Source: Tepidiforma thermophila (GTDB taxonomy: Bacteria > Chloroflexota > Dehalococcoidia > Tepidiformales > Tepidiformaceae). From it: 64,000 nt of DNA. The notes under the pieces were generated by a model, which did no database searches, was not told the DNA's origin, and was given only the letters and a program-made list of their open reading frames with translations. Location of the stretch: assembly GCF_002563855.1 (NCBI RefSeq), contig NZ_PDJQ01000001.1, positions 2,666,001 through 2,730,000 of the forward strand, written 5' to 3'. Of this stretch, positions 1 to 64,000 are shown piece after piece. The first letter of the stretch is position 1; every line of letters begins with the position of its first letter. Position numbers and translations under genes: made by a program.

Positions 1-421
1 CTTTGAGGTGAGCGGAGGGGATATCCAGTTTTTTCCCGTTTACGGCGATGAGGCCGTGGCGAACGATCTGGCGGGCCTGGGCGCGCGAGTCGGCAAAGCC
101 GAGGCGGTAGACGATGTTATCGAGCCGGGTTTCGAGAAGCCGGACGAGGTTTTCGCCGGAGACGCCGGGGCGGCGGATGGCCTCCTTGTAGTAGCGGACG
201 AACTGCTTTTCGAGGACGCCGTAGGAGGCGCGGGCGCGCTGCTTTTCGCGGAGCTGGAGGCCGCGGTCGGAGATTTTGCGGCGGCGCGCCGGCCGGGGGC
301 CGGGCGGGTTGGGCCGGCGCTCGAAGGCGCACTTGGGCGTGAAGCAGCGTTCGCCCTTGAGGAAGAGCTTTTCGCCGTGGCGGCGGCAGAGGCGGCAGAC
401 GGGGCCGGTGTAGCGTGCCAT
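1..421 (-). CDS. rpsD: 30S ribosomal protein S4 (3' end beyond window)
   Basis: Primary 16S-binding protein that starts assembly of the 30S body. About 140 codons are visible. The protein begins [20 protein letters not shown] and shows the S4 zinc-type cysteines (CRLC, then C in RCFTPKC) and the S4 RNA-binding domain ([29 protein letters not shown]). ATG at 419-421 follows rpsK by 15 nt. The gene runs off the left edge; in this operon type rpoA and rplQ would be expected next, which cannot be checked here. Identity is secure, length is not. Confidence 0.97.
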
Positions 422-436
422 AGGGGATTCGAGCTC

Positions 437-859
437 CTAGACGCGGCGCCGCTTGGGGGGGCGGCAGCCGTTGTGGGGGATGGGGGTGACATCGCGGATG
501 GCGGTGATGGTGAGGCCGGCGGCCTGGAGGGAGCGGATGGCGGCTTCGCGGCCGCTGCCGGCGCCGCGGACATAGACCTCGACGGACTGGAGGCCATGCT
601 CCATGGCGCGGCGGGCGGCGTTTTCGCTGGCCATCTGGGCTGCAAAGGGTGTGCCTTTGCGGGAGCCCTTGAAGCCGGAGGCGCCGGCGGAGGCCCAGGC
701 GATGACGTTGCCGTTGGGGTCGGTGAGGGTGACCAGGGTGTTGTTGAACGTGCTCTTGATGTAGGCACGCCCGCGGGGGATAGATTTGCGTTCGCGGCGC
801 TTGGGGCGGCGGTTCTTGTCGGCGCCGCGCTTCTGGTCGGCTCGTTTCTGGTCGGCCAT
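437..859 (-). CDS. rpsK: 30S ribosomal protein S11
   Basis: Component of the 30S platform near the mRNA exit. The 140-aa product has a Lys/Arg-rich N-terminal extension ([20 protein letters not shown]) before the conserved core with [35 protein letters not shown] and the C-terminal [18 protein letters not shown]. The core is typical and the extension makes it slightly longer than the E. coli protein (about 129 aa). It lies between rpsM and rpsD as in the alpha operon and has a clear AGGAG-type ribosome binding site just upstream. Confidence 0.97.
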
Positions 860-871
860 GGGGAGCTCCTG

Positions 872-1252
872 TTACTTCTTTCCTGCGCGCTTCTTGCCGG
901 CGACGGTTTTGCGGGCGCCGCGCTTTTGGCGGGCGTTGGTGCGGGTGCGCTGGCCGCGGACCGGGAGGTTGCGCCGGTGGCGCTGGCCGCGGTAGCAGTT
1001 GATTTCGATGAGGCGCGCGATGTTCTGGCGGACTTCGCGGCGGAGGTCGCCTTCGACGATGTAGTTCTTTTCGATGAAGTCGCGGATGCGAATGATCTCT
1101 TCATCGGTGAGGTCGCGCGCGCGGGCATCGGGGGAGATGTTGGTGGCGGCGAGGACCTCTTTGGCGCGGGTCGGGCCGATGCCGTAGATGTAGGTGAGGG
1201 CGACTTCGAGTCGCTTGTCGGCTGGGATGTCGACTCCTGCGATACGTGCCAT
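872..1252 (-). CDS. rpsM: 30S ribosomal protein S13
   Basis: Head protein of the 30S subunit that contacts the 50S (bridge B1) and P-site tRNA. The product is 126 aa, begins [20 protein letters not shown], carries the helix-two-turns-helix motif [14 protein letters not shown], and ends with the basic tail [19 protein letters not shown] typical of S13. It sits between rpmJ and rpsK with short spacers, so it is almost certainly co-transcribed with them. Confidence 0.97.
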
Positions 1253-1258
1253 GCGGCC

Positions 1259-1372
1259 TTACCCCTGGCGCTGCTTGTGCTTGGGATTTTCGCAAATGAC
1301 TATGACGCGACCGTGCCGGCGGATGACCTTGCACTTGTCGCAGCGTGGTTTGACGGATGCTCGTACTTTCAT
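1259..1372 (-). CDS. rpmJ: 50S ribosomal protein L36
   Basis: Small zinc-ribbon protein of the large subunit. The 37-aa product begins [20 protein letters not shown] and has the C-X2-C...C-X4-H pattern (CDKC, then CENPKH) of the zinc-binding L36 form. ATG is at 1370-1372 and TAA at 1259-1261. Gene order infA-rpmJ-rpsM is the classical one. It is short but unmistakable. Confidence 0.96.
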
Positions 1373-1399
1373 GGCTCTCCTGGTCGCGGCCGGGTCGGC

Positions 1400-1618
1400 C
1401 TATTTGAATCGGTAGGTGATTCGCCCGCGCGTGAGGTCGTAGGGCGAGAGTTCGACGAGGACGCGATCGCCGGGGAGGATGCGGATGAAGTTCATCCGGA
1501 TCTTTCCGCTGACATGGGCGAGCACTTCGTGGCCGTTGGCCAGCTCGACCTTGAACATGGCGTTGGGGAGGGGTTCAACGACGGTGCCCTCGACTTCGAT
1601 CGCGTCCTTTTTTGCCAT
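1400..1618 (-). CDS. infA: Translation initiation factor IF-1
   Basis: Binds the A site of the 30S subunit during initiation. The 72-aa product starts [20 protein letters not shown] and continues with the OB-fold signature [20 protein letters not shown] and [20 protein letters not shown] longer in-frame reading exists upstream, but the family always begins at MAKKD, so ATG 1616-1618 is chosen. Located between map and rpmJ, as in many bacteria. Confidence 0.97.
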
Positions 1619-1646
1619 AGACCCTCGTGCGGTGGAGTTCGGAACG

Positions 1647-2417
1647 TCATGGGAGGGTGAGGACTTCGGCCTCACCCTCGGCGCGGATGGCGATTGTATG
1701 TTCGAAATGACAGCATAAGCTACCGTCTTTCGTGCTTACGGTCCAGCCGTCGGGGCCTTCGACGACCTCCGGCGAGCCGGCGGTGACCATGGGTTCGAGC
1801 GCGAGGACGAGCCCGGGCTTGAGTTCGGGCCCGCGGAAGCGCTGCCGGTAGTTTTCGACGTGCGGCTCTTCGTGCATATCGCGGCCGACACCGTGGCCGC
1901 CATACCCTTTTACGATACCAAATCCGTGCGGTCGGATCGCGTCTTCGATGGCGCCGCGGATGTCGTTGAGGTAGTTGCCGGCGCGGGCGGCACGGATGCC
2001 AGCCCAGAGGGCCTCCTCGGTGACGCGCATGAGTTTTTCGGCGAGGGGGCTGACTTTGCCGACGCCGACGGTGATGGCGGAGTCGCCGACGTAGCCATTG
2101 AGGGTGGCGCCGAGGTCGAAGGTGACGATATCGCCTTCCTTGAGTTCGCGGTCGACGGGGATGCCGTGGACGAGCTGCTCGTTGATGCTGATGCAGATGT
2201 TGGAGGGGTAGGGCGGGTAGCGGGGCGACGGCCGATAGTTGCGGAAGGTTTCCTTTGCGCCGGCCTTTTTGAATTCCTGGGCGACGAACTCTTCGATTTC
2301 GAGGATGTTGAGGCCGGGCCGCACCATCTCCCGAATCTGGGCAAGGGTGCGCCCCACGAGGCGGCCTGCCTCGCGCATGAGCCGGATTTCGTCCTCGGAC
2401 TTGAGTTTGATCGCCAT
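1647..2417 (-). CDS. map: Methionine aminopeptidase, type I
   Basis: Removes the initiator methionine from nascent proteins. The 256-aa product has the pita-bread-fold metal ligands in order: D in TFDLGA, D in VGDSAI, H in [11 protein letters not shown] in LALEPM and E in HFEHTI. It also has the substrate-site segment [11 protein letters not shown]. Length matches type I enzymes without the N-terminal zinc finger. It lies between adk (8 nt upstream) and infA, a common spc-operon arrangement. Confidence 0.96.
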
Positions 2418-2425
2418 GGCTGCGG

Positions 2426-3064
2426 TTACCGGATCGCCTCCAGGAGTGCGGCGGTCACCTCATCGAGGGAGCGTTCGCCGTCGATTTCGCGGAGCACGCC
2501 GGCCCGGCGGTAGTAGTCGATGAGGTCGGCCGGGGGCTTCTGCTTTTCGAGGCGGGCGCGGACGACCTCGGGCCGGTCGTCGTCGCGCTGGTAGAGTTCT
2601 CCGCCGCAGGCGTCGCAGATGCCGGGTTTTTTCGGGGGGTCGTTCCGTTCGTGGTAGAGGCGGCCGCAGTTGCGGCAGATCCAGCGGCCGCCGAGGCGGG
2701 CGACGAGCTCCTCATCGGAGACCTTGATGAGGAGGGCGCGGTCGACTTTGGCCCCGCGTGCGGCGAGGGCTTCATCGAGCGCTCCGGCCTGGATGATGTT
2801 GCGGGGGAAGCCGTCGAACATGGCGCCGGCTTTCGCGTCGTCGCGGCTGATGCGCTCGATGAGCATCCTGATGGTGACCTCGTCGGGGACGAGTTCGCCG
2901 CGGGACATGTACTGGTTGGCGAGCTGGCCGAGTTCGGTGTTGTTGCGGACGTGCTCGCGGAACATGTCGCCGGTGGAGATGTGGACGAGGCCGGTGGCTG
3001 CAGCGATGCGCTGGGCCTGGGTGCCTTTGCCGGCGCCGGGTGGACCGAGAAGTACGATGTACAC
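2426..3064 (-). CDS. adk: Adenylate kinase
   Basis: Interconverts ATP + AMP and 2 ADP in the cytoplasm. The 212-aa product begins MYIVLLGPPGAGKGTQAQRI with the P-loop GPPGAGKGT. It has the AMP-binding STGDMFR and DGFPRN motifs and a long-form LID with four cysteines (CRNC near residues 128-131 and CDAC near 148-151), so the LID probably binds zinc as in Gram-positive and thermophilic enzymes. It follows secY with only a 1-nt gap. Confidence 0.97.
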   Translation of the reverse strand: MYIVLLGPPGAGKGTQAQRIAAATGLVHISTGDMFREHVRNNTELGQLANQYMSRGELVPDEVTIRMLIERISRDDAKAGAMFDGFPRNIIQAGALDEALAARGAKVDRALLIKVSDEELVARLGGRWICRNCGRLYHERNDPPKKPGICDACGGELYQRDDDRPEVVRARLEKQKPPADLIDYYRRAGVLREIDGERSLDEVTAALLEAIR

Positions 3065-3065
3065 G

Positions 3066-4397
3066 TTAGCGAATGAACCCCTCGTAGTTGCGCATGAGGA
3101 GCTGCGCCTCGAGCTGTTTCATGGTGTCGAGGACGACAGCGACGACGATGAGGAAGCCCGTGGAGGAGATGGTGAGGGCGCGGACGTCGGTGAAGAGGCC
3201 GACGAAGAAGGGGATGACAGCGACGAAGCCGAGGAAGAAGGCGCCGGCCCAGGTGATGCGGGTGACGACGCGCATGAGGTAGGCCTCGGTGGGCGGGCCG
3301 GGGCGGATGCCGGGGATGAAGGCGCCCTGGCGCTGGAGGTTCTTGGCGATTTGCTGCTGCTGGTACTGCACCATGGTGTAGAAGAAGGTGAAGATGACGA
3401 CCAGCACAAAGAGGATGAGCCAGTACCAGCCAGTGCCGGAGCCGCCGCGGCCGCCCTGGAACTGGTCGACGAAGAAGTTCGCGACGGAGCCGACCCACCC
3501 GCCGGAGTTGACGAAGTAGGAGGCGATGGTGGCCGGGAGAATCATGATGGAGAAGGCGAAGATGAGCGGGATCATGCCGGCCATGTTGACGCGCAGGGGG
3601 ATGTGGCTCTGGCCCTGCTGGCGATACATGCGGCCGCCGCGGAAGGCGGAGCGGGCGTACTGGACCGGCACGCGGCGCTGGGCCTCCTGGAAGAAGACGA
3701 CGAGGTAGATGAGGGCGAGGGCGCCGGCGGCAAAGGCGAGGACGGTGAGGATGGAGGTGGTGGTGATGCGGGGGATGAGGGACGGCAGGGTTGCGACGAT
3801 GCCGCCGAAGATGATGAGGGAGACGCCGTTGCCGATGCCGTGTTCGGTGATCAGCTCGCCGAGCCAGACGAGGAACATGGTGCCGGCGGCGAGGGTGAAG
3901 AGCGTGGCGAAGGTGCCGAGAACGTCGTTCTGGAACCCGAAGTCGCGGACGACATCGGCGCCCTGGGCGTTGATGAAGAGGATCTGGCCGTAACCCTGGA
4001 CCATGGCGAGCGGGACGGCGACCCAGTGGGTGATGACCTGGATGCGGCGGCGCCCCTGTTCGCCTTCCTCCGCGAGGGCTCTGAGGGAGGGCACGAGCGG
4101 CTGGAGGATCTGCATGATGATGGAGGCGGTGATGTAGGGGTAGACGCCGAGGGCCGCGACGCTCAGGTTTTGGAGGGCGCCGCCGGAGAAGATGCTGAGG
4201 AAGTCGAGGAGGGCGTTGCCTTCGAAGGCCTGCTCGAGGGCGTCGCGGTCGATGTTGGGGAGCGGGACGTGCGCGACGAAGCGGAAGACGACGAGCATGG
4301 CGAGCGTGAAGAGCAGCTTCCGGCGGACGTCTTCCTGGCGGAAGGCGTCGACCATGGCCTGGAGGAGCCGGGGGCGCTGCGCTGCCTGGACGCTCAT
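3066..4397 (-). CDS. secY: Protein translocase subunit SecY
   Basis: Pore subunit of the SecYEG channel in the cytoplasmic membrane. The 443-aa product has the expected ten hydrophobic segments, the LPNIDRDAL cytoplasmic/plug-proximal region after TM1, ILQPLVPSL in the plug/TM2 region, ITEHGIGNGVSLIIF, and the C-terminal RNYEGFIR tail. It sits between rplO and adk as in the spc operon. All hallmarks and length are normal. Confidence 0.97.
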   Translation of the reverse strand: MSVQAAQRPRLLQAMVDAFRQEDVRRKLLFTLAMLVVFRFVAHVPLPNIDRDALEQAFEGNALLDFLSIFSGGALQNLSVAALGVYPYITASIIMQILQPLVPSLRALAEEGEQGRRRIQVITHWVAVPLAMVQGYGQILFINAQGADVVRDFGFQNDVLGTFATLFTLAAGTMFLVWLGELITEHGIGNGVSLIIFGGIVATLPSLIPRITTTSILTVLAFAAGALALIYLVVFFQEAQRRVPVQYARSAFRGGRMYRQQGQSHIPLRVNMAGMIPLIFAFSIMILPATIASYFVNSGGWVGSVANFFVDQFQGGRGGSGTGWYWLILFVLVVIFTFFYTMVQYQQQQIAKNLQRQGAFIPGIRPGPPTEAYLMRVVTRITWAGAFFLGFVAVIPFFVGLFTDVRALTISSTGFLIVVAVVLDTMKQLEAQLLMRNYEGFIR

Positions 4398-4398
4398 G

Positions 4399-4881
4399 TC
4401 AGCTTCCCTTCTCGGCGGATTCCGGTGCTGCGGCGATCACGGTGGCGGTGCCGCCGGCCGCTTCGATGCGGGCCTTCGCAGTGGCGCTGAAGGCGTGAGC
4501 GGCGACGTTGAGCTTCCGGGTGAGCTCGCCGCGGCCGAGGATCTTCACCGGTTCGCGGAGGTGTTTGAGGATGCCGGCGGCCTTGAGGGTCTCGGGGGTG
4601 ACGGTGGCGCCGTCGTCGAAGCGCTCAAGGGCTTCGAGATTGACGGGCTGGAAGGGCACGCGCCACTTGTTGTTGAAGCCGCGCAGGACATGGAACTTGC
4701 GCGAGAAGGGGAACTGGCCGCCTTCGAACGCGTCGTAGGCGAGCTTTTTGCCGGAGCGGGAGCGCTGGCCTTTGAGGCCGCGGCCGGCGTAGGTGCCGTG
4801 GCCGCTGGAGTTGCCGCGGCCGACCCGTTTTTTGGCGTGGGTGGCGCCGCGCGGGGGGCGGAGATTGTGGGCACCGAACAT
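4399..4881 (-). CDS. rplO: 50S ribosomal protein L15
   Basis: Late-assembly protein of the large subunit. The 160-aa product has the glycine-rich N-terminal segment KKRVGRGNSSGHGTYAGRGL-type sequence, the QRSRSGKK motif, and the C-terminal globular domain (VKILGRGELTRKLNVAAHAFS). It starts 1 nt into the end of rpmD and ends just before secY, so translation is probably coupled through this part of the operon. Confidence 0.96.
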   Translation of the reverse strand: MFGAHNLRPPRGATHAKKRVGRGNSSGHGTYAGRGLKGQRSRSGKKLAYDAFEGGQFPFSRKFHVLRGFNNKWRVPFQPVNLEALERFDDGATVTPETLKAAGILKHLREPVKILGRGELTRKLNVAAHAFSATAKARIEAAGGTATVIAAAPESAEKGS

Positions 4882-5066
4882 CAGGCGCCTCCTTCTTTAA
4901 CGTCGACGAGGTGGCTGACCTTGGCGATCATGCCGCGAATGGCGGGGGTGTCTTCGACCTCGACCGACTGCTGGAGGCGGCGGAGGCCGAGCTTGCGGAT
5001 GGTGTCTTTCTGTTCCTTGTTGTAGCCGATGGCGCTCTTGCGCCAAGTGACGGTGAGGCGAGGCAT
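4881..5066 (-). CDS. rpmD: 50S ribosomal protein L30
   Basis: Small 61-aa protein, [20 protein letters not shown] at the N-terminus, followed by [20 protein letters not shown] and MIAKVSHLV, which is the complete L30 fold. A longer in-frame reading upstream lacks family similarity, so the ATG at 5064-5066, next to the rpsE stop, is used. It overlaps the rplO start by 1 nt. Confidence 0.95.
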
Positions 5067-5067
5067 C

Positions 5068-5583
5068 TCACTGTTCTCCACGGGCGATGGCGAGGCGGCG
5101 TTCGCGGGCGCCATCGGTGTCCTGCAGGGTGGCGAGGCCGCGGATGGTGGCCTGCGCGACGTTGATCGGGTTGCGGGAGCCGAAGGTCTTGGCCAGGACG
5201 TCGGTGACGCCGGCGGCTTCCATAATGGAGCGGACGGCGCCGCCGGCGATGACGCCGGTACCGTGGCTGGCGGGCTTCAGCATGACCTTGGCGGCCTTGA
5301 AGCGGACCCAGACGGGGTGGCTGATGGTGCCGCCCTTCATGGGGATGCGGACCATGTTGCGGCGGGCCTGGGCGGAGCCTTTGCGGATGGCTTCGGGGAC
5401 CTCATTCGCCTTGCCGAGGCCGACGCCGACGGAGCCGCGGCCATCGCCGACGACGACGAGGGCGGAGAAGCTGAACCGGCGGCCGCCCTTGACGACCTTG
5501 GCGACGCGGTTGATGTAGATGACCTTCTCGGAGAGCTCCTCCGGGCCGGGCTGTTCGTATCGTTCCGGGCGATTGTCGGACAT
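5068..5583 (-). CDS. rpsE: 30S ribosomal protein S5
   Basis: Protein of the 30S body at the mRNA entry channel, involved in accuracy. The 171-aa product has an acidic N-terminal stretch, the double-stranded RNA-binding segment [21 protein letters not shown] with [20 protein letters not shown], and the C-terminal domain ([19 protein letters not shown]). It is immediately followed by rpmD. Length and motifs are ordinary. Confidence 0.97.
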
Positions 5584-5949
5584 TTAGAACCCCAATCCCG
5601 CTTCGCGCGCGGCTTCGGCAAGCGCGCGGACGCGTCCGTGATAGAGGAAGCCGCCGCGGTCGAACACGACGGTCTGGATGCCCTTCGCGCGGGCGCGCTC
5701 GGCGACGGCGGCGCCGACGAGCGCGGCGCGCTCGGTCTTGGTCTTGCCCTTGGCCTGCTCAGCGATGGCAGGCTCGAGGTCGCTGGCGGCAGCGAGGGTG
5801 TGCCCGGTGGTGTCGTCGATGACCTGGGCGTAGATGTGCTGGGCGCTGCGGAAGACGTTGAGGCGCGGCCGCTGGGGGGTGCCAAAGACTTTCTTGCGGA
5901 CGCGCAGGTGGCGGCGCTTGCGTGCGAGGACGCTGGTGGTGGTGCTCAT
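5584..5949 (-). CDS. rplR: 50S ribosomal protein L18
   Basis: 5S rRNA-binding protein of the central protuberance. The 121-aa product has the basic N-terminus [20 protein letters not shown] followed by [18 protein letters not shown] and the C-terminal [20 protein letters not shown]. The start overlaps the end of rplF by 4 nt (ATGA), indicating translational coupling. Confidence 0.97.
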
Positions 5950-6494
5950 TTCTTGCCAACCTTCCCGGACTTGCCGGCCTTGCGCCGGACGCGTTCGCCG
6001 AGGTAGCGGATGCCCTTGCCCTTGTAGGGCTCGGGCGGGCGGATTTTGCGGATGTTGGCTGCGACCTGGCCGACCTGCTCTTTATCGATGCCTTCGACGG
6101 TGATGCGGGGGCCATCGACGCTGAACTTGATGCCCTCAGGCGGGTTGACGATGACCGGGTGGGAGAAGCCGAGGGCGAGCTGGAGGGCCGAGCCCTGGAG
6201 CTGGGCGCGGTAGCCGACGCCCTGCACCTCGAGGACCTTGGTGAACCCGGTGGTCACGCCGGTGATCATGTTGGCGAGGAGCGTGCGGGAGAGGCCATGG
6301 AGGGCGCGCGAATCGCCTTCGTCGTCGGGCCGGTGGACGGTGATGACGCCGTCTTCCCGGCGGAAGGAGATGGCGGGCGGGAACTGGCGGGAGAGTTCGC
6401 CTTTCGGCCCTTTGACGACGACGCGGTTGTGTTCGTCGATGGTGACCGTGACGTTGGGCGGGATGGGAACGGGTTGTCGGCCGATACGTGACAT
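5946..6494 (-). CDS. rplF: 50S ribosomal protein L6
   Basis: Large-subunit protein near the factor-binding site. The 182-aa product starts [17 protein letters not shown], contains the family signature KGPKGEL and the C-terminal RNA-binding [20 protein letters not shown]. Two repeated L6 domains are present at normal spacing. It overlaps rplR by 4 nt and follows rpsH by 14 nt. Confidence 0.97.
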
Positions 6495-6508
6495 CGGTAC
6501 TGGCCCCC

Positions 6509-6913
6509 TTACCAGACGTAGCAGAGAAGCTCGCCGCCGACTTCCTGGCGGCGGGCTTCCTGCCCGGACATCACGCCCTTGGGCGTGGAGAGGATGGCGA
6601 TGCCGAGGCCGCCGTAGACGCGCGGGATTTCGCGACGCTGGACGTAGACGCGGAGTCCCGGCCTGGAGACGCGCTGCAGACCGTTGAGGACGGGCTGTTT
6701 GCGGCCGCTGTAGCTGAGCTCGACGCGGAGGTTGGGCTGGGGTTTGCCCGGCTCCTCGATGACCTGGTAGTCGCGGATGAAGCCCTCTTCTTTGAGGACC
6801 TTCGCGATCGCGATTTTCATCTTGGAGGCCGGGATGTTCACGACGTCGTGCCGCGCGGCGTTGGCGTTGCGGATGCGCGTGAGCATGTCAGCAATGGGGT
6901 CACTAACGGTCAT
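6509..6913 (-). CDS. rpsH: 30S ribosomal protein S8
   Basis: 16S rRNA-binding protein that in many bacteria also represses the spc operon. The 134-aa product has [20 protein letters not shown] at the N-terminus and the RNA-binding C-terminal motif [20 protein letters not shown]. The usual final segment is present but ends in a slightly different tail (GGELLCYVW). Lies between rpsN and rplF. Confidence 0.97.
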
Positions 6914-6945
6914 GTGCGATCTCCCCCTGGCGTTTGCTTGCGCAC

Positions 6946-7251
6946 TTACCAGCTGGACTTGGTGACTCCGGGGAGGAGGCCCCGGTGGGCGTATTCGCGC
7001 ATGGTGATGCGCGAGAGGCCGAACTTACGGATGTAGGCCCGCGGGCGGCCGGTGACGAGGCAGCGGTTATGGAGCCGGGTGGGGCTGCTGTTGAGGGGCA
7101 GCTTGCGCAGTTCGGCGTAGATTTCGGCGACGCGCTTCGGGTCGCCCCAGGCCTTCTTCAGTTCGGCTTTGAGGGCGATGCGCTTGCCGGCGTACTTCTC
7201 GTAGAGTTCGCGGCGGCGGAGGTCGCGGTTGACGATGCCTTTTGATGCCAT
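6946..7251 (-). CDS. rpsN: 30S ribosomal protein S14 (long, zinc-free form)
   Basis: The 101-aa product begins [20 protein letters not shown] and ends [33 protein letters not shown]. Only one cysteine lies in the core ([11 protein letters not shown]), so this is the long zinc-free S14 rather than the four-cysteine short form used by many Gram-positive bacteria. A longer in-frame reading upstream overlaps rplE and is not homologous; ATG 7249-7251 is the real start. Confidence 0.96.
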
Positions 7252-7261
7252 CGCGGTGCTC

Positions 7262-7807
7262 CTAGTTCTTGCGGAAGGGCATGCCGAGGAGTTCGAGGAG
7301 GCGGCGCCCTTCTTCGTCGGTTTTGGCGGTGGTAACGATGGTGACCTGGAGGCCGCGGACCTTATCGACGCGGTCGTAATCGACCTCCGGGAAGATGAGC
7401 TGTTCGCGCAGGCCGAGGCTGTAGTTGCCGCGGCCGTCGAAGGCGTTGGGGTTAAGACCCTGGAAGTCGCGGATGCGCGGCAGGGCGGCGGCGATGAGGC
7501 GGTCGAGGAACTCGTACATGCGGTCGCCGCGGAGGGTGGCGGCGACGCCGATGGGGTTGCCTGCGCGGAGGCGGAAGTTGGCGATGGAGCGCTTGGCGCG
7601 GGTGATGATCGGCTTCTGGCCGGTGATGGCCATGATCTGCTCGGCAGTCCGGTCAAGCGCGTTGGCGTCCTGCAGCGCTTCGCCGAGGCCGACGTTGACG
7701 GCGACCTTGGTGATGCGGGGGATCTGCATGACGTTGCGGTACCCGAACTGCTGCTGCAGTGCGGGGGCAACTTCCTTTTGGTACTTCTCTTTCAGGCGGG
7801 GCGGCAT
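7262..7807 (-). CDS. rplE: 50S ribosomal protein L5
   Basis: 5S rRNA-binding protein contacting the 30S head. The 181-aa product has [20 protein letters not shown], the segment [35 protein letters not shown] and the C-terminal [19 protein letters not shown]. All are standard. It overlaps rplX by 1 nt and is followed by rpsN after 10 nt. Confidence 0.97.
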
Positions 7808-8124
7808 TATTCGATGTCCTCTCCGCTGCGTTTGCCGACCCGGACGAGGGTGCCGTCTTCGCGCCGCCGGAAGGTGACGCGGGTGGGCTGGTCGGTGTTC
7901 GGGTCGATGAGCATGACGTTGCTGATATGGATGGGCGCCTCGCGCTCGATGATCTGGGAGGCCTGGCCGGGCTGGCGGGCACGCATGTGCTTTTTGATGA
8001 TGTTGACGCCTTCGACGATCACCCGGTTGTGCTTGGTGATGACCTGGCGCACGGTGCCGCGTTTGCCGCGGTCCTTGCCGGCGATGACGACGACCTTATC
8101 GCCTTTTTTGATCTTGGCCGGCAT
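7807..8124 (-). CDS. rplX: 50S ribosomal protein L24
   Basis: Assembly-initiating protein at the peptide exit side of the 50S. The 105-aa product contains the KOW motif ([20 protein letters not shown]), [13 protein letters not shown] and the C-terminal [12 protein letters not shown]. Start and stop overlap the neighbouring rplN and rplE by 1 nt each. Confidence 0.96.
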
Positions 8125-8495
8125 TAGAGCACCTCCGGCGCGAGGGAGACGATTTTCATGAAGTTGCGGTCGCGCAGCTCGCGGGCGACGGGCCCGAAGA
8201 TGCGGGTGCCGCGCGGGTTTTCGCCGTCGTTGGCGAGGAGGACGGCGGCGTTGTCGTCGAAGCGGATGTAGGAGCCATCGGGGCGGCCGTACTCCTTGGC
8301 GACGCGGACGACGACGGCCTTGACGACATCTCCCTTTTTGATGTTGCCGTGGGGCTGGGCCGACTTGACGGAGGCGACGATGACATCGCCGGGGCGGGCG
8401 TAGCGCCGCTTGCTTCCGCCGAGGACGCGGATGCAGAGCAGGGAGCGGGCCCCGGAGTTATCGGCGACTTTGAGGCGGGTTTCCTGCTGGATCAC
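8124..8495 (-). CDS. rplN: 50S ribosomal protein L14
   Basis: Large-subunit protein contacting 16S rRNA (bridge B8). The product is 123 aa and begins with a GTG codon (8493-8495): [20 protein letters not shown], then [23 protein letters not shown] and [19 protein letters not shown]-type sequence. The GTG lies in a GTGA overlap with the stop codon of rpsQ, so the start is fixed by both homology and coupling. A longer upstream reading in this frame is not part of the gene. Confidence 0.96.
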
Positions 8496-8821
8496 GCGCT
8501 CACCTCCGACTTGGGTGCGACCTGGGTGGTCACCTCGATATCGCGGCCGATGGCTTCGGGCGCGACTTCGGCGACGTCGCCGCGGCTGACGATTTCGATG
8601 ACGCGCCAGCGCTTTTCTTTCGAGAGCGGGCGGCATTCCTGGATGCGGACGATATCGCCGAGGCGGCACTCGTTGTTTTCGTCGTGGGCTTTGTAGCGGC
8701 CGGTGACGGTGACGACCTTGTGGTAGAGACGGTGGGTCTTCTTCCGTTCGACGGCGACGACGACGGTTTTTTGCATTTTGTTGGAAACGACGGTGCCCTG
8801 GAGGACGCGCTGGCTACCCAT
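8492..8821 (-). CDS. rpsQ: 30S ribosomal protein S17 (C-terminally extended)
   Basis: 16S-binding OB-fold protein. The core ([58 protein letters not shown]) is standard. The 109-aa product is about 20 residues longer than usual because of a tail rich in A, E and V ([20 protein letters not shown] and beyond). The tail overlaps the start of rplN. ATG at 8819-8821 overlaps the end of rpmC by 8 nt. Confidence 0.95.
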
Positions 8822-9041
8822 GGGCCTTCTCCTGTTCGGCGAGCGCCGCGAGCTGGCGTTCGCGCTTGATGGTGCGGAGCCGGGCGATGGTGCGGCGTGC
8901 TTCGCGCAGGGCCCGGTAGTTTTCCAGCTGCCGGGAGGCGTGCTGGAAGCGGAGGGTGAAGAGTGCCCGGTAGGCCTCGTTGATTTCGTGGTCGAGCCGG
9001 GCATCGTCGAGCTGACGGTAGTCCTGGGCTTTCTTGGCCAT
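8814..9041 (-). CDS. rpmC: 50S ribosomal protein L29
   Basis: Protein at the polypeptide exit tunnel, near the docking site for trigger factor and SRP. The 75-aa product is a predicted two-helix bundle: [59 protein letters not shown]. The motif LFTLRFQ and RRTIARL identify L29. It follows rplP by 1 nt and runs 8 nt into rpsQ. Confidence 0.95.
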
Positions 9042-9042
9042 C

Positions 9043-9462
9043 TCAGATCACCGCCTCTTCGCGTCGGACGATTTTGGTCGGCACGGGGAGCTTGTGGGCT
9101 GCGAGGCGGAGGGCCTCCTTGGCCACGGGCTCGGGCACCCCGGCGACTTCGAACATGATGCGGTTGGGCTTGACGACGGCGACCCAGCGGTCGGGTGCGC
9201 CCTTGCCGGAGCCCATGCGGGTTTCGGCGGGTTTCGCCGTCACTGGCTTATCGGGGAAGATGCGGATCCAGACCTTGCCGCCGCGCTTCATTTCGTGGGT
9301 GATGGCGCGGCGGGCGGATTCGATGTGGCGGGCATCGATCCAGGCAGCGCCCTGGGCCTGGAGGCCCCATTCGCCGAAGGCGACGTAGTTGCCGGCCTGG
9401 GCGGAGCCATCCATGCGGCCGCGGTGCTGCTTGCGGTGCTTGACGCGTCGTGGCTGCAGCAT
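9043..9462 (-). CDS. rplP: 50S ribosomal protein L16
   Basis: Organises the aminoacyl-tRNA site of the 50S subunit. The 139-aa product begins [20 protein letters not shown], has [20 protein letters not shown], and [20 protein letters not shown]-type sequence followed by FEVAGV. It overlaps rpsC by 1 nt. Ordinary in length and motifs. Confidence 0.97.
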
Positions 9463-10232
9463 CAGTTCGCCCCCTCGGTGGATTCGCGGACGGCGGCCTG
9501 CTGCTCCATGGAGATGGCGGTGTGGGCCGGTCCGTCGGGTTCGGCAGCGCGGGGCGCAACGAGCGCTGGCTCGGGGGCGGGCTCTTCGGCGGGGCGCTCG
9601 GCGCGCTGGGGGAGGACATCGCCCTTGTAGATCCAGACCTTGACGCCGATAGTGCCGAAGGTGGTGAGGGCTTCGGCGAGGCCGTAGTCGATATCGGCGC
9701 GGAGGGTATGGCGGGGGACGCGACCCTGGGTTTCGGTTTCGCGCCGGGACATTTCGGCGCCGCCGAGCCGGCCGGAGATGGTGATGCGGCAGCCGCGGGC
9801 GCCTCGTTGCATGGTGCGCTGGACGGCCTGCTTGATGGCGCGCCGGAAGGCGACGCGCCGTTCGAGCTGGTCGGCGACGGAGCGGGCGACGAGATAGGCA
9901 TCGAGCTCGGGGACGCGGATCTCCTGGATGTTCACGCGGACGCGTCCGCCGGTGTAGCGCTCGAGCGTGTTGCGGAGCTCCTCGACCTTTGCGCCGCCGC
10001 GGCCGATGACGATGCCGGGCTTGGCGGTATGGATGGTGATGGTGGTGAGGTTCGCGTTCCGGTCGATTTCGATGCGGCTGATGGCGGCATCGCGCAGCTC
10101 ACGCAGGACGAAGTTGCGGAGGTCGATGTCCTGGTGGAGCTTCTGGGTGTAGTCGCGGTCGGCGAACCACTTTGATTCCCAGTCGTAGAGGATGCCGAGG
10201 CGGAAGCCGTGGGGGTGGACTTTCTGGCCCAT
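9462..10232 (-). CDS. rpsC: 30S ribosomal protein S3
   Basis: Head protein lining the mRNA entry channel, with helicase-assisting function. The 256-aa product starts [20 protein letters not shown], has a type-II KH domain with [15 protein letters not shown], and the C-terminal domain [19 protein letters not shown] with [12 protein letters not shown]. It ends in a 40-residue low-complexity tail rich in A, E and P, longer than in E. coli (233 aa). Such tails vary freely in this family. Confidence 0.97.
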
Positions 10233-10235
10233 GGG

Positions 10236-10574
10236 CTAGGCCTCCCTCTGGTCGAGGATGATGGTGATGTGGCTGGAGCGCTTGAGGATGGGGCTGACGC
10301 GGCCCCGGGAGCGCGGCCGGAAGCGCTTGAGGGTACGGCCCTCATCGGCGTAGGCGCGCTTGATGTAGAGCTCGTCCACATCGAGGTTGTAGTTGTTCTC
10401 TGCGTTGGCGGCGGCGGAGAGCACCGTCTTCGAGATGGTTCGGGCGTGGGGAGAGGGCACGTAGCGGAGGAGCGCCAGGGCCTGGTCGACGGAGAGGCCG
10501 GGCAGGCGTTCGAGGATGAGGCGCACCTTGCGGGGGGATGCGGGCATGCCGCGGGTAACGGCTCGGACTTCCAT
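10236..10574 (-). CDS. rplV: 50S ribosomal protein L22
   Basis: Lines the peptide exit tunnel with its beta-hairpin. The 112-aa product begins MEVRAVTRGMPASPRKVRLI, contains RTISKTVLSAAANAENNYNL and the hairpin region KRFRPRSRGRVSPILKRSSH. No unusual substitution is visible in the hairpin. It starts 2 nt after the rpsS stop. Confidence 0.97.
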   Translation of the reverse strand: MEVRAVTRGMPASPRKVRLILERLPGLSVDQALALLRYVPSPHARTISKTVLSAAANAENNYNLDVDELYIKRAYADEGRTLKRFRPRSRGRVSPILKRSSHITIILDQREA

Positions 10575-10576
10575 GG

Positions 10577-10864
10577 CTACCGCCTCACCTTGCTCTGCTT
10601 ATCGCTCTTGGCGACGTGGCCGCGGAAGGTGCGGGTCGGCGCGAATTCGCCGAGCCGGTGGCCGACCATGTTCTCGGTGATGAAGACGGGCACGTGACGC
10701 CGGCCGTCGTGGACGGCGATGGTGAGCCCGATCATCTCCGGGAGGATGGTGGACGCCCGGGACCAGGTCTTGATGACCGTCCGGTTCTGGGCGTTCCGCA
10801 TGGCCATCACCTTCTTTTCGAGCTTGGGATGGACAAACGGGCCTTTTTTGGTCGAACGGGACAT
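10577..10864 (-). CDS. rpsS: 30S ribosomal protein S19
   Basis: Head protein that binds next to S13 and the P-site tRNA. The 95-aa product has [60 protein letters not shown] and [13 protein letters not shown], the full S19 signature. It sits between rplB and rplV as in the S10 operon. Confidence 0.97.
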
Positions 10865-10878
10865 GTCGTGCTCCTCTC

Positions 10879-11706
10879 CTACGACCTGCGCCGCACGATG
10901 TACTTATCGGTGCGCTTGTTGTTGCGGGTGCGGTAGCCGAGGGCCGGCTTGCCCCACGGGGTTTTGGGCCCGGGCATGCCGACGGGCGCGCGGCCTTCGC
11001 CGCCGCCGTGCGGGTGGTCGCGCGGGTTCATGACGGCGCCGCGGACTTCGGGCCGGCGGCCGCGGTGACGGCTGCGGCCGGCTTTACCGAGCTTGATGAG
11101 GGAGTGCTCGAGGTTGCCGACCTGGCCGACGGTGGCCATGCATTCGATGCGGACGCGCCGCATTTCGCCGCTGGGCAGGCGGACCAGGGCGTACTCGCCT
11201 TCCTTGGCCATGAGCTGGGCAGCAGCGCCGGCGCTGCGGACAAGCTGGCCGCCTTTGCCGGGGGTGAGTTCGATGTTGTGAATCTGGGTGCCGGTCGGCA
11301 TGTTGGCGAGGGGCAGGGCGTTGCCCACGCGGACCTCGGCCTCGGGGCCGCTGACGAGCGTGGCGCCGACGGTGAGGCCGTTGGGCGCGAGGATGTACCG
11401 CTTTTCGCCGTCGGCGTACTGGAGGAGGGCGATGCGGGCGGTGCGGTTCGGGTCGTACTCGATGGCGACGACCCGGGCCGGGATGCCGTGCTTGTCGCGC
11501 TTCCAGTCGATGATGCGGTAGAGCCGGCGGTGGCCGCCGCCGCGGTGGCGGACGGTGATGCGGCCCTGGTTGTTGCGGCCGGCCGACTTCTTCCGGAGGG
11601 AGACGACGAGCGATTTCTCCGGGCGGTCTTTGGTGATATCGGCGAAGGTGTCGCCGGTAGCGTTGCGGCGGCCGGGGGACGTGGGCTTGTACTGCTTAAT
11701 GGGCAT
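10879..11706 (-). CDS. rplB: 50S ribosomal protein L2
   Basis: Largest RNA-binding protein of the 50S, needed for subunit joining and peptidyl transfer. The 275-aa product has [39 protein letters not shown], and the C-terminal signature [20 protein letters not shown] including the conserved histidine (HPHGGGEGR). Length is typical. Confidence 0.98.
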
Positions 11707-11709
11707 GGC

Positions 11710-12006
11710 CTAGACCCCCTCGAAGAGTTCGATTTTGTCGCCCGGGACGAGCGTGACGATCGCCTTTTTCCAGTTCGGCCGATGGACGACGCGGCGACCG
11801 AAGCGGCGCGGCTTGCCCTTCATGTTGATGGTGTTGACGTCGGCAACACGGACGTTGAAGGCGAGCTGGACGGCCTCTTTGATCTGGGCCTTGTTGGCCC
11901 GCGGGTCGACTTCGAAGACGTACTTATCCTGGCCGGCCAGGATGGTGGACTTTTCGGTGATGATCGGCCGGATGAGGACGGCGTAGGGGTGGAGTTCGCT
12001 CGGCAT
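11710..12006 (-). CDS. rplW: 50S ribosomal protein L23
   Basis: Exit-tunnel protein that docks trigger factor and SRP. The 98-aa product begins [20 protein letters not shown], the canonical PIITEKS segment, followed by [20 protein letters not shown] and [21 protein letters not shown] 12004-12006 overlaps the rplD stop by 1 nt (TGATG), which decides the start over a longer upstream reading. Confidence 0.96.
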
Positions 12007-12671
12007 CAGACTGCCTCCCGGGTGCGGCCGCGCTGCGGTTTGATGTTGACGCCGCCCCAGAGCGTTTCGCACTTGCGCACGGCGTCTTCGCTCATGACCA
12101 CGTGGTGGGCGTTGAGGAGGTCGACGACGTTGAGGTACTGCGCGGGCAGCGCCTTGACGTTTTCGATGTTGCGGGCGGCGCGGGTGAGTTCGGGGTTGTG
12201 CTCGCCGCTGACGACGATGGCCCGGCGGTCGACCTTAAGGGCATCGAGGATTGCCTGGACGGTGCGGGTCTTGCCATCGGGGGCGGCGAGGCCATCGACG
12301 ACGAGCAGGCTGCCGTTCTGCGCGTGGTTGCTGAGGGCGGAGCGCAGGGCGAGCCGCTTCATGGTGCGGGGGAGCTGCTTTGCGAAGCTGTGCGGCTTGG
12401 GGCCGTGGGCCGATCCGCCGCCCACGTGGTGCGGGGCGCGGATGGAGCCCTGGCGGGAGCGGCCGAGGCCCTTCTGGCGCCGGATCTTGATGGTGGAGCC
12501 GGCGACTTCGCCGCGGCGCTTGGTGTTGGCGAGGCCGGCGCGGCGGTTGGCCATCTGGGCGACGTAGGCCTGGTGGAGGACAGCGCCGTTGGGTTCGATG
12601 CCGAACACCTCATCGGCGGCGTCGATCTCGCGGATGCGGTTGCCTGCGGTATCGAAGACCGGAAGCTTCAT
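12006..12671 (-). CDS. rplD: 50S ribosomal protein L4
   Basis: Exit-tunnel protein; in E. coli it also autoregulates the S10 operon. The 221-aa product begins [20 protein letters not shown] and has the tunnel-loop sequence [36 protein letters not shown] before the C-terminal Rossmann-like half ([35 protein letters not shown]). It overlaps rplC by 4 nt. Confidence 0.97.
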
Positions 12672-13303
12672 TTCGATACCTTCCTTGCCTTGCGGATGCG
12701 GACGAGGCCGCCCTTCGGGCCGGGCACTGAGCCTGCGACGAAGATGACCCCGGCCTCGTCGTTCCGGGTGACGACTTCGAGGTTCCGGACGGTGACGCGT
12801 TCGGCGCCCATGTGGCCGGCCATGCGGGTGCCTTTGAGGACGCGGCCCGGCGTGGTGCCGGAGCCGATGGAGCCGGGTGCGCGGTGCCGGTCGCTCTGGC
12901 CGTGGGTGCGGGGGCCGCCGCGGAAGCCGTGGCGCTTGACGCCGCCCTGGTAGCCGCGGCCCTTGGAGGTGGCGGTGACATCGACGCGGCTGCCGACTTC
13001 GAAGAGCTCGACACCGAGGCGGTCGCCGAGGCTGTAGGTGGCGGTGCCGTCGGTGCGGAACTCGGCGAGGTGGCGGAGCTTGAGCCCGCCGGCGGCGCGG
13101 AGGTGGCCGGTTTCGGGCTTATTGAGGCGGCGGTCTTCCTGGTAGCCGACCTGGATGGCGCTGTAGCCGTCCTTCTCGGGGGTGCGGATGAGCGTGACAT
13201 AGCAGGGGCCCACCTCCACGGCGGTGACGCCGCGCAGCCTGCCCTGTGCGTCGAAGACCTGGGTGGTCCCCAGTTTGCGGCCGAGCATTCCTTCGATGGT
13301 CAT
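12668..13303 (-). CDS. rplC: 50S ribosomal protein L3
   Basis: Early assembly protein reaching the peptidyl transferase centre. The 211-aa product begins [20 protein letters not shown], contains [40 protein letters not shown] and [15 protein letters not shown]. These are the L3 signature and the Gln-bearing loop. It follows rpsJ by 5 nt. Confidence 0.97.
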
Positions 13304-13308
13304 GGCGG

Positions 13309-13617
13309 TTACAGCTTTATCTCGATGTCGACTCCGCTGGGGAGCTGGAGCCGCATGAGGGTGTCAACGGTTTTGGAGGTGGGCTCGATGATGTCGATCA
13401 GCCGCTTGTGGGTGCGGATTTCGAACTGTTCGCGGCCATCCTTGTGGATGTGGGGGCCGCGAATGACGGTGAACTTCTCGATGGAGGTTGGGAGCGGGAC
13501 CGGCCCGGCGACGGCCGCGCCAGTCCGCTCTGCCGCCTCCACGATCTGCCGCGCCGACTGGTCGAGCAGGCGGTGGTCGAAGGCTTTGAGCTTGATGCGG
13601 ATTTGTTGTCGTGCCAT
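13309..13617 (-). CDS. rpsJ: 30S ribosomal protein S10
   Basis: Head protein that doubles as NusE in transcription antitermination. The 102-aa product starts [20 protein letters not shown] and has [39 protein letters not shown] and the closing [11 protein letters not shown]. It is preceded by tuf with a 29-nt spacer, so the str and S10 operons appear fused here. Confidence 0.97.
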
Positions 13618-13646
13618 GGTGCCGGTCCCCTCGGGTGTCCTGTGCC

Positions 13647-14846
<1,200 letters not shown>

Positions 14847-14891
14847 GGTATCTATCCTTTCCTGCTTGCCCGGGTGGGCGGTGGTTGATGG

Positions 14892-16967
14892 TTAGCCGAC
14901 AGCCTGCTTGACGAGCGTGGCCGCGATGTTCTTGGGGACTTCTTCGTAGTGGTCGAACTCCATGCTGTAGCTGGCGCGCCCCTGGGTGATGGAGCGGAGT
15001 TCGGTAGAGTAGCCAAAGGTCTCGGCGAGCGGGACCATGGCGTGGACGATCTGGGTCTTGCCCATCGATTCGGTGCCGAGGATCATGCCGCGGCGGCTGT
15101 TGATATCGCCGACGACGGCGCCGAAGTACTCCTCGGGGCAGCGGACCTCGACCTTCATAATCGGTTCGAGGAGGACGGGGCCGGCCTTCTTGATGGCCTC
15201 CTTGACGCCGATGGAGCCGGCGTTCTTGAAGGCCATTTCCGAGGAGTCGACGGGGTGGTAGGAGCCGTCGACGAGGGCGACCTTGATATCGAGGACCGGG
15301 TAGCCGGCCACGACGCCGCCCTGGAGCGCTTCCTTGACGCCCTGCTGGACGGCGGGGATGTACTCCTTCGGCACGGCGCCGCCGACGATCCGGTTTTCGA
15401 AGACGAAGCCCTGGCCGCGCTCGAGGGGTTCGACCTCGAGGACGACGACGCCGTACTGGCCGCGGCCGCCGGACTGGCGGACGAAGCGCCCTTCGGCCTT
15501 CGCCGGGCGGGTGATTGCCTCGCGGTAGGAGACCTGGGGCCGGCCGACGTTCGCTTCGACTTTGTGCTCCCGCTTCATGCGGTCGACGATGACTTCGAGG
15601 TGGAGCTCGCCCATGCCGGAGATGATGGTCTGGCCGGCCTCCTCATCGAAGGTCCAGTGGAAGGTGGGGTCTTCCTCGGCCATTTTTGAGAGGGCAGTCG
15701 CGAGCTTGTCCTGGTCTTCCTTGCTCTTGGGTTCGAGGGCGACGCGGATGACGGGCTCGGGGAACTGGATGCTCTCGAGGATGATGGGGGCGTCGGGGGC
15801 GCAGAGGGTGTCGCCGGTGAAGGTCTGCTTCAGGCCGACGGCCGCGCAGATGCCGCCCGCACCCATTTCGGTAATCTCTTCGCGCTGGTTGGCGTGCATC
15901 TGGAGAAGGCGACCGATGCGCTCGCGCTCCTGCTTGGTGGAGTTGAGCACCGTCTCGCCGGCTTTGAGGACGCCGGAGTAGACGCGGATGTAGGCGAGGC
16001 GGCCGACGTAGGGGTCGGAGACGATTTTGAAGGCGATGGCGGCGAGGGGCTCGTCGTCGGAGGCGTGGCGGACGACTTCGCCGCCGTTCTTGGGGTCGAC
16101 GCCCTTGACCGGCGGGATATCGAGCGGGCTGGGGAGGTAGTCGACGACGGCGTCGAGCATGAGCTGGACGCCCTTGTTCTTGAGTGCGGAGCCGCAGAGG
16201 ACGGGCTGGGCGAGGCTGTGGAGGGTGGCGCGGCGAATCGCAGTCTTCAGCTCGTGGACGCCGATCTCGTGGCCTTCGAGGTAGGCGATGGCGATCTGGT
16301 CGTCGACGTTGCCGATGCCTTCGATGAGCTGCTCGCGGGCTTTTTCGGCGACCTCGCGGAGGTGCGCCGGGATTTCGCGACGCTCGGGCTTGTCGCCTTT
16401 CTCGCCGCCGAACCACCACCAGCACATTTCGACGAGGTCGATGCAGCCGTCGAAGTCGGCTTCTGCGCCGACGGGGATCTGGACCGGGACGGGGTTGGCG
16501 CCGAGGCGGTCCTTCATCATTTCGACGGTGCGCCAGAAATCGGCGCCGACGCGGTCCATTTTGTTGACGAAGGCGATGCGGGGGACGCCGTAGCGGTCGG
16601 CCTGGCGCCAGACGGTTTCGGACTGGGGTTCGACACCGGCGACGGCATCGAAGACGACGACGCCGCCGTCGAGGACGCGGAGCGAGCGCTCCACCTCGGC
16701 GGTGAAGTCGACGTGGCCGGGGGTATCGATGAGGTTGATCTGGTGGTCGCGCCACTCGCAGGTGGTCGCGGCGGCGGTGATGGTGATGCCGCGTTCGCGC
16801 TCCTGCTCCATCCAGTCCATGGTGGCGGCGCCTTCATGGACTTCGCCGAGCTTGTAGGTTTTGCCCGTGTAGAAGAGGATGCGCTCGGACACGGTGGTTT
16901 TGCCCGCGTCGATGTGGGCGATGATGCCGATATTCCGGATGCGATCGAGGTCGGCGTTGCGGGGCAT
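14892..16967 (-). CDS. fusA: Elongation factor G
   Basis: Translocase GTPase. The 691-aa product begins [20 protein letters not shown] with P-loop [19 protein letters not shown], switch [32 protein letters not shown], and domain IV/V sequences ([29 protein letters not shown]). The full five-domain length is present. It lies between rpsG and tuf as in the str operon. Confidence 0.98.
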
Positions 16968-16979
16968 GGGACTCCTGGC

Positions 16980-17450
16980 TTACCAGCGGTAGTGGACGAA
17001 GGCGCGGTTGGCCTCCGCCATCCGGTGAGTATCGTCGCGGCGTTTGATCGCAGCGCCCGTGCCGTTTGCGGCGTCGAGGAGCTCGGCGGCGAGCTTTTCG
17101 CTCATGGAGCGGCCGTTGCGGTTGCGGGCGGCGTTGAGGATCCAGCGCATGGCGAGGGCGATGCGGCGGTCGGGCCGGATTTCGACGGGCACCTGGTAGG
17201 TGGCGCCGCCGACGCGGCGGGGCTTGACTTCGAGGACGGGCGTGGCCTGGCGGATCGCCTGCTGGAAGACATCGAGCGGGTCGCGGCCGGTCTGGTTCTG
17301 GATCCGCTCGAGCGCACCGTAGACGACCTTCTCGGCGACGCTCTTTTTGCCACGCCGCATGAGCTTATTGATGAACATCTGCAGGTGGACGTTGCCGTAG
17401 CGGGGGTCGGGCGGGATCGGGCGTTTCTCGGGCTTGGTGCGTCGGGCCAT
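16980..17450 (-). CDS. rpsG: 30S ribosomal protein S7
   Basis: Head-nucleating protein at the mRNA exit channel. The 156-aa product begins [20 protein letters not shown], with [37 protein letters not shown]-type sequence and the C-terminal [21 protein letters not shown] longer upstream reading overlaps rpsL and is rejected; ATG 17448-17450 is the conserved start. Confidence 0.97.
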
Positions 17451-17481
17451 GGCGTGGACTCCGGGATACTTCCTTGGCTGG

Positions 17482-17925
17482 TTAGCGCTTGCGGCCGGCG
17501 GCGGGCTGGGCGTTCTTGCGGGTGCCGTACTTGGAGCGGCCCTGCTTGCGGTTGTTGACCCCGGCGGCATCGAGGGCGCCGCGGACGATGTGGTAGCGGA
17601 CGCCCGGGAGGTCTTTGACGCGGCCGCCGCGGACGAGGACGACGGAGTGTTCCTGGAGATTGTGCCCTTCGCCAGGGATGTAGGCCGTGACTTCGATGCC
17701 GTTGACGAGGCGCACGCGGGCGACCTTGCGGAGGGCGGAGTTCGGCTTTTTCGGCGTTTGGGTGCGGACCTGGGTGCAGACCCCGCGCTTCTGCGGGTTG
17801 CCGCGCCGGGCCGATTTGGTCAGCTTGCCGGTGTTGGAGTTGAAGCTGAAGAGCAGGGCAGGCGCGCCCGACTTCTTCGTCTTCTTGATTCGTCCTTTGC
17901 GAACGAGCTGGTTGATGGTCGGCAT
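17482..17925 (-). CDS. rpsL: 30S ribosomal protein S12
   Basis: Decoding-centre protein. The 147-aa product begins [20 protein letters not shown] and has [17 protein letters not shown] and [33 protein letters not shown]. Both lysines linked to streptomycin action (in TPKKPNS and GGRVKDL) are the sensitive type. An insertion of roughly 18 residues (about residues 27-44, containing [13 protein letters not shown]) separates APAL from PQKRGVC compared with E. coli. I associate insertions here with Chloroflexota S12. It is the first gene of the large ribosomal cluster; an AGGGGAAGCAGGA ribosome binding region precedes the ATG. Confidence 0.97.
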
Positions 17926-17950
17926 TCCTGCTTCCCCTGCAATTCAGCGT

Positions 17951-17975
17951 CTGGCGGCGCCCGCGAGGGCGCCAG
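17951..17975 (-). promoter_or_regulatory. GC-rich hairpin upstream of rpsL
   Basis: On the minus strand CTGGCGCCC pairs with GGGCGCC-G-CCAG around a TCGC loop, a stem of about 11 pairs with one bulge, ending 25 nt before the rpsL start codon. It could limit access to the ribosome binding site, but in a genome this GC-rich such stems also occur by chance. Confidence 0.3.
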
Positions 17976-18009
17976 GGATGGGGCCGGGAGGGCCACCTGG
18001 AGTTTTGGG

Positions 18010-18039
18010 CACGAAAACAGGCCGGAAAGCCTGTTCGTG
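18010..18039 (-). promoter_or_regulatory. Leader hairpin of the ribosomal protein cluster
   Basis: On the minus strand CACGAA-CAGGC pairs with GCCTG-TT-TTCGTG across a short TTTCCG loop: 11 base pairs with a 2-nt bulge, in an otherwise less structured leader. It lies about 85 nt upstream of rpsL in the transcript that starts near 18140. The position fits an autogenous control or attenuation element; which protein or signal would act on it cannot be told. Confidence 0.4.
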
Positions 18040-18146
18040 AACAGCGCCCCGCGCTGGTTCCCCATGCGCAGAGCCGTCTTCAAGCACGCAGCTTTACGAC
18101 CTGTGCAAACTCAATAGGTTCGCCAGTCAATAAGCGCCAAGGGAGA

Positions 18147-18174
18147 AGGGTAGCATAGCACGAGGTGCTGTCAA
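18147..18174 (-). promoter_or_regulatory. Promoter of the str-S10-spc-alpha cluster
   Basis: The minus strand reads a consensus TTGACA (18174-18169), a 16-nt spacer, then TACCCT (18152-18147). It is the only good housekeeping-type promoter in the 596-nt gap and points at rpsL. Transcription would begin near 18140, giving a leader of about 215 nt. Confidence 0.65.
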
Positions 18175-18521
18175 CCCGCGGCGCGCGTGCGGGCGATGCG
18201 GGGAGGGGCGGGGAGCCCGGCCGGTCTCGCCTTTATTGATGGTATGACAGGGGCACCCAACTGGCTACCGAATCGTCCGCGATCGGTCTCTCGGGCTCGG
18301 GCGGAGAAGGTCGTTTGTAGAGGTAGGCGGCCTCCTGACCAAAGGACGCCTGGCGACATTGTCCTCCCCGTCGCACGGGGGCGCTCCGCAAGGGGCGCCC
18401 CCACCCCCAAGATGACCGGCCCGGGCGGAACGGCCGGCAGGAGGCAGGGCGGTTCCTGTATTGCGGAATGCTGGTAGGATGGGCCGCGGTGGTGGGATAG
18501 CCCCGGGGGACAGGAGAGGGC

Positions 18522-19334
18522 GTGACGCAGGAAGAGTATTCGCAGGTATGCCCGTATCTTGGGCTGGCGGATGACGCCGATTCGCACGCGACCTACGCGA
18601 CCGAGGCGCACCGCTGTTACCGGCTCGAGACCCCGACGCGGATTGCGCTGCCCCACCAGGAGAGCTACTGCCTTGGGGCGAACCATGTGACCTGCCCGGT
18701 GTACCTGGGTGAGGGGATCCCGGGGAGGCAGGCCCCGGCTGCGGCGCCGCCACCCCCGGCAGCCACGGTGCCGGGTCCAGCCGGGCGGCAGGGAGCGAGC
18801 CGGCGACCGTTCGGACAGCCGGCGGCGGGTTCACCCCGTGCGCCGCGGCGGCCCGCGCCGGGCGCGCTGGGACCGCGTCCGCGGCCGGGCGGCATCAGTA
18901 TGCCGGTGGCGACGATCGGGCTCTTTGCGCTGGCGATTGTGGTGGTGGTGATTGCGTTCGTGATCCAGCAGGTGGTCGGCGACGGCGGCGGGGGGACGAT
19001 CTCCCCGGCGGATGCCGTGGCCACCCGGGATGCGCTCAACCGGACGCAGACGGCGCAGGCTGCGAGCGGGACGCCGACCCCGCCGACTCAGCAGCCCGGG
19101 ACGCAGCCCCCGGGTACGCCGCGCACTGGCACCCCGGGAGCAACGCGCACGCCGGGCGCGGGCACGGCGACGCCGGACGCCGGCGGGCGGACGCACACGG
19201 TGGCGGAGGGGGATACCTGCTTCTCGATCGCCCAGGCGAACGGCGTGGCGCTCGAAGACCTGCTGCGGGTGAACAACCTCACCGAGGACGACTGCACCCG
19301 GCTGGCGGTGGGGCAGCAGTTGAAGCTCCCGTAA
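18522..19334 (+). CDS. Membrane-anchored LysM protein with Cys-rich N-terminal domain
   Basis: Predicted cell-wall-associated protein. The 270-aa product starts at GTG 18522, seven bases-range after a strong GGAGAGG ribosome binding site. Residues 1-60 form a Cys/His-rich cytoplasmic segment (CPYLGLADDADSHAT, CYRLETP, HQESYCLGANHVTCPVY). A Pro/Ala-rich linker follows, then one membrane helix near 128-148 (ATIGLFALAIVVVVIAFVI), a Thr/Pro/Gly-rich extracellular stretch, and a single LysM domain at the C-terminus (HTVAEGDTCFSIAQANGVAL ... LLRVNNLTEDDC ... VGQQLKLP). LysM binds peptidoglycan-type glycans. I have seen this N-terminal domain paired with LysM in Chloroflexota proteins, but its function is unknown to me. 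It is divergent from the ribosomal cluster. Confidence 0.8.
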   Translation: MTQEEYSQVCPYLGLADDADSHATYATEAHRCYRLETPTRIALPHQESYCLGANHVTCPVYLGEGIPGRQAPAAAPPPPAATVPGPAGRQGASRRPFGQPAAGSPRAPRRPAPGALGPRPRPGGISMPVATIGLFALAIVVVVIAFVIQQVVGDGGGGTISPADAVATRDALNRTQTAQAASGTPTPPTQQPGTQPPGTPRTGTPGATRTPGAGTATPDAGGRTHTVAEGDTCFSIAQANGVALEDLLRVNNLTEDDCTRLAVGQQLKLP

Positions 19335-19350
19335 AAAAGCCCCCCGGGCG
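19333..19350 (-). terminator. Intrinsic terminator after the epimerase gene
   Basis: On the minus strand a compact GCCC/GGGC stem is followed directly by six T residues (19338-19333). It lies just beyond the stop codon of the 19353-20411 gene and within the last codons of the convergent LysM gene, which has the matching A-run at its stop. Confidence 0.5.
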
Positions 19351-19352
19351 GG

Positions 19353-20411
19353 TCAGCTGAGGCGGCGGAGGATGGCGAGGGCGCCCTTCTGCCAGGCGAC
19401 GCGGTGGGTGACGCCGGTGTCGTAGCGGCCTTTGTTTTCGATGTACCAGTCCCAGGCGCGGATGAGCGCTTCGGCGTTGGAGTATTGCGGCTGCCAGCCG
19501 AGGAGCCGTTTCGCTTTGTCGACTTCGACGTAGGAGTCGCGCCACATGGTGCCGTAGTGCCAGGCAGCGAGCGGGGAGAGCCGGAGCAGTTCGAGGACGC
19601 GGAGAGCGAGCTCGCCGGGCCGGGCCGGCAGGTGCCACAGGCGCGAGCCGGAGCCGGCGTGGTCGAAGAGGGCCTGCATGTCTTCGTTGAGGGTTTGGAA
19701 GCGGTCTGCGCCGACGTTCATGGTTTCGTTCACGACGTCGGGGCGGGTGGCGGCGCGGACGATGGCATCGACGAGGTCGGTAACTTCGAGGAGCTGGTAG
19801 TGGTTGGTGCCGTTGCCGAGGAGGGGGATGCGGCGGCCCTCGGCGATCCATTCGAAGAGGATTTCGAAGACGCCGAGCCGGCCGGTGCCGAGGAAGGTCT
19901 TGGGCCGGATGATGTTCACTTCGAGGCCGCGGGCCTGGTAGTCGCGGCAGAGCTGCTCGCCGACGACCTTGGAGGCGCCGTAGTGGCCGAGGGGATGGAG
20001 GGGCGAGGTTTCGTCGATCGGGTGGATTTTGGGGACGCCGTAGACGGCGGTGGAGGAGATAAAGACAACGCGGCGGATGCCGGCCTTGAGCGCCTCGTGG
20101 AGGACGTATCGGGTGCCACGGACGTTGGTGGCGTAGATTTTGCGCTTCGAGACCTGGATGGGGAGGGCGGCGGCCGCGTGGATGACGACGTCGACGCCCT
20201 CGAGGGCTTGGCGGATTGCCTCGCGGTCCTGGACGTCGCCCTGGATGAAGGTGACGCGGTCGGCGATATCGGCGTCATCGGGCGGGAGGGGGACGATGTC
20301 GAAGAGGACGGGGTGGATGCCGTCATTGAGGAGGCGGCGTGCGATATGAGAGCCGAGGAAGCCGGTGCCGCCGGTGATGAGCCAGCGGGACGGGGCGGAG
20401 GGAGTGGTCAT
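19353..20411 (-). CDS. NAD-dependent epimerase/dehydratase (extended SDR)
   Basis: The 352-aa product has the Rossmann dinucleotide motif WLITGGTGFLGSHIARRLL at the N-terminus, DVQDREAI acidic segment, HAAAALP, the serine/threonine of VFISSTAVYG and the catalytic YxxxK (HYGASKVVGEQLC). It belongs to the family of UDP-glucose 4-epimerase-like and 3-beta-HSD-like enzymes; the exact substrate cannot be read from the sequence. RPKTFLGTGRLGVFEI and NHYQLLEVTDLVDAIVRA fit nucleotide-sugar epimerases. It ends against the LysM gene with a terminator between. Confidence 0.85.
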   Translation of the reverse strand: MTTPSAPSRWLITGGTGFLGSHIARRLLNDGIHPVLFDIVPLPPDDADIADRVTFIQGDVQDREAIRQALEGVDVVIHAAAALPIQVSKRKIYATNVRGTRYVLHEALKAGIRRVVFISSTAVYGVPKIHPIDETSPLHPLGHYGASKVVGEQLCRDYQARGLEVNIIRPKTFLGTGRLGVFEILFEWIAEGRRIPLLGNGTNHYQLLEVTDLVDAIVRAATRPDVVNETMNVGADRFQTLNEDMQALFDHAGSGSRLWHLPARPGELALRVLELLRLSPLAAWHYGTMWRDSYVEVDKAKRLLGWQPQYSNAEALIRAWDWYIENKGRYDTGVTHRVAWQKGALAILRRLS

Positions 20412-20487
20412 GCGGAATCGCTCTGCCTGCGGGGTGTGATGCCCTCAGGGTGCGCCACCGGCGGGGGATGCTCAAGCGGATGGGGGC

Positions 20488-21675
20488 TCAGGGGGGCGGT
20501 CCGAGGACGACGACCGTGGCGATGAAGGTGCCGGTGCGGGGATCGAAGCCGCCGGCGACGGCCGCGCTGTAGCCATCGAGGCTGGCCCCGGCGCGGATTT
20601 CGGCGACGGAGAGGCCGCTCTTCCCGGGCAGGATGCGGAAGCCGGGGCGGAGGCGGACGTTCACTTCTCCGGTGGCGGTTTCGAGGGTGAAGCCGTCGGG
20701 GGAGGCTGCGCGGATCGTGCCGGCGATGCGAGCGAGCCCGCGGTGGGCGCCGGGGCCGCCCTGGTGCGCGTCATCGCCGGCGAGGCGTTCAAGCCGGAAC
20801 GGGCCGCCGTCGTGGTCGGCGAGGCGGACGCGGGTGCCGAGGGGGGAGCCGGTGGCGGCGACGACCTGTTCGAGGGAGCCGGCATCGACCTGGACGAGGG
20901 CGCGGCGGCCATCGGGGAGGATGACGATGGCGCGGCCGTCGCGGCCATCGCGGCCGATCGCGACGAGGGCGAGCATGCCTTCGGGCATTTCGGGGAGCGC
21001 CCGGAGCCGGTCGAGGGGGCGATGGTTGCCCGCGGGGAGGTCGACCGCGGCGATGGCGAGGGCCTGGCCATCGACGGCGATGCGGCCCTTGCGGGCATCG
21101 CGGACGATACCGGTCACAATGACGGCGGCGCCGGGCGGGGGCGGTGCCTGGAGCGTAACGCCCGAAGCATCGAGGAAGGCGGCGCCGGAGGCTGCGACGG
21201 TGACCGGGCCCAGGTCGGGGCTGGTGATAACGACGCGGTCGGGCGCGGATTCGGTGACGACGCCGGAGAGCTGGACGTAGTCGTCGACGCCGAGCGCCTG
21301 GACTTCCCGGGCCCCCTGGAAGGGACGGGTCGCGAGGAGGGCAACAAAGGCGACGAGGAGCAGCGCGGCCAGCGACCCGGCGAACTGGAGGCGGCGGCCG
21401 GCGAACAGGCGCGCAACGAACGAAGGGCGGGCCGCGACGGTCCGCACCTCGACCGGGGCGGGGCGATGCGCGGCGAGGTGGCGCTGAAAGCGGGCGCGGG
21501 CGGCGGGCATGGCGGCATCGGCCTCGCGGGCGACTGCCTCGCGGACGGCGCGGAGTTCGCCCCGGGCGGCGAGGAGGGCTTCGAGCTCGGCGCGCTCGGC
21601 AGGGTCGGCCTCGGGCGGGATGACGCCGGTTTCGAGGGCGCGCTGGAGGAGGTCGGCGAGGCGGTCAGGCGTCAC
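20488..21675 (-). CDS. Probable anti-sigma factor with DUF5666-like repeats
   Basis: The 395-aa product starts at GTG 21673-21675, overlapping the upstream sigma factor stop by 4 nt (GTGA). Residues 1-75 are a charged, helical cytoplasmic region (LADLLQRALETG, AERAELEALLAARGELRAVR). One membrane helix follows near 91-111 (LQFAGSLAALLLVAFVALLA). The remaining extracytoplasmic part consists of repeated small beta modules (VQLSGVVTESAPDRVVITSP, VIVTGIVRDARKGRIAVDGQ, RIAGTIRAASPDGFTLETA) that resemble DUF5666. Gene order sigma then membrane protein, with overlap, is the usual sign of an ECF anti-sigma pair. The N-terminus lacks the HxxxCxxC zinc anti-sigma motif. Confidence 0.65.
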   Translation of the reverse strand: MTPDRLADLLQRALETGVIPPEADPAERAELEALLAARGELRAVREAVAREADAAMPAARARFQRHLAAHRPAPVEVRTVAARPSFVARLFAGRRLQFAGSLAALLLVAFVALLATRPFQGAREVQALGVDDYVQLSGVVTESAPDRVVITSPDLGPVTVAASGAAFLDASGVTLQAPPPPGAAVIVTGIVRDARKGRIAVDGQALAIAAVDLPAGNHRPLDRLRALPEMPEGMLALVAIGRDGRDGRAIVILPDGRRALVQVDAGSLEQVVAATGSPLGTRVRLADHDGGPFRLERLAGDDAHQGGPGAHRGLARIAGTIRAASPDGFTLETATGEVNVRLRPGFRILPGKSGLSVAEIRAGASLDGYSAAVAGGFDPRTGTFIATVVVLGPPP

Positions 21676-22289
21676 GATGCACCGCCTCCGCTGAGGTAGT
21701 GTGCGCCGCCGAGGGCGCGCTGGAGGGCAGCGAGGGCGCGTCGCTGGAGGTTTTTGACGGCGTCTTCGGAGCGGTCCATGAGGACTGCGGTCTCGGCGAC
21801 GGATTTATCGAGGATGAAGCGGAGGCGGATGACCTCGCGTTGGTCTTCAGTGAGTTCGGCGAGGGCGCGGGCGAGGTCGCTGCGGAGGTGGACGCCGGGC
21901 GCGGGGTCGGCCTCGGCGAGCATTCCGGCGAGGTCGGCTGCTTCGAGGTCATCGGAAGGCCCGCGGCGAATGCGTTTCTTGATGGCATCGCGTGCGAGGT
22001 TCCGGGCGATGGCGAGGAGCCACGCCTGGATGGGGACGCCGCGGTAGTCGAAGGTATCGGCGCGGGCGTAGGCGGTTTCGAAGACCTGGGAGGCGAGGTC
22101 TTCGGCCTCCTGGGGGCTGGCGAGGCGGAAGCGGAGGTAGGCGTACACGGAACGGTAGTGGCGCTCGAAGAGCGTTTCCCAGGCGGCGGGGTCGCGCCGG
22201 GCAGCGCGGGCTGCCAGTTCAGCATCGGCGACGTCGCCAGCCCGGTGGTCATGGGCGCCTTCCCCCGGTTCGCACACAGCGGGATTCAC
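21672..22289 (-). CDS. ECF-type RNA polymerase sigma factor
   Basis: The 205-aa product has sigma region 2 (WETLFERHYRSVYAYLRFRL, EAEDLASQVFETAYARADTF, IQAWLLAIARNLARDAIKKR) and region 4 (LTEDQREVIRLRFILDKSVA, ETAVLMDRSEDAVKNLQRRA), with no region 1 or 3, as in ECF factors. It is annotated from GTG 22287-22289; a later in-frame GTG at the fifth codon is also possible. The downstream gene overlaps by 4 nt and is its likely regulator. The signal that activates this pair is unknown. Confidence 0.88.
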   Translation of the reverse strand: MNPAVCEPGEGAHDHRAGDVADAELAARAARRDPAAWETLFERHYRSVYAYLRFRLASPQEAEDLASQVFETAYARADTFDYRGVPIQAWLLAIARNLARDAIKKRIRRGPSDDLEAADLAGMLAEADPAPGVHLRSDLARALAELTEDQREVIRLRFILDKSVAETAVLMDRSEDAVKNLQRRALAALQRALGGAHYLSGGGAS

Positions 22290-22371
22290 TGTACGTATGG
22301 CCGGGGGAAGGCAAAAGGTGACGGGCCTTTACCGGGGGAAGGGCCGGGTGAGGGCGGGCGTCTGCCGGCGG

Positions 22372-23019
22372 TCAGCCGCCGTTGCGGGAGGCGAGGTACT
22401 CCATGGTGGCGCGGTACTGGTCTTCGGTGATGTGGCCGGCCGACATGAGGTAGTTGGCGATCTGCTCGAGGGTGAGGATGGAGATGAGGTTGATGCCGGC
22501 GGCCTTGAGGGCCTGGCGGCCGCCTTCCTGGCGGTCGATGAGGGTGACGGCGTCACGGACGACGAGGCCGGCGGATTCGAGGGTTGCGGCGGTCTGGAGG
22601 ATGGAGCCTCCGCCGGTGATGAGGTCGTCGATAATGAGGCAGCTCTGCCCGCGGACGTAGATGCCTTCAATGACATCCGCCTTATCGGTATGCGGGGGGT
22701 GGATGTAGATCATCGGGACGTTGGCGAGGAGGGAGAACGCGGTGGCGACGTGCAGCCCGCCGAAGGGGACGCCGGCGACGAGGGTGAAGGGGTGGACGTG
22801 GGGGTTGCGCATCGACATGAGGGCTTCGAGCTCCTCTTTGATGATGCGCGCGCAGCGGTTGAGGGCTTTGGGGTTGGAGATGAGGCGGCGGAGGTTGATG
22901 TAGATGGGGGAATGGACGGCGGTGCGCCCGAGGGTGAAATCGCCGAATTCGATGGCGTCGAGTTTCCAGAGTTCTTCGGCGAGCCAGAGGTTGCCTGGCG
23001 CTTTGGAGGATTTGCTCAA
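22372..23019 (-). CDS. pyrE: Orotate phosphoribosyltransferase
   Basis: Converts orotate and PRPP to OMP in pyrimidine synthesis. The 215-aa product has the type I PRTase PRPP-binding loop CLIIDDLITGGGSILQTAAT, the N-terminal FGDFTLGRTAVHSPIYINLR of OPRTases, and VAGVPFGGLHVATAFSLL. The only acceptable start is TTG (23017-23019), since no ATG or GTG in frame precedes the conserved region. About 25 extra C-terminal residues follow the core. It stands alone, without other pyr genes. Its upstream gap has an AT-rich patch and a TTGACA at 23107-23102, but no well-spaced -10. Confidence 0.85.
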   Translation of the reverse strand: MSKSSKAPGNLWLAEELWKLDAIEFGDFTLGRTAVHSPIYINLRRLISNPKALNRCARIIKEELEALMSMRNPHVHPFTLVAGVPFGGLHVATAFSLLANVPMIYIHPPHTDKADVIEGIYVRGQSCLIIDDLITGGGSILQTAATLESAGLVVRDAVTLIDRQEGGRQALKAAGINLISILTLEQIANYLMSAGHITEDQYRATMEYLASRNGG

Positions 23020-23108
23020 GGGGCACCCCGGGGAAGCTGGGAGCAGCGGCCGCGACTGTGCACGCTATGTAAGGCTCTTTTTTCGTTTGTGCGGCGTTAT
23101 GTGTCAAG

Positions 23109-24089
23109 TTAGCCGCGGGGGCGGGGCGGGCGATTCACGGGGTTGGGCGGCTCGCGGCCCTCCAGGACGGCGAGGATGTTGGCGGCGGCCATCTCGGCCA
23201 TGCGGGCGCGAGTGGCGCGGCTGGCGCTGCCGATGTGTGGCGTGATGATGACGTTCGGGAAGCTGTAGAGGGGGTGGGTGAGCGGGAGGGGCTCGGGCTC
23301 GGTGACATCGAGGGCGGCGCCGCCGAGGCGGCCGCTGCGCAGGGCTTCGACGAGGGCATCCTGGTCGACGATACCGCCGCGGGCGGTGTTGACGAGGATG
23401 GCGCCAGGTTTCATGGCGGCGAACGCCGCCGGGCCGAGGAGGTGGCGGGTCTCCGGCGTAAGCGGCGTGTGGAGCGAGACGAAGTCGGACCCGGCGAGGA
23501 GGCTGTGCAGGTCGCAGAATTCGAGGCCGAGGTCGGCTTCGAGGGCGGGTTTGCGGGTGCGGGAGTGATAGAGGATGCGCATGCGGAAGCCGCGGGCGCG
23601 GCGGGCGACGGCCTCGCCGATTTCGCCGAGGCCGACGATGCCGAGGGTGGCGCCGAAGAGGTCGGTGCCGAGGAATGCCGTGGGCGACCAGGTTTTCCAG
23701 CCGCCGGCGCGGGTATCGCGGTCGGCTTCGACGACGCGGCGGGCGGCGGCGAGGAGGAGGGCGAAGGCGAGGTCGGCGGTCGTCTCGGCGAGGACGCCGG
23801 GGGTGTTCGTGACCCAGACGCCGGCTTCGGCCGCGGCGGCGGGGTCGATGTTGTCGTAGCCGACGGCCATGTTGGCGACGATGCGGAGGCGGGGCGCGCC
23901 GGCAAGCATGGCAGGGGTGATGCGGTCGACGACCATGGTCATGGCCGCATCGCTGCGGGCGAGGGCGGCGGCGAGGGCATCGGGCGGGGGCGGGAGTTCG
24001 CCGGGCCAGACCTCGACGGTATGGCCGGCGGCTTCGAGCTGTGCGACGGCGGTGCCGGGAATTGCCCGGGTAATGAAGACGTGGCCCAT
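23109..24089 (-). CDS. D-2-hydroxyacid dehydrogenase (glyoxylate/hydroxypyruvate reductase type)
   Basis: The 326-aa product reduces a 2-keto acid with NAD(P)H. Key features are VANMAVGYDNID at the substrate domain, the Rossmann motif LGIVGLGEIGEAVARRA, and catalytic R, E and H in VNTARGGIVDQDALVEAL, DVTEPEPLP and ITPHIGSAS. The sequence pattern is nearest to GyaR/GRHPR-type glyoxylate reductases; phosphoglycerate dehydrogenase would have a C-terminal ACT domain, which is absent. ATG 24087-24089 is chosen; a much longer upstream reading would cross the divergent gdhA. Confidence 0.88.
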   Translation of the reverse strand: MGHVFITRAIPGTAVAQLEAAGHTVEVWPGELPPPPDALAAALARSDAAMTMVVDRITPAMLAGAPRLRIVANMAVGYDNIDPAAAAEAGVWVTNTPGVLAETTADLAFALLLAAARRVVEADRDTRAGGWKTWSPTAFLGTDLFGATLGIVGLGEIGEAVARRARGFRMRILYHSRTRKPALEADLGLEFCDLHSLLAGSDFVSLHTPLTPETRHLLGPAAFAAMKPGAILVNTARGGIVDQDALVEALRSGRLGGAALDVTEPEPLPLTHPLYSFPNVIITPHIGSASRATRARMAEMAAANILAVLEGREPPNPVNRPPRPRG

Positions 24090-24172
24090 GGCCGACAAGT
24101 TTGGCGTGGTGACAGCGGGAACGCGAGCCGGGGTGTAGGCTTCGCGCGACCCTGACCATGGGAGGCGCCGGA

Positions 24173-25432
24173 ATGACGACGACGAGCGAACCGCGGCATG
24201 TGTCGCCGACGGAGTCGGTGCTGCAGAGTGTGATTGCAGCGGCCGACCGGCTGCGGACGCCGCCCGAGGTGGTGGATTTGCTGCGGACGTCGTGGCGGGA
24301 GGTGCGGGCGCAGGTTCCGGTGCGGATGGACGACCGGACGCTGCGGATTTTCGAGGGGTACCGGGTGCAGCACAACGGGGCGCGGGGCCCATACAAGGGC
24401 GGGGTGCGGTATCACCCGAAGGCGGACCTGGACGAGGTGCGGGCGCTGGCGATGCTGATGACCTATAAGTGCGCGCTGATGGACCTGCCGTTCGGGGGTG
24501 CCAAGGGCGGGGTGATGTGCGACCCAACGCACATGAGCGAGACAGAGCTGAACCGGCTGACACGGACGTACACCCAGCACATCGGGATGGTGCTCGGGGT
24601 GAACCGTGATATCCCGGCGCCGGACATGGGCACCAACCAGCAGACGATGGCGTGGATGATGGATGCCTACGGTGCGCGGTACGGGTACACGCCGGGGATT
24701 GTGACGGGGAAGCCGGTCGAGCTTGGCGGGAGCTACGGGCGGGACCAGGCAACGGGGCGCGGCGTGGCGATCTGCATGCGGGAGCTGGCGCGGATGGAGC
24801 GGGTGGCGCCGCAGGATATCCGGGTGGCGATCCAGGGGTACGGGAATGTGGGCAGCTGGACGGCGCGGATCGCGAGCGAGATGGGCTTCCGGGTGATTGC
24901 GGTGAGCGACGTGAAAGGGGGCATCTGGAACCCGGAGGGGATCGACATCGCGGCGCTCGACCGGTGGTTTGCGGTGGCCGGGAGCGTGGCGGGATTCGAG
25001 CCGGCGGACCCGATTACCAATGAAGCGCTGCTGGAGCTCGACTGCGACTACCTCGTGCCGGCAGCCATCGGCGAGGTGATCACGGAGGAGAACGCGGCGC
25101 GGGTGAAGGCTCGGGTGGTGGTGGAGGCGGCGAACCACCCGGTGACGCCGGCGGCGGACGCCATCCTGCGGGCGAAGAAGGTGCTGGTGCTGCCGGACAT
25201 CCTTGCGAATGCGGGGGGCGTGACCGTCTCGTACTTCGAGTGGACGCAGAACATCCAGCAGTTCCGCTGGCCGCTCGAGCGGGTGCTGGATGAGCTCGAG
25301 AAGCGGATGGTGGCGACCTTCGACGAGCTGATGACGCGGGCGGCGCGGGACGGCACGCAGCCGCGGGAGGCGGCGTTCGATATCGGGCTGGAGCGGGTTG
25401 CGCGGGCAATCCAGCTGCGGGGGTTCGTGTAG
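24173..25432 (+). CDS. gdhA: Glutamate dehydrogenase (Glu/Leu/Phe/Val dehydrogenase family)
   Basis: Links 2-oxoglutarate and ammonia to glutamate. The 419-aa product has the catalytic segment GPYKGGVRYHP, YKCALMDLPFGGAKGGV with the active-site lysine, APDMGTNQQTMAWMMDAY, the nucleotide-binding VAIQGYGNVGSWTARI and the C-terminal NAGGVTVSYFEWTQNIQ signature. Length is typical of hexameric GdhA. ATG 24173 is preferred over an ATG 15 nt upstream because a GGAGG ribosome binding site (24161-24165) sits at the right distance only for the former. It is divergent from the hydroxyacid dehydrogenase. Confidence 0.92.
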   Translation: MTTTSEPRHVSPTESVLQSVIAAADRLRTPPEVVDLLRTSWREVRAQVPVRMDDRTLRIFEGYRVQHNGARGPYKGGVRYHPKADLDEVRALAMLMTYKCALMDLPFGGAKGGVMCDPTHMSETELNRLTRTYTQHIGMVLGVNRDIPAPDMGTNQQTMAWMMDAYGARYGYTPGIVTGKPVELGGSYGRDQATGRGVAICMRELARMERVAPQDIRVAIQGYGNVGSWTARIASEMGFRVIAVSDVKGGIWNPEGIDIAALDRWFAVAGSVAGFEPADPITNEALLELDCDYLVPAAIGEVITEENAARVKARVVVEAANHPVTPAADAILRAKKVLVLPDILANAGGVTVSYFEWTQNIQQFRWPLERVLDELEKRMVATFDELMTRAARDGTQPREAAFDIGLERVARAIQLRGFV

Positions 25433-25481
25433 GGGGACGGGCGAGGCACCAGACCGCTGGCAGTGGCAGCCGGCATTCGGT

Positions 25482-25487
25482 TAGGAT
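25482..25487 (+). promoter_or_regulatory. -10 element of the MFS gene (leaderless type)
   Basis: TAGGAT lies 7 nt before the ATG at 25495. No ribosome binding site of useful strength lies between, and no -35 hexamer is evident. The spacing predicts a transcript that begins at or next to the start codon. Confidence 0.4.
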
Positions 25488-25494
25488 GCGGTGA

Positions 25495-26754
25495 ATGATT
25501 TCGGCATGGGCTGCGCGGACGTTCAAGGCGCTGGAGTACCGGCACTACCGGGTGCTCTGGATCGGGACGTCGCTGGCGTTCCTCGCGTTCATGATGTCGT
25601 CGGTCGTGCAGGCGGTTGTCGCGTTCGAGCTGACGGGGCGGAACGGGGCGGTTGGGTTCGTATCGCTCGGGATGGGGCTGGCGACGATCCTGGTGTCGCC
25701 GTTCGGGGGTGTGACGGCGGACCGGCTGCCGAAGCGGCGGCTGCTGTTTATCGGACAGTCGATCATCGGGCTGAATTTTGCGGCCGTCGGCCTGCTGATC
25801 GTGTTCGACCTGATCACGATTCCGCTGCTGGCGCTTTCGACGCTGGTAATGGGGGCTGTCTTCTCGTTCATCGGGCCGGCCCGGCAGGCGTGGATTGGGG
25901 AGCTGCTGCCGGCGCACGACCTGCCGAACGGAATTGCGCTGCAGCAGGTTGGGATGACGCTGACGCGGGTGATCGGGCCGTTCGTGGCGGCGGGCCTGAT
26001 CAGCGTTTCGTTCATTGGGACGGGCGGCACCTACCTGTTCATGGCGGGGCTGTTCGTGTTCGTGGTGCTGACGCTCTCGATGCTGCCGCCGTCTCAGGCG
26101 GTGGCGCGGGGCGGGCGGTCGTTCCGCGATGACATGGCGCTGGGTGTGCGGCACATCCGGGCCCGGCCGCGGCTGATGCTGGCAGTGGTCACCTTTATCG
26201 GGGTGATCATGGCGGGGTTCTCGTACTTCGTGGTGCTGCCCGGCTTTCTGGAGAATGAGCTGGGGCGGTCGTCGAAGGACATGGCGCTCCTGATGGCAGC
26301 CGGGGCAGCGAGCGGGTTCGTGGTGTCGGTCGGCGTGGCGGGGGCAGCGGGGTCGCGGCATGCGTGGTCACTGATGGCGGCGGGCGGAGTCGTGCTCGGG
26401 CTGTCGCTTGTGCTGCTGGCGAGTGCGCCGAACTTTGGCGTCGCGCTCCTGGCGATGCTCGCGATCGGTGCGGGCACCGGGGCGTTCCAGGTGCTGAACA
26501 ACGCGATTGTGATGCGGGAGGCGGAGCCGGCGTACCACGGGCGGGTGATGTCGCTGACGATGCTGGCCTGGGGCGTGAACGGGCTGGTGGCGTACCCCTT
26601 CGGGGCGCTGGCGGACTGGATTGGCGAGCGGGAGACGCTCGGGGTGATGGCGGCGGGGGTGCTGGTGATCGTCGCGGGTGCGTGGTTCGCATCGCTGCCG
26701 CTGCGTGGAGCCGCAGCGGAGGGTGCGCTACCGCGGCCGCTGGGCGGCGACTAA
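25495..26754 (+). CDS. Major facilitator superfamily transporter
   Basis: The 419-aa product has twelve predicted membrane helices and no large soluble domain. The A-type motif between helices 2 and 3 reads GGVTADRLPKRRLLF, and the start ALEYRHYRVLWIGTSLAFL is typical of the MFS_3 (EntS-like) efflux group. A second half repeats the pattern (YPFGALADWIGERETLGVM). Substrate is unknown; drug or small-molecule export is the usual role. It appears to be a single-gene unit. Confidence 0.85.
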   Translation: MISAWAARTFKALEYRHYRVLWIGTSLAFLAFMMSSVVQAVVAFELTGRNGAVGFVSLGMGLATILVSPFGGVTADRLPKRRLLFIGQSIIGLNFAAVGLLIVFDLITIPLLALSTLVMGAVFSFIGPARQAWIGELLPAHDLPNGIALQQVGMTLTRVIGPFVAAGLISVSFIGTGGTYLFMAGLFVFVVLTLSMLPPSQAVARGGRSFRDDMALGVRHIRARPRLMLAVVTFIGVIMAGFSYFVVLPGFLENELGRSSKDMALLMAAGAASGFVVSVGVAGAAGSRHAWSLMAAGGVVLGLSLVLLASAPNFGVALLAMLAIGAGTGAFQVLNNAIVMREAEPAYHGRVMSLTMLAWGVNGLVAYPFGALADWIGERETLGVMAAGVLVIVAGAWFASLPLRGAAAEGALPRPLGGD

Positions 26755-26784
26755 GCTTGTGCCGAACGACGGAAAGGAGCCGCC

Positions 26785-27006
26785 ATGGGACGGGAAGAGA
26801 TTGCCGCGCTGATCGCCATCCTTGAGCGGGCGCGCGAGGAAGGGCCGGGGAGCCCGGTCATCGGGACGTGGAAGATCCAGTTCGATAAGAAGCGCGGGGC
26901 GTTCGTGTTCGACAAGTGTGAGAACGAGGGGTACTGCGAGGAGCGGCCGGCCGTCATCGCGCTGAACGGCGAGGTGCTGGACCCGGGCGGTCCGCTGTTC
27001 GGCTGA
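26785..27006 (+). CDS. Small conserved-looking protein of unknown function
   Basis: The 73-aa product, MGREEIAALIAILERAREEG at the start, has a predicted N-terminal helix followed by a beta-rich stretch (GTWKIQFDKKRGAFVFDKCE) and two cysteines (DKCENEGYCEERPAV). A GGAAAGGAG ribosome binding site precedes the ATG at good distance, which supports translation. The 3' 53 nt overlap the convergent VanZ-like gene. I do not recognise a family. Confidence 0.6.
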   Translation: MGREEIAALIAILERAREEGPGSPVIGTWKIQFDKKRGAFVFDKCENEGYCEERPAVIALNGEVLDPGGPLFG

Positions 27007-27382
27007 AGCGGGCGGTGCGGATGCGGTGCTGGAGGGCCGCCGCCGCGACGCCGAGGGCGGCCCCGGCGGCATCGGCAAGGACGTCGAGGAGCGAGGCATC
27101 GCGGCGCGGCACGAACGCCTGGTGGAGTTCGTCGGAGATGCCGTAGGCGACGGAGAGGAGCCAAGCGGCGGCGAGGAGACGGCCGGTGAGCTGCCGGCGC
27201 AAGCGCACGAGGAGATTCAGGGCGAGGAAGCCGAAGACGGCGTACTCGACGATGTGGGCGAGGGTCGAGCGGAGGTCGTTGGCGCGCGGCCCGGGCGGAT
27301 TGGGGAAGCTCGAGAGGACGAAGATGAGGGCCGCCCAGGCGAGGAGGGCCAGCAGCCACGGGCGGACACGGGCAGCGGTCAT
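26954..27382 (-). CDS. VanZ-like family membrane protein
   Basis: The 142-aa product has four predicted membrane helices and the VanZ-family pattern: PWLLALLAWAALIFVLSSFP, the conserved KxxH-type region ...LAHIVEYAVFGFLALN, YGISDELHQAFVPRRDASLL with the DE.HQ motif, and DVLADAAGAALG. VanZ-like proteins are associated with teicoplanin resistance and with membrane-embedded functions; the role here is unknown. Its start overlaps the upstream peptidase gene by 4 nt, so the two form a coupled pair. Its C-terminus overlaps a small convergent gene. Confidence 0.8.
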   Translation of the reverse strand: MTAARVRPWLLALLAWAALIFVLSSFPNPPGPRANDLRSTLAHIVEYAVFGFLALNLLVRLRRQLTGRLLAAAWLLSVAYGISDELHQAFVPRRDASLLDVLADAAGAALGVAAAALQHRIRTARFSRTADRPGPAPRRSAR

Positions 27383-28623
27383 GGCGCGGTCGGCTCGAGC
27401 GCGGCGACGACGGCTTCGAGCTGGGCGCGGCTGGTGATGCCGCGGGCGATGCGGAGGAACTCTCCGATGTCGTTGGTGCGCTGCCAGAGGGTTTCGAAGA
27501 GCGGTCCAATGGGGTTGGAGGACTGGGGGCTATCGGCGTAGGTGCCGTAGAAGGCGAAGTACGCCTGGTTGATTTTGCGGATTGGGATGCCGTTGTCGGC
27601 GAGGTAGCGGCGCTTCTGCTCCATGAGCTGCTCGGCCTCGGCGATGCGGCCCTGCGCGAGGAGGTCGTCGACGGCGAGGCGGAGGGCGCGCATCTCGGCG
27701 TTGAAGTCGATTTCGGGGTTGCGGTTCGACGGAGGGCCGGAGCCGTCTTCGCCGGGCGGGAGGTCGATGGGGTAGCGGAGCATGACGAGGCGGGCGAGTT
27801 CGCGGCCGGCAATGGAGGCGACGGTTTCGTTCAGGACTTCGGCGTCGCCGCCTTTGCCCCACTGCTGGCCGAGAGGGTAAAAGGCCAGGTAGTGGTGGAC
27901 CCACTCGTGGGCGGCGGTTTCGAGGACGGCGGCGTAGGAGCGGTCATCGCGGACGATTGCGGGATAGGCCGCGAGCCCGCCGAGTGACAGGACGATGGAG
28001 ACGGTATCGGGGGTGCCGGCGCGGGCTTCGATGCGTTCGATATCGGCGAGGGTGAGGCCAGGCTGGAGGAGAGTATCGCTGAGGCGCTCGATGCGGTCGC
28101 GGGGGGAGCGGACGAGGAGGCGCGGGGGGCTGGTGAGTTCGAAGGCGACGGGCGGCCAGGTGAGTTCGATGTCCCGGAACAGGGGGAGCGGCCGCTGGAG
28201 CCCTGCGGAGCCGATGACCTCGGTAAGGGCCTGTGTGATGAACCGCTCGACGTCGTTCTCGTACGTGGCGCGTTCGTTTTCGAGGGCTTCGACGAGGCGG
28301 GTGTCTGGCTGTTCTTTGGCGAGCTCGGCGCGGAGGCGGGAGGTGAGGGCGAAGTACTGGCGGATGGCGTCTTCGTTGGCCGCTGCGGCGGGTTCGGGGC
28401 GGATGCCGGCGATGCGGGCAAGGGCGGGGACGACGGTTTCGGCCTGCCAGCGCCAGAGGTGGTAGCGGTGCTCGGCGAATTCGCCGCGCGGGACAACGAG
28501 GGCGGATGCACCCCCGAGGAGGATGCCGAGCACGCCGGCGAGGATGAACAGCAAGAGCCAGGCGCGGGGGCGCCATGGTTCGAGGTCGACGGGCGGACCA
28601 GCGGCGGGTGCTCTTGCGGCCAT
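27379..28623 (-). CDS. Membrane-anchored HExxH metallopeptidase-like protein
   Basis: The 414-aa product has one N-terminal membrane helix (about residues 20-43, AWLLLFILAGVLGILLGGAS) and a large outside domain. Near residue 245 is AAHEWVHHYLAFYPLG, a clear HExxH zinc motif, followed about 30 residues later by LNETVASIAGRELARL, a candidate third ligand in the ExxxA arrangement of gluzincins. I know no named family for it. ATG 28621-28623 is preceded by TACAGT at 6 nt, a leaderless-type promoter. The VanZ-like gene follows with a 4-nt overlap, suggesting a shared envelope role. The protease activity is inferred from the motif only. Confidence 0.7.
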   Translation of the reverse strand: MAARAPAAGPPVDLEPWRPRAWLLLFILAGVLGILLGGASALVVPRGEFAEHRYHLWRWQAETVVPALARIAGIRPEPAAAANEDAIRQYFALTSRLRAELAKEQPDTRLVEALENERATYENDVERFITQALTEVIGSAGLQRPLPLFRDIELTWPPVAFELTSPPRLLVRSPRDRIERLSDTLLQPGLTLADIERIEARAGTPDTVSIVLSLGGLAAYPAIVRDDRSYAAVLETAAHEWVHHYLAFYPLGQQWGKGGDAEVLNETVASIAGRELARLVMLRYPIDLPPGEDGSGPPSNRNPEIDFNAEMRALRLAVDDLLAQGRIAEAEQLMEQKRRYLADNGIPIRKINQAYFAFYGTYADSPQSSNPIGPLFETLWQRTNDIGEFLRIARGITSRAQLEAVVAALEPTAP

Positions 28624-28629
28624 GGGCAC

Positions 28630-28635
28630 ACTGTA
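28630..28635 (-). promoter_or_regulatory. -10 element of the HExxH peptidase gene (leaderless type)
   Basis: The minus strand reads TACAGT ending 6 nt before the ATG at 28623. The intervening GTGCCC offers no ribosome binding site. Confidence 0.4.
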
Positions 28636-28696
28636 CCGCGGCCGGGGGGCGGGGGAGGGGCAAGGAGCGGGCGCTACCGCTTTACCCGGGCCGTCG

Positions 28697-28702
28697 TAGA
28701 CT
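28697..28702 (+). promoter_or_regulatory. -10 element of the RDD gene (leaderless type)
   Basis: TAGACT lies 7 nt before the ATG at 28710. The spacer GGCAGGG has some purine character but sits too close to the predicted transcription start to serve as a normal ribosome binding site. Confidence 0.4.
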
Positions 28703-28709
28703 GGCAGGG

Positions 28710-29294
28710 ATGAGCGCAGATGCTGCGATGGGCTCGCGCGGGGCCGGCGGAGGTAACCGGCCGGCGTTCCGGCTGCACTATGCGTCATTCGAATCGCGGG
28801 TGGCGGCGGGCGCGCTCGATGTGCTCGTGCTGTTCATCATCGCGTCGCTGCTGGTGACGGCGGGTTCGCTCATCGTGCTCATTTCGTCGGATTTCGAACG
28901 GGTGGAGCCATCGTCGACGGCGCTGTCGGCGTTCTGGGTGTGTGTGGCGCTCATCCCGGTGGCCTTCCTGCTCTACTTTTTCATCGGGCTGGCATGGAAG
29001 GGGCAGACAGTCGGGGCGGCGGTCATGCAGCTGATGGTGGTGCGGTCGGACGGGCGGCCCCTGGGCGTGCTGGGGGCGATGGCGCGGGTGATCGGGCTGC
29101 TGGCGTACGTCCTTCTTGCCGGCATCGGAATTGTCGGGGCATACGCGCTCCGGGAGTCGACGGTGGCGGCCGGGGCGGTGCTCGGCGGCGCGCTGGTGCT
29201 GGCAGCGCTGGGGATCCTGTGGGCGGCATTTGACCGGCACCGGCGGACGCTGCACGACCGGCTGGCCGGGACGATTGTGGTGCGGCTGGTGTGA
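28710..29294 (+). CDS. RDD family membrane protein
   Basis: The 194-aa product has four predicted membrane helices and the RDD pattern: a first helix preceded by FESRVAAGALDVLVLFIIAS (R and D), and a third helix region with GLAWKGQTVGAAVMQLMVVR, the usual (G)xTxGk..m.l.v loop. A C-terminal RRTLHDRLAGTIVVRL closes the family signature. RDD proteins may act as cation transporters or accessory proteins; the role here is unknown. Its stop overlaps the next gene by 4 nt. Confidence 0.85.
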   Translation: MSADAAMGSRGAGGGNRPAFRLHYASFESRVAAGALDVLVLFIIASLLVTAGSLIVLISSDFERVEPSSTALSAFWVCVALIPVAFLLYFFIGLAWKGQTVGAAVMQLMVVRSDGRPLGVLGAMARVIGLLAYVLLAGIGIVGAYALRESTVAAGAVLGGALVLAALGILWAAFDRHRRTLHDRLAGTIVVRLV

Positions 29295-30199
29295 GCACCG
29301 GCGACACGTTCGAGGAGGGTGCGGCCGGGCTTTCGGCCCGGGAGCGGGTCTTTGCACAGGTCGGGGGGACGGGCGAAGGCCGACGGTCGCTGGTGGCGGT
29401 GCTGCTGGCGCTGGCGGCGTTCGGGATGGTGCTGAGCACGAGCGCCTGGCAGGTGACGGCGGAGTCGACGGCGGTGCCGATGCTGCGGGCGGCCATTGCG
29501 AGCCTGACGGATATCGACGCGTTCATTGCGGAGCATGGTGCGGAGCTGCGCGAGGAGGCAGCGCGGACCGAGGGATCCCTCGAGCCGGCGGGATATGCGC
29601 TGCCCGTGGTGCTGGAGGCGCAGGAGGTTCGGACAGCCACCGATGGCGATCTGCGGGCGATGCTGCTCGACCGCTCGGCGGCGCTGGTGTACGCGGAAGG
29701 GCTAGGCGCGTTCGACCGGACCGGGGACCAGCGGATTGACCGGCTTTCGCTGGTGGGGCTCCTGGAGCTGGGTGCTGGGCAACTCTCGGGGCCGCTGCAC
29801 ACGCGGGCGGGGGTGGCTGCGGCAACGCTGGCGGTCGCGACGGCGCTCTTGGGGGCGCTGCTGGCGAGCCTAAGCGAGGGATGGAGCCGGATGCGGGCGC
29901 CGGCGGCAGCGATGGCGCTCGGGGGCGTGGGTGCGGCTGCGGTGAGCTTCGCCTTCTGGGCGGCCGCCGGGCAGGTGGGCGGCAGCGACCCGTTCGTGGC
30001 GGACCTGAGGACCATCGCGCAGGCCGGGTTTGCGGCGGGGACGCGGAACGGCGCGTTCGTGGCGGGGGCGGGGCTGGCGGCGGTGGTTGCCTCATGGGTG
30101 CTGGAGTACGCCGAGCGGCGGACCTTCGCCGGGGAGGAGACGGGGGGTGCGGATGGGTTCCGAGCGGGGTATGCCGACGAGGAGCGGGACGCGGGGTAG
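29291..30199 (+). CDS. Membrane protein of unknown function
   Basis: The 302-aa product starts with GTG overlapping the RDD stop (GTGA), so it is coupled to it. A first membrane helix lies near 33-55 (LVAVLLALAAFGMVL). About 110 residues of outside or inside soluble sequence follow (LREEAARTEGSLEPAGYALP, LDRSAALVYAEGLGAFDRTG). Three more helices lie near 172-193, 203-227 and 248-272. The C-terminus is acidic. I do not recognise the family. Partnership with the RDD protein is inferred from the overlap. Confidence 0.65.
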   Translation: MSTGDTFEEGAAGLSARERVFAQVGGTGEGRRSLVAVLLALAAFGMVLSTSAWQVTAESTAVPMLRAAIASLTDIDAFIAEHGAELREEAARTEGSLEPAGYALPVVLEAQEVRTATDGDLRAMLLDRSAALVYAEGLGAFDRTGDQRIDRLSLVGLLELGAGQLSGPLHTRAGVAAATLAVATALLGALLASLSEGWSRMRAPAAAMALGGVGAAAVSFAFWAAAGQVGGSDPFVADLRTIAQAGFAAGTRNGAFVAGAGLAAVVASWVLEYAERRTFAGEETGGADGFRAGYADEERDAG

Positions 30200-30267
30200 C
30201 GCCCGGGTTTTGCGGGCGAGGGCGGGAGCGGCCAGAATGCGGGGGCACCTGTCGTGGAGGAGACCCT

Positions 30268-31059
30268 GTGGAATTTTGCCGCTACGAGAAGAAGGGCCAT
30301 GTCGTGACGATCACGATCACCAGGCCGGAAGTCATGAATGCGCTGCACCCGCCAGCGAGCCGGGAGCTGGATGCGGCGTGGGACCAGTTCGCCGCGGATG
30401 ATGACGCCTGGGTGGCCGTGCTGACGGGTGAGGGCGACCGCGCGTTTTCGGCGGGGAACGACCTGAAGTACACGGCGGAGATGTCGCGGCTGCCGAAGGA
30501 GCAGCGGCCGGACCTTTCGTGGCCGAAGGGCGGGTTCGGCGGGATTACGAACCGGTTCGACCTGTTCAAACCGATCATTGCGCGGGTGAACGGCTTCGCG
30601 CTGGGCGGCGGGCTGGAGATGGCGCTGGCGTGCGACATCATTGTGGCGGCGGAACACGCGGAACTCGGGCTGCCGGAGCCGCGACGGGGGTTGATCGCAG
30701 GGGCGCTCGGTGTGCACCGGCTGCCGCGGCAGATCCCGCTAAAGATGGCGATGGGCTACATGCTGACGGGACGGCATATCCCTGCCCGGCGGGCCGCTGA
30801 GCTGGGGCTGGTGAACGAGGTGGTGCCGCTGCACGAACTGGACGGTGCGGTTGAACGATGGGTGGAGGATATCCTGCGGTGCGCTCCGCTTTCGGTGCGG
30901 GCGACCAAGGAGGCGGCGATGCGGGGGCTGCACCTGAGTCTCGAAGTGGCGGCGGCGCAGCGGTATGAGTGGGAGATGCGGCGCCGGACGAGCGAGGATG
31001 CGCTGGAAGGGCCGCGGGCGTTCGCGGAGAAGCGGGCGCCGCAGTGGAAGGGGCGGTAG
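30268..31059 (+). CDS. Enoyl-CoA hydratase/isomerase family protein
   Basis: The 263-aa product has the crotonase fold signatures: ITITRPEVMNALHPPASREL, the CoA-binding oxyanion-hole segment GDRAFSAGNDLKYTAEM, RVNGFALGGGLEMALACDII and the catalytic-loop PEPRRGLIAGALGVHRLPR. A glutamate in PEPRRG is at the position of a catalytic residue in hydratases. Start at GTG 30268 is supported by GGAGGAG ten bases before. The substrate cannot be defined; fatty-acid or branched-chain degradation is usual. Confidence 0.87.
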   Translation: MEFCRYEKKGHVVTITITRPEVMNALHPPASRELDAAWDQFAADDDAWVAVLTGEGDRAFSAGNDLKYTAEMSRLPKEQRPDLSWPKGGFGGITNRFDLFKPIIARVNGFALGGGLEMALACDIIVAAEHAELGLPEPRRGLIAGALGVHRLPRQIPLKMAMGYMLTGRHIPARRAAELGLVNEVVPLHELDGAVERWVEDILRCAPLSVRATKEAAMRGLHLSLEVAAAQRYEWEMRRRTSEDALEGPRAFAEKRAPQWKGR

Positions 31060-31065
31060 CCGGGC

Positions 31066-31839
31066 TCAGCCGGGGTAGCGAGCGGCGAAGTCGGCCTCGC
31101 CGAGGCGGGCGCCGAACCGCCGCTCGCTGACCGCGAGCTCCATGCGGGTGAGCTGGGCGAGGCCCTTGCGCGTATCGCTGGCGACGCGGGCGCGGTCCTG
31201 CGACTTGAGGCGGCGTTTGAAGAGCCAGTACGTGAACGCCTTCCAGTCGCCGAGGGAGACATCGCCGCTGATGAGGACGCCGGTCTCTTCGTAGTGGAGC
31301 GCGAGGAGTTCGTCGCGGGATTTGCCGTAGATGCGCTGGTACATGGTCTCGTCGACGCGCTGGTCGAAGCCCCAGACGCGGCTGCGGATCTCTTTGTGGA
31401 TTTCCTCTTCGACGGAGAGCTGGAGGGCCTCTTCGACGAGGACGCCGTAGAGGTAGTTGAGGTGGGCGGAGTACTTGGCGGGGCCGATGCGGCGGGCGAA
31501 CTCTTCGTCGTCGATGTCGACGTCGGCGGGCCACTGGTTGTGCCAGAGGAGGGCATCGCGTTCGGCGGCAGGAACGAGGTCGGCGGCGTCGTCAAGGAGG
31601 CGCTCAGCGAGGAGGAGCCAGTCGAATGCTTCGCCGGCGATCAGGTAGCGGTAGCAGCGGCCGCGGACGACTTCCTCCGGGAGGCGCCAGCGGGCGACGG
31701 CGTCGAGGAGGGCTTCGAACCAGTGCTTGCCGTCGAGGATGGCCTGGCGCATGCGCAGGACGATCTCGTCCGGTGCGGGGAGGCGCGCCTCGTCGATGTC
31801 ACCTTCGAGGACGGGGATGGGGCCGCCGGAAGTGGACAT
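31066..31839 (-). CDS. Conserved-looking protein of unknown function
   Basis: The 257-aa product is soluble, mostly helical and acidic, with many aromatic residues (GKHWFEALLDAVARW, YRYLIAGEAFDWLLLAERLL, KYSAHLNYLYGVLVEEALQL, RSRVWGFDQRVDETMYQRIY). No nucleotide-binding, metal or membrane motif is visible. ATG 31837-31839 is preferred to an in-frame ATG 18 nt upstream because TACCAT ends 8 nt before it in the leaderless-promoter arrangement seen for neighbours. It is convergent with the enoyl-CoA hydratase gene. I cannot assign a function. Confidence 0.65.
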   Translation of the reverse strand: MSTSGGPIPVLEGDIDEARLPAPDEIVLRMRQAILDGKHWFEALLDAVARWRLPEEVVRGRCYRYLIAGEAFDWLLLAERLLDDAADLVPAAERDALLWHNQWPADVDIDDEEFARRIGPAKYSAHLNYLYGVLVEEALQLSVEEEIHKEIRSRVWGFDQRVDETMYQRIYGKSRDELLALHYEETGVLISGDVSLGDWKAFTYWLFKRRLKSQDRARVASDTRKGLAQLTRMELAVSERRFGARLGEADFAARYPG

Positions 31840-31847
31840 ATGCGGAG

Positions 31848-31853
31848 ATGGTA
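31848..31853 (-). promoter_or_regulatory. -10 element of the 31066-31839 gene (leaderless type)
   Basis: The minus strand reads TACCAT ending 8 nt before the chosen ATG at 31839; the spacer CTCCGCAT carries no ribosome binding site. Confidence 0.35.
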
Positions 31854-31878
31854 GCACGGGGCGGCGGCAGGCCCGAGG

Positions 31879-32289
31879 TCAGGCGCCGCGCCAGATTTTG
31901 CGGCGGTCCCAGCAGCGGGCGCAGACGGAGGCGGGGCGTTCGACGGTGACCCACCCCTGCCGGAAGGGGTACATCCGTTCACGGACGTGGAGTGAACAGA
32001 AGTGGCCGCGGCAAAGGGAGCACTCGTGGGCGGGATGCGGGGTGCAGCCTTCGATGCCGCAGAGGCCGGCCTGGTTGCGGGTGAGCACGGCGCGGCGGTA
32101 GGACTGGTAAGCGACGAGGTCGTCGCGCTTGGCGCGGCAGCGGGCGGAGGTGCAAACGGCCTCGTGGCCTTCCCGGTAGTAGGTGTGGCGAGCGCAGAAG
32201 GGTTTCCCGCAGTAGACGCAGGTTTCTTCGGCGGGGCTGTTGCAGCGGGAGAAGCGGCCACCGAGGCGGCAGCGCTGGCCGACGAGCAT
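31879..32289 (-). CDS. Cys/His-rich zinc-finger protein of unknown function
   Basis: The 136-aa product is packed with probable zinc ligands: RCNSPAEETCVYCGKPFCAR-HTYYREGHEAVC near the N-terminus, then HPAHECSLCRGHFCSLHV and CARCWDRRKIW at the C-terminus. The pattern resembles two AN1/B-box-like cross-brace fingers. The start ATG 32287-32289 is supported by GGTGATC just upstream, which matches the 3' part of a strong ribosome binding site. A longer same-frame reading upstream is antisense-type sequence over the next gene. Function is unknown. Confidence 0.65.
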   Translation of the reverse strand: MLVGQRCRLGGRFSRCNSPAEETCVYCGKPFCARHTYYREGHEAVCTSARCRAKRDDLVAYQSYRRAVLTRNQAGLCGIEGCTPHPAHECSLCRGHFCSLHVRERMYPFRQGWVTVERPASVCARCWDRRKIWRGA

Positions 32290-32344
32290 GCCGATCACCG
32301 CACAGGGGAGGTGGAACCATGGTGCGGCGGGCCCGGGCGGCCGG

Positions 32345-33322
32345 TCAATCGGGGAGCCAGAGGCAGGCACCGGGACCTTCGGCGGCGGTGTAGCGGGCGG
32401 CGACCCGCCAGGATGCGGTCTCGAAGATGGTAATGCGGCCCTCGGCGTTGGAGACGACGGCGAGGTAGGCGCCGGAGGGGGAGCGGCAGAGCCCATCGGG
32501 GCGGGCCGGTACGTCGAGGCGGCGGAGGATGGCGCGGCGCTCGGCATCGACGATGGCGACCTGGTCGGCCTCCTGGAGGGCGACGGCGATGGTGCGCTCA
32601 TCGAGGGGGAGGAGGCGCACCGGCCCGCCGCCGAGGGGAATGTCGGCGACCGGCTCGAGGGAGAGCGGACGGAGGAGGTGGAGGGTGCCGTCGAGGTAGG
32701 CGGCTGCCGCGACGATGCCGGGGAGCGCGGCGAGCGCCTCGGGCAGGCGGCCGACGGATGCCACGGTGCCCCCTGCGGGGCGGACGGTTTCGACGCGGTC
32801 GGCGCGGGCGGCGGCAACGTGGGGGACGCCCCCGGCGAGCACCACGATGTGAGGCGTGGCGCCGGTGGGCCAGCGGTCGATTTCGGCCAGGGTTGCCACG
32901 TCGAGCGCGACAAGCTCGTCGGCGGCATCGAGGCCCACGTAGAGGACGCGCTGGGCAGGGTCGAAGGCGAGCCCGTGGGGCTGGCCAGGCAGCTGGACGA
33001 GGCGGAGGAGGCCCGGCGCGCGGGGGTCGACCTCGGCGAGGAGGCCGGCACGGGGGAGCGTGGCGTAGAGGCGGCCGTTGGCCTCGACCAGCTCGTGGGG
33101 GGCGCCGGGCAGGGCGAGGGTCCGGGACGTGCCGGCGGAGAGGCTGCGAAGTTCGAGCAGGTCGGCGCGAAGGCTGGCGACAACGAGAGTGCCCTCCGAT
33201 GGGGGAGGGACAGCGGGCTGGCGCTGTGCCTGCCGGGAGAACGCCAGGATCGCCAGGAGCATCACCGGGAGGACGGCGAGGCTGGCGAAGCGGTTCAAAC
33301 GGACGATAGAGGTGCGGGTCAT
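32345..33322 (-). CDS. YncE-like beta-propeller protein, membrane-anchored or secreted
   Basis: The 325-aa product has a hydrophobic N-terminal segment (LAVLPVMLLAILAF, residues 14-28) that could be a signal peptide or anchor. The rest is repeated beta blades of about 40 residues (HGLAFDPAQRVLYVGLDAAD, VAIVDAERRAILRRLDVPA, DGLCRSPSGAYLAVVSN), as in YVTN/YncE propellers. No active site is evident; such proteins usually bind partners or ligands outside the membrane. Its start codon is only 11 nt from a strong hairpin at the end of the flagellar operon. Confidence 0.7.
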   Translation of the reverse strand: MTRTSIVRLNRFASLAVLPVMLLAILAFSRQAQRQPAVPPPSEGTLVVASLRADLLELRSLSAGTSRTLALPGAPHELVEANGRLYATLPRAGLLAEVDPRAPGLLRLVQLPGQPHGLAFDPAQRVLYVGLDAADELVALDVATLAEIDRWPTGATPHIVVLAGGVPHVAAARADRVETVRPAGGTVASVGRLPEALAALPGIVAAAAYLDGTLHLLRPLSLEPVADIPLGGGPVRLLPLDERTIAVALQEADQVAIVDAERRAILRRLDVPARPDGLCRSPSGAYLAVVSNAEGRITIFETASWRVAARYTAAEGPGACLWLPD

Positions 33323-33333
33323 GGGCTGGAGGC

Positions 33334-33366
33334 GGCCGGGGGCGGGGAGCAGGGCCGCCCCCGGCC
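33334..33366 (-). terminator. Strong hairpin after flgE
   Basis: A perfect 12-bp inverted repeat (GGCCGGGGGCGG / CCGCCCCCGGCC, 9-nt loop) begins 10 nt beyond the flgE stop. There is no T-run, so it may be a weak terminator or a processing/stability element marking the end of the flagellar transcript. Confidence 0.45.
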
Positions 33367-33376
33367 GGAGCGAGGG

Positions 33377-34660
33377 TTAGCGGATGATGTTGACGAGGTC
33401 CTGGAGCATCTGGTCGCCGGCGGTGATGACGCGGGAAGAGGACTGGAAGCCGCGCTGGGCGAGGATGACGGATGTGAACTGCTGGGCGAGGTCGACGTTG
33501 GAGGATTCGAGGGTGCCGGTGGAGACGGAGCCGCGGCCGTTGGTGTTGGGCTGGCCGATGATCGGCTCGCCGGAGTTGGCGCTGGGGGCCCAGAGGTTCT
33601 GGCCGAGGCGCTGCAGGCCCCCGGGGTTGGTGAAGGCAGCCAGGGCGAGCTGGCCGATGATCTGGTTGGCGCCGTTGGAGTAGATGCCCGTGATTTCGCC
33701 GGTGGAGCCGACGGCGAAGGAGACGAGCGCGCCGGCGGGGGCGCCGTCCTGGCTGGAGACGTTGAGCTGGCTGGCGCCGGCGAACTGGGTAAGGGCGGAG
33801 AAGTCGATATCGAAGGCGAGCGGCGTCGCGGCACCGCTGGGAAGGGTGGGCAGGGAGAAGTTCAGGATGCCGTTGGCCGGGGCCTGGACGGCGCCGGTGG
33901 TGTTGTTGAAGACGATCTGGCCGGGCGTGGGCGTGACCTGTTGCTCGGCCGTGAGCGGGTTCCCATCGTGGTCGTAGAAGGCGAAGACGTCCCAGGTGTT
34001 GGCCGCGGAGTTCTTGCGGAATTCGAGGTTGAGGGTGATGGCGTTGCCGAGGGAGTCGTAGACGGTGAGGGTGGACTGGACGAGGCCGGTGGCCGGCGGG
34101 CCGGCGTTGTAGGTGGGGGTGCCGGCATCGAGGTTGCCGGCCATGACGACTTCGCTGGTGACGCGGGCGCTGATGCGGGTGCCGAAGGGGATGGAGAGGG
34201 GAACGAGAGGGCCGTCGACGTCGATGACGCCGGAGGCATCGGCGCGCCAGCCCATGACCTTGAGGCCGGTGACCGGGTTGACGAGGTTACCGGCGACATC
34301 GATATCGAAGGCGCCGTCGCGGGTGTAGTAGTTGCGGGAGCCATCGGAGACGACGAAGAAGCCGTCGCCCTGGATGGCGAAGTCGGTGAGCTTGCCGGTG
34401 CTCTGGAGGGAGCCCTGGGTCATGATGTTGTCGATGCCGCCGAGCTGCATGCCCAGGCCGATCTGTGCGGGGTTCATGCCGCCGCGGCCGCCCTGGGGGC
34501 TGCTGGCGCCGCGGATGGTCTGGCCGAGGATGTCCTGGAAGGTGACGCGGGAGGACTTGAAGGCGATGGTGTTGACATTGGCGATGTTGTTGCCGACGAC
34601 GTCCATGAAGGCCATGTGGTTCTTCATGCCGGAGATGGCGGAGAAGAGTGCTCGCATCAT
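33377..34660 (-). CDS. flgE: Flagellar hook protein FlgE
   Basis: Builds the flagellar hook. The 427-aa product has the N-terminal rod/hook signature (MRALFSAISGMKNHMAFMDV, VGNNIANVNTIAFKSSRVTF, QDILGQT), the FlgE segment FAIQGDGFFVVSDGSRNYYT-RDGAF, a middle domain (VYDSLGNAITLNLEFRKN) and the C-terminal coiled segment SNVDLAQQFTSVILAQRGFQ-SSSRVITAGDQMLQDLVNI. Two adjacent ATG codons (34658-34660, 34655-34657) are possible starts. It is the last gene of the flagellar operon here. Length is in the usual range for a short hook protein. Confidence 0.95.
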   Translation of the reverse strand: MMRALFSAISGMKNHMAFMDVVGNNIANVNTIAFKSSRVTFQDILGQTIRGASSPQGGRGGMNPAQIGLGMQLGGIDNIMTQGSLQSTGKLTDFAIQGDGFFVVSDGSRNYYTRDGAFDIDVAGNLVNPVTGLKVMGWRADASGVIDVDGPLVPLSIPFGTRISARVTSEVVMAGNLDAGTPTYNAGPPATGLVQSTLTVYDSLGNAITLNLEFRKNSAANTWDVFAFYDHDGNPLTAEQQVTPTPGQIVFNNTTGAVQAPANGILNFSLPTLPSGAATPLAFDIDFSALTQFAGASQLNVSSQDGAPAGALVSFAVGSTGEITGIYSNGANQIIGQLALAAFTNPGGLQRLGQNLWAPSANSGEPIIGQPNTNGRGSVSTGTLESSNVDLAQQFTSVILAQRGFQSSSRVITAGDQMLQDLVNIIR

Positions 34661-34745
34661 GGTGGGTACTCGATCCTTTCTGTGCCGTTGCTGGTGAGGT
34701 GGCGGTGCGGATCGGGCCTCCGACGAGCGGACCGGCCCGGAGCTG

Positions 34746-35127
34746 CTAGGCGATGACGACGGAATCGATGTTCGTGAAGACGTGCTCCTTTCCACGGGTG
34801 GTGTCGAGGGCGGTGACCACGGTTCGACCGGGGACATCGACGATGACGGCGAGGTTGTCGAGCATGACGACGGTGCTGCGGGCGCCCTTGCCGGCGGCGC
34901 GGTCGATGGCGGATTCGAGACGCTGGAGCTTCGGGGCATCGAGGGCGAGTTCGCGCCGTTCGATGCGCTTTGCGGCGTGGCCGGAGAGCGCGACGCGGGT
35001 GCTGGCGCGCTGGAGGAGGTCGGCGAAGGCGGGGCCGCCTTGCGGTGCCGCGGCGGGGGCCGGCGCGGCGGGGCGGGGCAGGGCGGGGCAGGGCGGCGGG
35101 GCCGATGGGGGCGGTGCGGTCGATCAT
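34746..35127 (-). pseudogene. Flagellar operon protein (flg_new/TIGR02530-like), frameshifted
   Basis: Between flgD and flgE most monoderm flagellar operons encode a ~120-aa protein of the TIGR02530 family. Its conserved sequence is present here: FADLLQRASTRVALSGHAAK, RIERRELALDAPKLQRLESA, IDRAAGKGARSTVVMLDNLA, VITAL-type TVVTALDTTRGKEHVFTNID. That frame has no ATG, GTG or TTG before it and opens directly after the flgD stop. The natural start is ATG 35125-35127, overlapping that stop, but it reads one frame off. A perfect 10-bp tandem duplication (35071-35090) lies between. Removing one copy joins the two into a clean 123-aa protein. So the gene is broken by replication slippage, phase-variable, or affected by a sequence error. 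Confidence 0.8.
35071..35096. repeat. 10-bp tandem repeat, 2.6 copies, inside the flagellar gene
   Basis: GGGCGGGGCA occurs twice in direct succession (35071-35080 and 35081-35090), followed by a partial copy GGGCGG. Since 10 is not a multiple of 3, each gain or loss of a unit switches the reading frame of the flagellar operon gene. Confidence 0.9.
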
Positions 35128-35681
35128 GGCTGCTGCACCTGGCTGACGGTGAAGAGGTCGAGGACTTTGCCGCCGACGTAGAGGAAGGGGATGCCGGAGC
35201 TATCCATGACGACCTTTTCGACGACGCCGGTGACCTCATTCCCGGCGTTGGGGAGGTCGGCAGCGGCAGCGACGACGCGCTCGTCTTCATTGACAGCGAC
35301 GCGCTCGGGCGAGGTGAGCTTTGCGAAGGGGCGCCCGAACTTTTCGCGAGCGACGAGGTCGCGGGTGATGGCGATGGCATCGACCTGGCGGCCGGTGACG
35401 GTTTTGCCGATGAGGCCGGCGGCGCTGGTGAGCTCGGCGAGGCCCTGGAGCGCCTTCATACCCGAAGCGACGGCGCGCATCTGGTTGAGGGCTTCGAACT
35501 GGGCCATCTGGGCCATCCAGTCGGAGTCCTTCTGGGGCTCGAGGGGGTTTTGGTTGCGCATCTGGGCGATGATGAGCTTCATGAAGTCGACCTGGCCGAG
35601 CTCATTGGAGGGCGCGCCCGTGGAGGGCGTGTAGGTCGCGTTCTTGAGGCCGGTGACGGGGTCGATCTGCAGGCCGGGCAT
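35124..35681 (-). CDS. flgD: Flagellar hook assembly scaffold FlgD
   Basis: Caps the growing hook. The 185-aa product has the FlgD N-terminal signature: LGQVDFMKLIIAQMRNQNPL-EPQKDSDWMAQMAQFEALNQ, then LTSAAGLIGKTVTG. It is short: the tudor/FnIII domains present in longer FlgD proteins appear reduced to one small beta region (GVVEKVVMDSSGIPFLYVGG). It follows the FliK-like gene by 14 nt and its stop overlaps the start of the next, frameshifted gene. Confidence 0.92.
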   Translation of the reverse strand: MPGLQIDPVTGLKNATYTPSTGAPSNELGQVDFMKLIIAQMRNQNPLEPQKDSDWMAQMAQFEALNQMRAVASGMKALQGLAELTSAAGLIGKTVTGRQVDAIAITRDLVAREKFGRPFAKLTSPERVAVNEDERVVAAAADLPNAGNEVTGVVEKVVMDSSGIPFLYVGGKVLDLFTVSQVQQP

Positions 35682-35695
35682 CGGTCGGGTGCCTC

Positions 35696-36943
35696 CTAGA
35701 CGCGGTAGATGAGCGAGCCGTCGGGGTTGTAGGCGGCGCGCAGGCGGTGGTGGCGGGCTGCGGCAGCCGGGTCTTCGATACCGAGCAGAGCAGCGAACTC
35801 GCCCTTCGCGGGCGGCTGCTGGCGAGGGCGGACCTCCTCCCAGCCGCCGCTATCGCCCTGGCGGGCGCCAAGGCCGACGCTCAGCCCTTCGAGGCTCATG
35901 CCGCGCTGGCCGAGGAGGGCGGAGAGGTCGGCGGCGGCATCGCGAAGGAGGGCGACGGCCTCGGGGGTCTCGGCGTGGATATCGAGGTGGACGGCTTCGT
36001 GGCGGGCGGTGAGGCGGATGGTGATTTCGCCAAGCCCGGCGGGTTCGAGGCGGATGCGGGCCTCGCCGCCACCGTCTTCGACCCGTTCGATGACGGCGGT
36101 CGCGACGGCGTCGAGGTTAGTGATGGCGGGCGGCGCAGGAGGCGGGGGATCGGCTGGGGGCAGCGCGGCGCCCTGGGGGGAGGACGTTTCGCTGAGCTGG
36201 CCGACCGCGGACCCGGCGGCAGCGTGGGCGATGGCCGGTTCGGCGGCGCGCGGCAGCGGGCGGTCGGCGGGGCGGCGGGCATCGCGGACGGCGATGCCGG
36301 GCGGGAGGGCCGGTTCGGATCCCGGTGCGGCGTTCCCGACGGTGCGGACCACGCCTTTGGGGGATTCGGCGGGGAGGCCGGCCGGGGGTTCGGCGACCGC
36401 CCGGGGCGCTGCCGGCTCAGCGGACGGGGCGTCGGCCCGGGAGCCGGCGACAGGGTCAGCTTCCGGGGCCGCAGCCGGGTCGGCGGGGGCTTCGGCTGGC
36501 ACGGCATCGGCCGAGGCGAGGGGCGACTCGGCTTCTGCTGGAGCGTCGGCACCGCCCGGCGCTTCGGGGGCGAGCATGGCGGGCGCCACGGCAGCGGGAG
36601 CGGCATCGGCCGGGAGCGCGGGCGACGGCGCCGGGACAGGCGAGGCGTCCGTTCCGTCCGGGGCGGCGGAAGGTCCGCCCGCGGGCAGCGCCTGGGCGGG
36701 GAGGACAGGAACCGGAACAAGTGCGAGCGCCGGCAGGAGATCGGCCCCGCTCTCGCGGCGCGGCGGCGGCGGCGGGAGGGCGGATTCGGACCGGCTCTCG
36801 CCGGCGGCGGCACCGGCGTCCCCGGCGATGGCCGCGAGGAGGGCGCCGAAGAGGTCGCCGGCGGCTGCGGTGCCGGTACCGCCGGCCTGGGCGGAACCGG
36901 CGAGTTCGAGCGGTGCGGGCTGGAGTTCGACGACGAGTCCCAT
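35696..36943 (-). CDS. fliK: Flagellar hook-length control protein FliK-like
   Basis: The 415-aa product has a long Ala/Pro-rich central stretch (about residues 40-270) between a short N-terminus and a C-terminal domain of the Flg_hook type: EARIRLEPAGLGEITIRLTA, VHLDIHAETPEAVALLRDAA, LSALLGQRGMSLEGLSVGL. This ruler-plus-switch layout is that of FliK, which measures the hook and triggers the export switch. The disordered ruler is extreme in alanine and proline. It starts next to the fliE stop and precedes flgD. Confidence 0.88.
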   Translation of the reverse strand: MGLVVELQPAPLELAGSAQAGGTGTAAAGDLFGALLAAIAGDAGAAAGESRSESALPPPPPRRESGADLLPALALVPVPVLPAQALPAGGPSAAPDGTDASPVPAPSPALPADAAPAAVAPAMLAPEAPGGADAPAEAESPLASADAVPAEAPADPAAAPEADPVAGSRADAPSAEPAAPRAVAEPPAGLPAESPKGVVRTVGNAAPGSEPALPPGIAVRDARRPADRPLPRAAEPAIAHAAAGSAVGQLSETSSPQGAALPPADPPPPAPPAITNLDAVATAVIERVEDGGGEARIRLEPAGLGEITIRLTARHEAVHLDIHAETPEAVALLRDAAADLSALLGQRGMSLEGLSVGLGARQGDSGGWEEVRPRQQPPAKGEFAALLGIEDPAAAARHHRLRAAYNPDGSLIYRV

Positions 36944-37230
36944 CAGATTTGCATCCGGAAGACTTCCTGGTAGGCCTCGACGGCCTTGTTGCGGAGCTGG
37001 GTGGCGAGGGAGATCGCCAGGCTTTCGGTTTCGACGGCGAGCATGACGTCGTGGAGTTCGACGTCCTGGCCCGCTGCGAGGGCGTTGACCTTCGCGTCGG
37101 CGTTGTCGCTGATGGCCTGGAGCTGGCCGAGGGCGCGCCCGAGGAGGTCAGCGAACCCGGCTGCGGGTGCAGCCGCCGTGGCTCCAGTCTGTGCGAGGGG
37201 GCGCTGGCTCTGAATCGGTGCGATGTCCAC
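36943..37230 (-). CDS. fliE: Flagellar hook-basal body protein FliE
   Basis: Connects the MS ring to the rod. The 95-aa product has an N-terminal variable segment and the conserved C-terminal half: AAGQDVELHDVMLAVETESL, AISLATQLRNKAVEAYQEVF-RMQI. Position after flgB-flgC and overlap by 1 nt with fliK fit the flagellar operon. Confidence 0.94.
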   Translation of the reverse strand: MDIAPIQSQRPLAQTGATAAAPAAGFADLLGRALGQLQAISDNADAKVNALAAGQDVELHDVMLAVETESLAISLATQLRNKAVEAYQEVFRMQI

Positions 37231-37279
37231 GGGACCCTCCGGGATGCGTGTAACCGTGCGGGGTAAAACCCCGAGAGGA

Positions 37280-37726
37280 CTATCTGCTGGTGATATCGAG
37301 GGCGCGGAGCGCCATCTGCTTGGCGGCGTTGAGGACGGTGACGTTGGCCTGGTAGGAGCGGTTGGCGGAGGTGAGGTCGGTCATCTCCTGGACGAGGTCG
37401 ACATTGGGCATTTCGAGGTAGCCGGTTTCGGGGTCGGCGTCGGGGTGGGAGGGGTCGTAAACGGTGCGGCCGGGGGTCTCGTTATCCACGGCGACCTGGG
37501 TGAGGACGACGCCGGTGGAGCCGCCGCCGAGGAATTTGCGGATGACGCCGGAGAAGGGGAGGGCGGGGTCGCCGGAGGCGAAGCGGACGACCTGGCGGCG
37601 GTAGGGGCCGCCCTCGGGGGTGGCGGTGGTGTCGATGTTGGCGACGTTGTTGGCGACGACGTCCATGCGGACGCGCTGGGCGGCGAGGCCGGAGGCGGAG
37701 GAGGCGAGGGCGCGGATAAGGCTCAT
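37280..37726 (-). CDS. flgC: Flagellar proximal rod protein FlgC
   Basis: The 148-aa product begins MSLIRALASSASGLAAQRVR and has the rod-family motif MDVVANNVANIDTTATPEGG-PYRRQVVRF, and the C-terminal NVDLVQEMTDLTSANRSYQA-NVTVLNAAKQMALRALDI. A same-frame upstream reading overlaps flgB and is not real. ATG 37724-37726 follows flgB by 11 nt. Confidence 0.95.
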   Translation of the reverse strand: MSLIRALASSASGLAAQRVRMDVVANNVANIDTTATPEGGPYRRQVVRFASGDPALPFSGVIRKFLGGGSTGVVLTQVAVDNETPGRTVYDPSHPDADPETGYLEMPNVDLVQEMTDLTSANRSYQANVTVLNAAKQMALRALDITSR

Positions 37727-37737
37727 GGCGTGGCTCC

Positions 37738-38136
37738 TTAGCCGGTGATGGCGGTGCGAATGTTGTTGAGCTTGCGGGAGAGGACCTGGGCCGCGGCCTG
37801 GTAACGCATCTGGGTCTCGGCGAGGAGGACCATCTCCTGGTCGACGTCGACGGTGTTGCCGTCGCGGCGGCTGGAGGTGAGGAGCTGCTGGGGGTCGAGG
37901 CCGAGCTGGTCGCGGCGGAGTGACGGAGCGGCGATGTGGCGGGGGTCGGTAGTCGCGAGCCGGGCGGACTGGCGGCCGAAGGCGCGCTGGAGCTCGGTTT
38001 CGAAGTTGACCTCCTGGCGAACGTAGCCGGGGGTATCGATGTTGGCGATGTTGTTGGCGATGGCGCCCTGGCGGCGGCCGAGGCCGGAGAGCCAGGCGGT
38101 CACCTGGGCGATACCGCGGTCGGCGATGGGGTTCAT
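37738..38136 (-). CDS. flgB: Flagellar basal-body rod protein FlgB
   Basis: The 132-aa product has the rod signature GAIANNIANIDTPGYVRQEV and the C-terminal helix MVLLAETQMRYQAAAQVLSR-KLNNIRTAIT. The middle LLTSSRRDGNTVDVDQE matches FlgB. It overlaps fliJ by 4 nt and lies after fliJ rather than at the head of the operon, a rearranged order. Confidence 0.95.
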   Translation of the reverse strand: MNPIADRGIAQVTAWLSGLGRRQGAIANNIANIDTPGYVRQEVNFETELQRAFGRQSARLATTDPRHIAAPSLRRDQLGLDPQQLLTSSRRDGNTVDVDQEMVLLAETQMRYQAAAQVLSRKLNNIRTAITG

Positions 38137-38591
38137 GGGGTGTCCTCCGGAAGGGGTGTGCGGGGCTTCCAGCGGGCGGCGAGGAGGTCGTCGAGCTGGC
38201 GGGATTCGGCACGGGAGCGCTGGAGGCGCTCCTCGGCGCGGCGGCGTTCGAGCAGGAGTTCGAGGGAGCGGCGGTCGCGGCGGCGCTCCATGAGGGCGGC
38301 ACGCTCCTCGGCGACGTCTTCTTCGGAGTGGGCGAGCGCCGCTTCGCGGGCGGCGATATCGCGGTCGAGGCGCTGGAGGCAGGCGCCGGCGGCGAGGAGG
38401 TCGGCGACGTCGACGGGGCCGGCGGGCAGCGGCGTATCGAGGAGGAGGTCGCGGCTGGATTGGGCTTCGGCGAGGGCGCGGGCGCGGCGGTCGCGGAGTG
38501 CGATGGCCTCGGCGAGCTCGCGGCGCTGGAGGCGTTCGAGGAGGCCGCGCTGGCGGACGAGCCGCTCAAGCCGCTTCGACGACAACGGCAT
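38133..38591 (-). CDS. fliJ: Flagellar export chaperone FliJ-like coiled-coil protein
   Basis: The 152-aa product is almost entirely one charged antiparallel coiled coil (RLERLVRQRGLLERLQRREL, RRARALAEAQSSRDLLLD, RRDRRSLELLLERRRAEERL). Its size, fold and place directly after fliI match FliJ, which sits in the export ATPase ring. Sequence similarity in this family is weak, so the assignment leans on context. It overlaps the fliI stop by 26 nt. Confidence 0.8.
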   Translation of the reverse strand: MPLSSKRLERLVRQRGLLERLQRRELAEAIALRDRRARALAEAQSSRDLLLDTPLPAGPVDVADLLAAGACLQRLDRDIAAREAALAHSEEDVAEERAALMERRRDRRSLELLLERRRAEERLQRSRAESRQLDDLLAARWKPRTPLPEDTP

Positions 38592-39969
38592 CGGTCACCT
38601 CCCCTGGTTCGGATGCGGACCCGGCGGAGACGCCAGGGCCGGGATTGGCGGACGCGTCCTCGAATTCCGGGTCGATGGCGCAGAGGGCGGCGACGGCGTC
38701 GTCGAAGGGCGTAACGTCGTCGGCGCGCTGGCGGAGGAAGGCGTTGATGGCCGGGAGCAGTTCGAGGGCGCGGTCGACGAGCGGGTCGGCGCCGCGGCTG
38801 TAGGCGCCGATGGCGACGAGGTCGCGGGCGTCCTCGTAGGCGGCGAGGAGCTGGCGGAGGCGGCGGGCGGCTTCGCGGTGGGCCGGGCTGGCGACGCGGT
38901 CCATGAGGCGGGAGACGCTCTGGAGAACGTCGATGGGCGGGTAGTGGCCGGCGGAGGCGAGCGCGCGGCGAAGGACAATGTGGCCATCGAGGGTGGCGCG
39001 GGCGAGGTCGGCTATCGGCTCATCCATGTCTTCGCCATCGACGAGGACGGTGTAGACGGCGGTGATGGAGCCGGTTGGGCCGGGCCCGGCGCGTTCCATG
39101 AGGTGCGGGAGCATGGAGAAGACGGAGGGCGGATAGCCACGGGCGGTTGGGGGTTCGCCGGCGGCGAGGCCGATTTCGCGGCGGGCCATGGCGACGCGGG
39201 TGAGGCTGTCGAAGAGGAGGAGGACGTCGGCGCCCTGTTCGCGGAAGCCTTCGGCAATGGCGGTGGCGGTGCGGGCCGCGCAGATGCGCATTGCGGCGGG
39301 GTTATCGCCGGTGGAGGCGACGACGACGCAGTTCTGGAGCGCGTCGCGGCCGAGGTCGTGCTCGATGAAGTCGCGGACTTCGCGGCCGCGTTCACCGATG
39401 AGGGCGATGACGGTGATATCGGCGCGGGTGCCGCGGGCGAGCATGCCGAGGAGGGTGCTCTTGCCGACACCGGAGCCGGCGAAGATGCCGACGCGTTGAC
39501 CGCGGCCGAGGGTGAGGAAGCCATCGACGGCGCGGACGCCGCTGGGGAGCGGGCGGGTGATGGGTTCGCGGTCGAGGGGGTGGGGCGGCTCGGCGGCGGC
39601 GGGCACCCAGCGCACGCCTTGGGGGACCGGGCCGCCATCGATGGGCCGGCCGAGGCCATCGAGGATGCGGCCGAGGAGCGAGGCGCCGACGGGGGCGAGC
39701 GGCGGGAAGCCGGTAGCGACGACACGGGCGCCGGCTGGCAGGGCCGCGCGTTCGAGCAGGGCGAGGTGGGCGATGCCGGGCGCCGCCCCGGCTGCTTCAG
39801 CGGGGATGGGGTTGCCGGACGGGTCCTCGATGAGGACGAGCTCGCCGGGCTGGAGGTTGATGCCGGCAGCGACGGCCATCTCGCCGGTGGCGTGGAGGAG
39901 GGTGCCGGTGCGGCGGTAGAGGCTGGCCCCGGCGAGGGCGCGGGTGATGGCTTCGAGGACGGCGGTCAT
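38566..39969 (-). CDS. fliI: Flagellum-specific ATPase FliI
   Basis: Energises export of flagellar proteins. The 467-aa product has an F1-beta-like core: Walker A GIFAGSGVGKSTLLGMLARG, the family sequence RAVDGFLTLGRGQRVGI, Walker B VLLLFDSLTRVAMARREIGL and AAGEPPTARGYPPSVFSMLP. The N-terminal domain resembles FliI/YscN. Immediate neighbours fliH and fliJ are its known partners. It overlaps fliH by 4 nt. Confidence 0.95.
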   Translation of the reverse strand: MTAVLEAITRALAGASLYRRTGTLLHATGEMAVAAGINLQPGELVLIEDPSGNPIPAEAAGAAPGIAHLALLERAALPAGARVVATGFPPLAPVGASLLGRILDGLGRPIDGGPVPQGVRWVPAAAEPPHPLDREPITRPLPSGVRAVDGFLTLGRGQRVGIFAGSGVGKSTLLGMLARGTRADITVIALIGERGREVRDFIEHDLGRDALQNCVVVASTGDNPAAMRICAARTATAIAEGFREQGADVLLLFDSLTRVAMARREIGLAAGEPPTARGYPPSVFSMLPHLMERAGPGPTGSITAVYTVLVDGEDMDEPIADLARATLDGHIVLRRALASAGHYPPIDVLQSVSRLMDRVASPAHREAARRLRQLLAAYEDARDLVAIGAYSRGADPLVDRALELLPAINAFLRQRADDVTPFDDAVAALCAIDPEFEDASANPGPGVSAGSASEPGEVTDAVVVEAA

Positions 39970-40667
39970 TGTTCCGCCCCCGCGGCACGGCGGATGGCGA
40001 GCTCGGCGAGGCTGAGCCGGGCATCGAGGGTGGCGTCGATGGTGCCGTTGCGCAGGTCGATGATGCAGCCGCCGACTTCGACGGCACCGTCGGGGCGGAC
40101 GTAGGCGCCGAGGTCGCCGAGGGCGGCGGTGACGGCGGCTTCGACGCCGGGATTGACGCGAATGCTGACGATCTCCTGGCCGGCGGCGGCACGGACGGCG
40201 TCATCGCAGGCGGCGGCAGTCAGCGCCGGCTCGGCGGCGTAGGCGTGGCCGACGATGCGGCGGACGGCGAGGATGACGGCGCTGGCGAGGAGTTCGCCGG
40301 CGGAGGCAGCGACCTGGTCGCGGATGGCGACGCCCTCGCGCGCGGCGGCGCGGATCAGTTCGAGCAGGCCGCGCGCTTCGGCCTCGGCGCTGGCAAGGCC
40401 CTCGGCGCGGGCGCGTTCGGCGGCCTCGCGGGCGGCGGCGGCGACTTGTTCGGCGGCAGCGCCGCGGATGCGGGCGGCCTCGGCTTCGGCGGCAGCGATG
40501 ATCTCAGCGGCGCGGGCTTCGGCGGCGGCAATGATCTCGGCGGCGGTGGCGACCGGGGCCTCGACCGGGACTGCTGGCGAGGAGGCGCCGACGACGAAGA
40601 CCTCGTTCTCGGCGCGGGCGCGGGAGGAGCGGATGACGCGCGGGGGCCTAGCCGACCAGCTCATCAT
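39966..40667 (-). CDS. fliH: Flagellar assembly protein FliH
   Basis: Stator-like negative regulator of FliI. The 233-aa product has a long alanine-rich helical N-terminal half with internal near-repeats of AAEIIAAAEA (around residues 42-63), continuing as AAARIRGAAAEQVAAAAREA-type coiled coil, and a C-terminal V-ATPase E-subunit-like domain (GVAIRDQVAASAGELLASAV, EVGGCIIDLRNGTIDATLDA). The place between fliG and fliI supports it. It overlaps the end of fliG by 20 nt; two adjacent ATG codons are possible. Confidence 0.9.
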   Translation of the reverse strand: MMSWSARPPRVIRSSRARAENEVFVVGASSPAVPVEAPVATAAEIIAAAEARAAEIIAAAEAEAARIRGAAAEQVAAAAREAAERARAEGLASAEAEARGLLELIRAAAREGVAIRDQVAASAGELLASAVILAVRRIVGHAYAAEPALTAAACDDAVRAAAGQEIVSIRVNPGVEAAVTAALGDLGAYVRPDGAVEVGGCIIDLRNGTIDATLDARLSLAELAIRRAAGAEQ

Positions 40668-41667
40668 CGCCTCCGCGGGAGATCACAATCTCTTCGGCCT
40701 CGTCGAGCCGACGGATGACCTCGACGATGCGCTGCTGGGCCTCTTCAACCTGGCGGAGCCGGACGGGGCCGGAGGCCTCCATGTCTTCGCGCAGCATCTG
40801 GGCGGCGCGCTGGGACATGTTGCGGAGGATGCACTCCTTGACGGCCTCGGACGTGGCCTTGAGGGCGAGGGCGAGGTCGCGGACTTCGACCTCGCGGAGG
40901 ATGCGCTGGATGGAGCGGTCATCGAGGGTCGCGATGTTCTCGAAGACGAACATCCGCTTTTTGATCTGCTCGGCGAGTTCGGGCTCGCTCTCTTCGAGGG
41001 CTTCGATGATGGTCTTCTCCGTCATGCGGGAGGACTGCTTGAGGACCTGGACGAGGACTTCGATGCCGCCGACGGACTGGGTGACGCGGGAAGGCTGGAG
41101 GACGGCGCTGAGTTTGCGGCGGAGGACGGCTTCGACCTCGTTGACGATCTCGGGGTTGGCCCGGTCCATGAGGGCGATGCGGCGGGCGACGTCGGCGGCG
41201 AGCTCGGGTTCGAGGCCGGCGAGGACCTGGGCGGCCTTGTCGGGCTGGAGGAAGGAGGTGAGCAGGGCGATGGTCTGGGGGTGCTCGTTGGCAAGGAAGT
41301 TGACGAGCTGCTGGACGTTCAGGTGGCGGAGGAAGCCGAAGGGGACGGTGGGCGAGGTCGCCGAGAGGCGGTCGATGAGTTCTGCGGCTTTTTCTTCGCC
41401 GAGGGCGAGGCGGAGGAGGTCTTCGGCGTATTCGAGGCCGCCGAGGGAGATGACGTTCCGGGCGACGGCTGCCTCTTCGAACTCTTCGATGACTTCTTTG
41501 CGCTGCTCGGGGAGCAGCTCGCCCATTGCGGAGATCTCCCAGGTGAGGCGCTCGATGTCCTCGTCGGAAAGGTGGCGCAGAACCTCGGCCGAGCGCTCCT
41601 TGCCGAGGGTGATGAGCAGCGCAGCGGCTTTGCGGCGGCCTTTGAGCTTCTCGTCCTTGGCGACCAT
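40648..41667 (-). CDS. fliG: Flagellar motor switch protein FliG
   Basis: Rotor protein for torque generation and switching. The 339-aa product has the N-terminal FliF-binding domain (KAAALLITLGKERSAEVLRH), the EHPQ motif (NEHPQTIALLTSFLQPDKAA) and the C-terminal charged torque helix (LSAVLQPSRV...EDRSIQRILREV-type region, LRNMSQRAAQMLREDMEASG). The gene has normal length. It follows fliF by 6 nt. Confidence 0.95.
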   Translation of the reverse strand: MVAKDEKLKGRRKAAALLITLGKERSAEVLRHLSDEDIERLTWEISAMGELLPEQRKEVIEEFEEAAVARNVISLGGLEYAEDLLRLALGEEKAAELIDRLSATSPTVPFGFLRHLNVQQLVNFLANEHPQTIALLTSFLQPDKAAQVLAGLEPELAADVARRIALMDRANPEIVNEVEAVLRRKLSAVLQPSRVTQSVGGIEVLVQVLKQSSRMTEKTIIEALEESEPELAEQIKKRMFVFENIATLDDRSIQRILREVEVRDLALALKATSEAVKECILRNMSQRAAQMLREDMEASGPVRLRQVEEAQQRIVEVIRRLDEAEEIVISRGGDDELVG

Positions 41668-41673
41668 GGGCGG

Positions 41674-43251
41674 CTAGTCTTCCCTCATCCAGGTTTGGAC
41701 GACGTCGGCGACGGCGCGGGGGTTGGCCTCGGCGAGGCGGAGGACACGCTCTTCGTGGGGGTCGGCGGGGGTTTCGAGGACGGGCAGCTCCTGCTGCGGC
41801 GCCGCGCTCGGGAGGGCGGCGAGGGCCGCCGCGGCGCCCGTGGGAAGCGCGTGGGGTGCAACCGGTGCGGGGAGCCGGAGCTGCCGCTTCGACAGCGAGC
41901 GGAGGAGGAGCATGACGAGGATGAAGGCGAGGATGACGGCGAGGATCGGAATGACGAGCTTGAGGTATTCGAAGTAGGCGGCGAGGCCGCCGGGGGTTTC
42001 GCCGACGAGGTCAGTGCGGGCGCTTTCGTCGAAGGGGAGGCGGGTGACGCTGATGACGTCGCCGCGGACCTGGTCGAGGCCGACGGCAGCGGCGACGGCG
42101 CTGGTGATGGCGGCCTCCTGGGCGGCGGTAACGGATTCGTCGAGGACGACGGAGACGCTGAGGCGCTCGAGCTTGCCGGGGGCCTGGATGGTGGTGGAGG
42201 TGGTCCTGGGGATTTCGTTGTTGGTGGTGGTTTCGGTGCGGGTGTACTGGGAGTTGCCGTTGGCGGTGGTGTTGGCGCCGCCGCCGGTGCCGCCGTTGGC
42301 TCCCGTGCCGGGGACGTTGCCGACGTTGAGGTTGGTGCCGGTAAAGGTCTCTTCGACGGTGGACTGGGAGCGGGGCACGGCCTGCTGGGGGGTGCCGAAT
42401 TCGTCCTTCGTCTGGGTGACGTGGTCGAAGTTGAGGCTGGCGCGGATGGTGACGGCGCTGCGGCCGGGGCCGACGATGCGGGCGAGGACATCGCTGACAT
42501 CGCGCTGGAGGGCGAGTTCGTACTGGCGCTGGAGCTCGAGCTGGGAGGCGGTTGCGCCTGCGGAGAAGCTTCCGCCGAAGGTGGCGCCATCGAAGAGGAC
42601 GCGGCCGGCGTCGTCGATGATGGTGATGCCTTTTTCGGAGAGGCCTTCGACGGAGTTGGCGACGAGGTTGACGATGCCCTTGACCTGCTCATCGGAGAGC
42701 CGGGTGCCGGGGCGCAGCTGGAGGAGGACGCTGGCGGTGGCTTCGTGCTGGTCTTCTTTGAAGAGGGCTTCTTTGGGGATGGAGATGTGGACGCGGGAGG
42801 CTTTGACCGCGTCGAGGGTGTTGATGGAGCGGGCGAGTTCGCCTTCGAGGCCACGACGGAAGTTGACCTGCTGGACGAAGTCGGTCGCGCCGAAATTGGT
42901 TTTATCGAAGATTTCGAGGCCGACGGCGCCGCCGGTGGGGAGCCCGGCCTGGGCGAGCTTGATGCGGACTTCGGCGACCTTGTTGGCGGGCACCGCGATG
43001 GCGGAGCCGCCGCCGCGGAGCTCATAGGGGATGCCGAGCGACTCGAGCTCATCGGCCATGGCGGCGCTGTCTTCGGGGGCGAGGCCGGAGTAGGCGGTGA
43101 CCATCTTCGGGCTGGAGGAGGCGAGGAAGAGCACCCAGACGAGCAGGAATCCGCCGATGCCGACGGCCGCGAGCATGACCTGGCGGGAGCGGGGGAGGGA
43201 GTTCCAGCGTTCGAGCCATGGTCCGAGCGGCGTGGTTTGCAGATTGCCCAT
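41674..43251 (-). CDS. fliF: Flagellar MS-ring protein FliF
   Basis: Base ring of the flagellum. The 525-aa product has two membrane helices (about 26-45 and 437-457), ring-building motifs between them (YSGLAPEDSAAMADELESLG, VNFRRGLEGELARSINTLDA, VHISIPKEALFKEDQHEATA) and the C-terminal FliG-binding tail (PHEERVLRLAEANPRAVADV-VQTWMRED). It is the first gene of the operon. A 133-nt gap lies upstream and has no clear -35/-10 pair. Confidence 0.95.
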   Translation of the reverse strand: MGNLQTTPLGPWLERWNSLPRSRQVMLAAVGIGGFLLVWVLFLASSSPKMVTAYSGLAPEDSAAMADELESLGIPYELRGGGSAIAVPANKVAEVRIKLAQAGLPTGGAVGLEIFDKTNFGATDFVQQVNFRRGLEGELARSINTLDAVKASRVHISIPKEALFKEDQHEATASVLLQLRPGTRLSDEQVKGIVNLVANSVEGLSEKGITIIDDAGRVLFDGATFGGSFSAGATASQLELQRQYELALQRDVSDVLARIVGPGRSAVTIRASLNFDHVTQTKDEFGTPQQAVPRSQSTVEETFTGTNLNVGNVPGTGANGGTGGGANTTANGNSQYTRTETTTNNEIPRTTSTTIQAPGKLERLSVSVVLDESVTAAQEAAITSAVAAAVGLDQVRGDVISVTRLPFDESARTDLVGETPGGLAAYFEYLKLVIPILAVILAFILVMLLLRSLSKRQLRLPAPVAPHALPTGAAAALAALPSAAPQQELPVLETPADPHEERVLRLAEANPRAVADVVQTWMRED

Positions 43252-43326
43252 GCGACACTCCGGGTGGTGATGCGCCGAAGGTAGCGATGGGCGGGACGGC
43301 TCCGCATCGGGGAGTCACCGATTGGG

Positions 43327-43340
43327 CGGGAACAGTCCCG
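43327..43340. repeat. Inverted repeat upstream of fliF
   Basis: CGGGA-ACAG-TCCCG forms a perfect 5-bp dyad about 80 nt before the fliF start, in the only gap that could hold the flagellar operon promoter. It is a candidate protein-binding site; five base pairs alone are weak support. Confidence 0.3.
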
Positions 43341-43384
43341 TGAAGATTGGGGAGAAAACCCTGATTCTCGTGTGCGGTGGGGGG

Positions 43385-44032
43385 TTATGCGCCGAACGCC
43401 GGGTCGGCGTCGTCGTCAAGGGGGAGGATGGGCGGCAGGGCGCGGTCGGCGTGGTGCTCGGCGACCCAGCGGACGCGGGCGGTCCAGTGGGCGGGGTGGC
43501 TGACCCAGCCGTGGGTGCGCTCTTCGACCCACTTCCAGTCGGCCCAGCAGAGGAGGGCGGCATCGAGGTCGCGGCGGGCGAGGCGGCGGATTTCGCGCAT
43601 GACGGGGGTGCGCTGGCGCTTGCGGGGTTCGAACTTGTCGGCGAGGAGGATGACCTTGGCGATCAGGGGCATTTCGGCGGCGCCGAGGGTGTGGTCGCGG
43701 ACGGCGGCGAGGGCTTCATCGTCGGTGATGCCGAGCCGTTCGCGGAGGACGACGGCAGCGATGGGGCCGTGGAGCAGGACCGGCTCGAGGCGGTCGGTCT
43801 CGGTGATGGGGAGGCCGGCTTCGGCGGCGAGACGGAGCTGGTCGGCCGGGGGGTGGGCGCGGAAGAGGTCGTGGCCCCAGGCGGCGAGTTCGACGCGGTC
43901 GAGGTCGAGGTCCCAGCGAGCGGCGAGGTCGCGGGCTTCGGCGACGACGCGTTCGACGTGGGCGAGGAGGCCGGCGGGGAGGCGGGCGTACTCGGCGCGG
44001 ACGGCCTCGATCTGCTGGCGGATGGTGCTCAT
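43385..44032 (-). CDS. HD-domain hydrolase, YqeK-like
   Basis: The 215-aa product has the HD pattern: H in LAHVERVVAEARDLA, HD in AAWGHDLFRAH, then H in VLLHGPIAAVVLRER, and VRDHTLGAAEMPLIAKVILL-ADKFEP. This is close to YqeK-type proteins that hydrolyse diadenosine tetraphosphate symmetrically. The C-terminal part (CWADWKWVEERTHGWVSHPA) is not typical and may add substrate specificity. It precedes the flagellar operon on the same strand with a 133-nt gap, and a HIT protein gene lies just upstream; HIT proteins also act on dinucleotides. Confidence 0.75.
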   Translation of the reverse strand: MSTIRQQIEAVRAEYARLPAGLLAHVERVVAEARDLAARWDLDLDRVELAAWGHDLFRAHPPADQLRLAAEAGLPITETDRLEPVLLHGPIAAVVLRERLGITDDEALAAVRDHTLGAAEMPLIAKVILLADKFEPRKRQRTPVMREIRRLARRDLDAALLCWADWKWVEERTHGWVSHPAHWTARVRWVAEHHADRALPPILPLDDDADPAFGA

Positions 44033-44055
44033 GTGCGCGGGCGGCGCCGGCGCAG

Positions 44056-44397
44056 TCAGCCTTCGGGGCCGAGGCGGCGGCCGCCGAGGAGGTGCATGTG
44101 GAGGTGGTGGATGGTCATGCCGGCGGCATCGCCGACGTTGAAGGCGAGGCGGTAGCCGGGCTCCCAGACGCCCTCGACGCGGGCGACATCTTTGGCGAGG
44201 ACGAACATGCCGGCGAGCACCTCAGCGTGGCTCCATTCAATGTCGCGGGCATTATCGATGTGGGCCTTCGGGATGATGAGGCAGTGGATGGGCGCGCGGG
44301 GGTTGATGTCGCGGATGGCGAAGGCGTGGCTGTTTTCGGCGACTTTGGTGACTGGCACTTCACCGCGGTGCATGCGGCAGAAGAGGCAATCCTGCAT
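44056..44397 (-). CDS. HIT family (histidine triad) nucleotide hydrolase
   Basis: The 113-aa product begins MQDCLFCRMHRGEVPVTKVA and has the histidine triad TIHHLHMHLLGGRRLG, plus ARDINPRAP-type sequence HCLIIPKAHIDNARD. It is an HINT-like purine nucleotide phosphoramidase by pattern. Cysteines CLFC near the start could bind zinc. Start at the second ATG (44395-44397) is chosen because CACAAT lies 7 nt before it; an ATG 9 nt upstream also exists. The HD hydrolase follows. Confidence 0.88.
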   Translation of the reverse strand: MQDCLFCRMHRGEVPVTKVAENSHAFAIRDINPRAPIHCLIIPKAHIDNARDIEWSHAEVLAGMFVLAKDVARVEGVWEPGYRLAFNVGDAAGMTIHHLHMHLLGGRRLGPEG

Positions 44398-44404
44398 GGG
44401 CGCC

Positions 44405-44410
44405 ATTGTG
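44405..44410 (-). promoter_or_regulatory. -10 element of the HIT gene (leaderless type)
   Basis: The minus strand reads CACAAT ending 7 nt before the ATG at 44397. It overlaps an upstream in-frame ATG, which would therefore not be in the transcript. Confidence 0.3.
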
Positions 44411-44467
44411 CGGAGGCGTGACCGTTGTGTCGATGGGGCAGGTTTTGCCGCCGGGGCGCTGGCGGGG

Positions 44468-44473
44468 TACGTT
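44468..44473 (+). promoter_or_regulatory. -10 element of the 44483 gene (leaderless type)
   Basis: TACGTT lies 9 nt before the ATG at 44483. The spacer CGCGGGGCG has no ribosome binding site. Confidence 0.3.
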
Positions 44474-44482
44474 CGCGGGGCG

Positions 44483-45043
44483 ATGACGCAGCCGGCACGG
44501 AGCGTGCTCTCGGAGTTCTGGTCGCCGCTGTGCGCGTTGGGCAGCCACGGCCCGGCGGGGCCGAACGCGCAGATCTGTCTTTCGGTGTTCGGGGCGTCGA
44601 TTGTGCCGGAGCGGCCGCGGCTGCTGGCGGTCCTCTGGAAGACGAACTACACCCACGATTTGGTGACGGAAACCGGGACGCTGGCGATCACGGTGCTGGC
44701 GGAGGGGCAAGAGGGGCTGCTCGCGCCTCTGGGGCTGCGGAGCGGGCGCGAAGGGCCGAAGCTCGACGGGCTGGAGTACCGGCTGACGCCGGAGGGGGAC
44801 CCGGTCTTCGCGGGCGGGGCCGGATGGCTCCGGGGGCGGGTGCTCGAGCGGTTCGACCTCGGGGATGCGACGGCGTTCATCGTCGCGGTGGCTGAGACGG
44901 GCACAGGCAGCGGCCGGCCGCTGCGGTGGCAGGATGCGCAGGCTGCTGTTGGCGCGGAGTTCCTCGAGCGTTGGGCCGAGAAGAGTGCGCGTGACCGGGC
45001 CGCGGCGGCGGAGGCGATGCGCTGGCTGCCGATGGAGGGCTGA
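44483..45043 (+). CDS. Flavin reductase-like FMN-binding protein
   Basis: The 186-aa product fits the flavin-reductase-like split-barrel family: PLCALGSHGPAGPNAQICLS, VLWKTNYTHDLVTETGTLAI, VLAEGQEGLLAPLGLRSG, AGGAGWLRGRVLERFDLGDA and FIVAVAETG. Members bind FMN and either supply reduced flavin or act as oxidoreductases. No partner gene is adjacent. It is convergent with the S9 peptidase gene, 12 nt apart. Confidence 0.7.
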   Translation: MTQPARSVLSEFWSPLCALGSHGPAGPNAQICLSVFGASIVPERPRLLAVLWKTNYTHDLVTETGTLAITVLAEGQEGLLAPLGLRSGREGPKLDGLEYRLTPEGDPVFAGGAGWLRGRVLERFDLGDATAFIVAVAETGTGSGRPLRWQDAQAAVGAEFLERWAEKSARDRAAAAEAMRWLPMEG

Positions 45044-45055
45044 CCCGGCGGGCCG

Positions 45056-46957
45056 TCAGGCGTAGAGGACGTGGGTGCGGAGGAAGGCCTCGACGGTCCG
45101 GTAGAAGTGGTCGATGGTCTCGGACTTGCGCCAGCCGTGGCCTTCGCCGGGGTAGACGTGGTACTCGTGGGGGACGCCGCGGGCACGGAGGGAGGCGACG
45201 ATGCTGTCGCTCTGTTCACGAGGGACGACGCGGTCGATTTCGCCCTGGAAGACGGCGATGGGGTCGCGGATGCGGTCGGCGTGGAAGATGGGTGAGCGCT
45301 CGCGGTAGACGGCGGCGGCTTCGGGGAGGGGGCCGAGGAGGGAGTCGAGGTAGCGGGCTTCGAACTTGTGAGTATCGGCGGCGAGGGTGAACTGGTTGGC
45401 GACGCCGAACATGCAGATGGCAGCTTTATAGACGCCGGGGTACTGGACGAGCGACTGGAGGACGGTGAAGCCGCCGGCGCTGCCACCCATGATGACGAGC
45501 CGGGAGCGGTCGGCGAGGCCGCGGTCGGCGAGGGCGAGGGCGCCGGTGCGGGCGTCTTCGACATCGTAGATGCCCCAGCTGCGGCGGAGCTTAAGCATGT
45601 ACGCGCGGCCGTAGCCGGTGGAGCCGCGGTAGTTGGGGAGGAGGACGGCGTAGCCGCGAGTCGCGAAGAACTGGGCCTGGGGGTTCCAGGTGGCGGTGAC
45701 CTGGCTGGTCGGGCCGCCGTGAACGAGGACGACGAGCGGGGGCGCGCCCGTCCCTTCGAAGCGGTCGCTGGCGGGCGGGTAGTAGAGGCCGTGGGCCTGC
45801 TCGCCGTCGAAGGACGTCCAGCTGACCGGTTCGGGGGCGGAGAGCGCGGAGGCGGGGACGAGTTCGCTGTCGCTGCGGCGGAAGACGTCGACGCGGGGCG
45901 CCGCCGGGTCGTGGAGGTCGAGGGCGATGACGCGCGGGGGCTGTTTGCCGCCGCTGGCGACGACGGCGAGCCGTTCGGCGGAGGGCGAGGCGGCCGGGGC
46001 GGAGAATGCGGTGTAGCCGGGCAGGGCCGGGGAGAGGTCGCGCTCACTGCCGGTGCGCGGGTCGAGCAGGACGAGGCGATGGAAGCCTGCGGTCGAGCGG
46101 ATGAGGACGAGGGCGCCGGAGGGGAGCTCGGCGAAGGTGCGCATGCCGTGCATCCAGGCGGGGGTGCCGTGCTCGGTTTCGCCGGAGGTGAGCTGGCGGA
46201 CCTGGCCGGTCGGGAGGTCGCGCCGGTAGAGGTGGCCCCAGCCGGTTTCGTCGCTGATGTAGCAGAGGCCGGCGCCGTCGCTGGTGAAGAGGGGCTGAAA
46301 GATGCTGACTTCGGGTCCGCCGGCGACGGTCTGGGAGGCGGACAACGCAGGGAGGGTGCCGGAGGTATCGAGGTCGGCCACACGGAGTTCGGTGGCATCC
46401 CAGGGCATGTTCGGGTGGTCCCATTCGACCCAGGCGAGGCGGTTGCCGGCGGGGTGCCAGGCCGGCTGCATGTAGAAGTCGCGGCCTTCGGCGAGGCGGC
46501 GGGGCCACTGGCGGCCTTCGGCGTCGACGACGGCGATGCAGTCGACATCTTCGAAGGAGTGGACGTAGGCGACCCAGCGTCCATCCGGGGAGACGGCCGG
46601 GCTGGAGGCGGCGCCGACGGGCGGGGTGATGGGGCGGGCCGGGCCGCCGGCGAGGTCCTGGCGGTAGATGCGCTGGTCGGCCTGTCCGACGAAGAAGGCG
46701 GCGCCGCGGGCGAGGGTGACGTCTCCGCCGCCGTAGCCGATGAAGGCGCGGACGGAGATTTCGGGAGTGAGGTCGCGGGTGGCGGCGTCGTCGAGGCGGC
46801 GGGTGACGATGACGCCGCGGTCGGAGCGGCCCTCGACCCAGGCGAGGGTTTGGCCGTCGGTATCCCAGGCCGGCTCATTGAGGCGGAGGGCAACAGCGAG
46901 GGCGGAGGGGGTGATGGGGCTCGGCCAGAGGCCGAACATGCGCTGCTCAGGTGCCAT
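45056..46957 (-). CDS. S9 family peptidase (acylaminoacyl-peptidase/oligopeptidase type)
   Basis: The 633-aa product has an N-terminal WD40-like seven-bladed propeller (about residues 20-370; AVSPDGRWVAYVHSFEDV, LFTSDGAGLCYISDETGWGH) and a C-terminal alpha/beta hydrolase. Catalytic residues are S in VIMGGSAGGFTVLQS, D in AVFQGEIDRVVP and H in YPGEGHGWRKSE; VLVHGGPTSQVTATWN holds the oxyanion hole. There is no signal peptide, so it is probably cytoplasmic. Start ATG 46955-46957 follows TACAAT by 7 nt. Confidence 0.92.
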   Translation of the reverse strand: MAPEQRMFGLWPSPITPSALAVALRLNEPAWDTDGQTLAWVEGRSDRGVIVTRRLDDAATRDLTPEISVRAFIGYGGGDVTLARGAAFFVGQADQRIYRQDLAGGPARPITPPVGAASSPAVSPDGRWVAYVHSFEDVDCIAVVDAEGRQWPRRLAEGRDFYMQPAWHPAGNRLAWVEWDHPNMPWDATELRVADLDTSGTLPALSASQTVAGGPEVSIFQPLFTSDGAGLCYISDETGWGHLYRRDLPTGQVRQLTSGETEHGTPAWMHGMRTFAELPSGALVLIRSTAGFHRLVLLDPRTGSERDLSPALPGYTAFSAPAASPSAERLAVVASGGKQPPRVIALDLHDPAAPRVDVFRRSDSELVPASALSAPEPVSWTSFDGEQAHGLYYPPASDRFEGTGAPPLVVLVHGGPTSQVTATWNPQAQFFATRGYAVLLPNYRGSTGYGRAYMLKLRRSWGIYDVEDARTGALALADRGLADRSRLVIMGGSAGGFTVLQSLVQYPGVYKAAICMFGVANQFTLAADTHKFEARYLDSLLGPLPEAAAVYRERSPIFHADRIRDPIAVFQGEIDRVVPREQSDSIVASLRARGVPHEYHVYPGEGHGWRKSETIDHFYRTVEAFLRTHVLYA

Positions 46958-46964
46958 GGGCGCG

Positions 46965-46970
46965 ATTGTA
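46965..46970 (-). promoter_or_regulatory. -10 element of the S9 peptidase gene (leaderless type)
   Basis: The minus strand reads TACAAT, one mismatch from consensus, ending 7 nt before the ATG at 46957. The spacer CGCGCCC is not a ribosome binding site. Confidence 0.45.
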
Positions 46971-47001
46971 CGGCGGCCTCCGGCCTGGCGCCGGGCGGGG
47001 G

Positions 47002-47409
47002 TCAGGCGCGGGGCTGGGTGATGCGGAAGTGATTGCCGAAGGGGTCGCGGGCGCCGCAGTCGATGCCGTAGTCGCGCTCCATGGGCTCCTGGGTGATTTC
47101 GACGCCGCGGGCAACGAGGGTTTCGTACGCGGCGCGGCAGTCGTCGGTGTGGAAGATGAGGAAACCGCCGGCGGCGCCTTTGGCGACGAGGTCGCGCACC
47201 TGTGCGGCGGTTTCGGGGTCCATCATGGGGCCGCCGGGCTCCTGGAGGAGGATTTCGCGGCTGTCGCCGGGGACGCCGACGGTGAGCCAGCGCATGACCC
47301 CGAGGTCGACGTCGGTGCGGACTTCGAGGCCGAGGGTGTTGACGTAGAAGTCGAGGGCGGCGTCCTGGTCGAGGACGTAGATCTGTGAGATGGCAACCTG
47401 CGTGAACAT
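47002..47409 (-). CDS. Glyoxalase/VOC family protein
   Basis: The 135-aa product has the paired beta-alpha-beta-beta-beta modules of the vicinal oxygen chelate fold: FTQVAISQIYVLDQDAALDF-YVNTLGLEVRTDV in the first half and GGFLIFHTDDCRAAYETLVA, RDPFGNHFRITQP in the second. Enzymatic function cannot be specified (glyoxalase, dioxygenase and resistance proteins share the fold). It is divergent from the transketolase subunit gene. Confidence 0.82.
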   Translation of the reverse strand: MFTQVAISQIYVLDQDAALDFYVNTLGLEVRTDVDLGVMRWLTVGVPGDSREILLQEPGGPMMDPETAAQVRDLVAKGAAGGFLIFHTDDCRAAYETLVARGVEITQEPMERDYGIDCGARDPFGNHFRITQPRA

Positions 47410-47416
47410 GGCAGGG

Positions 47417-47422
47417 AGTGTA
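47417..47422 (-). promoter_or_regulatory. -10 element of the VOC gene (leaderless type)
   Basis: The minus strand reads TACACT ending 7 nt before the ATG at 47409; the spacer CCCTGCC is not a ribosome binding site. Confidence 0.4.
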
Positions 47423-47452
47423 GCGCGCGTTCCGTGTTCGTGGGCGAGGCCG

Positions 47453-47458
47453 TATCCT
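47453..47458 (+). promoter_or_regulatory. -10 element of the transketolase genes (leaderless type)
   Basis: TATCCT ends 8 nt before the ATG at 47467; the spacer TGGCGGCG is not a strong ribosome binding site. It would drive both transketolase subunit genes. Confidence 0.4.
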
Positions 47459-47466
47459 TGGCGGCG

Positions 47467-48309
47467 ATGCCCACCAGCCTTGCCCCCGTTTCCATCGACG
47501 AACTGAAAGCCATCGCGAAGCGCATCCGGGCGCACATTGTGCGGATGGTCTATGAGGCGCAGAGCGGACACCCGGGCGGGTCGCTTTCGGCGGTCGAGCT
47601 CGGCGTTGCGCTCTACTGGAACCATCTCCGCTGCGACCCGGCGAATCCGGAGGACCCGAATCGCGACCGGTTCATCCTCTCGAAGGGCCATGCGACGCCG
47701 TTCTACTACGCGGTGCTGGCCGAACGCGGCTTCTTCTCTACGGAGCTGCTGACGGGGTTCCGGAAGCTGGGCAGCCCGCTGCAGGGACACCCGTCGATGA
47801 AGGCGCTGCCGGGCATCGAGATGTCGGGCGGATCGCTCGGGCAGGGGCTGTCGTTCGCGATTGGGCATGCGCTTGCGGGGCGGATGGAGGGGCGGGAGTT
47901 CCGGTGCTGGGTGATGCTTGGGGACGGCGAGCTGAACGAGGGGCAGGTGTGGGAGGCCGCGATGGCCGTGCCGCACTTCGGGCTGGGGGACCGGATCATC
48001 GCGCTGGTGGACCGGAACGGGATCCAGAACGACGGATTCGCGGACCGGATCATGCGGACGAACCCGCCGGCGATGTTTGCGGGGTTCGGGTGGAAGGTCA
48101 TCGAGTGCGACGGGCACGACATGGCGGCGGTGGATGCGGCGCTCTCGGAGGCGGAACAGCCGGACGAGCGGCCGCGTGTGGTGGTCGCGCACACGGTCAA
48201 AGGGAAGGGTGTCTCGTTCATGGAGAACAACCCGGGCTTTCACGGGAAGGCGCCGACGCGGGAGCAGCTGGAGCAGGCGCTGGCGCAGATTGCGGAGGGG
48301 CTGGCATGA
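47467..48309 (+). CDS. Transketolase, N-terminal subunit
   Basis: Thiamine diphosphate-binding half of a split transketolase, moving two-carbon units between sugar phosphates. The 280-aa product has AKRIRAHIVRMVYEAQSGHP-GGSLSAVELGVALYW, DRFILSKGHATPFYYAVLAE, GQGLSFAIGHALAG and the ThDP motif VMLGDGELNEGQVWEAAM...DRNGIQNDG. ATG 47467 is preferred to an upstream GTG because the family begins here. Its stop overlaps the C-terminal subunit gene by 4 nt, so the two halves are co-expressed. Confidence 0.92.
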   Translation: MPTSLAPVSIDELKAIAKRIRAHIVRMVYEAQSGHPGGSLSAVELGVALYWNHLRCDPANPEDPNRDRFILSKGHATPFYYAVLAERGFFSTELLTGFRKLGSPLQGHPSMKALPGIEMSGGSLGQGLSFAIGHALAGRMEGREFRCWVMLGDGELNEGQVWEAAMAVPHFGLGDRIIALVDRNGIQNDGFADRIMRTNPPAMFAGFGWKVIECDGHDMAAVDAALSEAEQPDERPRVVVAHTVKGKGVSFMENNPGFHGKAPTREQLEQALAQIAEGLA

Positions 48310-49259
48310 CGCAGGCGGCACCGGCAGCGGCAACGCGGGAGGCGTACCCGTACGCGCTCATCGAGCTGGTGGAGCAGGGCGTGGACGTGGTGGCGATCGA
48401 CGCCGACCTTTCGGTTTCGACGATGGGGTACCAGTTCGGGGAGCGGTACCCGGACCGGTGGTACACGGTCGGGGTGGCCGAGCAGAACATGGTGGGCATC
48501 GCGGCAGGGCTGGCTGCCTGCGGGAAGACGGCGTTCATCGCGAGCTTTGCGGTCTTCCTGCCGGGGCGCTGCTATGACCAGCTGCGGACGTCGGTAGCGC
48601 AGCCGCGGGGCGGGCTGAACGTGAAGTGCGTGGCGAGCCACGGCGGGATTACGGTCGGCGAGGACGGGATGAGCGCGCAGGCGATTGAGGACCTTGCGCT
48701 GGCGACCTCGCTCATCCCGTTCGATGTGGTGGTCCCGGCGGATTTCGAAGCGGCGAAGCAGGCGATCGTCGCGGTCGGGAAGACGACGCGGCCGGCGTAT
48801 GTGCGGACGGGGCGGCCGAAGGTGCCGGCGATCTACGGGAGCGACTACCGGTTCGAGCTGGGACGCGCGACGAAGCTGCGTGACGGGAGCGACGTGACGC
48901 TGATTGCGTGCGGTGTGCTGGTGGGCATCGCGCTGGAGGCTGCGAACCTGCTCGCGAATGAGGGGGTCTCGGCGCGGGTGCTGGATATGGCGACGATCAA
49001 GCCGATCGACCGGGAGGCGGTGCTGGCGGCGGCGCGGGAGACGGGAGCCATCGTGACCGCGGAGGAGCACCAGACGACGGGCGGGCTGGGGACGGCCGTC
49101 GCGCGCGTGCTGGCGGAGACGGTGCCGGTGCCGATGGCGTTCGTCGGCGTGGACCGGTACGGGACGAGCGGGAAGTGGGACGAGCTGCTGACCTACTTCG
49201 ACCTGACGCCGGCGCGGGTTGCGGCTGCAGCGCGGGAGGCGATCAGCCGAAAGCGGTAG
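48306..49259 (+). CDS. Transketolase, C-terminal subunit
   Basis: Second half of the split enzyme. The 317-aa product has the pyrimidine-binding domain (VVAIDADLSVSTMGYQFGER, WYTVGVAEQNMVGIAAGLAA, SFAVFLPGRCYDQLRTSVAQ, HGGITVGEDGMSAQAIEDLA) and the C-terminal domain (DVTLIACGVLVGIALEAANL, TIKPIDREAVLAAA, TAEEHQTTGGLGTAVA). E in GVAEQN is the conserved ThDP-activating glutamate. ATG lies in an ATGA overlap with the N-subunit. The gene end overlaps the convergent peroxiredoxin by 17 nt. Confidence 0.92.
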   Translation: MTQAAPAAATREAYPYALIELVEQGVDVVAIDADLSVSTMGYQFGERYPDRWYTVGVAEQNMVGIAAGLAACGKTAFIASFAVFLPGRCYDQLRTSVAQPRGGLNVKCVASHGGITVGEDGMSAQAIEDLALATSLIPFDVVVPADFEAAKQAIVAVGKTTRPAYVRTGRPKVPAIYGSDYRFELGRATKLRDGSDVTLIACGVLVGIALEAANLLANEGVSARVLDMATIKPIDREAVLAAARETGAIVTAEEHQTTGGLGTAVARVLAETVPVPMAFVGVDRYGTSGKWDELLTYFDLTPARVAAAAREAISRKR

Positions 49260-49731
49260 GGGCGGAGGAGCCGGTGCGGGGCGCGAACTTCTCGAGCGCC
49301 TCGAGGACTTCGGGGACGTGAGCGGTGACGCGGAAGTCGTGGCGGAGGGCAGCGCGGATTACGCCCTCTTTGTCGATGACGTAGGTGACGCGCGGGGGCA
49401 TCCAGGGGATCCAGCCCTTCGCGTCGTACAGCTCACGGAGCTTTCCATCGGGGTCGGGGATGAGCGGGAAGGGGAGGGCGTGCTTTTCGCGGAAGGATGC
49501 GTGGCGGTCGGCGGAATCGCCGGAGACGCCGATGATGATGGCGTCGTGGGCGGCGATGGCGCTGTAGTTGTCGCGGAAGGAGCAGGCCTCGGCGGTGCAG
49601 CCGGGGGTGAAGTCCTTCGGGTAGAAGTAGAGGACGACGTTTTTTTGGCCCCGGCAGTCGGCGAGGCGGAAGGTGGAGCCGTCGTCGAGGGTGGCGGTGA
49701 AGTCGGGCGCGGGCGTGCCGGGCTTGAGCAT
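49243..49731 (-). CDS. bcp: Peroxiredoxin of the BCP/PrxQ type
   Basis: Thiol peroxidase reducing H2O2 and organic peroxides. The 162-aa product has the peroxidatic cysteine motif VVLYFYPKDFTPGCTAEACS, with a second cysteine five residues later (GCTAEAC), the spacing of 2-Cys atypical BCPs. The catalytic Thr and the later Arg (MPPRVTYVIDKEGVI) are also in place. Overlaps the convergent transketolase gene at its 3' end. Confidence 0.92.
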   Translation of the reverse strand: MLKPGTPAPDFTATLDDGSTFRLADCRGQKNVVLYFYPKDFTPGCTAEACSFRDNYSAIAAHDAIIIGVSGDSADRHASFREKHALPFPLIPDPDGKLRELYDAKGWIPWMPPRVTYVIDKEGVIRAALRHDFRVTAHVPEVLEALEKFAPRTGSSAPTAFG

Positions 49732-49761
49732 GGGCGGGGGACCTCCGTGCGGGCGGGGTAG

Positions 49762-50439
49762 CTACTGGGTGCGGAAGCAGGCCTGGATGGCGGCGGCGGT
49801 TTCCGGGGAGCCGATGAGTTCGCCGACCTCTTCGGCGCGGGCTTCGCCGCGGATGAAGCGGAAGAAGCCGCTGGTGTCGGTTTTGAGGATGACGTCGGCA
49901 TCCGGTGCGCCGTTGCGGCGCGGATGGAGGTGGCCATCGTGGATATCGAAGGTCCAGGCGTTCTGGTCGCCGGCGTCGGTGATTTCGATGGTCATGCGGG
50001 CATGGAGGTCTTCGGCGCGCTCGGGGTGGAAGGAGAAGGTGGGGATGACGCGGACGGCGAAGTCGTGGCTGACGCGGGTGCCGACGTGCTCTTCGCGGAT
50101 GGGTTCGACGTACTTGCGGCCCCAATCGAGGAGGGCGAGGAGGATGGGGCGGATGTGCCAGCCTTTTTCGGTGAGGGTGTATTCGACGCGCGGCGGCAGG
50201 GCTTTGAAGTAGTGGCGTTCGACGATGCCCATGGCCTCGAGGCGGCGGAGGCGGTCGGAGAGGACGTTGGGGGACATGCCGGAGCAGCTTTCGAGGATGT
50301 CGTTGTAGCGGTGCAGGCCGGACATGAGGTCGCGGATGATGAGGAGGGTCCAGCGGTCGCCGAGGATATCGAGCACCTGGGCGATGACACAGGGGAGGTT
50401 GTAGGTACGGCCTGTGTCGGAATCGGCGCGCTGGGCCAT
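49762..50439 (-). CDS. HxlR-type winged-helix regulator with SCP2-like C-terminal domain
   Basis: The 225-aa product has an HxlR DNA-binding domain in residues 10-105 (CVIAQVLDILGDRWTLLIIR, LMSGLHRYNDILESCSGMSP, NVLSDRLRRLEAMGIVERHY, YTLTEKGWHIRPILLALLDW). About 110 further residues look like an SCP2 sterol/lipid-binding-type module (ARMTIEITDAGDQNAWTFDI, GAPDADVILKTDTSGFFRFI, EEVGELIGSPETAAAIQACF). The combination suggests a regulator that senses a hydrophobic ligand. It is divergently placed from the 65-aa protein gene whose promoter contains a dyad. Function as its regulator is inference. Confidence 0.82.
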   Translation of the reverse strand: MAQRADSDTGRTYNLPCVIAQVLDILGDRWTLLIIRDLMSGLHRYNDILESCSGMSPNVLSDRLRRLEAMGIVERHYFKALPPRVEYTLTEKGWHIRPILLALLDWGRKYVEPIREEHVGTRVSHDFAVRVIPTFSFHPERAEDLHARMTIEITDAGDQNAWTFDIHDGHLHPRRNGAPDADVILKTDTSGFFRFIRGEARAEEVGELIGSPETAAAIQACFRTQ

Positions 50440-50497
50440 GGGCGGTGCTCCGGTATGGGTAGTGTCAAGGTTGTGCGCGGCGCTAGCACCGGGACTA

Positions 50498-50525
50498 TTG
50501 ACATGATAGCGCCGAATGCTATGAT
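50498..50525 (+). promoter_or_regulatory. Strong promoter of the 65-aa protein gene
   Basis: Perfect TTGACA (50498-50503), 16-nt spacer, TATGAT (50520-50525): the best promoter in the window. Transcription would begin near 50532, giving a leader of about 110 nt. The spacer and -10 hold an inverted repeat, ATGATAGC (50503-50510) and GCTATGAT (50518-50525, matching at 7 of 8 positions as an inverted copy). This is a candidate operator for the regulator encoded to the left. Confidence 0.75.
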
Positions 50526-50550
50526 TCGCCTACGAGCGCTGCTACAGAAA

Positions 50551-50581
50551 GGCTAGTACCAGCACTCCACTGGAACTAGCC
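50551..50581 (+). promoter_or_regulatory. Hairpin in the leader of the 65-aa protein gene
   Basis: GGCTAGT-A-CCAG pairs with CTGG-A-ACTAGCC around the loop CACTCCA: 11 base pairs with one A-A mismatch, beginning about 20 nt after the predicted transcription start. It may stabilise the transcript or regulate translation. Confidence 0.55.
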
Positions 50582-50641
50582 TAGCCCAAGGGCAGTTGCC
50601 GGGTCAACGAGTACGGAATTTTGGAAAGGGGGTCCACCACC

Positions 50642-50839
50642 ATGGCTGATGCCACCATCGAGACGACGAAGGCTCCCGAGGCTGGTCACTTCCACCGCTG
50701 GCGGATCGAAGAGCCGAACGGCCCGACGAGCCGCGGTGTCTGCAAGGTCTGCGGCGCGGAGAAGCAGTTCAAGAACTGGCTCGCCGAGGGCGACTTCATT
50801 ACGAACGAAGAGCACCGGGCGATGGCCTCCGCGGCCTGA
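50642..50839 (+). CDS. Small CxxC protein of unknown function, predicted highly expressed
   Basis: The 65-aa product begins MADATIETTKAPEAGHFHRW and continues RIEEPNGPTSRGVCKVCGAE-KQFKNWLAEGDF. A single CxxC (CKVC) plus histidines could bind one metal, possibly as a dimer. No signal peptide or membrane helix. The gene has its own strong promoter, a structured leader, a purine-rich ribosome binding region (AAGGGGG, 9 nt before the ATG) and a strong terminator. Its codons use more C-ending choices (GCC, ATC, GGC, TTC) than other plus-strand genes, suggesting high expression. I recognise no functional family. Confidence 0.8.
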   Translation: MADATIETTKAPEAGHFHRWRIEEPNGPTSRGVCKVCGAEKQFKNWLAEGDFITNEEHRAMASAA

Positions 50840-50856
50840 GCCCTCCGTCCTCCAGG

Positions 50857-50884
50857 GCAGCGGGCGTCCTCTCCCGCCCGCTGC
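50857..50884 (+). repeat. Inverted repeat before the terminator
   Basis: A perfect 10-bp dyad, GCAGCGGGCG / CGCCCGCTGC with an 8-nt loop, lies 18 nt after the stop codon of the 65-aa gene and 12 nt before the terminator hairpin. Two hairpins in tandem may protect the 3' end of the mRNA. Confidence 0.5.
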
Positions 50885-50895
50885 ACCGCGACACC

Positions 50896-50930
50896 AGCCG
50901 CCGCCCTGCCCGGGGCGGCGGCTTTCGTTT
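50896..50930 (+). terminator. Intrinsic terminator of the 65-aa protein gene
   Basis: AGCCGCCGCCC pairs perfectly with GGGCGGCGGCT (11 bp, 6-nt loop), followed by TTCGTTTG. It closes the 65-aa gene as a single-gene transcript and stops reading into the convergent CoA-transferase gene. Confidence 0.8.
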
Positions 50931-50951
50931 GCCGGCGGGAGATCCGGGCGG

Positions 50952-52127
50952 TCAGACGACGCCGCGGCGGGAGAGGGCTTCCAGCTCCTGAGGGGTGAGG
51001 CCGAGCAGGCCGCAGTAGACCTCGCGGTTGTGGGCGCCGAGGGCGGGTGCGGGGCCGGAGACGGTGCCCGGCGTTTCGGAGAGGCGGGGGACGATGCCGG
51101 GCTGGAGGAGGGGTCCGTACACGGGCGAGTCGAGGGTGATGACCTGGTCGCGGGCGAGGTAGTGGTCGTCGGCGACGATGTCGCTGACCTGATAGACCCT
51201 GCAGGCCGGCACCCCGAAGCGGTCGAGGACTGCCTGGGCCTCGGCGAGGGTATGGCGGGCGACCCAGTCGCGGATGATGGCGTGGATGGCTTCGTGGTTG
51301 GCGAGAAGGTTCCGCCGGGGCGTGAAGCGCGGGTCGCGGACGAGCTCAGGCTGGCCGATGGCAGCACAGAGCTTTTCGAAGCTGCGCTGGGTCGTCGCGT
51401 TGATGACGAGCTCGCAGCCATCGGCGGTGGTGAACTGCTCGGCGGGGACGACGCCGGGGAAGTAGTTGCCGCTCCGGGGTCGGTCGCGGCCGGTGAGGCC
51501 GTAGCCGGCGGCGTGGGTGCCGCTCATCCGCCAGACGGCTTCGTAGAGGGCGACGTCGACGTCCTGGCCGCGGCCGGTGTGGTCGCGGGCGCGGAGGGCG
51601 GCGAGCGCGCCGAAGGCGGCGAAGATGCCGGCGCCGTAGTCGGCGATGAAATAGCCGGGGCGGACGGGCGGCCGGTCGGGGTAGCCGGTGACGGCGGTGA
51701 TGCCGGAGAAGGCGAGGGCGACACGGTCGAAGGCGGCGCGATCGCGGTAGGGGCCGGTCTGCCCGAAGCCGGAGATGCGGACGACGACGAGGCCGGGGTT
51801 GGTTTCGCGGAGCGTCCCGGGGCCGAGGCCCCAGGCTTCGAGGGCACCGGGCCGGAAGTTCTCGACGAGGACGTCGGCGGTATCGACCAGGCGGCGGAAG
51901 AGCGCGCGGCCTTCGTCGCAGGCGAGGTTGAGGGTGACGGATTTCTGGCCGCGGTTGTCCTGTTCGAAGGAGAGGTTGCCGCGATTGGCTTCGCCGGTGC
52001 GGGGCGGCTCGACTTTGATGACCTCGGCGCCGAACTCGGCGAGGAGAGTGGCGCAGAAGGGCGCCGCGAGGATCTGGCCTGCGGAGATGACGCGGATACC
52101 GGCGAGAGCGGGGAGGACGGGCGGCAT
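50952..52127 (-). CDS. Class III CoA-transferase (CaiB/BaiF family)
   Basis: Transfers CoA between acyl groups via an aspartyl-CoA intermediate. The 391-aa product has GIRVISAGQILAAPFCATLL, AEFGAEVIKVEPPRTGEANR, ENFRPGALEAWGLG, SGFGQTGPYRDRAAFDRVAL and the probable catalytic Asp in YFIADYGAGIFAAFGALAAL. Length and order of motifs match formyl-CoA- and succinyl-CoA-type transferases; the acid substrate cannot be told. ATG 52125-52127 is chosen since a longer reading would cross the divergent gene. Its promoter region is shared with that gene. Confidence 0.88.
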   Translation of the reverse strand: MPPVLPALAGIRVISAGQILAAPFCATLLAEFGAEVIKVEPPRTGEANRGNLSFEQDNRGQKSVTLNLACDEGRALFRRLVDTADVLVENFRPGALEAWGLGPGTLRETNPGLVVVRISGFGQTGPYRDRAAFDRVALAFSGITAVTGYPDRPPVRPGYFIADYGAGIFAAFGALAALRARDHTGRGQDVDVALYEAVWRMSGTHAAGYGLTGRDRPRSGNYFPGVVPAEQFTTADGCELVINATTQRSFEKLCAAIGQPELVRDPRFTPRRNLLANHEAIHAIIRDWVARHTLAEAQAVLDRFGVPACRVYQVSDIVADDHYLARDQVITLDSPVYGPLLQPGIVPRLSETPGTVSGPAPALGAHNREVYCGLLGLTPQELEALSRRGVV

Positions 52128-52138
52128 GGTGACTGCGG

Positions 52139-52148
52139 ATGATACGGT
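52139..52148. promoter_or_regulatory. Overlapping divergent -10 elements
   Basis: On the minus strand TATCAT (52144-52139) lies 11 nt before the CoA-transferase ATG. On the plus strand TACGGT (52143-52148) lies 7 nt before the alkyltransferase-like ATG. The two hexamers share two bases, so only one polymerase could bind at a time. Confidence 0.45.
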
Positions 52149-52155
52149 TCGCGGG

Positions 52156-52497
52156 ATGGGCGATGCACGCAAGGGGCCGCCGACGTTCTACGAGCGGGTG
52201 TACGCGCTGGTGTGCGCCATCCCGCCGGGGCGGGTGATGACGTACGGGCAGGTGGCGCTGGAGCTGGGGGCGCCGGCGGCGGCCCGGGCGGTCGGCTACG
52301 CGCTGGCGTGGCTGCCGCCGGGCACGGAGGTGCCCTGGTGGCGGGTGGTGAACGCGCGCGGCGGCATCAGCCTGCGGGGGCGGGGCGAGGAGGCGGAGCT
52401 GCAGCGCAGGCTGCTGGAGGACGAGGGCGTCGTGTTCGACCGGGAGGGGCGGCTCGACCTGCGGCGCTACCGCTGGTTCCCTTCGGATGGCGGCTGA
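52156..52497 (+). CDS. Alkyltransferase-like (ATL) protein
   Basis: DNA-binding relative of O6-alkylguanine-DNA alkyltransferase that flags alkylated bases for nucleotide excision repair. The 113-aa product has the helix-turn-helix segment IPPGRVMTYGQVALELGAPA-AARAVGYAL and the recognition-loop region VPWWRVVNARGGISL. In MGMT this is PCHRV; here W occupies the cysteine position, so methyl transfer is not possible, which defines ATL. The C-terminus RYRWFP is typical. It overlaps the convergent next gene by 31 nt. Confidence 0.88.
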   Translation: MGDARKGPPTFYERVYALVCAIPPGRVMTYGQVALELGAPAAARAVGYALAWLPPGTEVPWWRVVNARGGISLRGRGEEAELQRRLLEDEGVVFDREGRLDLRRYRWFPSDGG

Positions 52498-53006
52498 CCG
52501 GATTCGCGGGCGAGCTTCGTGCCGGGCAGGTAGTAGCGGTCGTGCCAGATGCCGCGGTAGGGTTCGCCGCGGACGGGCATGCGCCAGGTGCGGATGCGGG
52601 CGCCCTGGAGCGGCACCCGGATGAGGGCGCGTGGCTGGTCGATGGTTTCCTGGATGTAGTGCTCGGCGGCCTCGGGCGGGACGTAGCGCATGGCGATGCG
52701 GCGGTAGAGGTCGCGCCAGGCGGCATCGTCGCCGGGCTGGCGGACGACCTCGGCCACACCTTCGATGACCACTTTGCGGTAGGGCGGATTTTGGTCGTCG
52801 ATGGTGAGCGCGACGCGCGGGTCGTGGCGGATGTGGTCGAGCCATTCGGAAGCGGCGCGCGGGGTGATGTAGATGGCGTCGTCCTCGCAGATGAACCAGA
52901 CGGGGGTGACGTGGGGAGCGCCGCTGCTGTCGACGGTTGCGATGCGGCAGAGGATGCCGGGCTGCTGGAGGAATTCGTCGCGTTCGCGGCGGTCGAGGGC
53001 GGGCAT
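52467..53006 (-). CDS. Pyridoxamine 5'-phosphate oxidase-fold protein
   Basis: The 179-aa product has the split-barrel flavin-binding pattern: DEFLQQPGILCRIATVDSSG-APHVTPVWFICEDDAIYI, ASEWLDHIRHDPRVALTIDD, PYRKVVIEGVAEVVRQPGDD. Such proteins bind FMN or F420 and reduce or scavenge small molecules. A GGAGGT site precedes ATG 53004-53006, which decides the start over an upstream in-frame ATG. Convergent overlap with the ATL gene. Confidence 0.8.
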   Translation of the reverse strand: MPALDRRERDEFLQQPGILCRIATVDSSGAPHVTPVWFICEDDAIYITPRAASEWLDHIRHDPRVALTIDDQNPPYRKVVIEGVAEVVRQPGDDAAWRDLYRRIAMRYVPPEAAEHYIQETIDQPRALIRVPLQGARIRTWRMPVRGEPYRGIWHDRYYLPGTKLARESGQPPSEGNQR

Positions 53007-53080
53007 GGGGACCTCCGGGCGCGCGGGTGCGCGGTTTGGGTAGGATACGGGCAACGAACCGAACCGGGAGGGATGAACCG

Positions 53081-53566
53081 ATGGACGAGCAGGCGCAGGC
53101 GGCGAAGAAGACGCTGCTGCGGATGATCCCGTACGGGCTGTACGTGCTCGGCGTGCGGGACGGCGATGAGGTTTCGGCGGCAGCGATCAACTGGGTGACG
53201 CAGACGTCGTTCACGCCGCCGCTGGTGGCGATGGGCGTGAAGAAGGACAGCGGGGCGTACGCGCTGCTGAAGCGGACGGGGACGTTCGCGCTCTCGTTCC
53301 TCGAGAGCGGGCAGGGCGACATCGCCTATGCGTTCTTCAAGCCGACGACGGTTGATGGTTCGAAGATCAACGGGCAGGAGACCGAGACGGCGAGCAATGG
53401 GGCGCCGGTCATCGCTGCGGCGCCGGGGTACATCGAGGGGCGCGTGGTGGGCGAGGTGGACCTCGGCGACCACAGCTGCGTGGTGGGCGAGGTGACCCAC
53501 GCCGTGCTGAAGCGGGAGGCGAAGCCGCTGACGCTGGACGAGCTCGGGGTGAAGTACGGCGGCTAA
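53081..53566 (+). CDS. Flavin reductase family protein
   Basis: The 161-aa product has the flavin-reductase-like domain: MIPYGLYVLGVRDGDEVSAA-AINWVTQTSFTPPLVAMGVK, KRTGTFALSFLESGQGDIAY and YIEGRVVGEVDLGDHSCVVG-EVTHAV. FMN binding is expected. The ATG has a GGGAGGGA site at 8 nt, and TAGGAT at 53041-53046 could be the -10. Its stop codon overlaps that of the convergent GH36 gene (53563-53566). Confidence 0.82.
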   Translation: MDEQAQAAKKTLLRMIPYGLYVLGVRDGDEVSAAAINWVTQTSFTPPLVAMGVKKDSGAYALLKRTGTFALSFLESGQGDIAYAFFKPTTVDGSKINGQETETASNGAPVIAAAPGYIEGRVVGEVDLGDHSCVVGEVTHAVLKREAKPLTLDELGVKYGG

Positions 53567-55503
53567 TCGAACCAGCGGGCCTCGCCGGGGGCGAGTTCGA
53601 CCACGCGGGTGTAGCCGCGGTGGAGGACAGCAACCGTGCGGGGATAGGGCCGGTCGTTGCGGAGCTGGAGCCGGCCGCTGACCGGGCGCTGGTAGAGCCC
53701 GGCGGAGGTGATGTGGCCGGAGTCGCCCACGAGCCGGGGCGTCCGGGCGGGGGCGTAGACCTGCCAGAGGGTGCCCTCGTGGGGGCGAAGGTAGACGTCG
53801 CCCATGGGGAGCGGCCGCCGGTTCCAGATGTCGAAGCCGACCTCGCCGGGCTTGAGGAGTTCGGTCCAAGGGACCCAGAGCGGGGCATCGGACCAGTTGA
53901 GGACGCCGACGAGGGCGCGGCCATCGCCGAGTTCGGCGCGCCAGGCGCGGGGCGCAGGGCCATCGCCCGGCTCGACGGGGCGGGCGGCAACGCCGGAAGG
54001 CGGGAAGAGTGCGAGGGCGAGCTCGCGGCGGGCCGGGGGCAGCTTCGGGAGGTCGTCGCTGGCGACAACCATGCCTCCGCTGAGGGCGATGGCGGTCGCG
54101 AGGAAGCGGGTCTCGGCCTCGCCGAGTTCGGTATCGGTATCGCGGACGATGAGGCAGTCGGGGTCGTTGACCCACCAGCGGCCGTGCATCCAGTTGCGCT
54201 GGAGGGTGAGCCGCATGGCGTGGCGGACGGAGGGGTTGGGGCCGGCGGCCCACGTTTCCTTGACGTCGGGGCCGACGCGCATGGCATCGACGAGGCCGAT
54301 GGCGGGCCCGAAGTGGCAGGTGCAGCCGAGGAGGAAGACACCGTCGCCGGCTTCGTCGCGGATGATTTCGAGGCCGCGGCGGAGATTGGCGAGGGCGGTG
54401 GTGCCGGGCCGGTGGTAGCGGACGGTTGAGGCCGGGCGGGCGGCGTAGGAGCAGGCATCGAGCTTGAGGTAGGTGTAGCCCCACTCCTGGACAACGGTGC
54501 GAATGACGTTGCGGAGCCAGGCTTCGGCCTCGGGGTTGGTGCAGTCGAGGATGGCGCAGCGGCCGAGCCCGGTCTGGACGAAGGCGGTTTCACCCGCGGG
54601 CGTGCGGAGGACCATGCCCGGGTGTTCGCGCAGGGCGACGGAGTCTTCGTGGAGGACGAAGGGGGCCAGCCAGAGGCCGGGGCGGTAGCCGGCTTCGCGG
54701 ATGCGGGCGGCGAGGGCAGCCATGCCGGACGGGAACTTCTCGTTCGGGACCAGCCAGTCGCCGGTGCAGGACTGGTAGCCGTCGTCGACCTGGACGAAGT
54801 CGGCCGGGTACCCGTCGCGGACCATCTGCTCGAGGTTGGCGAGGACGTCGGCTTCGGAGACGCGGTTGTAGAAGTAGTACCAGCTGCACCAGCCGGTCGG
54901 CACGGACCCCGGGACGCGTGCGCCCATGCGGGCCGCGACCTCGTCGGCGTACTGCTCGATGAGGGCGAGGGGGTCGCGCCCTCCGCGGAGGGCGATGGGC
55001 GGCAGGGTGACGGATTCGCCGGGGGCGAGTTCGAGGCCATCGACGTCGTAAACGAGGGCGATGCGGGTGACGGTCGTTTCGCCGGGGTCGAGGGTGACCT
55101 CGACGTCGAAGAAGAAGCGGTCGGGCTGGAGGCAGGCGACGAGGAGGGCGGGGGCCGGGTGGCAGGGGAGCCAGAGGACGGCCTGGTCGCGGCTGATGTA
55201 CGTGATTCCGTCGTCGGAGGGGCGGGCGAAGCGGCCATCGTAGCCTTCGGGGGCCGGTGCGCCGAAGTTGCGGACGAGGGCATCCATCCGCCTGTAGCGG
55301 CCGTGGACCCAGAGCCAGCCGTCGGCGGCGGGGGTATCGCAGTCGGCGACGAGACGGACGTCGCGGGGCGCGATGGGAACGGATGCTGAGTTGGCGAGGG
55401 TGATGGAGAGAGTGCCGGCGGCCGGGTCGTAGCGGAAGGCGGAGTCGAGGCCTGCGGGGAGGTTCTCGGGAACGAGCCAGAGGTCCCAGGGGAGGGTGCT
55501 CAT
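53563..55503 (-). CDS. GH36-type alpha-galactosidase
   Basis: Hydrolyses terminal alpha-galactose, as in raffinose-type sugars. The 646-aa product has an N-terminal beta-sandwich, a TIM barrel with GWCSWYYFYNRVSEADVLAN, FVQVDDGYQSCTGDWLVPNE, the nucleophile Asp in YTYLKLDACSYAA and the acid/base Asp in DAMRVGPDVKETW, and a C-terminal beta domain. No signal peptide is visible, so it is probably cytoplasmic. The start overlaps the nucleotidyltransferase stop by 4 nt: third gene of the galK unit. Confidence 0.88.
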   Translation of the reverse strand: MSTLPWDLWLVPENLPAGLDSAFRYDPAAGTLSITLANSASVPIAPRDVRLVADCDTPAADGWLWVHGRYRRMDALVRNFGAPAPEGYDGRFARPSDDGITYISRDQAVLWLPCHPAPALLVACLQPDRFFFDVEVTLDPGETTVTRIALVYDVDGLELAPGESVTLPPIALRGGRDPLALIEQYADEVAARMGARVPGSVPTGWCSWYYFYNRVSEADVLANLEQMVRDGYPADFVQVDDGYQSCTGDWLVPNEKFPSGMAALAARIREAGYRPGLWLAPFVLHEDSVALREHPGMVLRTPAGETAFVQTGLGRCAILDCTNPEAEAWLRNVIRTVVQEWGYTYLKLDACSYAARPASTVRYHRPGTTALANLRRGLEIIRDEAGDGVFLLGCTCHFGPAIGLVDAMRVGPDVKETWAAGPNPSVRHAMRLTLQRNWMHGRWWVNDPDCLIVRDTDTELGEAETRFLATAIALSGGMVVASDDLPKLPPARRELALALFPPSGVAARPVEPGDGPAPRAWRAELGDGRALVGVLNWSDAPLWVPWTELLKPGEVGFDIWNRRPLPMGDVYLRPHEGTLWQVYAPARTPRLVGDSGHITSAGLYQRPVSGRLQLRNDRPYPRTVAVLHRGYTRVVELAPGEARWFD

Positions 55504-56242
55504 GGGGCAACGTTACCGCGCCGGGCGGATTCGGCGTAGCGGCGGGCGGCGGCGAGGGATTCGGGCGTGCCGATATCGAACCAGGGGCCTTCTACCGGGA
55601 CGGCGCGGAGTTCGATGCCCTCGTCGACGGCGGCTGCGAGGGCGCGGGGGAGTTCGTACTCGCCGCGGGGGGACGGTTCAAGCCGATCGACCCGGGGCCA
55701 GACCCATTCGTCGAGGACGGCGGGCCCAGCGTTGTTCCAGTTCGTGGCCGAAGTGCCGGCTGGCGGCTTCTCGACGATGCGGGTGACGCGGAGGGCCTCA
55801 TCGACGTAGACGGCGGCGCCGGCCCACGGGTCGTCGACGGGGTTGACGAGGATGGCGCCGCCGCCGGGCGGGACCGCGGCGAGGAGGCGGGGGTAGTTCT
55901 GCGGTTCGACGAAGATGTCGCCCCAGGTGGCCAGGAACGGGCCGGGGGCGAGGTGCGGGCGGGCCAGGGCGACGGCGCGGGCGGTGCCTTCGAGCCGCTC
56001 CTGGGTGACGAACTGCACGGTGAGGCCCGGGACGGGGCTCGCGGCGAGGGTTTCGAGGATGCGCTCGCGGAGGTGGCCGACGACGATGACCGCCCGTTCG
56101 ATGCCGGCCGTAGCGAGGGATTCGAGCGTGCGGAGGAGGAGGGGCCGGCCGCCAATTTCGAGCAGCGGTTTAGGGGTGTCGGCGGCAAGCGTACCGAGAC
56201 GGGTGCCGCGGCCGGCGGCGAGGACGACGGCCTGCCGGGCGG

Positions 56243-56246
<4 letters not shown>
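55500..56246 (-). CDS. Sugar-phosphate nucleotidyltransferase
   Basis: The 248-aa product starts at GTG 56244-56246, overlapping galK by 4 nt (GTGA). It has the family motif AVVLAAGRGTRLGTLAADTP-KPLLEIGGRPLL with the catalytic Lys after KP, ATWGDIFVEPQNYPRLLAAV with the metal-binding Asp, and VEGPWFDIGTPESLAAARRY. It makes NDP-sugars from NTP and a sugar 1-phosphate. Because it sits between galK and an alpha-galactosidase gene, galactose 1-phosphate is a plausible substrate; this is inference. Confidence 0.85.
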
Positions 56247-57490
<1,244 letters not shown>

Positions 57491-57495
57491 GGGGG

Positions 57496-57502
57496 TATTA
57501 TC
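57496..57502. promoter_or_regulatory. Bidirectional -10 for galK and acyl-CoA dehydrogenase
   Basis: Only 17 bp separate the two divergent start codons. The plus strand has TATTAT (57496-57501) 6 nt before ATG 57508. The minus strand has GATAAT (57502-57497) 6 nt before GTG 57490. The hexamers overlap by five bases in one near-palindrome; both mRNAs would be leaderless. Confidence 0.6.
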
Positions 57503-57507
57503 CGGCC

Positions 57508-59247
57508 ATGACGACCGTGACCACACCTTCGAACCGCGCGATGCCGACCACCCGGGGGATGAACTTCTTCGAGGCCGACCCGAACCTCGAGCGGGCGCTC
57601 CGGGTTTATGCCGGGCCGGAGGATGCCGAGCGGGCGCTGCCGCACCTGCGGGAGGTGGGACGGTGCGCGGGCGACGAGCTGGACGAGCTGGCGGCGCTGG
57701 CGGATGCGAATCCGCCGGTGCTGCGGACGCACGACCGGTTCGGGCGGCGGGTGGACGAGATCCTGTACCACCCGGCATTCGTCGAGATGCAGCGGCTCGG
57801 CTTTTCGCGGTTCGGGTTTGCGGCGATGTCGCACCGGGAGGGGATGCTGGGGTGGCCGGGCCGGGTGCCGCACGTGGTGAAGTTCGCGCTGAGCTACGTG
57901 TTCGTGCAGGCGGAGTTCGGGCTGTTCTGCCCGATTTCGATGACCGACTCGGCGGCGCGGGTGCTGCGGATGTTCGGTTCGCCCGAGCTGCAGGCGCGAT
58001 ACGTTCCGCGGCTGACGAGTACCGATTTCGGCGAGCTGATGCAGTCGGCGCAGCTGCTGACGGAGCGGACGGGCGGGAGCGATGTGGGGGCGAGCGAGTG
58101 CGTCGCGCGGCTGGTCGACGGTGAGTGGCGGATCTGGGGCGAGAAGTGGTTCTGCTCGAACGCGGGGGCCGATGTGCACCTTGCGCTGGCCCGCCCGGAA
58201 GGGGCGCCGGCGGGCACGAAGGGGCTGGGGATGTTCCTCGTGCCGAGGCTGCTGCCTGACGGGAGCCGGAACCGGTACGTCATCCGGCGGCTGAAGGAGA
58301 AGCTGGGGTCGCGGTCGATGCCGACAGGGGAATACGAGTTCGAGGGAGCGACGGGGTACGTAGTGGGGAAGATCGACCGCGGCTTCGCGCAGATGGCGGA
58401 GATGATCAACGTCTCGCGGCTCAGCAACGGGATGCGGGCAGCGGCGCTGATGCGGCGGTCGCTGCTGGAGGCGGCGGTCCACGCGCGGGGCCGGGCGGCG
58501 TTCGGGCGTGCGCTGTTCGACCTGCCGCTGGTGCGGGAGCAGCTGTTCGAGATGGTGCTGGACAGCGAGGCTGCGCTGGCGATTGTGCTGTTCGCGGCGC
58601 AGGCGCTGGACCGGGCGGATGCGGGTTCGGAGCACGACGAGCTGGTGGTGCGGATCACGACGCCGCTCATCAAGTATGCGAACTGCCGGCGGGCGCGCTG
58701 GACGGCGGGGATGGCGATGAACATCCGCGGGGGCAACGGGTACATCGAGGAGTGGGTGAACGCGCGGCTGCTGCGGGATGCGCACCTGGGGAGCATCTGG
58801 GAGGGGGCGGAGAACGTAGTGGCGCTGGATGTGGCGCGGGCCGCGCTGCGGAACGGGGCGCACGAGGCGCTGTTCCGCGAGCTGGAGACGCGGCTGGACG
58901 GGGCGACCGACGACCTGGCCCGGCGGGAGGCGGCAGCGGTGCGGGAGGAGATGCTGCGCGTGCGGCGGCAGTTCGAGCGGCTGCTGCAGGCGAGCGAAGA
59001 CGAGCGGGAGGCGAAGATGGCGGCGATGTGCGACCGGCTGGCGGCGGCGGTGTGCGCGACGCTGCTGACCGCGGAGGGGGACCGGGAGGCAGGAGCGGGG
59101 CAGGGTTATGGCAAGCTGCTGGCGGCGCGGGAGTACCGGCGGCGGTACCTGGAGCGCCAGGACCCGCTGGAGGCGGACACGGGGGCGCTGCGGTGGCTTG
59201 GGGCGCTTGTTGACGGGGCGCCGGTGCCGGCCACAGCGCTGGGGTAG
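57508..59247 (+). CDS. Acyl-CoA dehydrogenase, AidB-like
   Basis: The 579-aa product has the acyl-CoA dehydrogenase core: CPISMTDSAARVLRMFGSPE, LLTERTGGSDVGASECVARL, WRIWGEKWFCSNAGADVHLA, NVSRLSNGMRAAALMRRSLL. The C-terminal AMNIRGGNGYIEEWVNARLL-RDAHLGSIWEGAENVVALDV matches the AidB branch. AidB proteins bind FAD and may limit DNA alkylation damage; others degrade branched acyl-CoA. It is larger than ordinary ACADs (~380-400 aa). It shares a bidirectional promoter with galK. Confidence 0.88.
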   Translation: MTTVTTPSNRAMPTTRGMNFFEADPNLERALRVYAGPEDAERALPHLREVGRCAGDELDELAALADANPPVLRTHDRFGRRVDEILYHPAFVEMQRLGFSRFGFAAMSHREGMLGWPGRVPHVVKFALSYVFVQAEFGLFCPISMTDSAARVLRMFGSPELQARYVPRLTSTDFGELMQSAQLLTERTGGSDVGASECVARLVDGEWRIWGEKWFCSNAGADVHLALARPEGAPAGTKGLGMFLVPRLLPDGSRNRYVIRRLKEKLGSRSMPTGEYEFEGATGYVVGKIDRGFAQMAEMINVSRLSNGMRAAALMRRSLLEAAVHARGRAAFGRALFDLPLVREQLFEMVLDSEAALAIVLFAAQALDRADAGSEHDELVVRITTPLIKYANCRRARWTAGMAMNIRGGNGYIEEWVNARLLRDAHLGSIWEGAENVVALDVARAALRNGAHEALFRELETRLDGATDDLARREAAAVREEMLRVRRQFERLLQASEDEREAKMAAMCDRLAAAVCATLLTAEGDREAGAGQGYGKLLAAREYRRRYLERQDPLEADTGALRWLGALVDGAPVPATALG

Positions 59248-59290
59248 GCGGGGCGGGGTCAGCGCGCTCCCGGGAGGGGCCCCTCGCGGG

Positions 59291-59671
59291 TTATGGGGCC
59301 GCCGGGAGGGGTGCGTCGCCGTACTTGTTCGCGTAGGGCTGAGACGGCTGGGCGCAGAGCACGATGAGCGGGACGGTGCCGAGGATGGGGATCAGGCCAA
59401 TGAGCTGGAGCCAGCCGGACTGGCCGATGTCGTGGAGGCGACGGGCGGTGACGGCAATTGAGGGCACCAATCCCGCGAGGATAAACAGGTAGTAGAGCGC
59501 GATCAATGCCCCTGCAATTCCCGACAGGAGGAAGAAGGCCAATCCGACCAAGAACTGGCCGAGGGTAAACCACCAGAACTCGGAGCGGCTGGCGCGGCCT
59601 TCGAAGAGGGCGTACCGCTTCCACGGTGAGAGCCACCACTGGATCGCAGTTGGCTGCTGTACGGCCTGCAT
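59291..59671 (-). CDS. DUF805 family membrane protein
   Basis: The 126-aa product has three to four membrane helices and the DUF805 pattern: YALFEGRASRSEFWWFTLGQ, then SIAVTARRLHDIGQSGWLQL-IGLIPILGTVPLIVL with the conserved RRLHDxGxSGW. Function of the family is unknown. It is convergent with the acyl-CoA dehydrogenase gene. Confidence 0.87.
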   Translation of the reverse strand: MQAVQQPTAIQWWLSPWKRYALFEGRASRSEFWWFTLGQFLVGLAFFLLSGIAGALIALYYLFILAGLVPSIAVTARRLHDIGQSGWLQLIGLIPILGTVPLIVLCAQPSQPYANKYGDAPLPAAP

Positions 59672-59751
59672 CGCCCCTTCCCCAGAATTGGAATGCCGAG
59701 AACTCTATCCGGGGGCGACTGTCCGATGCAAGGCGTTGGCGGCGAGCGGGG

Positions 59752-60180
59752 TCAGGGCTGTTTGCTGTAGTCCCAGGAGATGTAGCGCGTTGGGGTGACC
59801 TCGATGTAGGCGGTGTCGGGGCCGACCTCGGCAGGGAGCTGGTCTTCGGGGACGCCGCGGCGGCGCATGGCTTCGCGGCGGAGCTGGAGCGCCTCAGCGG
59901 GGTCGGTAATGACGCGGCCGGTGCCCTGGATGCAGACACCTTTGATGTCCTGCGAGGTGGTGCCAGATTCGAGCATGACGGAGACCGCGGGATTGCGCTC
60001 GATGTTTTTGGTCTTCTGGGTGCCCTTGCGGCAGCCCATGTAGATCTTTTCGCCGAGGCGGAAGTAGCCGATGGGGACGGTGTGCGGGTGGCCGCTGGGG
60101 CTGATGGTGGAGAGGGCGATCCAGCCGGGGCGGGAATCGAGGAAGGCGTGGATTTCGTCGAGGGTCATTTTGGCGGGCAT
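59752..60180 (-). CDS. PPOX-class flavin/F420-binding protein
   Basis: The 142-aa product has the split-barrel pattern: FLDSRPGWIALSTISPSGHP-HTVPIGYFRLGEKIYMGCRK, GTQKTKNIERNPAVSVMLES, IKGVCIQGTGRVITDPAEAL. Members bind FMN or F420 and carry out reductions; a more exact role cannot be given. ATG 60178-60180 has a GGAGG site upstream, which decides the start. Confidence 0.8.
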   Translation of the reverse strand: MPAKMTLDEIHAFLDSRPGWIALSTISPSGHPHTVPIGYFRLGEKIYMGCRKGTQKTKNIERNPAVSVMLESGTTSQDIKGVCIQGTGRVITDPAEALQLRREAMRRRGVPEDQLPAEVGPDTAYIEVTPTRYISWDYSKQP

Positions 60181-60282
60181 GCGGCGCCTCCGCGGGTGGA
60201 TTGCCAGGGCGAGGGGTAGTGTGCGGTTGCCGCAGCGGCGCTGTCGAGTGAGGATGAGCCGGCAGTTGCGGGAGGTTTGCGC

Positions 60283-61050
60283 ATGGCGCTGTACGTGCGG
60301 TTCGAAGGCCCGGATGGGCGACGCGGAGCCGGGCTCCTCGAGGGGGAGACGATCCGGGTGATTGCTGAGCCGTTCTGGGAGGAGACGCGGCCGACCGGGG
60401 AGGCGGTCGCGCTGGCGGACGTGCGGCTGCTGCCGCCGTGCGCGCCGCGGAGCATTGTGTGCGTGGGGCTGAACTACGCGAGCCACCTGCAGGGGCGGCC
60501 GGCCCCGGACCCGCCCACGCTGTTCTTCAAGCCGCTTTCGAGCATCGCGGGGCCGGGCGAGGCGATTGTGCTGCCGGCAGACTGCGGGCGGGTCGACCCC
60601 GAGGGAGAGATTGTCATCGTCATCGGGCGGCAGGTGAAGGGTGCCACCCGGGAGCAGGCGGAGGCGGCGATTTTCGGCTACACGGCGGGGAACGATGTCT
60701 CTGCGCGCGCCTGGCAGCAGCAGGACGGGCAGTGGTGGCGGGCGAAGGGGAGCGATACGTTCGGCGTCTTCGGGCCGGCGATCGTGACCGGGCTGCGGCA
60801 CGACGAGCTGGAGGTGGTGACCCGGGTGAACGGCCGAGAGGTGCAGCGGGGCCGCTCGGCGGAGCTGATCCGTGACATCCCGGAGATTGTGCGGTACGTG
60901 AGCACGGTGATGACGCTGGTCCCCGGGGACATTATCTACACGGGGACGCCCGGCAGCCCGCCCGAGATCCGGCCGGGGGATGTTGTGGAGGTGGAGGTGA
61001 CGGGCGCAGGGGTGCTGCGGAACCCGGTCGAGGCCGCGAGGCAGGGCTAG
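60283..61050 (+). CDS. Fumarylacetoacetate hydrolase family protein
   Basis: The 255-aa product has the FAH C-terminal fold: SIVCVGLNYASHLQGRPAPD, PTLFFKPLSSIAGPGEAIVL, metal-ligand acidic residues in DPEGEIVIVIGRQVKGA and NDVSARAWQQQDGQWWRAKG-SDTFGVFGP, and MTLVPGDIIYTGTPGSP. These enzymes cleave or isomerise acidic metabolites in aromatic degradation, or decarboxylate oxaloacetate; substrate unknown. A GGAGG site sits 7 nt before the ATG. Its stop and that of the convergent EAL gene share the palindrome CTAG. Confidence 0.88.
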   Translation: MALYVRFEGPDGRRGAGLLEGETIRVIAEPFWEETRPTGEAVALADVRLLPPCAPRSIVCVGLNYASHLQGRPAPDPPTLFFKPLSSIAGPGEAIVLPADCGRVDPEGEIVIVIGRQVKGATREQAEAAIFGYTAGNDVSARAWQQQDGQWWRAKGSDTFGVFGPAIVTGLRHDELEVVTRVNGREVQRGRSAELIRDIPEIVRYVSTVMTLVPGDIIYTGTPGSPPEIRPGDVVEVEVTGAGVLRNPVEAARQG

Positions 61051-62135
61051 GCCGCGCGGGCGAAGGCTCCCTGCGGCAGCGGCCGGGCGGCGGGCCGGCC
61101 GAGGAGGTACCCCTGCACCAGGTCGACGCCGGCCTCGCGGACCACGCGCAGCTCATCGGGGGTTTCGATGCCCTCGGCGAGGGTGGTGATGCCGAGGTCG
61201 CGGGCCATTGCCACGATGCGCTGGACGATGGTCGCCCGGTAGGGGTTGGCGTCGATGCCGCGGACCAGCTGTATGTCGAGCTTGACGACGTCCGGGCGGA
61301 CCTGGTCGAGGAGGTTGAGGGAGGCGAAACCTTCGCCGAAATCGTCGAGGGCGACGCCGAAGCCGGCGGCCCGGTAGGTATCGAGGATTCGCACGAGGTG
61401 ACGGACATCCTCGATGCGCTGGGATTCAACGACTTCGAAGACGACGAGTTCCGACGGAATTCCAGCTTCGCGAACAGCTTCGACCGTAGAGCGGAGGCAA
61501 AAGGCCGGGTTGTAGATGGCTGTCGGGGTGAAGTTGATGAAGAGACGGCCGACACCGGCGCCGTTGCGGATGGCGAGGAGGCGGGCGAAGCGGTCGAGGT
61601 GGAACATCAGGTCGCCGGCGGCTGCTGCCGAGTAGAGCACGCCGGGCGGGATGATGGTGCGGCCGTCGCGTTCGAGACCGCGGAGGAGGCACTCGTGGGC
61701 GTAGAGGCGCCCGTCGGCGGTGAAGACGGGCTGGAACCAGGTCGTGGCGCGGTGTTCGGCGAGGAGGTCGACGAGCCAGCGGGCGCGTGCGCGGGCGAGG
61801 AAGCCTGCGAGGGTTTCCATGCGGAGGAGTGCGGGCAGGTCGACCGGGGCGCCAGCGGGGAGCACCAGGACGCGGGCGTCGTGCTGTTCGATGGAGGAGA
61901 AGGCGGCCTCGAGGCACTCGGCGAGCGCGCCCAGCTGACCGGGGCCGTAGGGAACGGAGAGGGTCGAGGGGACCTCAGAGCGCGGGCTGAAGCCTGCGCT
62001 CTCGAGCTGCTGGCCAACGCTGGCCAGGGAGGAGGCCAGGGGCGGAGCGACGACGAGAATGCCGCTCTCCGGGGGAGCGACGGGAAGGAGCTGGCAATCG
62101 ACGCAGGGACCGGACGCGGACGAGGTATCGCTCAC
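61047..62135 (-). CDS. EAL-domain c-di-GMP phosphodiesterase-like protein
   Basis: The 362-aa product has an N-terminal part of about 110 residues without a recognised sensor domain and a C-terminal EAL domain: TTWFQPVFTADGRLYAHECL-LRG (ECL in place of EAL), FINFTPTAIYNP, ELVVFEVVESQRIED, GFGVALDDFGEGFASLNLLD, VRPDVVKLDIQLVRGID, TTLAEGIETPDEL and VDLVQGYLLGRPA. The metal and water ligands (E, N, E, DD, K, E, Q) appear intact, so hydrolysis of c-di-GMP is plausible. No GGDEF domain. Relevance to the flagellar operon is inference. Confidence 0.85.
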   Translation of the reverse strand: MSDTSSASGPCVDCQLLPVAPPESGILVVAPPLASSLASVGQQLESAGFSPRSEVPSTLSVPYGPGQLGALAECLEAAFSSIEQHDARVLVLPAGAPVDLPALLRMETLAGFLARARARWLVDLLAEHRATTWFQPVFTADGRLYAHECLLRGLERDGRTIIPPGVLYSAAAAGDLMFHLDRFARLLAIRNGAGVGRLFINFTPTAIYNPAFCLRSTVEAVREAGIPSELVVFEVVESQRIEDVRHLVRILDTYRAAGFGVALDDFGEGFASLNLLDQVRPDVVKLDIQLVRGIDANPYRATIVQRIVAMARDLGITTLAEGIETPDELRVVREAGVDLVQGYLLGRPAARPLPQGAFARAA

Positions 62136-62175
62136 GCCGGGATTTTCGGCAGGTGCCTGGGGCGGCTGAAGGGGC

Positions 62176-62754
62176 TTAATGGTGGCCGTGGACGAGGGAG
62201 AGGAACTCGGCGCGGGTGACGTGGGAGTTCTTGAAGTCGCCGCGCATGGCGCTGGTGACCATGCGGGACCCGGGTTTTTTAATGCCGCGCATGGTCATGC
62301 AGAGGTGCTCGGCTTCGATGACGACGGCGACACCATCGGGCTGGAGGACGTCCTGGATGGCCTCGGCGATCTGGCTGGTGAGCTGCTCCTGGATTTGCGG
62401 GCGGCGGGCGTAGCCTTCGACGACGCGGGCGAGCTTGGAGATGCCGACGACGCGGCCATCGGGGATGTAGCCGACGTGGGCCTCGCCGTGGAAGGGGAGG
62501 AAGTGGTGCTCGCACATGCTGTAGAAGGGGATATTGCGGAGGATCACCATCTCGTCGTGGGCGACTTCGAAGCCGACGCGGAGGTGCTCGCGGGGGTCGT
62601 AGAACAGGCCCTCGAAGATCTCGGCGTACATCTCAGCGATGCGGCGGGGGGTATCGGCGAGGCCGTCGCGGGTCGGGTCATCGCCGATAGCTTTGAGGAG
62701 TTCGACGACGGCAGCGCGGATGCGGGCCTGGTCGGGGCCGGCGGTGGTAGTCAC
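62176..62754 (-). CDS. folE: GTP cyclohydrolase I
   Basis: First step of tetrahydrofolate synthesis. The 192-aa product has [20 protein letters not shown] with zinc ligands C and [41 protein letters not shown] and [20 protein letters not shown] (second Cys ligand). It starts at GTG 62752-62754; GGGAG lies 9 nt upstream and TACCAT at 62790-62785 may be the -10. No other folate gene is adjacent. Confidence 0.92.
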
Positions 62755-62846
62755 AGGGGTGGCTCCCGGGAGATGATCTCTTCGATGGTAGCAGGCGCGC
62801 GGGAGGAGGATGGCGAGGCGCCTGACAGTTTCGCAGGGGATTGCAG

Positions 62847-63242
62847 GTGCAGTGGCTCGCGGCAGCGGCGGCGGTGATGCTGCTCCTGGCCGCAATGTTC
62901 GCGGCGGGGTATGCAGGGCTTCGACGGAGTGCGGCGGGGCGGCGGTTCCTTGCGCTGCGCCGCGGGGCGAAGGTGCGGTTCCTGCGCGCGCTGCTCCGCA
63001 GGGGGCGGCTGGGCTGGGCCGGGAAGCTGGCCGTTCTCGGCCTGCTGGGGTATTTGCTGCTGCCGTTCGACCTGGTGCCCGACTTCATCCCGGTGCTGGG
63101 GCAGGCGGATGACGTCGCGGTGGTGGTGCTGTTCGCGTGGCTGCTGATCCTGGCGGTGTCTTCGGCGTCGCTGGAGGCGGCGTTCCGGGAGGCGGAGGCA
63201 GGGGACCGTTCGGCCGACGGGGAAGGGGACGAAGGGCCGTAG
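62847..63242 (+). CDS. DUF1232 (YkvA-like) membrane protein
   Basis: The 131-aa product has an N-terminal membrane helix and a DUF1232 segment: [40 protein letters not shown]. The [14 protein letters not shown] motif is diagnostic. The family is unassigned. GTG 62847 is favoured over TTG 62841 because the GCAGGGGA site is then at normal distance. Convergent with the TetR gene. Confidence 0.8.
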
Positions 63243-63306
63243 AGCGAGGCGGTGGCCGGGTGCAGGCTACGCGGGACCGCCGCGGTTTCTGTGGTGCCCC
63301 GGCGGC

Positions 63307-63366
63307 GCGGCGCGAAGGCGGGTGAGACGCCCCGGTCCCCCATTCCGGGATCCGCCTTCGCGCCGC
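63307..63366. terminator. Long inverted repeat between convergent genes
   Basis: A perfect 15-bp dyad (GCGGCGCGAAGGCGG at 63307-63321, CCGCCTTCGCGCCGC at 63352-63366) encloses a 30-nt loop that has its own small CCCGG/CCGGG stem. It lies between the ends of the DUF1232 and TetR genes and could stop transcription from both sides. There is only a weak T-rich tail. Confidence 0.5.
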
Positions 63367-63382
63367 CTGCTCTGTTTGGGGC

Positions 63383-63982
63383 CTAGCGCGCCAGGAGCGC
63401 GCGGGCGAGCTGCTGGATTTCGGGGATGACGAGGGGGTCGCCGGAGCGGCCGGCCCAGGCGCCGATGCCGAGGCAGGCCGTCATGACGGTGGTAATGAGC
63501 ATGCGGGCGGCGGCATCGGCGGGGACAGGGCGGAACTCCCCGGACCTGATGCCGGCCTGGATGAGGTCGGTGAAGCTCCGCTGGAGCCACTCGGCGTATT
63601 CGTCGTCGAAGGACTGGTTGCGCGCGGCGAGACGGAAGACCGAGACGAGCAGGCGGCGATTTTCGTCGAGGTAGTCGGCGATGGCGGCGAGGGCGGTACA
63701 GACGCGCTCGATGGCGGGGGTATCGGCGGCAACGGCGGCGCGGTACCGGGCGACGGATTCATCGCGCGAGGCGCGCAGGACCTCGCGGAGGAGGTCTTCT
63801 TTGGAGGTGAAATAGCCGTAGAGGGTGCCGACGCCGGTATCGGCGCGCTCGGCGATTTGCTGGATGGAGGTCTCTTCGAAGCCGTTGGCGTGGAAGAGTT
63901 CGCTGGCGGCCTGGAGGATGGCGGCGCGCGTCCGGGCTTTGCGGCGCTCGAGGCGGCCCGGCGCAGTAGGGGCTGCGGTCAT
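63383..63982 (-). CDS. TetR family transcriptional regulator
   Basis: The 199-aa product has the TetR DNA-binding domain: ERRKARTRAAILQAASELFH, ANGFEETSIQQIAERADTGV, GTLYGYFTSKEDLLREVLRA. A larger helical ligand-binding domain follows, with no sequence clue to the ligand. Its target genes may lie to the right of the window or be itself. No target operator was identified. Confidence 0.9.
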   Translation of the reverse strand: MTAAPTAPGRLERRKARTRAAILQAASELFHANGFEETSIQQIAERADTGVGTLYGYFTSKEDLLREVLRASRDESVARYRAAVAADTPAIERVCTALAAIADYLDENRRLLVSVFRLAARNQSFDDEYAEWLQRSFTDLIQAGIRSGEFRPVPADAAARMLITTVMTACLGIGAWAGRSGDPLVIPEIQQLARALLAR

Positions 63983-64000
63983 GCTGTCTCCGGTGCGAGG

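Follow-up and report, generated by a model that had tools for sequence, protein, structure and literature searches.

A conserved flagellar gene of Tepidiforma separated from its start codon by one extra 10-bp repeat unit, probably a recent slippage event

The question raised by this locus is why the start codon and the conserved domain of a flagellar gene lie in different reading frames. The locus belongs to a Tepidiforma genome (Chloroflexota) consisting of a single contig of 2.74 Mb, from which the window, a stretch of 64 kb (positions 1-64000), was analysed. The gene (34746-35127, minus strand) is a member of the TIGR02530 family (flg_new, PF12611) and sits within the hook cluster between flgD (35124-35681, minus strand), encoding the hook-capping scaffold protein, and flgE (33377-34660, minus strand), encoding the hook protein of 427 aa; both neighbours are intact and were named by profile matches. 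The cluster runs on the minus strand in the order fliF-fliG-fliH-fliI-...-flgB-flgC-fliE-fliK-flgD-TIGR02530-flgE, where FliF was identified by a genome search and the remaining names are tentative, following position and the usual gene order. The rest of the flagellar apparatus is represented in the genome by FliF, FlhA, flagellins, FlgD and FlgE.

An earlier, sequence-only reading had placed the conserved TIGR02530 frame directly after flgD without a start codon and the natural ATG in the neighbouring frame, and both observations hold on the sequence. The ATG at 35127 overlaps the flgD stop codon (TGA 35126-35124) and opens a frame of 156 codons (34657-35127, minus strand), the Arg/Pro-rich product of which has no match in Pfam or NCBIfam. 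The conserved domain (approximately 35026-34749) lies in the other frame, which ends at TAG 34748-34746 and is open upstream only as far as the flgD TGA. An alternative start in the conserved frame was considered and rejected, since a codon scan from the flgD stop to the conserved domain found no ATG, GTG or TTG and since the non-standard CTG at 35081, located inside the repeat described below, is not used as a start by relatives; the further candidates, ATG 34865 and GTG 34820, are late. The window copy carries the motifs HAAKR and VFTNIDS typical of the family, and its profile score exceeds the curated cut-off of 83.2 bits in the frame as it stands in the genome (83.6 bits). Profile score and flgD-flgE neighbourhood thus place it in TIGR02530, and what it lacks is an intact gene with a start codon.

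Between the ATG and the domain lies a perfect tandem array (35071-35096, 26 bp, minus strand) in which a 10-bp unit (GGGCGGGGCA on the plus strand and TGCCCCGCCC on the minus strand) is repeated 2.6 times, the duplication with partial third copy that had been described before. Removal of one unit yields an open reading frame of 372 nt from ATG 35127, as had been predicted, encoding 123 aa and scoring 83.4 bits, again above the cut-off. A perfect array with period 10 and a length of 26 bp or more occurs once in the window and in none of 60 windows simulated with an order-3 Markov model, and the array 20-mer is found once in the 2.74-Mb genome. The array DNA codes for the Ala/Pro-rich N-terminal linker of the protein, which is presumably disordered, as judged from a predicted structure with pLDDT below 50 over most of residues 1-27. 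The array has a 5-bp sub-period, which is a natural substrate for slippage, and on the opposite strand it is overlapped by a cluster of G-runs (35069-35088, plus strand, G3+N1-7 x4) that may act as a replication-pausing element; together the two would favour slippage. Throughout the window, four-run G motifs of this kind number 25 on the plus strand and 0 on the minus strand, a bias that agrees with the strongly positive GC skew (0.13-0.25 per 8-kb block).

The comparison with five congeners (G001-G005) and about 70 other relatives shows that an in-frame start is the rule. In all five congeners the gene is in frame from an ATG or GTG that overlaps flgD, their linkers differ in length by multiples of three bases only, and the 10-bp array is absent. 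The nearest congener, G004, which is 92-95% identical over long aligned blocks of the window, is exactly 10 bp shorter at the array and has an intact 123-aa gene, and beyond the gap its linker matches at 27 of 30 residues. This exact gap is the decisive evidence, because restoration of the frame by one unit would on its own be a one-in-three coincidence. Among 75 family loci from Chloroflexota, Bacillota, Actinomycetota and others, some of which may represent the same species twice, the window locus is the sole exception: the other 74 all have in-frame starts and show no sign of frame variation. The idea that all relatives might share the two-unit allele together with an alternative start is thus false, and the relatives give good support to the proposal that one extra unit caused the loss of frame, most simply by slippage.

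The family itself is tied to the flagellum in the Tepidiforma lineage. Within the taxonomic family, all 21 FliF-positive genomes have a TIGR02530 gene, compared with one of 16 FliF-negative genomes, a fragmented MAG. Five FliF-bearing members of the class outside the taxonomic family gave no TIGR02530 match, and neither did four flagellated model genomes, those of E. coli, B. subtilis, Caulobacter and Thermotoga, in which FliF and FlhA are present. No relative of the protein was found in the PDB by sequence or fold, and a literature search returned no paper using the name TIGR02530.

Several features show that the loss of frame is recent and isolated. The gene body still looks constrained in comparison with G004 (dN 0.025, dS 0.184, dN/dS 0.135), with one private amino-acid change in the window copy and three in the intact G004 copy, and across the 64 kb compared with G004 the extra 10 bp are the sole frame-changing indel found within a gene; on these two grounds the disruption is young and confined to this site. 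The other frame-changing indels are intergenic, lie near gene ends or form compensating sets, as judged from the codon phase of substitutions, for instance in the fliK linker. Two broader causes were rejected. A general decay of the flagellar cluster is at odds with neighbours that are intact and phase-constrained, and an error-rich genome with the comparison over the window, which turned up no second indel shifting the frame within a gene, the rest being at gene boundaries or cancelling out.

The explanation that we consider the most probable, though by no means certain, is a single recent slipped-strand duplication of 10 bp in linker DNA, which left a probably null but revertible allele in the sequenced strain or culture. 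Slippage is the simplest cause of such a duplication, and of the meanings proposed in the sequence-only reading it is the recent loss in a strain or culture that stands as the likeliest. The event would have duplicated the unit within the Ala/Pro-rich linker DNA and thereby put the TIGR02530 gene out of frame. Ribosomes starting at ATG 35127 would then read an unrelated frame up to the start of flgE, so that the two-unit allele would give little or no functional TIGR02530 protein, and the loss of one unit through the same kind of slip would restore the gene. Since the shifted frame has no internal stop before flgE, the allele probably removes one protein and leaves flgE unblocked. Polarity on flgE is probably slight, because ribosomes meet no premature stop before reaching it and because flgE has its own Shine-Dalgarno-like site (AGAAAGGA) upstream.

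The TGA of the shifted frame overlaps the flgE ATG at 34657-34660. In G004 and G003 the corresponding offset frame likewise runs open as far as this TGA, whereas in G001, G002 and G005 it does not. Selection for a non-polar shifted frame was therefore rejected, and the open frame is probably accidental, since only some of the congeners have it.

All three cultured Tepidiforma species were described as motile (PMC10284905), which fits a null allele poorly if swimming depends on the gene, a need that the flagellated model genomes with no TIGR02530 match make less than certain. The reported motility implies that the gene is dispensable for swimming, that the tested cells carried one unit or that the sequence is wrong. 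The last of these, in which the true genome has one unit and an intact gene and the extra unit arose during sequencing or assembly, is a possibility of limited weight. It would be in keeping with the motility of the cultured species (PMC10284905) and with a stretch that is very G+C-rich, repetitive and G-quadruplex-like, and, with no other gene of the window broken, nothing else would lead one to expect a real loss at strain level. However, single-base frameshifts are not in excess within the genes of the flanking 64 kb. The usual errors in long-read assemblies concern homopolymer length, which a clean 10-bp duplication does not resemble. For T. thermophila G233, PacBio sequencing and assembly with HGAP are described (PMC10284905).

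With a real duplication, small amounts of the conserved protein might still be produced if ribosomes underwent +1 frameshifting at CCC-C sites of the array and so regained the conserved frame within a tolerant linker, which we regard as unlikely. CCC codons occur in the ATG frame at 35088, 35073 and 35058, giving three CCC-C sites in the region where both frames are open, with no stop between, and the purifying signal that persists in the gene body would fit. CCC-C is a known slippery sequence that supports up to 1% of +1 shifting in E. coli beside the start codon, but this start-adjacent position is the most shift-prone one (PMC4519876), and the sites here lie at least 13 codons from the start. 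Furthermore, the intact congeners need no shift and the orthologues are in frame throughout, so that the conserved site of a programmed frameshift is missing. Even less probable is an evolved phase-variation switch, the ON/OFF role that the sequence-only reading had also proposed and that has gained no positive support. In such a switch, frequent reversible changes in unit number would turn the gene on with one or four units and off with two or three. A coding repeat with a unit length not divisible by three, a perfect array found nowhere else in the genome and its location in a disordered linker would all suit it, and the reported motility could reflect ON cells (PMC10284905). Repeat-mediated contingency loci, however, mutate at 100-10,000 times the basal rate, the pace depending on repeat number (PMC11868660), and 2.6 copies do not make a long hypermutable tract. 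Nor is the array kept with variable copy number among relatives, as it occurs in none of the five congeners, the linkers of which vary in steps of three bases, frame variation is unseen across the 74 loci and a single allele is known. That a 10-bp slippage switch of this gene makes motility heterogeneous in clonal Tepidiforma is, if anything, more improbable still.

The slipped-strand duplication can be set beside phase-variable motility genes such as swrA of B. subtilis, fliP of H. pylori and flhA of C. coli/jejuni. In these a motility-related gene goes off-frame through a repeat change and may revert by the same slip. Those switches are homopolymer tracts with both alleles documented, whereas the window has a 2.6-copy 10-bp array with one known allele, the reversion of which is predicted. 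Laboratory strains also acquire culture-selected loss-of-function mutations in flagellar genes; the recent, strain-specific disruption with an otherwise intact apparatus is shared with these, although an origin in culture is here something we infer. If real, the allele would be a naturally occurring knock-out, in a flagellar gene of wide conservation, within Tepidiforma, the only cultured genus of the Chloroflexota reported as flagellated or, more cautiously, one of the few. Users of the genome should be aware that annotation of the sequenced strain may overlook the gene or label it a pseudogene, though it is intact across the genus.

Some further differences from G004 were seen in the window. 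The gene in the fliK position has many small indels mid-gene (36450-36814) and keeps an open frame overall, which marks a fast-evolving linker. A segment of approximately 1.1 kb (61055-62161) has no nucleotide match in G004 while both flanks align, possibly a replacement or insertion, and G004 carries about 3.3 kb extra between window positions 25436 and 25452 (L082:512-3854).
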